Below are positions 1 through 24,633 of a stretch of 24,633 nucleotides of DNA, piece by piece. The notes beneath the pieces are model-generated. The model saw nothing but the letters and a program-made list of their open reading frames with translations. It did no database searches and was not told the origin of the DNA. The stretch comes from a virus. How positions within the stretch are numbered: the first letter of the stretch is position 1; each line of letters starts with the position of its first letter. The DNA is taken from positions 1 to 24,633 of IMG/VR virus record IMGVR_UViG_3300034356_000216. One strand, written 5' to 3'. The translations under genes and the position numbers were made by a program.

Positions 1-2
1 AC

Positions 3-500
3 ATATTACGCAACCCAATGAAGAAGATTAACTTCCCTGTCAAGACAGTAATAGCAGGATATAATCTAGGCGAAAAACATTTATGGGATAGAATGATAGG
101 AGTATTTACCAATGGCTTAAAGCTAAACCCAACGATATATGACTATGCAGAAATAAGTAAATATATGGGAGCTTATGCTGATTCGGATATAAGTATCATT
201 CCTTTAGTTGAGAATAAGTTTGGCTCAATGAAATCAAATCTAAAGGTTTTAGAAACTGCATCAAAGAGAAACCCTGCAATAGTTAGCAACGTTCATCCAT
301 ATAAAGATATGCCTGTCTGCTATGTAAACAAACAACAAGATTGGTACTATTGGATTAAGCTATTAGTCAATGATGAAGCAGCAAGGATAGAATACGGACA
401 AAAGCTATTTGAGTACTGCAATACTAACTTTAACTTACACGATATAAATAATAAGCGTTTTGCTATTTATAATAAATTGATAGGCAATGCCAGTAATTAA
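3..500 (+). CDS. Glycosyltransferase, C-terminal part (5' truncated by window edge)
   Basis: The reading frame is open to the left edge, so the ATG at 18 is probably internal and only the last ~165 residues are visible. The pattern fits the C-terminal nucleotide-sugar-binding half of a GT-B (family 4-like) glycosyltransferase. It has a run like YMGAYADSDISIIPL, followed by an NLKVLETASKRNPAIVSNV segment that matches the usual 'K.LE.A....PVV.S' donor-binding motif. It would transfer a sugar to an acceptor that cannot be told from the sequence. Phage-borne enzymes of this type decorate phage DNA, virion proteins or host surface polymers. Its stop overlaps the next gene by 14 nt, so it is probably co-transcribed with the packaging genes. 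Seen: motif and overlap. Inferred: sugar transfer and the role. Confidence 0.7.
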   Translation: MLRNPMKKINFPVKTVIAGYNLGEKHLWDRMIGVFTNGLKLNPTIYDYAEISKYMGAYADSDISIIPLVENKFGSMKSNLKVLETASKRNPAIVSNVHPYKDMPVCYVNKQQDWYYWIKLLVNDEAARIEYGQKLFEYCNTNFNLHDINNKRFAIYNKLIGNASN

Positions 501-1053
501 ATGCTCAAACGGAAAATGGAAAGTAGGACAAAGTGCCTGTATTTATGATACACACGAACAAGCAGCTTTAGTCTGGGCTGCTATATTAGCAGGCGGTAAA
601 TATGAAGAAACTTATAATGACTATCCTGAATCCGCTACTAACAATGCAAAGAGGGCTTTGAAGTGGGCTGAAGAAAACGGATGGGGTGAATGCGGAACGG
701 CAGTAGGTAAAGCAAGAGCAAACCAATTAGCTAACAAAGAAAATATATCTAGAGATACAATAGCAAGGATGGCTTCTTTTAAAAGACAGCAACAAAATAA
801 AGACGTGCCTTACTCGGAAGGTTGCGGAGGTTTAATATGGGATGCGTGGGGTGGAACTTCTGGTATTGAATGGGCATCAAATAAATTAAAGCAAATTGAT
901 AAAACAAAATTAGCTGAGGGGATGCCACACTATACGAAAAATGGTGTATTATGGACAGGGGAAACACATAAAGATAGTGAGGGTAAATTAATGACAGGCG
1001 CAGTACATACAGAAGATAGCGAGTATTTATACCATAAAGAAGAACTAAAATAA
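487..1053 (+). CDS. Conserved phage protein of unknown function, three-part, upstream of the terminase
   Basis: I recognise the type (a small protein seen in many tailed phages) but not a function. Three segments can be seen. Residues ~1-40 begin MPVIKCSNGKWKVG, with a CxYDT motif. Residues ~45-140 form a helical segment with NAKRALKWAEENGWGECGT, KARANQLA and GCGGLIWDAWGG, ending in IEWASNKLKQI. Residues ~145-188 are Gly/His-rich (MPHYTKNG, GKLMTGAVHT). The conserved Cys, His and Trp residues suggest a small folded, possibly metal-binding, domain; this is inference. It starts inside the end of the glycosyltransferase gene (14 nt overlap), and its stop overlaps the start of the HNH gene in the -1 frame. 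It has no signal peptide or membrane segment, so it should be cytoplasmic or part of the virion. Confidence 0.75.
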   Translation: MPVIKCSNGKWKVGQSACIYDTHEQAALVWAAILAGGKYEETYNDYPESATNNAKRALKWAEENGWGECGTAVGKARANQLANKENISRDTIARMASFKRQQQNKDVPYSEGCGGLIWDAWGGTSGIEWASNKLKQIDKTKLAEGMPHYTKNGVLWTGETHKDSEGKLMTGAVHTEDSEYLYHKEELK

Positions 1054-1307
1054 AAAATCATACTAAAGTATATTGTTCCCATTTTGGTTACATCCTAGAT
1101 GAGTTTATACCTTGCGAAGTATGTGGAGCAAGAGCAGTAGATTTGCACCATATATTTAGAAGGGGAATGGGAGGCAGTAAGTCGGCAGATACAATTGAAA
1201 ATATTATGGCTTTATGCAGAGAGCATCATTTAGAATACGGAGACAAGAAACAATATATGGAATTTTTAAAAGAGAAACATAAAGAAAAATTAGATGGCAA
1301 AAGGTAA
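1050..1307 (+). CDS. HNH endonuclease, packaging-associated, with non-standard ATA start
   Basis: An intact 85-codon frame encodes an HNH fold: a CEVC zinc knuckle, ARAVDLHHIF with the catalytic His pair, GGS, then NIMALCREHH completing the second zinc pair. HNH proteins next to terminase genes are known in HK97-like phages to act with the terminase in DNA cutting and packaging. No ATG, GTG or TTG occurs in frame before the CEVC motif. The upstream stop in this frame is at 1035-1037. The most natural start is ATA at 1050, giving IKNHTKVY, which resembles the usual MKNHTKVY-type beginning. The ATA overlaps the TAA stop of the preceding gene (1051-1053). A G at 1052 would give a classic ATGA stop/start overlap. 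A -1 slip of tRNA-Lys on the A-AAA before that stop would instead fuse it to the upstream protein. Confidence 0.75.
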   Translation: MKNHTKVYCSHFGYILDEFIPCEVCGARAVDLHHIFRRGMGGSKSADTIENIMALCREHHLEYGDKKQYMEFLKEKHKEKLDGKR

Positions 1308-1416
1308 AAGCGATGCAACCAAAGTATCATTTGGTAAAAGAAAAAGAGGACAAGCAAAGAAATCTTATAATAAACATTCATCAAAACCTAAACCTTACAG
1401 AGGTCAGGGCAAATAA
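1294..1416 (+). CDS. Small, highly basic conserved phage protein (40 aa)
   Basis: ATG at 1294 opens a 40-residue protein, MAKGKSDATKVSFGKRKRGQ and onward, ending KPYRGQGK. Nearly a third of the residues are Lys or Arg and there is no hydrophobic core, so it is probably disordered and binds nucleic acid or acidic proteins. It overlaps the end of the HNH gene by 14 nt in another frame, a typical coupled arrangement here. Similar tiny basic proteins beginning MAKGKS are familiar to me near terminase genes of Bacteroidota phages, but I know no function. An overlapping frame beginning at 1313 is a shadow of this gene; only its last part (from 1424) is likely real. Confidence 0.65.
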   Translation: MAKGKSDATKVSFGKRKRGQAKKSYNKHSSKPKPYRGQGK

Positions 1417-1423
1417 ACAATTT

Positions 1424-1540
1424 ATGAAACTAATAGTAAAAGCAGGAACTTACGAAGCAGATACCTTATTAGGTATTATTATTGAAGTCTTGAAACATAG
1501 ATTCTGGCATTTAAGAACACACGGCAAATGGATAGATTAA
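1424..1540 (+). CDS. Small conserved hypothetical protein (38 aa)
   Basis: ATG at 1424, 7 nt after the preceding stop, gives a 38-residue protein that starts MKLIVKAGTYEADTLLG and ends WHLRTHGKWID. It is compact, with a likely beta-strand, an amphipathic helix (TLLGIIIEVLKHRFWHL) and a basic aromatic tail. The same frame is open further upstream to an ATG at 1313. That extension lies on top of the basic-protein gene and has the composition of a shadow frame, so the short start was preferred. Its function is unknown. The genome context suggests a helper of packaging or of the methyltransferase that follows. Confidence 0.5.
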   Translation: MKLIVKAGTYEADTLLGIIIEVLKHRFWHLRTHGKWID

Positions 1541-1544
1541 TCTA
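1533..1544. promoter_or_regulatory. 12-bp perfect palindrome upstream of the methyltransferase gene
   Basis: TAGATTAATCTA is a perfect inverted repeat. It overlaps the stop codon of the 38-aa gene and ends 8 bp before the TATCTTTG box, so it lies in the promoter spacer, where an operator could sit. In AT-rich DNA several 12-bp palindromes are expected by chance in a window this size, so only the position gives it weight. Confidence 0.3.
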
Positions 1545-1552
1545 GAAAGCAC

Positions 1553-1560
1553 TATCTTTG
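1553..1560 (+). promoter_or_regulatory. Candidate Bacteroidota -7 promoter box (TATCTTTG)
   Basis: TATCTTTG fits the TAnnTTTG -7 consensus of Bacteroidota sigma factor ABfA. It lies 13 bp before the ATG of the methyltransferase gene, in the only gap (33 bp) of this part of the window. I see no clear TTTG -33 element 19-21 bp upstream, and transcription from it would leave a very short leader. Confidence 0.4.
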
Positions 1561-1573
1561 TTAAAACAAAAAA

Positions 1574-2788
1574 ATGACAGAAAAGAACGCAATTACAGAA
1601 GTCAAGGTCGTAAAGATTAATGACATTAAATCTAATCCTAATAACCCTAGAATTATTAAGGATGACAAGTTTAAGAAATTAGTAGAAAGTATTAAGTCAT
1701 TCCCAGAGATGGCTAATGTTAGACCTATTGTAGTTAATAAAGATATGATTGTCTTAGGTGGCAATATGCGACTAAAGGCAATGAAGGAAGCAGGTTGGAA
1801 AGAAGCACCTATTCAAATAGTAGATTGGGATGAACAAAAGCAAAAGGAATTTATAGTAAAAGATAATGTAGGATTTGGAGAATGGGATTGGGATGACCTA
1901 GCAAATAATTGGGATGCAGAAGAATTAACTGATTGGGGTTTAGATATACCAAACTTTGATGTAAACAATTTAGAAGCCGAAGAAGATGAGTTTGCAATAC
2001 CAGACGGAGGTATTGAAACGGATATAGTTTTAGGGGATTTATTTGAGATAGGGGAACACAGATTACTTTGTGGCGATAGTACGGATAGCGACCAAGTGGC
2101 AAAGCTAATGAACGGACAAAAGGCTGATATGGTATTTACAGATCCGCCTTATGGAATGGCTTATGAAAGTAATGCTTGGGATAGTAAAAAAAGTGAAGTA
2201 AAACAAAAGCGAACTGATACACAAATATTAAACGATGAGAATACAAATGTTGGTCAAGACGCATTAAATTTAATACCATTATTTCTTGAAAACAATAGGC
2301 ATTTTTATATATGGTGCAGATGGGATTGCTTCAATGATTTTAAAGAAGTATGTCAAAATATTGGCAAGATTAAAAGCGTAGTAGTTTGGGATAAAGGTGG
2401 TCCAGGATTAGGAGATTTAAAAGGTTCTTATGGGGATAGTGAATGGGCTATATTTGGAATGATTGGAAGAAGAGAATTAAAAGAAAGGCAAAATGGAGTT
2501 TGGCAAGTAAATAGAATGAAAGGTTTGCAAATGCAACATCCAACACAAAAACCATTAGAAATATGCGAAAGAGGAATAAATAATTCTACAAATCAAAATG
2601 AATTAATATTAGATTTATTTCTTGGTTCTGGTTCAACAATGGCTGCTTCGCATCAACTTAAACGCAAATGCTATGGTATGGAACTTGACTCAAAATACTG
2701 CCAAGTGATTGTAGATAGGATGCAAAAACTTGACCCAACTTTAGAAGTAAAAAGAAACGGACAACCGTATATTAAAACAGAACAATAA
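1574..2788 (+). CDS. ParB-like domain / DNA methyltransferase fusion
   Basis: Residues ~8-110 form a ParB/Srx-type domain: IKSNPNNPRIIKDDKFKKLV, IVVNKDMIVLGGNMRLKAM with the GG.MR signature, then an acidic linker rich in Asp and Trp. Residues ~150-395 form an S-adenosylmethionine-dependent DNA methyltransferase. Its catalytic motif DPPYG (190-194) comes before the AdoMet-binding FLGSGST (349-355), with HPTQKP just upstream of the latter. This is the motif order of beta-class amino-methyltransferases. DPPY favours N6-adenine methylation, though N4-cytosine cannot be excluded. Such fusions are common in phages beside terminase genes, and no cognate restriction enzyme is seen. Likely roles are protecting phage DNA from host restriction or marking sites for packaging. 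It has its own TAnnTTTG-like box upstream and ends 4 nt before the small terminase gene. Confidence 0.9.
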   Translation: MTEKNAITEVKVVKINDIKSNPNNPRIIKDDKFKKLVESIKSFPEMANVRPIVVNKDMIVLGGNMRLKAMKEAGWKEAPIQIVDWDEQKQKEFIVKDNVGFGEWDWDDLANNWDAEELTDWGLDIPNFDVNNLEAEEDEFAIPDGGIETDIVLGDLFEIGEHRLLCGDSTDSDQVAKLMNGQKADMVFTDPPYGMAYESNAWDSKKSEVKQKRTDTQILNDENTNVGQDALNLIPLFLENNRHFYIWCRWDCFNDFKEVCQNIGKIKSVVVWDKGGPGLGDLKGSYGDSEWAIFGMIGRRELKERQNGVWQVNRMKGLQMQHPTQKPLEICERGINNSTNQNELILDLFLGSGSTMAASHQLKRKCYGMELDSKYCQVIVDRMQKLDPTLEVKRNGQPYIKTEQ

Positions 2789-2792
2789 CAGA

Positions 2793-3152
2793 ATGAGCAA
2801 AGAACATTTAATACCATATAAGCCAGGTGAATCAGGTAACCCAAACGGACGCCCGCGTAAGTATGTTAGCCTACTCAAAGAACAAGGCTACAAACTAAGC
2901 GAAATAAACGACACAATCCAAGTAATGATGTCAATGGATATGGAAGAACTTAATGCAGTTTATAAAAACCCAAAGGCAACAATATTAGAAAAGACTATTG
3001 CAGGTGCTATGAATAAAAGTCTACAAAAAGGTAGCCTGTATTCATTAGATACTTTACTTACCAGAGTATATGGCAAACCTAAAGAACAGATGGATATTAA
3101 AACAGATAATAAAATTGAGGTTATCTTTATAGATGGCAAAACCATTTTATAG
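2793..3152 (+). CDS. terS: Terminase small subunit (DUF5681-like)
   Basis: The 119-residue protein begins with the YKPGESGNPNGRPRKY signature of the DUF5681 family, a basic N-terminal motif found in many phage proteins next to large terminases. It continues with a helical region (residues ~25-100) suited to DNA binding and oligomer formation, and the C-terminal strand KIEVIFIDGKTIL. Small terminases recognise the packaging site and hand the DNA to the large subunit. The ATG at 2793 lies 4 nt after the methyltransferase stop. Its TAG stop shares one base with the GTG start of the large subunit, as expected for proteins made in a fixed ratio. The assignment rests on the N-terminal motif and position, since helical folds of this family are poorly conserved. 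Confidence 0.8.
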   Translation: MSKEHLIPYKPGESGNPNGRPRKYVSLLKEQGYKLSEINDTIQVMMSMDMEELNAVYKNPKATILEKTIAGAMNKSLQKGSLYSLDTLLTRVYGKPKEQMDIKTDNKIEVIFIDGKTIL

Positions 3153-4303
3153 TGCAAATATTTCTACCAAAGCCACACGCAAACCAACAGATAATCTTAG
3201 AGTGCGATAAGCGTTTTAGAGTGGTGATGTGCGGTCGTAGGTTTGGCAAGTCGGAACTATCCCAGATACTTTCAGTTACATACGCAGTTAAAGGGCTTTC
3301 TGTGGCTTATATTACCCCTACTTATGGATTGGCTAAGGTTTTCTTTGCAAAGCTAACCGAGAGCCTAGAACTGCCTAAGAATAAGTCTGACCTTAAAATT
3401 GACTTTCCCAATGGCGGACAGATTGAGTTCTTTACAGGGGAACGATTAGATAATCTTAGAGGTAGAAAGTTTCACTTGGTAATAATAGATGAGGCTTCAT
3501 ATATCCCTGAACTTGAATCAGGATGGCAAAATAGTATTCGCCCAACGCTAACCGATTACAAAGGCAAGGCAATATTCCTTTCAACCCCTAGAGGCAAGAA
3601 CTATTTTTATAGCCTATTTATGAAAGCAGGGGAAAATGATTGGGCTTCCTTTAAGTTTACTAGCTACGACAATCCGCACATAGACCCTATGGAAATAGAC
3701 GATGCTAGGATGCAACTGCCGAACGTAGTATTTGAGCAGGAGTATATGGCAAACCCTAGCGAGAATAGTGCGAACCCATTTGGTAACAAATTTATACAGG
3801 ATTGCGTTAAGACTATCAGCAGCCAACCAATAGTTTGTTTTGGGATTGACCTTGCTAAGTCTGTTGACCATACAGTTATCATAGGGCTTGACAATAGCGG
3901 TAACGTGGCTTATTTTGACCGCTATCAAATGGATTGGCATAACACTAAGGAGAATATAAAGAGGCTACCAAGATGCCCTATATTGATAGATAGCACAGGA
4001 GTAGGCGACCCTATCCTAGAAGATTTAAAAAGGGATGGCATAGCTATTGAAGGCTTAAAGTTTACAAGCTCAAGTAAGCAGCAACTAATGGAGGGTCTTG
4101 CAACCGCCATACAACAGGGCAGGATAGGTTACCCAGAGGGAGCAATAACAAATGAGCTGCAAGTCTTTGAATATCAGTTTACCGCCAATGGGGTTAAGTA
4201 CTCTGCACCTAGTGGTTTCCACGATGACTGTGTTATGGCATTGGCTTTAGCTTGGTCAAACTTTAGTATTAAGAGGGGTAATGGCAGATACTCATTCGTT
4301 TAA
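3152..4303 (+). CDS. terL: Terminase large subunit (packaging ATPase/nuclease)
   Basis: All expected elements are present. There is a Walker A MCGRRFGKS (26-34), Walker B LVIIDEAS (109-116), and a motif III coupling segment FLSTPRG (142-148). An RuvC/RNase H-like nuclease domain from ~225 has acidic residues in FGIDLAKS (D233), ILIDSTGVGD (D280) and GFHDDC (D358/D359). The length, 383 residues, is on the short side but complete. It drives ATP-dependent DNA translocation into the prohead and cuts the concatemer. The start is GTG at 3152, overlapping the small-subunit stop by one base. No in-frame ATG fits better, and MQIFLPKPHANQ matches the normal start of this family. A hairpin terminator follows 34 nt downstream. 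Confidence 0.95.
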   Translation: MQIFLPKPHANQQIILECDKRFRVVMCGRRFGKSELSQILSVTYAVKGLSVAYITPTYGLAKVFFAKLTESLELPKNKSDLKIDFPNGGQIEFFTGERLDNLRGRKFHLVIIDEASYIPELESGWQNSIRPTLTDYKGKAIFLSTPRGKNYFYSLFMKAGENDWASFKFTSYDNPHIDPMEIDDARMQLPNVVFEQEYMANPSENSANPFGNKFIQDCVKTISSQPIVCFGIDLAKSVDHTVIIGLDNSGNVAYFDRYQMDWHNTKENIKRLPRCPILIDSTGVGDPILEDLKRDGIAIEGLKFTSSSKQQLMEGLATAIQQGRIGYPEGAITNELQVFEYQFTANGVKYSAPSGFHDDCVMALALAWSNFSIKRGNGRYSFV

Positions 4304-4336
4304 TGAATCAATAGAAGTAGCTTTATAGTGCAACTT

Positions 4337-4370
4337 TGAGCCGAAAACGATTGACAATCGGCTCATTTAT
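4337..4370 (+). terminator. Hairpin terminator after terL
   Basis: TGAGCCGA (4337-4344) pairs perfectly with TCGGCTCA (4358-4365) around a 13-nt loop and is followed by TTTAT. Part of the loop and the 3' arm can instead form CGATTG-A-CAATCG. The U-tract is short, so termination may be partial. Confidence 0.55.
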
Positions 4371-4495
4371 GATTGATATACCGCTTATCCTTGATTATTA
4401 CCACTCATCACAAAGTCTAAAAATAGTTTACAAAATGTTTGGAAGGTGTATATATCTTACCCTATCTTTGATTTATCAAACCAAAACCAAAGTAT
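4366..4495. promoter_or_regulatory. Intergenic control region with promoter for the small-gene block
   Basis: No gene is seen in the 192 bp between terL and 4496. It holds TTTG at 4438-4441 and TATCTTTG at 4463-4470, separated by 21 bp, a good match to the Bacteroidota promoter (TTTG, 19-21 bp, TAnnTTTG). The inverted repeat TTTGAT-TT-ATCAAA (4467-4480) overlaps the end of the -7 box and the expected start of transcription, where a repressor could bind. ATGATTGATA at 4369-4378 is the reverse complement of a motif repeated in the other large gap (14794-14826). Confidence 0.6.
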
Positions 4496-4708
4496 ATGTT
4501 TAAAATTGACTGGTCATCTTGGGATAAACCAATTACAAAAGAAACTTGTATTGAAGATTTAAATAGATATGTTAAAGGAAAACATATTAATAAAACATTA
4601 TATAAAAAAGCATTAAGTATTATAGAACAAGGCTATCAATTTCAATGCATAGTTCAAGATAATGGACATTTAAAAGTATTAAAAGTTAATAAAGGAATTA
4701 AATTATAA
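4496..4708 (+). CDS. Hypothetical protein (70 aa)
   Basis: ATG at 4496 follows the best promoter of the window by about 25 bp, so this is the first gene of the transcript. The protein has no signal peptide or membrane segment. It begins MFKIDWSSWDKPITKE, has a basic helical middle (YVKGKHINKTLYKKALSII), and ends in a likely beta-hairpin (YQFQCIVQDNGHLKVLKV). The alternation of helix and hairpin gives it a compact cytoplasmic look. I do not recognise a family. As the first gene after the promoter-operator it could be an early or regulatory product, but nothing in its sequence proves DNA binding. Confidence 0.6.
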   Translation: MFKIDWSSWDKPITKETCIEDLNRYVKGKHINKTLYKKALSIIEQGYQFQCIVQDNGHLKVLKVNKGIKL

Positions 4709-4743
4709 ACCCCCAAAGTCAGGGGTGCGACTGACCAACGCAC
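4709..4743 (+). other. Two overlapping hairpins before the 30-aa membrane gene
   Basis: ACCCC (4709-4713) can pair with GGGGT (4722-4726). GTGCG (4725-4729) can pair with CGCAC (4739-4743). The arms share bases 4725-4726, so the two stems compete. They lie directly before the ATG at 4751 and could affect its translation. Confidence 0.3.
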
Positions 4744-4750
4744 ATTTATT

Positions 4751-4843
4751 ATGAAACAAACGAAACAAACGAAACACAACATAGAGGCTATTATTATAAT
4801 AGTAGTAGTATTTCTTATAACCGCATATTTAGAAAACATTTAA
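4751..4843 (+). CDS. Tiny single-pass membrane protein (30 aa)
   Basis: ATG at 4751 encodes 30 residues. A basic head, MKQTKQTKHNIEA, is coded by tandem copies of GAAACAAAC. It is followed by one strongly hydrophobic helix (IIIIVVVFLITAY) and a short tail, LENI. The positive-inside rule predicts a cytoplasmic N terminus. A pure shadow frame would rarely give such a clean basic-plus-hydrophobic pattern, but at this size the gene call is uncertain. Tiny membrane proteins of phages act as holins, antiholins or exclusion factors; here no role can be assigned. A 10-bp inverted repeat begins 6 nt after the stop. Confidence 0.45.
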   Translation: MKQTKQTKHNIEAIIIIVVVFLITAYLENI

Positions 4844-4848
4844 CTTAC

Positions 4849-4912
4849 TATCCCTGCTAATTAACAATAATTAATAATCTTATTGGGTTATCCTGAAATG
4901 TGAGCAGGGATA
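4849..4912 (+). other. Long-loop 10-bp perfect inverted repeat
   Basis: TATCCCTGCT (4849-4858) is exactly complementary to AGCAGGGATA (4903-4912), with a 44-nt AT-rich loop, and TTTT follows. It fills the gap between the 30-aa and 54-aa genes and could be a terminator or an RNA structure. A 10-bp perfect GC-containing stem at this spacing is unlikely by chance locally. Confidence 0.45.
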
Positions 4913-4928
4913 TTTTAAAAACTAAACT

Positions 4929-5093
4929 ATGAACAATTACGAACTGAAACAAGGCATCTTAGATAAGATGGAAATAGAAGGTCTTATTGAAAGGATTGCT
5001 AAACTTGAAAAGAAATTAGCTTCAAAAGAACTTGAAGTAAAAAAACTTACAAGGGAATTAGTATCATTATCATACGAATTTTACAAAGATTAA
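4929..5093 (+). CDS. Small coiled-coil protein (54 aa)
   Basis: ATG at 4929 encodes 54 residues. The centre, LIERIAKLEKKLASKELEVK, shows heptad spacing of Leu and Ile, so a coiled coil at residues ~15-45 is likely, with a short tail, SYEFYKD. There is no signal or membrane helix. The stop is followed after one base by the next small gene, suggesting an operon. Small coiled-coil proteins occur as assembly aids or regulators, and I cannot name this one. Confidence 0.6.
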   Translation: MNNYELKQGILDKMEIEGLIERIAKLEKKLASKELEVKKLTRELVSLSYEFYKD

Positions 5094-5094
5094 T

Positions 5095-5211
5095 ATGAAA
5101 GAAACATTAGCAATGATTAAGTTCTTCTTTATTTCTGTGCCACTATTTTGTATAGTCTATTTATTTGTCTTATCTTTATGCAAAATCAAGGAACTATGTG
5201 GAATAAAATAA
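5095..5211 (+). CDS. Small membrane protein (38 aa) overlapping the tail chaperone start
   Basis: ATG at 5095 lies one base after the previous stop. The 38 residues begin MKETLAMIK, continue with a hydrophobic helix of about 22 residues (FFFISVPLFCIVYLFVLSL), and end with a basic tail, CKIKELCGIK. Three Cys are present. One transmembrane helix is expected. Its last 16 nt overlap the likely start (5196) of the tail chaperone gene in another frame. The function is unknown. Confidence 0.5.
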   Translation: MKETLAMIKFFFISVPLFCIVYLFVLSLCKIKELCGIK

Positions 5212-5867
5212 CTGTCTGGCAATACCAACAGATTTATACTGCTCTTAATTCTAAAGAGAAGGATGCAACGGACTTAGACCTAGAAGTTAAGCTAGTAGCA
5301 ATAGTCAACAATATGACTGAAATGCAAATAGATAGCCTTCCTTTGAACGAATACAAGGAACTAAACAAGTCTATTAATTTTCTAAACGAGCCGATTCTAG
5401 GCAATCCTAAGAAGCATATAACCATATCTAAGGGCAAGAGGTACAGGATTAACTATGATGTTAGCAAGATGCCATTCGCCAGATACATTGAAAGCAAAGT
5501 ATTTAGTGAGGATTTGTACGGCAACTTACACAAGTTAGCAGCCACAATGGTAATCCCACAAAAAAGAAAGTTTGGCTTTTGGTTTGACCAACCCTACGAT
5601 GCGAGTAGGCATCTGGAGTATTCCAACGATATGCTTGAAGCTAAATTTATAGACGTATATCACTCGTTGGTTTTTTTTTATCAAGTATACAGAAATTGGA
5701 TAGAAGTTTCACAGGACTATTTGGTGAACAAGATGTTAGAAGCAGGGATGAACAAGGACAAAGCGAAAGAGGTGGTTCAAAGTTTATGCATTATTTTGGA
5801 TGGCAATATAGCGCCAAACTTATTGCCGAGTACGAAAATTGCACAGTTACGCAAGGATATGAAATGA
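5196..5867 (+). CDS. Tail assembly chaperone, G-like protein
   Basis: A 223-residue protein starting MWNKITVWQYQQIYTAL; an alternative ATG at 5178 adds MQNQGT. The pattern (KITVWQ..QI, DLDLEVKLVAIV, the region DSLPLNEYKEL, KMPFARYIE, NLHKLAATMV, VYHSLVFFYQVYRNW) matches, in my memory, proteins of Bacteroidota siphophages in the tail-chaperone position, upstream of the tape measure gene. Such proteins coat the tape measure protein while the tail tube assembles. The codons for VFFY contain nine T residues (5671-5679), a perfect T-TTT-TTT slippery site in this frame. Slipping -1 would give a longer G-T product. The last codons overlap the T-like frame. No membrane segment is present. Confidence 0.65.
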   Translation: MWNKITVWQYQQIYTALNSKEKDATDLDLEVKLVAIVNNMTEMQIDSLPLNEYKELNKSINFLNEPILGNPKKHITISKGKRYRINYDVSKMPFARYIESKVFSEDLYGNLHKLAATMVIPQKRKFGFWFDQPYDASRHLEYSNDMLEAKFIDVYHSLVFFYQVYRNWIEVSQDYLVNKMLEAGMNKDKAKEVVQSLCIILDGNIAPNLLPSTKIAQLRKDMK

Positions 5868-5950
5868 GTACAATAGAATGTTTAAATATATTATCTTACT
5901 TAAAAGCAAAGACAGACTTTGACAATGAGCAGATAAAAAAGATTCGTTAG
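5672..5950 (+). CDS. T-like extension of the tail chaperone, reached by a candidate -1 frameshift
   Basis: The -1 frame relative to the chaperone is open from 5645 to the TAG at 5948-5950. The T9 run at 5671-5679 lies near its upstream end, where a slip must occur to enter it. A slip after codon 5676-5678 would make a product of about 251 residues: 161 shared and 90 new. The new part has a hydrophilic linker (RSRDEQGQSERGG), then a protein-like domain, MHYFGWQYSAKLIAEYENC, ending ECLNILSYLKAKTDFDNEQ. Without frameshifting, the frame could start at ATG 5786 (54 aa) or at ATG 5864, which overlaps the chaperone stop as ATGA (28 aa). In lambda-like phages this G/GT pair is conserved and links tube subunits to the tape measure. 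Confidence 0.55.
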   Translation, partial: FFLSSIQKLDRSFTGLFGEQDVRSRDEQGQSERGGSKFMHYFGWQYSAKLIAEYENCTVTQGYEMSTIECLNILSYLKAKTDFDNEQIKKIR

Positions 5951-5977
5951 ATGTTTACATAGGTTTATGGTTTGGCT

Positions 5978-6015
5978 ACCCCTACTCTTAAAAAAGGTGG
6001 GGGTTAGTTATTTTT
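5978..6015 (+). terminator. Hairpin terminator before the gp10-like gene
   Basis: ACCCCTAC (5978-5985) pairs with GTGGGGGT (5997-6004) including one U-G pair, with an 11-nt A-rich loop. TAGTTATTTTT follows. It lies in the 88-bp gap after the chaperone T-frame and would reduce read-through into the tail operon. Confidence 0.55.
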
Positions 6016-6038
6016 AGACCTTTACCCTATTTATTGTT

Positions 6039-6710
6039 ATGAGCATTAGTCAAGCACAAGCACAGGCAATAGGAGATGGATTCCTTAATAAATTTGGGAA
6101 TGAGGCTTATGGTAGTAAGACAGAATTACCTACTATTGAATACTTATTAGGATTATATGGTGGGGAATTTATAAAAGAAGCTCAAAAAAATCTTAAGCTA
6201 AGTAACTCTATTGCAAGCGGTGATATAAATGATATCATTGCAAGGGTAACTAAATTCGGTACAACCTATACTTTAAGTATGGGTTATCCTAAAAGCGACC
6301 CTGCATCTAAATACTTTGACTTTATAAATAAAGGGGTTAAGGGTACTAAAAATATTAAAGCAGATAATTCTACTCCATATAAATTTAACTCATCTAAAAA
6401 AAGTGTGCCAATTTCTTCAATAGAAAAGTGGCTTAGTTATAACAAACTAAAAACAGTTAGCGTTAAACCTTATAAAAAATTAGGTCAAGAAACAAAGGCA
6501 ATAGATAGTAAAAAATCTTTAGCTTATGTAATAGCTAGTTCTATTCATAGAAAAGGTATAAAGTCAACGCATTACTTTGACAATGCTGAAAAGTATGTTT
6601 TTGATAAATCATTTATAACAGTAATGGAAACAGCATTCGGCAAAGATATTCAAATTTCAGTAAGACAAATAGTTAAAGAAATAACAAATGGCAATAACAA
6701 TCCAAAGTAG
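6039..6710 (+). CDS. Phage structural protein, HK97 gp10-like / tail completion candidate
   Basis: A 223-residue protein, MSISQAQAQAIGDGFLNKFG onward. Residues ~45-120 contain helical KEAQKNLKLSNSIASGDIND, a strand with TLSMGYP, and YFDFINKGVKGTKN. This resembles the 'sheath of helix, then FI..G..G' layout of gp10-type proteins that finish the head-tail joint or tail end. The C-terminal part is basic and includes IASSIHRKGIKSTHYFDNA, a pattern typical of this protein class (RKGI..T.FF..A). It is the first gene after a terminator and overlaps the next gene by 23 nt. A direct role at the head-tail interface is inference from the pattern and position. Confidence 0.5.
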   Translation: MSISQAQAQAIGDGFLNKFGNEAYGSKTELPTIEYLLGLYGGEFIKEAQKNLKLSNSIASGDINDIIARVTKFGTTYTLSMGYPKSDPASKYFDFINKGVKGTKNIKADNSTPYKFNSSKKSVPISSIEKWLSYNKLKTVSVKPYKKLGQETKAIDSKKSLAYVIASSIHRKGIKSTHYFDNAEKYVFDKSFITVMETAFGKDIQISVRQIVKEITNGNNNPK

Positions 6711-7914
6711 CCCTGCGCCTTATAGCAGTATGCACGATGACTTATGGTATGTATCAAGTTCAAACAATGTAGGTGAAACTTCGTTTAAGTTTGTGTATGA
6801 TGTTTATGTAAACGGAAGTCAAGTAAGCAGAACTAAGATATTCCCTGCTCCATCTGCCGAAGGTAGCTACGGAGTATTTAACGCATCTCCAATTGTAAGG
6901 GCTTATGTAACTAATTACTTTGAGCCTTCTGGTTCATCTATCTTAGTTGCATCTAATGATAAAATTAAAGTAGCATCAACAATACAAATAGGTGAAGAAT
7001 ATGTAAGTGGCAGCAACTTAATAACTAACTTAAACTTAGTTAGTGGTGCTTTAAGTTCTTATAACTATTACCCACCTTTGTTTGCAGATATTCTTTTTGT
7101 TAATAACAATACTCCTTTAGTTCTATCTGATTACTATGATAATTTACTTATAGAAAACTTTACGGATGACTGGCTAACGGAAAGGGATAACGATAATATT
7201 TCAATAGAGTATGGGGATAATTTCTTTGCTACATATTTTAAGATTACTGCTGGTTCTTATCAGGCTTGGATTGATGTAATAAACGAATCAGGAACAGTTA
7301 TAGATACTGCAAGCGGTGGCATTACATTTAGTGGGGAAATGAATTTATTTAATTGTCAAGCAGGACATATCAATACTTTTGCAGGTAGGACATTAATAAC
7401 TGAATCCACCTATGGCTACAATGTTTATATTAAATTAGGAGTAGCAGAATCTAGGAAGCTACAATTTAAACAAAAGTGCTACCCTAAATATAAGCAGTAC
7501 AATCTTCATTTCCTTAATAGGCTAGGAGGTTGGGACACTATGAAATTTGCATTAGTTAATAAAAGGTCAACAGAAGTACAAAGGGCATCGTATAGAAGAA
7601 ATGATTATCAGCTATCTGGCAACCAAATGACTAATATAGATTCTTACAATAAGTATAACGAATCCACTTTGAACTATGCTATTCAGCATAAAGATAAGTT
7701 TCATTTAATATCTGATTGGGTAAGCGAGCAAGATTACGAATGGTTAGCACAATTATTTGCTAGTTCTATTTGTTATATGGAAGTGCAAGGTGCATACTTC
7801 CCTGTTACTATTGCAAGTACAAATTACCAATACAAGACAGAAACTTCGGATAAGTTATTTAATTTTGAAATAGACATTGAAGTAGGTAAATATTTAACAA
7901 GCCAATTTAGATAA
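6688..7914 (+). CDS. Tail or baseplate structural protein
   Basis: A 408-residue, beta-rich protein with no signal or membrane segment, beginning MAITIQSSPAPYSSMHDDLW. Strand-forming patches alternate with Gly/Ser loops through residues ~20-230 (for example SFKFVYDVYVNGSQV). The last 130 residues contain LHFLNRLGGWDTMKFALVNK and a charged C-terminal part with YFPVTIASTNYQYKT and FEIDIEVGKYL. This last pattern is reminiscent of distal tail (Dit-like) proteins that join tube to tip. I recognise it only as a recurring protein of Bacteroidota siphophage tail modules. Its start lies within the previous gene (23 nt), and its TAA shares one base with the next ATG. Confidence 0.6.
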   Translation: MAITIQSSPAPYSSMHDDLWYVSSSNNVGETSFKFVYDVYVNGSQVSRTKIFPAPSAEGSYGVFNASPIVRAYVTNYFEPSGSSILVASNDKIKVASTIQIGEEYVSGSNLITNLNLVSGALSSYNYYPPLFADILFVNNNTPLVLSDYYDNLLIENFTDDWLTERDNDNISIEYGDNFFATYFKITAGSYQAWIDVINESGTVIDTASGGITFSGEMNLFNCQAGHINTFAGRTLITESTYGYNVYIKLGVAESRKLQFKQKCYPKYKQYNLHFLNRLGGWDTMKFALVNKRSTEVQRASYRRNDYQLSGNQMTNIDSYNKYNESTLNYAIQHKDKFHLISDWVSEQDYEWLAQLFASSICYMEVQGAYFPVTIASTNYQYKTETSDKLFNFEIDIEVGKYLTSQFR

Positions 7915-10016
7915 TGATTAGCACAGAAATATATATTGAAGATTATAAGTTAGATTTGTTGCAAGATATAAGTACAGAGTTTAGTTATAGCATTGATGAC
8001 ATAGTAGATTTTGGATCTAAGAATACTTCTTTTTCTAAGACAATTAATATATCTGGTACTGCTATTAACAATAAAATCTTTGGCTTTGTATTTGACTTAG
8101 GTAATGCTAATCTTACGGACGATGAGCTACCAAATGTTAACTACAATTTCAATGCAAGTAAGTCAGCGCAATGTAGAATATTTATTGATAAGATACAAGT
8201 CTTTAAGGGTACATTAAGAATATTAGAGATAGTAATAGATAATAAGACAATAGAATATCAATGTAGTGTGTTCGGTGAATTAGGTGGGTTTATAACTGCA
8301 TTAGGAAATAAAAGATTGTCAGGTAATGAGATACCTGCCGATGACTTAGACTTTAGTTTTTACGACCATACATATACTTACGAAAATATTACTTCTTCTT
8401 GGGAGGTATCGGGTTCAAGAGGCACAGCTAATAGTAGTGCTTATGGCTCTGGATATTATTACCCATTGATTGATTACGGAAATGTAAGTACAGATAAATT
8501 AGATTATAATGTAATGACATTTAGACCTTCTCTATTTGTTAAAGAATACCTAGAAAAGATAATTGAAGATAGTGGATATACTTATGACTTTGATTTATTA
8601 GATACAGACCCTTTCAAAAGGCTTATAATACCGCACAATCAAAAGATACTTTCAACAATAAGCAATACTCAATTAGTAGCTACTCCAACTGTTGCAACTT
8701 ACACAGGCACAGGTATAACTATCCCTTTAGGATTTACTAACACTTCTTTAGGTAGCTTTACTTATGCAGGAACGACATATATTTATACAGGAGCATCTAA
8801 GGTAATTAACTTAGATTTTAAATTAGTAGGACTTTATACCGCAGGTGGAATAGCTACTCTTAATGTTAAAAAAGCAGGAGTAACTATTGGAAGCTATTAT
8901 ATAGGCGCACCATTTGCAGGTCATTACTTTACTGCTAATATTAATTTAGTAGGAATAACATTTAACACAAGCGATAGTTTAACATTCTCTTTAGATTGGA
9001 CTAGCACTTCAACAGGTTATAATTTAGTTGTTCAATCAGGAGGCTCATTAAATTTAAGTACAACAAGCAGTGATATAGTTCCAATTAACTATAATGAAGC
9101 AATAAAAATAAATAGTACAATTCCTAAAGGAATATTTCAAAGAGATTTCTTTTTAAGTATATGCAAGATGTACAACCTATATGTTTATGATGACATATAC
9201 ACAGATAAAAAGATTTATATAAAACCTTATATAGACTTTTATCCAACTACAAGTGCGAATGCTTTAGATTGGTCTAATAAGATAGACAGGTCTAAGCCAT
9301 TGAGTATAAAGCCAATGAGTGAACTAAATGCAAGATACTACCAATTTAAATACAAAGATGACACGGATAGTTACAATGAGAATTATAAAAAGAAATATAA
9401 TGAGAACTATGGCGATAGGCTATACGATACTGATTATGATTTTAGTAAAAATACGGACACACTTGAAATAATATTTGCATCAAGCCCACTAATTCAAGCA
9501 ACAGGTAGGGATAAACGAGTTACTCAAATATTAAAAATATCTGATAACAATACTAAAGAACAATCGGTAGATAGTGTTATTAGAATTATGCAAGTACAAA
9601 AGTTAAGTGGTGTAGCAACTTGGAATATAAAAAACCAAGCAGGTTTATCTAACTTAGTAACTTTAAATAGCTATGGTTATGCAGGTCATTTACATTTTAA
9701 CGATTCTGGAATACCTGATAATGATATTAATTTTGGTGCGCCTAAAGAGGTTTATATAACTACCACTTCATACCCAACAACAAATTTATTTAACGCATAT
9801 TATAGTAATTATTTAGCAGAGATAACAAGCAAGGATAGTAAGCTATTAACTTGTAGTGCTTTATTAAATACAGTAGATATCAATAATGTAGATTTCTCTA
9901 AATACATTTGGATAGATGGAGTTCTATTTAGGCTAAATAAGATTGAAGGATTTAATCCTATGGAATACAATACAACGAAAATAAGTTTATTAAAAGTAAT
10001 TGAAACAATATACTAA
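7914..10016 (+). CDS. Large tail protein, probable tail tip / baseplate hub component
   Basis: A 700-residue protein in a TAATG overlap (one shared base) with the previous gene, also joined by TAATG to the tape measure gene. The N terminus has TEIYIEDYKLDLLQDISTEF, then TSFSKTINISGTAINNKIFG, a motif I associate with Bacteroidota tail proteins that share a Dit/hub-like start. The middle is Thr/Gly/Ser-rich (residues ~250-400), probably a carbohydrate-binding or jelly-roll-like insertion. The C-terminal part (residues ~410-700) includes YNLYVYDDIYTDKKIYIKPY and NGVLFRLNK-like strands. It would sit at the tail tip below the tape measure. Its length fits a tip protein that trimerises, but this is inference. 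Confidence 0.55.
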   Translation: MISTEIYIEDYKLDLLQDISTEFSYSIDDIVDFGSKNTSFSKTINISGTAINNKIFGFVFDLGNANLTDDELPNVNYNFNASKSAQCRIFIDKIQVFKGTLRILEIVIDNKTIEYQCSVFGELGGFITALGNKRLSGNEIPADDLDFSFYDHTYTYENITSSWEVSGSRGTANSSAYGSGYYYPLIDYGNVSTDKLDYNVMTFRPSLFVKEYLEKIIEDSGYTYDFDLLDTDPFKRLIIPHNQKILSTISNTQLVATPTVATYTGTGITIPLGFTNTSLGSFTYAGTTYIYTGASKVINLDFKLVGLYTAGGIATLNVKKAGVTIGSYYIGAPFAGHYFTANINLVGITFNTSDSLTFSLDWTSTSTGYNLVVQSGGSLNLSTTSSDIVPINYNEAIKINSTIPKGIFQRDFFLSICKMYNLYVYDDIYTDKKIYIKPYIDFYPTTSANALDWSNKIDRSKPLSIKPMSELNARYYQFKYKDDTDSYNENYKKKYNENYGDRLYDTDYDFSKNTDTLEIIFASSPLIQATGRDKRVTQILKISDNNTKEQSVDSVIRIMQVQKLSGVATWNIKNQAGLSNLVTLNSYGYAGHLHFNDSGIPDNDINFGAPKEVYITTTSYPTTNLFNAYYSNYLAEITSKDSKLLTCSALLNTVDINNVDFSKYIWIDGVLFRLNKIEGFNPMEYNTTKISLLKVIETIY

Positions 10017-11932
10017 TGGCAACAGAAAATTTGAATTTAAACGTCAATGTAAACACCAATGGTGTTGACAATTCTATAGGTTCACTTAAAAAGCAACTTC
10101 GTGAAGCAAATGCAGATGTAGTAAGATTATCAGATAAGTTTGGCGCAACGTCAATACAAGCAGCTAATGCAGCAAAAAAAGCAGCAGAGCTTAAAGATAG
10201 GATAGGAGATGCTAAAGCATTAACAGATTCCTTTAATCCAGATGCAAAGTTTAAAGCACTTACTTCTTCATTATCAGGAGTAGCAGGTGGATTTGGTGCA
10301 GTACAGGGTGCTATGGCTTTATTTGGTGCAGAAAGTGATGATGTTCAAAAAACATTATTAAAAGTTCAATCTGCAATGGCTATATCGCAAGGTTTACAAT
10401 CACTTGGTGAAAGTATAGATAGTTTTAAAAACTTAGGTGCAGTAATAAAAAGTACAACAATATTTCAAGAGGCATATAATTTTGTAATAGGAAAAAAAGT
10501 TGTAGTTACTCAAGCAGATATTGCTGTAACACAAGCGCAAACTGCATCAGTAGTTGAGCAAGGAATTGCAATCGTTGGAACTACTGCTATTGTTCAAGGA
10601 GCAACTGGAGCAATAGGAAATAAAGTTGTAGTTGCTGGAACAGATATTATTGCAATAGAAGGTCAAACAGCTGCAACAGTTCAACACGGAGTTGCAGTAG
10701 TAGCAACAACAACTGCTGTAACAGGTGCAACTACAGCAATGAAATTGTTTAGAATAGCTTTAATTGCAACAGGTATTGGATTATTGATTGTAGCAATAGG
10801 ATTTGCTGTTGAGGCATTTTCTAAATATATAGGAGCAGCAGAAAAGGCTGCTGAAGCACAAAAAAAATTAAATAAACAAGTTGAGGATGGCGCAAAAGTT
10901 CAATTAGAAGCTGAACTTGCATTTTTAGATAGAGAACAAAAATTAGCGGTAGCTAGAGCAAAAGCAAAAGGTAATAGCGAAGCGGAGATATATAAAATAG
11001 AACAAACATATAGGCAATTAAAAATAGATTCTCAACAAAGATATCATAATGAAATTGCTAGCATTGATGCAAAAGCTGCTACTGCTACTCAAAATACAAT
11101 AAAAAATATTGTTAACGAAGCAGAAATAGCAAGATTAGCAGAACAAGAAAGATTAAGAAAGATAGCCGAACAAAAAGAAAAAGATGATAAAAAGAAAGCT
11201 GATGAATTAATTGCATTTAATCTAAGAGCAAAGTTACAAGTACAAGGGGATGATTTAGCATTATTAGAAGATGGTAAGAAATTACAAGCGGAGGCAGATA
11301 AAGCTGATGCTGAAGCAGCAAAAGCTGCAGAAGAAGATAGAATAAAAGGTTTGCAATATAGAACCGCACAAGTTCTACAAATTAATAAGACTGCACAAGA
11401 TGAAGATAAGAAAAATAAAGATGCGCTTTTAAATGCAGAATTACAATTTCAAAATGCAAAATTTGATATTGCAAATCAAGGTTTAAACTTAATACAACAA
11501 TTAGCGGGTCAAGGTACTGCGGTAGCTAAAGCTGCAGCGTTATCACAAATTATTATTGATACAGGTAGAGGTTTTGCAAGTGGTTTAACTATTGCACAAG
11601 AAGGTGCAAAGGCAACTGGTCCGGCTGCTCCATTTGCATTCCCAATATTTTATGCAACACAAATCGCTGCCGTATTAGGTGCGGTAGGAAAAGCTAAAAG
11701 TATTTTAAGTCAAGTGCCAGGTGGTGGTGGAATGGGTTCAATTAGTGCGCCATCAATGATTAATCAAGCACCAATAACTCCACAACAACCACAAGCTGCA
11801 ACAACAAACCTAAGTCAACAATCTATTAATGATATAGGCAATCAAGCAGTAAGAGCTTATGTGATTGAAAGTGATGTTACAAGCAACCAACAAAGAATAA
11901 CCGCAATAAGACAAAGAGCAAGATTTAGTTAA
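10016..11932 (+). CDS. Tape measure protein
   Basis: A 638-residue protein, mostly Ala/Lys/Glu-rich helix. Residues ~20-80 contain coiled-coil IGSLKKQLREANADVVRLSD. Residues 80-160 are a hydrophobic Gly/Ala helix. Residues 161-242 hold two copies of a ~40-residue repeat (KVVVTQADIAVTQAQTASVV and KVVVAGTDIIAIEGQTAATV). A membrane-type helix, IALIATGIGLLIVAIGFAV, covers ~247-265, then long coiled coil to ~480, and a Gly/Pro-rich end (GGGGMGSISAPSM). This is the usual composition of tape measure proteins, which set tail length. At ~0.15 nm per residue it predicts a tail near 95 nm. It is short for the family. ATG at 10016 overlaps the previous stop by one base. Confidence 0.85.
   Translation: MATENLNLNVNVNTNGVDNSIGSLKKQLREANADVVRLSDKFGATSIQAANAAKKAAELKDRIGDAKALTDSFNPDAKFKALTSSLSGVAGGFGAVQGAMALFGAESDDVQKTLLKVQSAMAISQGLQSLGESIDSFKNLGAVIKSTTIFQEAYNFVIGKKVVVTQADIAVTQAQTASVVEQGIAIVGTTAIVQGATGAIGNKVVVAGTDIIAIEGQTAATVQHGVAVVATTTAVTGATTAMKLFRIALIATGIGLLIVAIGFAVEAFSKYIGAAEKAAEAQKKLNKQVEDGAKVQLEAELAFLDREQKLAVARAKAKGNSEAEIYKIEQTYRQLKIDSQQRYHNEIASIDAKAATATQNTIKNIVNEAEIARLAEQERLRKIAEQKEKDDKKKADELIAFNLRAKLQVQGDDLALLEDGKKLQAEADKADAEAAKAAEEDRIKGLQYRTAQVLQINKTAQDEDKKNKDALLNAELQFQNAKFDIANQGLNLIQQLAGQGTAVAKAAALSQIIIDTGRGFASGLTIAQEGAKATGPAAPFAFPIFYATQIAAVLGAVGKAKSILSQVPGGGGMGSISAPSMINQAPITPQQPQAATTNLSQQSINDIGNQAVRAYVIESDVTSNQQRITAIRQRARFS
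10496..10741 (+). repeat. Twofold internal repeat in the tape measure gene
   Basis: Residues 161-202 and 203-242 align: KVVVTQADIAVTQAQTASVV with KVVVAGTDIIAIEGQTAATV, then QGIAIVGTTAIVQGATGAIG with HGVAVVATTTAVTGATTAM. A tandem duplication in a tape measure protein would lengthen the tail in whole units. Confidence 0.7.
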
Positions 11933-11952
11933 TATTTAAAAAATTACTATTT

Positions 11953-12546
11953 ATGAGTATGGAATTACCTTTATATATGTTAGACATATCGGATGACCTT
12001 AACGACGATGCAGAGGTTCAATATGTCGCTTTGGTAGATAGACCTGCCATTCAAAAGAATTGGAATGCGTTTAAAAATCAGCAGAAGTTTGAAATCATTA
12101 GCGAAGATAAGCATATTATTAGCGGTTGTGCTATGTTGGCTGACACTCCTATTTTTAGAAGTGATGTTAGCTTTGGTGATTATTATGTTGCTTTCTCTAA
12201 AGATACTATTGTCAAGATTGCTCAAAAGTATTTTAAGAAGGGCTATCAAAATAATGTAAACTTAATGCACGACCCTAATCAAATTGAATCAGGTGTTACT
12301 ATGTTTGAAAGTTTTATTAGTGATAAGTCAAGAGGCATAGCACCAATGAAAGGATTTGAAGATGCGCCAGAGGGAAGTTGGTTTGTTTCTATGTTAGTAG
12401 AAAATGAAGCAGTATGGGCTAAAGTTAAAGATGGTACTATTAAAGGATTCTCTATTGAAGGGATATTTAATTATACTCCAAAGCAATCTAAAGATGAAGT
12501 AAAGATGCAACAGATTAAAGACATCTTAAGTTCTATTAAGGCTTAA
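11953..12546 (+). CDS. Prohead protease, XkdF-like (peptidase S78_2 type)
   Basis: A 197-residue protein. It has the N-terminal ELPLYMLDISDD and VALVDRPAIQKNW typical of XkdF-type proteins, a domain with VNLMHDPNQIESGVTMFES (His106), and IKGFSIEGIF (Ser167), which fit the His/Ser pair of this herpes-protease-like fold. These proteases cut scaffold and capsid protein N termini during head maturation. The gene is directly upstream of the scaffold-like and major capsid genes, the standard protease-scaffold-capsid order. Starts at 11953 and 11959 are both possible and differ by two residues. The leader TTACTATTTATG resembles those at other starts here. Confidence 0.85.
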   Translation: MSMELPLYMLDISDDLNDDAEVQYVALVDRPAIQKNWNAFKNQQKFEIISEDKHIISGCAMLADTPIFRSDVSFGDYYVAFSKDTIVKIAQKYFKKGYQNNVNLMHDPNQIESGVTMFESFISDKSRGIAPMKGFEDAPEGSWFVSMLVENEAVWAKVKDGTIKGFSIEGIFNYTPKQSKDEVKMQQIKDILSSIKA

Positions 12547-12589
12547 GTGATAAACAATATTATTTATTAACATTTAAAGAAAAATAAAG

Positions 12590-13195
12590 ATGACCACAAA
12601 AGAGGCGATACAACAAATTAGAGCATTGTTTGAAGATGTTCCACAAGTAGAACCAAAAGAAGCACCAGTTGCTCCTATGGTTGAACCTATTGCACCTGAA
12701 GTTACAAAGGTAGAAATGGCTGAATACTCTTTGGCAGATGGTACAAAGGTTATGATTTCTGCATTAGAAATAGGTGGCAAAGTAGAGTTAGCCGATGGCA
12801 CTCCTGCTCCACAAGGCGAACATCAATTAATGGATGGTACTTCTATCCAAGTTGATGAGTTAGGTATTATCATTGAAATAGCATCTCCTAAAGAAGATGT
12901 TATAGAAGAAGAACCTATCGCACCTGCTGCTCCTGTTGCACCTGCACAAGACACAACTGCTATGGCAGAAATGTTTGCAGCACAAAAAGAAGAATTAGAA
13001 AAAAAGATTGTTGAATTAGAGAACAAAGTAAAGCAAGGTTTTGCACAAGTAGCTGAATTAGTAGAGGCACTTTCAAATACCCCAATGTCTGAGCCTACTC
13101 AAAAATCAGCAAACGCATTTCAATCTTATGTATCTACAAATGATATTAAGTATGAAAGATTAGAGAAATATAGAAACGCAATTTTAAACAAATAA
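12590..13195 (+). CDS. Capsid scaffold-like protein with DGT-repeat beta domain
   Basis: A 201-residue acidic protein lying between protease and capsid, where scaffolds are coded. It has a short N-terminal helix (AIQQIRALFEDVP), a Pro/Ala/Glu linker, then residues ~42-102, a repeated strand-turn unit (YSLADGTKVMI, VELADGTPAPQGEH, QLMDGTSIQV). A second Pro/Ala-rich linker (EEEPIAPAAPVAPAQD) is followed by a coiled coil at ~125-160 (QKEELEKKIVELENKVKQ) and a basic end, KYRNAILNK, that may contact the capsid protein. The coiled coil plus acidic linkers fit scaffolding proteins. The role of the DGT unit is unknown to me. It starts 44 bp after the protease gene and ends 11 bp before the capsid gene. 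Confidence 0.7.
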   Translation: MTTKEAIQQIRALFEDVPQVEPKEAPVAPMVEPIAPEVTKVEMAEYSLADGTKVMISALEIGGKVELADGTPAPQGEHQLMDGTSIQVDELGIIIEIASPKEDVIEEEPIAPAAPVAPAQDTTAMAEMFAAQKEELEKKIVELENKVKQGFAQVAELVEALSNTPMSEPTQKSANAFQSYVSTNDIKYERLEKYRNAILNK

Positions 13196-13206
13196 AATAA
13201 TAAAAA

Positions 13207-14157
13207 ATGTCATTTACAGTCAGTTCATTAACAAACTACACTAAAGAGAACGAAGCACAATTAGTATCTTCTTCTGTTTTAGGTGCAAAAACTGCTGCCC
13301 TTATTAAGAGTGCAGGTAACGTTATGGTTGGAGTTAAATCCGCAGAAACTATCAACATTATGGATACAGATGCTTTCTTCCAAGCAGGTGGAACTTGCGG
13401 TTGGAACGCATCGGGTACAACTACTTTTACTCAAAGAACAGTAACAGTTGGTAAGATTAAAGTACAAGAGGCTTTATGTCCTAAAGCATTAGAAGCAAAG
13501 TATTTACAAAAGGCATTACCAACAGGTAGCCAATACGATTCTATTCCTTTTGAGCAAGATTATAGCGAAAGAAAAGCTAAGACTATTGCATCTCAATTAG
13601 AGACTGCAATTTGGAATGGCGATACTGCTTCAGCTAATGGTAACTTAAACAAGTTTGATGGCTTTGTTAAGTTAATCGGTGCTGCGGCAGGTGTTGTAGA
13701 TGCAAACGTATCTGGATTTATTTCAGGTGCTCCTTTGACATCTATCACTGCTGGTAACGTTGTTAGCTTATTTGATGGTGTTTACAAAGCAATCCCTGCT
13801 AAAGTAGTAGCTGCTGACGATATGGTTATCGTTTGTGGTCAAGATACTTTTAGAACTTACACTATTGCATTGAAGAACGCTAATATGTTCCAATATTCAA
13901 TAGATGTTAAAGCTGATAGCGAGTTTATATTACCAGGCACAAACATTAAAGTTGTAGCTTTACAAGGTTTAAACGGAACTAATGATGTTTATGCAATGCG
14001 TTTAAGCAACTTGTTCTTAGGTACAGATTTATTGAACGAAGAAGAAAAATTTGAAATCTTTTTTGCTAAAGAAGCAGATGAGGTTCGTTTTGCAGCAGAG
14101 TTCAAAATGGGTGTGAACGTAGCTTTCCCTGATGAAATCGTAAAAGTAGCAATTTAA
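13207..14157 (+). CDS. Major capsid protein
   Basis: A 316-residue protein matching the length and texture of HK97-fold capsid proteins. It has an N-terminal arm (MSFTVSSLTNYTKENEAQLV), a stretch with FEQDYSERKAKTIASQLETA that fits the long spine helix, alternating strands and Gly turns, the region NMFQYSIDVKADSEFILPG, and a C-terminal strand, EVRFAAEFKMGVNVAFPDEI. It follows protease and scaffold genes directly and is followed by a strong hairpin terminator, as expected for the most abundant protein. Codons look more regular here than in the neighbours, with many GCT, GTT and AAC, which suits high expression. That impression was not computed. Confidence 0.85.
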   Translation: MSFTVSSLTNYTKENEAQLVSSSVLGAKTAALIKSAGNVMVGVKSAETINIMDTDAFFQAGGTCGWNASGTTTFTQRTVTVGKIKVQEALCPKALEAKYLQKALPTGSQYDSIPFEQDYSERKAKTIASQLETAIWNGDTASANGNLNKFDGFVKLIGAAAGVVDANVSGFISGAPLTSITAGNVVSLFDGVYKAIPAKVVAADDMVIVCGQDTFRTYTIALKNANMFQYSIDVKADSEFILPGTNIKVVALQGLNGTNDVYAMRLSNLFLGTDLLNEEEKFEIFFAKEADEVRFAAEFKMGVNVAFPDEIVKVAI

Positions 14158-14163
14158 TTATAA

Positions 14164-14192
14164 GGGGAGTTGAAATATACTCCCCATTTTTT
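14164..14192 (+). terminator. Rho-independent terminator after the capsid gene
   Basis: GGGGAGT (14164-14170) pairs with ACTCCCC (14179-14185) around an 8-nt loop, followed by ATTTTTT. It starts 7 nt after the capsid stop and probably ends much capsid transcription while letting some pass to the tube gene. Confidence 0.8.
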
Positions 14193-14213
14193 AATAAAAT
14201 AAAATAAACAAAA

Positions 14214-14732
14214 ATGGCGTGTGCATTAACACAGGGATATACCCTAGATTGTCGTGATTCTTTAGGTGGAATTACAGAGGTTTATTTTATTGCAAGTTCA
14301 GATATTACTTCAAGTACTGAAGTTAGTGGTGTAATTACCGCTTTAGTAAAAGCAGCAGGCAAGAAGTTTTACAAATATGAGTTAACAAAAGGAACATCAA
14401 TGTTTACTGAAAACGTAGCATCAAATGTTCAAAATGGTACTTTGTATTTTACTCCTGAATTGACAATAATTTTAAATAAATTACAAGCTAATACAAGAAA
14501 TGAAATCTTATTATTAGCACAAAATAGACTTACTGCCGTTGCTAAAGACAACAATGGTAAGTTCTTTATGCTTGGTAAAACAAGGTCTTTAGACTTAACA
14601 GCAGGTAGTGCTGCAACAGGTACTGCTGAAGGAGATAGAAGCGGATATACTTTAACCTTTGCTGGAGCAGAACCTGCTTTAGCACCAGAGGTTAATAGTA
14701 CAGTAGCTGCTGCCCTAACAACTGCAGGATAG
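14214..14732 (+). CDS. Major tail tube protein (likely)
   Basis: A 172-residue protein beginning MACALTQGYTLDCRDSLGGI, with beta-strands in GITEVYFIASSDI, the region KKFYKYELTKGTSMFTENV, FTPELTIILNKLQANTRNEI, and a C-terminal strand, GYTLTFAGAEPALAPEV, before a low-complexity tail. Size and strand pattern fit tail tube proteins, and ELTKGT..FTE resembles tube proteins of Bacteroidota phages. It is set off by terminators on both sides, as for an abundantly made protein. A decoration (cement) protein of the capsid is the alternative. There is no signal peptide. Confidence 0.6.
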   Translation: MACALTQGYTLDCRDSLGGITEVYFIASSDITSSTEVSGVITALVKAAGKKFYKYELTKGTSMFTENVASNVQNGTLYFTPELTIILNKLQANTRNEILLLAQNRLTAVAKDNNGKFFMLGKTRSLDLTAGSAATGTAEGDRSGYTLTFAGAEPALAPEVNSTVAAALTTAG

Positions 14733-14759
14733 AAGTTTGTAGTTTTTCATAGTTTAGTT

Positions 14760-14795
14760 CCCCTGCCTAGTTCTCTAGGTGGGGGTTTTTATTTT
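14760..14795 (+). terminator. Strong Rho-independent terminator after the tube gene
   Basis: CCCCTGCCTAG (14760-14770) pairs with CTAGGTGGGGG (14775-14785): CCCC/GGGG, two G-U pairs, then CCTAG/CTAGG, around a TTCT loop. TTTTTATTTT follows. This is the clearest terminator in the window. Confidence 0.9.
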
Positions 14796-14959
14796 ATCAA
14801 TCATAAGTGAGCTGATTATCAATCATTATCGGCTTTAATGACACATTATCGTATGAATAAGTGTATCAATGTTACACAATTTGTTATGTTCACGTTTTCG
14901 TGAAAAAGTTAAAAATGTGAACAATTGCAAACATTCATCATTTTACTATTTATTGGTAG
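14794..14959. promoter_or_regulatory. Gene-free region with repeats and hairpins, upstream of the portal operon
   Basis: No gene is seen in 14733-14959 (227 bp). After the terminator, TTATCAATCAT occurs at 14794-14804 and 14816-14826, exactly 22 bp (two helical turns) apart, with a partial copy, TATCAAT, at 14864. GTGTA (14861) pairs with TACAC (14873). TTCAC at 14889-14893 can pair either with GTGAA in 14900-14904 or with 14917-14921. No TAnnTTTG box is seen, though ACTATTTATTGG at 14946 resembles leaders of other genes here. Confidence 0.45.
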
Positions 14960-15334
14960 ATGATACATTTAACAAAAACAGAAACTAATACTATTGTGTT
15001 AACATTAACTGAAAAGCAGTTATTAACAAGCCCTAACTATTTGTTTGTCTTTACTAATAGAAGTACAAATTTAGAGGTTAAGTTTGTTAAGTTATTTGCT
15101 AGTGATACAAGTTTGTACAAGGATAGGTACAATGAATTTAGCATTGTAACAAACACACACTTTGCAAGCCAATTAGAAGGGCAATACACATACGAAATAT
15201 ATGAGCAGGCAAGTACCTCAAACACAAATCCTAGTGGCTTAAACAAGCTAGAAACAGGTATTATGTGGCTTTCAGGAACTACGCTAACATATAACCAATT
15301 TACAACAACAGACACTTATACAATTAGACAATGA
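14960..15334 (+). CDS. Conserved phage hypothetical protein upstream of portal
   Basis: A 124-residue protein starting MIHLTKTETNTIVLTLTEKQ, with regular strands: NYLFVFTNRSTNLEVKFV, then YKDRYNEFSI, GQYTYEIYEQASTSNTNPSG, and GIMWLSG. The strand pattern suggests one immunoglobulin-like or jelly-roll domain. Proteins with this TNTI.LTL...L..P..LF.FTN pattern recur next to portal or connector genes of Bacteroidota phages, as I recall, without a known function. It may be an assembly or decoration protein. Its stop overlaps the portal start by four bases (ATGA), so the two are coupled. Confidence 0.65.
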   Translation: MIHLTKTETNTIVLTLTEKQLLTSPNYLFVFTNRSTNLEVKFVKLFASDTSLYKDRYNEFSIVTNTHFASQLEGQYTYEIYEQASTSNTNPSGLNKLETGIMWLSGTTLTYNQFTTTDTYTIRQ

Positions 15335-17313
15335 TAGATTTAAGAGTACTAACATTCGCAGAAGCCAGACAGCCTGAATTTAAAGAAAAGAAGGGTATTG
15401 ATGGAGGCTACATTAAATATGGCGAGAACAACGATTACCCTGATTATATAGTTGACCTTTATAACAAGTCATCTAAACATAGTGCAATTGTTAAAAGCAA
15501 GGTACATTATATTACAGGTAACGGATGGAGTGGCGAAGCGGATGCCCAAGCATTCATAGACAAAGCTAATAGAGTTGAATCTTTAAACGATTTAACTAGA
15601 AAGGTATCTTTAGACATTGAGATATTTGGCGGTGCTTATTTAGAAGTTATTTGGGATTTATCAGGCAACATTGCAGAGTTATGGCATTGTGATTATACTA
15701 AGATTAGAACTAATAAGGATAATACTCAATATTGGTATAAAGAAGATTGGAAGGATAACAAGGTTAAACCAGATGTTATTCGTGCATTCAATACTAAGCA
15801 GCCAAATGGTAAACAAATTCTTTATGTAAAAGAATACAGACCTAACATTGGTATCTATGGATTGCCTTCATACTTTGCAGCTCTAAATTATATTGAATCA
15901 GATATTGAAGTTTCTAAACATATTTTAGGTAACGCACAGACAGGGTTTTCTGCTAGCAAACTTATTACTTTGCCTAATGGCGAACCTAGTGATGAAGAAA
16001 AGCGTAATGTAGATAATAGATTGCGTAAGACATATAGCGGCGCGGATGGTAAGAAATATATGATTGCTTTTGTCAATGACATATCTAGGAAGCCTGTCGT
16101 AGATGACTTAGGTACAAGTGATTTAACTAAAGAAGATTTCGGTAGAGTAGATTCGTTAATTCAAACTAATATATTTTCAGGGCATCAAGTTACTACCCCA
16201 TCTATTATGGGTATTGCCGAAGCAGGTAAGCTAGGAAGCAGAACCGAGATGCGCGATGGTTACGAGATATTTAAAAACACTTATGTAAACGCAAAACAAA
16301 TGCACCTAGAAAGTGTGTTTAATATGTTAGCTAAATTAAAAGGTGTTATAAGTGAGATTAAGATTATTCCTACCGAGCCTTTAGGAATTGAATTTAGTGA
16401 ACAAACTATTTCTAATATTGCACCTAAAGAATGGATATTAGAAAAATTAGGTATTGATATGACCAAATATGCTCCTGTAAATGATGCTACAATACCTGCC
16501 GAGCAGTTATCTGTAAACGAGCATATCAAAGGATTGAAAGGTCGTGAGTGGCAAAATATGCAGCGTATCATTCGTGAGTTTACAAAGGGCAAGATTAACA
16601 GAGAACAAGCTACTGCAATGCTTAAAACAGGATATGCTTTAAGTGATGACGAGGTTTCTACTTGGTTAGGTTCGGAAGAATTAGATGCTCAATTTGCAGC
16701 ACAAGACTTTGGTGTATTTTTTGAATTTGGTGAGAGTAAAGAATCTTTTAATGTTTGGAAATCTAAAAAGAGATTTAATGATGAGACCGATTTTTATATG
16801 TTTGCAGATGTTACACAACTAGAATCAAATATATTAGACCAAATAGCAAAGCAAAAGAATATTACTCCAGAGGTTTTAGCAGAAATTTTAGATGAAGATG
16901 TTAATAATATAAATAATATTTTAAAAGATTTAGAAGATAGAAAAATATTAAAGGTTAAAGAAACTAAAATAGGAAAAGGTATTAATAGTGATATTGAAAT
17001 ATCTAGAGAACTAACCCAACCATTGAGCAAAGCAGTTGGTGAAACAAAGCCAGAAACAACAGAGATTTTAGTTCGTTATTCTTATGACTGGATATCAGGT
17101 TTTAATGATAGTGATATTAGTACAAGCAGACCTTTTTGCAAAGAATTATTAAGAGCAAATAAGCTATATAGTAGAAGTGAAATTGAAATGATTAGTGCTA
17201 GATTAGGCTACTCGGTTTGGGATAGGAGGGGAGGTTGGTGGAATGATGGTGGCACTATAAGTGAATCTTGTAGGCATCAATGGTTGACAAATATTGTTAC
17301 AAGAAAAAAATAA
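15331..17313 (+). CDS. Portal protein with C-terminal winged-helix and Cys/His domains
   Basis: A 660-residue protein. Residues ~25-450 carry the portal core: YGENNDYPDYIVDLY, NKSSKHSAIVKSKVHYITG, LDIEIFGGAYLEVIWDLSG, and LGSRTEMRDGYEIF, with helices that would form the stem and crown. Residues ~455-490 form a linker. Residues ~493-550 look like a winged helix (ESNILDQIAKQKNITPEVLA, LKDLEDRKILKVKE). Residues ~575-660 hold RPFCKELLRANKLYSR, VWDRRGGWWND and SCRHQW, a Cys/His segment that I know at the C terminus of phage head morphogenesis proteins. The portal forms the DNA entry ring. The fused C-terminal part would replace a separate minor head protein. It starts in an ATGA overlap with the preceding gene. 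Confidence 0.85.
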   Translation: MIDLRVLTFAEARQPEFKEKKGIDGGYIKYGENNDYPDYIVDLYNKSSKHSAIVKSKVHYITGNGWSGEADAQAFIDKANRVESLNDLTRKVSLDIEIFGGAYLEVIWDLSGNIAELWHCDYTKIRTNKDNTQYWYKEDWKDNKVKPDVIRAFNTKQPNGKQILYVKEYRPNIGIYGLPSYFAALNYIESDIEVSKHILGNAQTGFSASKLITLPNGEPSDEEKRNVDNRLRKTYSGADGKKYMIAFVNDISRKPVVDDLGTSDLTKEDFGRVDSLIQTNIFSGHQVTTPSIMGIAEAGKLGSRTEMRDGYEIFKNTYVNAKQMHLESVFNMLAKLKGVISEIKIIPTEPLGIEFSEQTISNIAPKEWILEKLGIDMTKYAPVNDATIPAEQLSVNEHIKGLKGREWQNMQRIIREFTKGKINREQATAMLKTGYALSDDEVSTWLGSEELDAQFAAQDFGVFFEFGESKESFNVWKSKKRFNDETDFYMFADVTQLESNILDQIAKQKNITPEVLAEILDEDVNNINNILKDLEDRKILKVKETKIGKGINSDIEISRELTQPLSKAVGETKPETTEILVRYSYDWISGFNDSDISTSRPFCKELLRANKLYSRSEIEMISARLGYSVWDRRGGWWNDGGTISESCRHQWLTNIVTRKK

Positions 17314-17319
17314 AAAGAA

Positions 17320-17892
17320 ATGTCATTAAATACATTATTTATATCGGTACAAAGTATCAAGGATAGAACAGGCTTACACGCAAACGTGGATGAAAAATTA
17401 GTATTGCCAGAAATTAAGACTGCGCAAGATATGTATATAATGCCTGCTCTAGGTAGCACATTATATAATAAATTGCAAAGTGCTATTAATGGATCTACAT
17501 TAAATGGAAATGAAACTACTTTACTAAATGATTATGTAACAGATTGCTTGATTTATTATGTAATGAGTGAGCTACCTATGGGCTTATCTTATCAGTTTTA
17601 TAATAAAGGATTGCTAAGAAAACAAGGCGAAAGTACAGAGAATCCTTCTATGCAAGATATGATTGATGTAGCTAATAGATACAGAGCAAGAGCAGAGTTT
17701 TACAAGCAAAGAATGATTAAGTTTTTAAGACAAAACAATGCTATTTACCCAGAGTATTTAAACTTTACAAGTGGCATAGACACAGTAGTACCTGACCTTG
17801 AGGGTTACACTTCATCTTTATATTTAGAGGATGATAGTTGTTATGATAGTAAGAACTTAGAGAAAAAATATCAAGGTAAAATAGGCTGTTAA
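17320..17892 (+). CDS. Head-tail connector protein (gp6/DUF6712-like adaptor)
   Basis: A 190-residue helical protein beginning MSLNTLFISVQSIKDRTGLH, with LVLPEIKTAQDMYIMPALGS (the helical 'I..AQ...I...LG..LY..L' adaptor motif), then a helix-rich centre and a basic segment, RYRARAEFYKQRMIKFLRQN. The motif fits the adaptor proteins that bind the bottom of the portal ring (HK97 gp6, SPP1 gp15 class). Its place directly after the portal, 6 bp away, agrees. The tail end, YDSKNLEKKYQGKIGC, is unusual in carrying a terminal Cys. No membrane segment. Confidence 0.75.
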   Translation: MSLNTLFISVQSIKDRTGLHANVDEKLVLPEIKTAQDMYIMPALGSTLYNKLQSAINGSTLNGNETTLLNDYVTDCLIYYVMSELPMGLSYQFYNKGLLRKQGESTENPSMQDMIDVANRYRARAEFYKQRMIKFLRQNNAIYPEYLNFTSGIDTVVPDLEGYTSSLYLEDDSCYDSKNLEKKYQGKIGC

Positions 17893-17893
17893 T

Positions 17894-18028
17894 ATGAGCA
17901 AAGAAGCTAATTTAAAAAATCAAAATAAGCTAAAAGTTTATTTAGAAAAAACAAAAAAAGATGGCATTAACATTAAATCAGTTAGTAAAGCAAATAACAG
18001 CATTCGGAAACAACCACAAACAAATTAA
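17894..18028 (+). CDS. Possible small basic protein (44 aa), overlapping the next gene
   Basis: ATG at 17894 lies one base after the connector stop and opens 44 residues, MSKEANLKNQNKLKVYLEKT and on, rich in Lys and Asn. The last 68 nt overlap the following gene in another frame, so only the first 22 codons are unique. The sequence is low in complexity and not recognised. It could equally be a leader region that is not translated. Confidence 0.3.
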   Translation: MSKEANLKNQNKLKVYLEKTKKDGINIKSVSKANNSIRKQPQTN

Positions 18029-18401
18029 GTTTGTGTACTTTGGCGATGTTTGGGAGAGGTTAAGCAATGGTGAGGTAACATACCCTGCTATGTTTTTTAC
18101 GTTAACTAATGCTCAGATTTTAGCAAAGCAAATACAATACAGTTTTTCTATTTATGTTATGGATAGAATGCTAATGGAAGAAACAAATGAAACGGAGGTA
18201 CTTAGCGATATGACTTTAATAGGTCAAGATATGGTAGCAGAGTTAAGAGACCCACAATACAATTGGATAGCTAATGATAATATGCCAATAACATTTTATA
18301 CAGAAAGCGACCCTGATTCATTAGCAGGTATTAAGATTGATTTTACATTAACATTATCTTCATTAAACGACACTTGTCAAATACCTACAAATGGAATCTA
18401 A
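17961..18401 (+). CDS. Head closure / tail terminator-like protein
   Basis: A 146-residue protein, MALTLNQLVKQITAFGNNHK, with KFVYFGDVWERL, TYPAMFFTLTNAQI, YSFSIYVMDRMLMEETNETE, VLSDMTLIGQDMVAEL, and a final strand, IKIDFTLTLSSLNDTCQ. The order helix, strand (Y..ME), strand, helix (SD....D...) fits the alpha/beta fold of tail terminator and head-closure proteins of siphophages. Its position between connector and tail fibre genes supports this. The end overlaps the fibre gene by 11 nt. The assignment is by pattern and place only. Confidence 0.55.
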   Translation: MALTLNQLVKQITAFGNNHKQIKFVYFGDVWERLSNGEVTYPAMFFTLTNAQILAKQIQYSFSIYVMDRMLMEETNETEVLSDMTLIGQDMVAELRDPQYNWIANDNMPITFYTESDPDSLAGIKIDFTLTLSSLNDTCQIPTNGI

Positions 18402-20916
18402 AAAAATAAATCAATTAGCGACTAACGTTTCGCCACAAACTTCTGATTTAACTATAATAGGCGACCCTACAACAGGCGTAAGTAAAAAGATTACGTTATT
18501 ACAAATAGCTAATTTATTTGCTACAACAGGCACAGTTACAAGCGTAGGTGTTACTGAAACAGGGGATGCTTTAACAATAACAGGCAGTCCAATAACAACG
18601 GCAGGAACAATTAATATAGGCTTTGCAGGAGCAGCTACTCAATATGTTAGAGGGGATGGTGCATTAGCAGATTTCCCAACATCAACAGGTGGGGGAAGTT
18701 CGGTTAGTTATTATCTAAATTCAAGTGTTTCACAAGGTACTATTGGCGGTGTTGCTTATAGAGAATTAAGTAAAGACCCAATAATCGGTGCAGGAACTGA
18801 TATTACTATTTCGGCAGATGGATATATAGCAAGTTATATAACTGATGCTAACGACCCTGCTTTATTAGAAGTACCAGGTGGTAACTTTAATTGTGAGTTT
18901 TATTTTAGTGTAAATAGTAATGCTCATAATCCTTATGTATATGCGGAACTTTACAAATATGACGGAAGTACTTTTACGCTATTAGGTAGCAGTCAATCAG
19001 TACCCGAGTATTTAAGTAATGGTACAACTTTAAGCCCTTATTATTTTGCTATCCCTGTGGCTGCAAGTGCTTTAACAATTACAGATAGATTAGCGGTTAG
19101 AATATATGCAAACGTAGATACAAAAGTAGTTACTTTACATACAGAGAATAGTCATTTGTGTCAAGTAGTTACAACATTTTCTAAGGGATTGACTACATTA
19201 AATAGTTTAACAAGACAAACACAATTCTTTGCAACAGGAACAAGTGGAACGGATTTTAATATTGTTTCAAGTGTTGCAACGCATACTTTTAATATTCCAG
19301 ATGCAAGTGCTACAAATAGAGGTTTAATAACCACAGGAAGTCAAACGATTGCAGGGGATAAAACAATTAATGGCAATACTGATTTTGTTGGCAATAGTAA
19401 TTTTTCTGGTTATGCAATATTTTCAAATGCAATACCTACACAAATAAACTATGGTGCTAAAATTGCTAAAGGTTCAGTTCCTGCAACATTTGGCAGTGAT
19501 GCAGTTAATTTATATTCAGATGCTACAACAAATAATATTATTTTTAGGGACAATTTAAGTATTGCAAAATTATTATTTAATAATAGTACACAGACTTTCA
19601 CATTCCCTGCTGCAAGTGGAACAATAGCTTTAGTAGGTGGCTCAGGTGTTGGAACTGTTACTTCGGTAGCTGCTTTAACTTTAGGTACAACAGGAACTGA
19701 TTTAAGTTCATCTGTTGCTAACGGCACTACAACTCCTGTTATAACATTAAATGTGCCAACGGCTAGTGCAACAAATAGAGGAGCATTAAGTTCTGCTGAT
19801 TGGACAACCTTTAATAATAAACAATCGGCTTTAACTAATCCTGTGACAGGAACAGGAACAACTAATTACATTTCTAAATTTACAGGCACATCAACCATAG
19901 GCAATAGCTTAATATTTGATAATGGAACTAATGTTGGAATAGGTAATACTAATACCTCTTATACATTAGATGTTACAGGTACAGGAAGATTTACAGGAGC
20001 ATTAAGAGTAGACCATTCAACTGCTGTGGCTTATGGTGCAGTAATCTATAATACATCTGCAACAGGACAAGGTTTGACTGTTCGTGGAGGTTCTACATCA
20101 AGTCAAGATGCTTTTAATGTTCAGACTTATGATGGCAATAAAAGTTTGTTATCAGTTCAAGGTGGTGGTAATGTAGGTATTGGTATGACACCTGACGTGA
20201 ATTTGCAAGTAAAAGCAATTTCAGGAAATACTACAACATTTAGAATTGGACCAAGTGCAAGTGGTTTTGAATTAAGTCAAGACAATGGTGGATTTACTGT
20301 TTGTACTATTAAAAATATATATGGAAGTACAAGTGCTTCAGCAGAATTAGCTCTTAAAAGTGGATTTTTAACATTTTATTCAGGTACATCTCTTACCGAA
20401 AGAATGCGTATTACAAGCGGTGGTAACACTCAGCCGGGAACAGATAATGCTTATTCATTAGGTGTTAGTGGAACAAGATGGTCAGCAGTATGGGCAGCAA
20501 ACGGAACAATACAAACATCGGATGAAAAAGAAAAGAAGGATATTATTGATGCTGATTTAGGATTAGATTTTATTAGTAAATTAAGACCTGTTTCTTTTAA
20601 ATGGAAAGTTGGTCAAAATATAGTAACAAGTGAAGTTGTTAAAGATGAAGAAGGTAACCCTATATTAGATGAAGAAGGTAATGAAAAAACCGAATCTGTT
20701 ATAGTTCCAAGAAAAGGGAAAAGAACACATTATGGTTTAATTGCTCAAGAGGTAGAAGAATTATTAGATGGTAAAGATTTTGGTGGATTCATACACGATG
20801 AAGAAACAGATACAAAGGGTTTAAGATATGACCAATTTATTCCACTTTTAATAAAAAGTATTCAAGAGCAACAAGTACAAATAGAGGAATTAAAAGCAAT
20901 AATTGCAGCTAAATAA
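18391..20916 (+). CDS. Tail fibre with C-terminal self-cleaving S74 chaperone domain
   Basis: An 841-residue protein rich in Gly, Thr and Ser. The N-terminal ~95 residues include GTVTSVGVTETG, an element repeated near residue 428 (GTVTSVAALTLG), and Thr-rich turns. Units such as NVPTASATNRGALSSADWTT and GIGNTNTSYTLDVTGTG suggest a trimeric beta-fibre. Residues ~110-290 look like an inserted receptor-binding module. Residues 709 to the end are the intramolecular chaperone (peptidase S74 class): TSDEKEKKDI carries Ser710 and Lys715, the Ser+5 Lys spacing of the autocleavage dyad, followed by GLIAQEVEELL and a C-terminal coiled coil (IKSIQEQQVQIEEL). Cleavage before Ser710 would release ~132 residues after folding. 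The fibre would recognise the host surface. Confidence 0.9.
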   Translation: MESKKINQLATNVSPQTSDLTIIGDPTTGVSKKITLLQIANLFATTGTVTSVGVTETGDALTITGSPITTAGTINIGFAGAATQYVRGDGALADFPTSTGGGSSVSYYLNSSVSQGTIGGVAYRELSKDPIIGAGTDITISADGYIASYITDANDPALLEVPGGNFNCEFYFSVNSNAHNPYVYAELYKYDGSTFTLLGSSQSVPEYLSNGTTLSPYYFAIPVAASALTITDRLAVRIYANVDTKVVTLHTENSHLCQVVTTFSKGLTTLNSLTRQTQFFATGTSGTDFNIVSSVATHTFNIPDASATNRGLITTGSQTIAGDKTINGNTDFVGNSNFSGYAIFSNAIPTQINYGAKIAKGSVPATFGSDAVNLYSDATTNNIIFRDNLSIAKLLFNNSTQTFTFPAASGTIALVGGSGVGTVTSVAALTLGTTGTDLSSSVANGTTTPVITLNVPTASATNRGALSSADWTTFNNKQSALTNPVTGTGTTNYISKFTGTSTIGNSLIFDNGTNVGIGNTNTSYTLDVTGTGRFTGALRVDHSTAVAYGAVIYNTSATGQGLTVRGGSTSSQDAFNVQTYDGNKSLLSVQGGGNVGIGMTPDVNLQVKAISGNTTTFRIGPSASGFELSQDNGGFTVCTIKNIYGSTSASAELALKSGFLTFYSGTSLTERMRITSGGNTQPGTDNAYSLGVSGTRWSAVWAANGTIQTSDEKEKKDIIDADLGLDFISKLRPVSFKWKVGQNIVTSEVVKDEEGNPILDEEGNEKTESVIVPRKGKRTHYGLIAQEVEELLDGKDFGGFIHDEETDTKGLRYDQFIPLLIKSIQEQQVQIEELKAIIAAK

Positions 20917-20931
20917 TTGTAAATTTGTAAT

Positions 20932-21474
20932 ATGGCATATGTATATAGACATATTAGATTAGATAAAAACGAGCCTTTTTATATCGGAATTGGAAGCGAT
21001 GAAAGATATAATAGGTCAAGAGAAAGATATAATAGGAATGGTTTGTGGAAAATTATAGCTGATAAATCTAATATTGAAATTGAAATTTTATTAGATGGGT
21101 TAAATTATAACGATGCACAAGAAAAGGAAAAAGAGTTTATTGCTCTTTATGGAAGAAAAAACAATGGAACTGGTATATTGACAAATTTGACTGATGGTGG
21201 AGAAGGAACTTTAGGAACTGTTATTACCGAAGAAACTAGAAAAAAACTTTCTATTTCAAGAATGGGCAATAAAAGTAAGACAGGACAAAAGCTATCAGAA
21301 GAAACAAAATTGAAGATGTCTTTAGCTAGAAAAGGTGTAAAAAGACCAAAATTGACTGAAGAACATAAGAAAAAGTTATCTTTGGCTAAGATTGGAAAAA
21401 AACAAAGTATAGAAACTATAGAAAAAAGAAATGAATCTAGAAGGTTATTTTATATAAACAAAAAAAACAAATAA
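20932..21474 (+). CDS. GIY-YIG homing endonuclease with NUMOD3 repeats (free-standing)
   Basis: A 180-residue protein. The N-terminal domain carries a GIY-YIG variant: YVYRHIR (3-9), FYIGIGSDERYNRSRERY (15-33), then EKEFIALYGRKN and LTNLTDGGEG, as in phage homing endonucleases. Residues ~100-165 contain three NUMOD3-type DNA-binding repeats, each like SEETKLKMSLARKG, built from a Thr/Glu-Glu helix and a Lys-rich turn, ending in a basic tail, FYINKKNK. It nicks or cuts DNA in a related phage and lets its gene spread. It is not inside an intron; it stands between the fibre and lysis genes, 15 bp after the fibre stop. The gap contains TAAATTTG (20920), which could be a weak promoter of its own. 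Confidence 0.9.
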   Translation: MAYVYRHIRLDKNEPFYIGIGSDERYNRSRERYNRNGLWKIIADKSNIEIEILLDGLNYNDAQEKEKEFIALYGRKNNGTGILTNLTDGGEGTLGTVITEETRKKLSISRMGNKSKTGQKLSEETKLKMSLARKGVKRPKLTEEHKKKLSLAKIGKKQSIETIEKRNESRRLFYINKKNK

Positions 21475-21475
21475 A

Positions 21476-21634
21476 ATGGTAACATTAACAACAGACCAAA
21501 TTAAGGAATTAGAGGCTTATTTATTGGAAATCCCAGCTAAGTTTGCTAATCCAATTTTAAACTTTTTGGGTAAATTAAATGCCGAGCAAAATCCTAAAGA
21601 AGATGCTAAGGTCGTAGATTTAAAAGAAGATTAA
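21476..21634 (+). CDS. Small hypothetical protein (52 aa)
   Basis: ATG at 21476 starts one base after the homing endonuclease stop and gives 52 residues: MVTLTTDQIKELEAYLLEIP, AKFANPILNFLGKLN, and an acidic tail, DAKVVDLKED. It has one amphipathic helix, no signal peptide, and a middle that is moderately hydrophobic. Its stop is one base before the next gene, so it belongs to the lysis operon. The function is unknown; a regulator of the holin or an assembly protein is possible. Confidence 0.6.
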   Translation: MVTLTTDQIKELEAYLLEIPAKFANPILNFLGKLNAEQNPKEDAKVVDLKED

Positions 21635-21635
21635 G

Positions 21636-21815
21636 ATGACACAGCATAGCAATCAAGCTGACTTTGGAGTGGTATTAAGCATTACAAGTGCTGCAATAAG
21701 TATCGCAAGTATTCAACCTATTGTGACACTATTTGGTAGCTTGGTTGCTATTATCTCTGGTTTATTCGCAATTCGTTATTATTACAAAGCAGCTAAAAAA
21801 TTCAAGAATGATTAA
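21636..21815 (+). CDS. Holin-like membrane protein (59 aa)
   Basis: ATG at 21636 encodes 59 residues. The N terminus, MTQHSNQADFG, is polar. Residues ~12-47 are hydrophobic, with a Pro at residue 29 (VVLSITSAAISIASIQPIVT, LFGSLVAIISGLFAI), enough for one long helix or two short ones. The C-terminal tail, RYYYKAAKKFKND, is strongly basic. Small size, hydrophobic core and charged tail are usual for holins, which permeabilise the inner membrane at lysis time. It overlaps the next gene by 8 nt. A membrane anchor with another role cannot be excluded. Confidence 0.6.
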   Translation: MTQHSNQADFGVVLSITSAAISIASIQPIVTLFGSLVAIISGLFAIRYYYKAAKKFKND

Positions 21816-22356
21816 AAATTTCCTAATTTTTTTATTAGCATTTTTAATAATCATAGTATATCTTAATAGAGAAAAGTTTACTAATAGAGAACTTTTGGAA
21901 ACTATTAAGTATGATACTATATACACAACAAAACAATCCATTAAGTATAGAAAGGGGAATGATATACCATTCTATATTATTGATAGTGTACGTACAGAGG
22001 TACACGATACAATACGTATAATAAACGACTACAATAGAATATATGCGTATAATGACACAATATTAATGGATTCCAATACGTTCTACATACAGGACACAAT
22101 TACACAAAACAAAATAATAGGCAGGAAGTTTGAAGCTAACATAAAAGAAAAGGCTATATATATTACAAAGACAATTCAGCCTAAAGTAAAGAATGCCCTT
22201 TATTTGGGGTTTATGGGCGAAATAAGAGAGGATAGGCAATTAGATGGGATAGGTATTGGAATGATGTACAAGGTCAAAAATAAGGCTCTAATAGGCTTTA
22301 ATTTAAAAAGTGGTCAAAATGTAAAATATGGCTTTGGATTCTATTTAAAATTATAA
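21808..22356 (+). CDS. Inner-membrane-anchored protein with beta-strand C terminus
   Basis: A 182-residue protein starting at ATG 21808 (MIKNFLIFLLAFLIIIVYLN), eight bases inside the holin gene. A longer frame beginning at 21733 would read through the holin gene and is rejected. Residues ~4-18 form one membrane helix with a basic front. Residues ~25-120 are periplasmic, with paired DTI repeats (YDTIYTTKQSIKYR, VHDTIRIINDY, YNDTILMDSNTFYIQDTI). The last ~55 residues are alternating strands ending in aromatics (ALYLGFMGEI, GIGIGMMYKVK, ALIGFNLK, YGFGFYLKL), as in outer-membrane beta-hairpins. It sits within the lysis block and could bridge inner and outer membranes. That is inference; I recognise no family with certainty. 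Confidence 0.6.
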   Translation: MIKNFLIFLLAFLIIIVYLNREKFTNRELLETIKYDTIYTTKQSIKYRKGNDIPFYIIDSVRTEVHDTIRIINDYNRIYAYNDTILMDSNTFYIQDTITQNKIIGRKFEANIKEKAIYITKTIQPKVKNALYLGFMGEIREDRQLDGIGIGMMYKVKNKALIGFNLKSGQNVKYGFGFYLKL

Positions 22357-22365
22357 TCATATTTA

Positions 22366-22668
22366 ATGGCAACAAGTAAAAAGTTAAATGTTTCAGCTAA
22401 TCCGCTTCCAATAAGTTTTAAAGACTTTAGTAAAAACCCTGTGGTTGGAACTATGTTTTTAGTAATTATTGGAATTTCAGTTTTATATATTGACATAAGA
22501 GGAACGTTTAATAATCAAATTGAAGGGCAAGGTCGCAAGATTGAAAAATTAGAATATCGTGTTGACTTGGTAAGCGATGCGCTGCGTCGTTGTGATTCTT
22601 CATTGGCTTCAGCTACGACTAAACTTTCAACTTTAGAGCAATTAGGTAAGATTCAAAAAATTAAATAA
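22366..22668 (+). CDS. Single-pass membrane protein with coiled coil, i-spanin-like
   Basis: A 100-residue protein. The N-terminal ~25 residues are basic and cytoplasmic (MATSKKLNVSANPLPISF), then one transmembrane helix, VVGTMFLVIIGISVLYI, at ~26-43. A periplasmic coiled coil follows to the end (IEGQGRKIEKLEYRVDLVSD, then SATTKLSTLEQLGKIQKIK) with one Cys at ~75. N-in, C-out topology and a periplasmic coiled coil are the marks of inner-membrane spanins. It starts nine bases after the preceding stop and joins the next gene by TAATG, as spanin pairs often do. The function is inferred from topology and neighbours only. Confidence 0.55.
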   Translation: MATSKKLNVSANPLPISFKDFSKNPVVGTMFLVIIGISVLYIDIRGTFNNQIEGQGRKIEKLEYRVDLVSDALRRCDSSLASATTKLSTLEQLGKIQKIK

Positions 22669-22985
22669 TGAAATATTTATTTATTCTATTCTTATTTGGA
22701 TGTACTGTATCGGCACAAAAAACAAGTGAAGAAGCTGAACAAGAACGTGAGTTTCAACAACTTATGTCAAAAGTAACTGAAACAAATAATAGGTCAGTAC
22801 AGGTTCAGAAAGCAGCAAGTAAAAAGGAAGGCGAATTAGTAACACAAACAATTGCAACAATTGTCTCAATGAAGGGGGAAATTAAAGATTTAAAAATTGA
22901 ATTAAATGAACTTAAAAGCAAGTTGGATTCTGTTAGTATTGATACTGGTGGCAAATTTATGTTATTGCCAATACCCAATTACTAA
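22668..22985 (+). CDS. Exported coiled-coil protein, possible o-spanin lipoprotein
   Basis: A 105-residue protein starting with a signal sequence, MKYLFILFLFGCTVSAQK. The Cys at 12 follows LFG, a poor but possible lipobox; cleavage after CTVSA by signal peptidase I is the alternative. The mature part is charged helix (EEAEQEREFQQLMSKVTETN) with a second helical region, IKDLKIELNELKSKLD, and a short end, LLPIPNY. With the preceding inner-membrane coiled-coil protein it makes a plausible i-spanin/o-spanin pair that would fuse the membranes at lysis. Its ATG shares one base with the upstream TAA. The last 80 nt are also read in another frame as the start of the next gene. Confidence 0.5.
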   Translation: MKYLFILFLFGCTVSAQKTSEEAEQEREFQQLMSKVTETNNRSVQVQKAASKKEGELVTQTIATIVSMKGEIKDLKIELNELKSKLDSVSIDTGGKFMLLPIPNY

Positions 22986-23301
22986 AAAGATAGGCGAAGA
23001 TACAGTTGTTATTATGACTTTAAAACAAGGAGAACAAATTAATAAAACTTTTAATAAATTCAATCAAGATTTAAGTTTAACAAAAGATAGTTTCAATATA
23101 AAGAGAATACAATATGATAGTTTATTCAATACAATTTTTTTGCTCAAAGATTCGTTCTATGATTGGAAATGGAAATACACAGAAAATAAAAGAATATATG
23201 AAGCGTATAATGAAAATCAAAGAAAAATTGAAAAGTTACACGCAGCAAGTAAACTAATTTTAATTGGGATTATCATTTTTCAATTCAGTAAATTACATTA
23301 A
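22906..23301 (+). CDS. Signal peptide plus C-terminal membrane helix protein, u-spanin-like
   Basis: A 131-residue protein. The first 80 nt overlap the preceding gene out of frame and encode a clean signal peptide, MNLKASWILLVLILVANLCY, with two Cys (19, 21). After it come QYPITKKIGEDTVVIM and a long charged helical part with heptads. A short hydrophobic helix near the C terminus (SKLILIGIIIFQF, ~114-126) is followed by KLH. An exported N terminus, possibly lipidated, and a membrane-embedded C terminus is the topology of unimolecular spanins such as phage T1 gp11. The lipobox is not convincing, so outer-membrane anchoring is open. A periplasmic chaperone-like or anti-holin role is also possible. 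Confidence 0.5.
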   Translation: MNLKASWILLVLILVANLCYCQYPITKKIGEDTVVIMTLKQGEQINKTFNKFNQDLSLTKDSFNIKRIQYDSLFNTIFLLKDSFYDWKWKYTENKRIYEAYNENQRKIEKLHAASKLILIGIIIFQFSKLH

Positions 23302-23303
23302 TT

Positions 23304-23522
23304 ATGAAACAATTTTTTTGCGAAGATAATGGAACTTTAAGTATGAAAAGGCTTTGTGGTTTAATGTGCGTAGTATCGTTATGTGTTACTATGTATCATA
23401 ATTCATTTAGTGAATTAAATAAAGCACCTAGTGAGGCTTTAGTTTATGCGGTATCTGCATTAGCTTTTGGATGCTTAGGGTTAACAACGGCTGAGAAAAT
23501 ATTTAAAAAAAATGAACAATAA
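23304..23522 (+). CDS. Two-helix membrane protein, holin candidate (72 aa)
   Basis: A 72-residue protein, MKQFFCEDNGTLSMKRLCGL and on. Hydrophobic spans at ~17-32 (LCGLMCVVSLCVTMYH) and ~46-61 (ALVYAVSALAFGCLGLT) are joined by a polar loop (NSFSELNKAPSE), with a basic tail, AEKIFKKNEQ. Two helices with both ends in the cytoplasm is the class II/III holin-like layout. Position directly before the endolysin, with a 31-aa membrane protein between, supports a lysis role. The SMKRL.G.....LCVTM pattern is familiar to me from Bacteroidota phages. With the 59-aa gene upstream, there are two holin candidates. Confidence 0.6.
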   Translation: MKQFFCEDNGTLSMKRLCGLMCVVSLCVTMYHNSFSELNKAPSEALVYAVSALAFGCLGLTTAEKIFKKNEQ

Positions 23523-23607
23523 TAAAATAACTACTTATGAACAAAAGGTATTAATCTTTGGTGTATTTTTGTGGTTAATATTGATTTGTTTTTTTGTATC
23601 TAAATAA
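23512..23607 (+). CDS. Tiny membrane protein (31 aa) between holin candidate and endolysin
   Basis: ATG at 23512 overlaps the end of the preceding gene by 11 nt and encodes 31 residues. A polar head, MNNNKITTYEQK, is followed by one hydrophobic helix, VLIFGVFLWLILICFFV, and the tail SK. The stop is 8 nt before the endolysin ATG. It is unrecognised, but the polar-then-hydrophobic pattern, the overlap and the location favour a real gene, perhaps an antiholin or a modulator of the neighbour. Confidence 0.45.
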   Translation: MNNNKITTYEQKVLIFGVFLWLILICFFVSK

Positions 23608-23615
23608 AATAATAT

Positions 23616-24074
23616 ATGAAATTATCCGAACATCTTGAATTAGCAGAAATCATTAGGTCAGAATCAGCAAAGCGCAATGACATTAGTAATATGCCAACGG
23701 CAGAACATATAGCAAACTTAAAGCTATTAGCAGAACATATCTTTGAGCCTATTAGGGCTAATTTCAGATGCCCTATTTTAATTTCAAGCGGATACAGGTC
23801 TAAGGAATTAAATGCCAAAGTAGGGGGTTCAAATACATCACAGCACTCATTAGGTCAGGCAATAGATATAGATATGGATGGCACTAGCTATGGGGTTGAA
23901 AATGAAGAAATATTTTACTACATAAAAGATAAGCTACCTTTTGACCAATTAATTTGGGAATTTGGTACTGACAAAAATCCTGCGTGGGTTCACGTTTCCT
24001 ATTCAGATAGACACAGAAGGCAAGTATTAAAAGCAATAAAACTAAATGGAACGACTAACTACAAAAATATATAA
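23616..24074 (+). CDS. Endolysin-like M15 peptidase (zinc L-Ala-D-Glu / D-Ala-D-Ala type)
   Basis: A 152-residue protein of the peptidase M15 family: ISSGYRSKELNAKVGGS, SQHSLGQAIDID with His77 and Asp84, QLIWEFG (Glu115), and WVHVSYS with His126, which are the zinc ligands (His, Asp, His) and the catalytic Glu. It cuts peptide bonds in the cell wall. In phages this is the endolysin, which needs a holin to reach the wall since it has no signal peptide. The start at 23616 (MKLSEHLELAEII) follows eight bases after the 31-aa gene, and its stop overlaps the next start by one base. Confidence 0.9.
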   Translation: MKLSEHLELAEIIRSESAKRNDISNMPTAEHIANLKLLAEHIFEPIRANFRCPILISSGYRSKELNAKVGGSNTSQHSLGQAIDIDMDGTSYGVENEEIFYYIKDKLPFDQLIWEFGTDKNPAWVHVSYSDRHRRQVLKAIKLNGTTNYKNI

Positions 24075-24633
24075 TGCTAAAAACCAAAAGGAGAAGATTA
24101 TTCTTTGACATTGAAACAAGTCCAAACATTGGATTGTTCTGGGAAGCAGGGTACAAAAAAAACATAACAACAGATAACATAATAAAAGAACGTGCAATCA
24201 TTTGCATTTGTTATAAGTGGGAAGATGAAAAGGAAGTTTACTCTTTGCAATGGGATAGTAAACAAAATGATAAAACAATGCTTACCAAATTTATTGATGT
24301 AGCAAATCAATCTAATGAGATGGTAGGACACAATGGCGATAAGTTTGATTTAGCTTGGATAAGAACTAGATGCTTATTCCATAAAATAGATATGTTTCCA
24401 ACCTATGTAACTATTGATACTTTAAAAGTTGCAAGATCTAAATTTAGGTTTCAGTCTAATAGGCTGAATTACATAGCAGAGTTTCTAGGTTTAGGCGGCA
24501 AGATTAAAACCGAATATAATCTTTGGAAGGATATACTATTAAAGAATGATAAGATAGCTATGGATAAAATGATTAAGTATTGTAAGAAGGATGTAACATT
24601 ACTTGAGCAAGTATTCAAAGCGTTAAGAGGGCA
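24074..24633 (+). CDS. DEDDy 3'-5' exonuclease (RNase H-like), 3' truncated by window edge
   Basis: ATG at 24074 shares one base with the endolysin TAA. 186 codons are visible. FFDIETSP (Asp12, Glu14) is Exo I; GHNGDKFDLAW (Asp92) is Exo II; YCKKD (Tyr169, Asp173) is Exo III with the Y..xD spacing of the DEDDy group. DTLKVARSKFRFQSNRLN lies between them, as in phage and YprB-like proofreading-type nucleases. It removes nucleotides from 3' ends and likely serves phage DNA replication or repair, marking the move from virion to DNA metabolism genes. Stand-alone or fused to a polymerase cannot be told, as the end is missing. Confidence 0.85.
   Translation, partial: MLKTKRRRLFFDIETSPNIGLFWEAGYKKNITTDNIIKERAIICICYKWEDEKEVYSLQWDSKQNDKTMLTKFIDVANQSNEMVGHNGDKFDLAWIRTRCLFHKIDMFPTYVTIDTLKVARSKFRFQSNRLNYIAEFLGLGGKIKTEYNLWKDILLKNDKIAMDKMIKYCKKDVTLLEQVFKALRG

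Follow-up and report, generated by a model that had tools for sequence, protein, structure and literature searches.

Recoding at a run of nine thymidines (T9) in the tail region of a phage genome, the 24,633-base stretch of DNA analysed here (the window), would very probably join two overlapping reading frames, G and T, into a GT fusion, whichever machine slips. The large environmental lineage of tailed phages to which the window belongs has two known ties to Bacteroidota, and it is in our estimate an even question whether this lineage sets its G:GT ratio by polymerase slippage on the invariant T9, not by ribosomal frameshifting. If it does, a step that lambda carries out during translation would here take place during transcription. 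The strict T9 rule makes it possible to test clearly whether transcription can set the ratios of phage tail chaperones. The G/GT principle itself is already known, and is here extended to a family of hundreds of phage contigs, most of them metagenomic, in which the chaperone genes have no strong match to any named family. In the literature searched, which largely excluded subscription papers, no description of the G/T family, of the T9 rule or of a polymerase mechanism for the family was found.

Two reading frames and one slip site

The main frame, G, opens with the ATG at 5196 and closes with the TGA at 5865-5867, encoding 223 aa (5196-5867, + strand, as are the slip site and T). It contains the T9 at 5671-5679, read in this frame as GTT (from 5670) TTT TTT TAT (from 5679), in which the heptamer T_TTT_TTT (5672-5678) is in phase as X_XXY_YYZ; no other run of eight or more T occurs in the window. 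In the -1 frame no stop occurs between 5645 and the TAG at 5948-5950 (full open extent 5645-5950), so that a slip at T9 would yield a 251-aa GT made of 161 G codons and 90 -1-frame codons. This extension, T (5678-5950, 90 aa plus stop, LSSIQKLDRSF...EQIKKIR), overlaps the main-frame tail of G downstream of the slip site (5682-5864). The first-pass annotation had placed T-TTT-TTT of the chaperone frame within 5671-5679, had given the -1 frame the limits 5645-5950 and had predicted products of 223 aa unshifted and about 251 aa shifted, all of which agree with the present reading. One start would thus serve two proteins: standard decoding would give G, and at T9 a fraction would shift to the -1 frame and give GT, predicted to consist of G residues 1-161, a flexible linker and a helical T domain.

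A conserved run of T

Searching viral contigs at the protein level gave 315 relatives, and the best 80 were read. In the first 80 window-family sequences covering the site (window included), the run is T9 in 79 and T10 in one, in the same phase, the lone T10 having arisen where GTT is changed to TTT; in the intact ones among these 80, the -1 ORF stops 90 or 91 codons further on. Further scans brought the window family to 137 unique sequences (136 T9 and one T10), and in its intact members the -1 ORF stops 89-91 codons after the slip. Another scan, independent of the slip site, used the T domain as query (the first T-domain alignment, A7, was too divergent for scanning and a narrower one, A8, was used instead) and found at least 584 relatives. 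The best 80 of these loci have T9 or T10 at the homologous place, with a G frame open for 163-205 codons upstream and a T frame closed within 45 codons upstream.

A census was then compiled of 452 loci in which the T domain was located by profile, with the -1-frame domain alone as criterion; since each scan of relatives contributes its best 80 loci, rarer variants may sit further down. There were 430 loci with T9, 14 with T10, five cut off upstream and three in which both domains are fused in one ORF, and neither a shorter run nor an interrupted T frame was seen among the 452. The two-frame layout with T9 or T10 at the equivalent position is therefore found in 444/452 loci, that is, in 444/444 intact two-frame relatives. 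The wider family presents 268 distinct sequence contexts (255 T9 and 13 T10), and T9 is also present in all five further loci that a search with one of the fused relatives brought in. When sequences were clustered at a threshold of 50% identity, the spelling NTT TTT TTT was present in 13/13 clusters, for which log10 P is about -10.5 given the amino acids and the codon usage of the family, if clusters are independent. Conservation of the T-run is far beyond chance. The first-pass annotation had proposed to look for conservation of the T frame and the T-run in related phages, and both were found in every intact relative except the three one-frame fusions.

A homopolymer in a metagenomic contig might be suspected to be a sequencing or assembly error, or else a phase-variable repeat altered by replication slippage. 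Either is improbable in the extreme, considering that the run has the same length in hundreds of contigs as well as in a cultured phage genome, and that in the T10 cases the frames remain separate (the first T being due to a substitution, or a codon having been added). No contig among the relatives compared has its frames joined by an indel within the run.

Coding constraint and natural fusions

Two overlapping ORFs, the second in the -1 frame, are thus conserved in relatives, as in the G/GT layout, and so is a slippery site within the overlap (444 intact two-frame loci). How both frames evolve was measured as diversity over 63 non-redundant sequences. Third-position (wobble) diversity in the main frame drops from 0.574 upstream to 0.249 downstream of the slip, abruptly at the T-run (n=63), and both Phe codons as well as the Tyr and Gln codons that follow have a single spelling each in 63/63. 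Past the main-frame stop, diversity is 0.287, 0.202 and 0.518 at -1-frame codon positions 1, 2 and 3, a pattern typical of coding sequence in the -1 frame. Conversely, the main frame after the slip stays open for 62 codons, whereas synonymous shuffling of the T codons leaves it open for 9.5 on average (P = 0.004); other clusters likewise keep the main-frame tail open, with the exception of the P12024-like cluster (P = 0.22). The wobble drop, the -1 codon pattern and a main-frame tail kept open beyond chance together show that both frames are used.

The three fusions provide a natural no-slip comparison. L455 (236 aa) and L456 and L457 (242 aa) encode both domains in a single ORF that has no T-run, which shows that T continues G. 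The three make up one group (support 97/93) adjoining the lineage of the window in an unrooted tree, and the direction of change between fused and two-frame forms hinges on where that tree is rooted. The residues at the place equivalent to the slip site are not Val-Phe-Phe in the fused relatives (few sequences, aligned by eye), so it is the run rather than the peptide that looks selected. That recoding at T9 joins the G and T frames, as had been proposed from the window alone, is borne out by T9 or T10 in the 444 intact loci, by the -1 coding pattern and by these fusions.

T could instead be translated by reinitiation as a small protein of its own, either at the ATGA at 5864, the alternative raised in the first-pass annotation, or at the ATG at 5786, which would give a protein of 54 aa. 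The ATGA overlap does exist in the window, and in Nonlabens phage P12024S the corresponding gp39 is annotated in this way, with a TAATG overlap. However, the start at 5864 is CTT, TTA or CTA in most relatives, that of the 54-aa protein is ATT in 14/75, and only 61/179 have a start codon within three codons of the main-frame stop. In addition, -1-frame conservation starts at the T-run and some relatives encode the fusion. Reinitiation is rejected because its start codons are not kept, and we consider it very unlikely.

Ribosome or RNA polymerase

Recoding at T9 could be the work of either of two machines. RNA polymerase might slip on T9, giving mixed transcripts with U9, U10 and other runs, of which U10 (one U added) would encode GT, as in Shigella mxiE; this is the explanation to which we incline, by a little. 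Alternatively, the mRNA would have exactly nine U and a classical -1 programmed ribosomal frameshift would take place on U_UUU_UUU by tandem tRNA slippage, as in lambda G/GT and dnaX, which we regard as a serious possibility, if a somewhat doubtful one. To our knowledge, transcriptional slippage is not known for a phage tail chaperone.

The slight lean towards transcriptional slippage is due to a run of nine or more, to a following codon that begins with T and to the failure to find RNA structure. A -1 heptamer requires seven T, yet nine is the shortest run anywhere in the 452-locus census. The codon before the run is GTT, CTT, ATT or TTT, although the T that precedes the heptamer is explicable by a hydrophobic residue at that place. 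The codon after it is TAT, TAC, TGG, TTG, TGT or TGC; these stand for unlike residues (Tyr, Trp, Cys, Leu) and have the first T alone in common. Ribosomal frameshifting, too, may become more efficient with such a U 3' of the shift codons, Bertrand et al. in 2002 having reportedly described an effect of the base at this position. Both Phe codons are always TTT, despite a TTT usage of 0.69 in these genes. The search for a stimulatory RNA structure at the site gave a mean z near 0 and 11 predicted pairs, not one of which shows compensatory changes; this fits polymerase slippage and speaks against a ribosomal shift, even though conserved downstream structure is a common and not an obligatory feature of the latter.

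Published work can be brought to bear on both sides. According to Baranov et al. (2005; PMC1088944), when a run of 9A or 9T keeps its length from homolog to homolog, it very likely serves transcriptional slippage, and the family has just such an uninterrupted run of about nine A/T whose length is conserved. Efficiencies of 15-30% have been reported for transcriptional slippage in several Shigella genes (PMC4256274). A slipping polymerase is, however, expected to generate other frames as well. In Shigella mxiE (with a U run), Thermus dnaX (A9) and IS elements with A9, two overlapping frames are similarly joined by a run of nine A or T whose length is conserved; slippage in the window, unlike in these systems, is a prediction from sequence comparison. 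In favour of the ribosome, T_TTT_TTT is correctly phased in every two-frame relative checked, and where G/GT recoding has been described in other long-tailed phages, it is ribosomal (PMC5009743). In E. coli, however, U_UUU_UUU is reported to be much weaker than A_AAA_AAG as a ribosomal shift site (PMC5009743).

Identity of the proposed chaperone and cultured relatives

That G is a tail assembly chaperone is inferred from the two-frame layout, from its position, with the terminase on one side and tail genes on the other, and from weak profile matches, with most of the weight on layout and position because family profiles match weakly. In the alignment of the G family (A4, 61 rows), 26/61 members have weak matches to Pfam Phage_TAC_7, the family of P2 gpE/E+E'. 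The best has an E-value of 0.0019, and those examined are all below the curated cut-off and span only residues ~28-64 of G. G and T were folded as separate models, and neither matches a solved structure in the PDB by sequence or by fold (Foldseek). Their viral fold matches are unnamed, save for weak matches to chaperones with E above 0.4, and some proteins are matched by both models. In the T model, residues 13-31 are a disordered linker, after which come helices at 33-53 and 65-89.

The terminase large subunit (3152-4303, + strand; phrog_2, E 5e-48, and P12024S annotation) lies upstream of G/T, as it does in P12024S. Downstream, the proposed client, the tape measure protein, is encoded at 10016-11932 (+ strand) and matches phrog_9959, a tape measure family (E 3.9e-4), phrog_21917 (E 5e-20) and P12024S gp49 (E 1e-10), which itself matches phrog_58 tape measure (E 2e-4). 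G/T is upstream of this gene but not immediately, with genes at 6039, 6688 and 7914 in between.

By analogy with lambda gpG/gpGT, the tape measure protein (10016-11932) would be chaperoned, and tail tube subunits recruited, by many G and few GT at a set ratio. Both systems have a short protein and a -1 extended fusion made from one tail-region gene, and in both the T frame is closed shortly before the slip site and stays open beyond it. There are differences nonetheless. The heptamer of lambda G/GT is G_GGA_AAG, whereas the site in the window is T9. G of the window has 223 aa, its tail is mostly overlapped by T and its sequence shows no recognisable kinship with any chaperone that has a name or a solved structure; moreover, three genes separate G/T from the tape measure gene and no stimulatory RNA structure was detected.

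No notable homologs were found when window G and T were searched by tblastn against the phage collection, and P12024S was reached via synteny and the fold search, in which the G model matched, among unnamed proteins, I6R9M9 of this phage (E 3.5e-7); Flavobacterium phage 6H gave a weak fold match. In the Nonlabens phages P12024S/L (Inhavirus), G is homologous (gp38, phrog_32199) and has a T9 and a -1-frame T, the terminase is upstream and a tape measure homolog downstream. Unlike in the window, G has 175 aa with a shorter main-frame tail, and gp38/gp39 are annotated as two hypothetical proteins. In P12024S, gp38 is the gene after the terminase and contains CTT TTT TTT TAT, and gp39, in the -1 frame, carries the T domain. 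The annotated, independent gp39 (L239:5664-5831; NC_018271 23663-23830) matches the -1-frame T domain of gp38, and its annotation probably needs correction, as we would suggest for both cultured phages. A scan with the P12024S protein added 63 loci, most at 25-34% identity, and the arrangement recurs in every one of them that covers the site. As for hosts, one relative is in a Chitinophagaceae MAG and one is in phages of Nonlabens/Persicivirga; a prophage search of 395 genomes from the phylum of this MAG matched that MAG alone.

Other features of the contigs

Two contigs have two non-identical G/T copies each, L080 and L083 on IMGVR_UViG_3300002835_000289 (49,966 bases) and L097 and L116 on IMGVR_UViG_3300043436_001856 (63,203 bases). 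The paired copies are ~31-33 kb apart, roughly one genome length, and these contigs are possibly two phage genomes joined in assembly.

The order of modules in the window is unusual in that head genes come after the tape measure gene (11953-17313), with a maturation protease at 11953, a capsid-like protein at 13207 and a portal at 15331. Directly after a large structural gene, the ORF at 20932-21474 resembles, on inspection by eye, a GIY-YIG endonuclease that has repeated DNA-binding motifs, and may encode a homing endonuclease. Finally, the ORFs at 22668-22985 and 22906-23301 overlap by 80 bases in different frames and both have a signal- or lipoprotein-like start, possibly forming a spanin pair.
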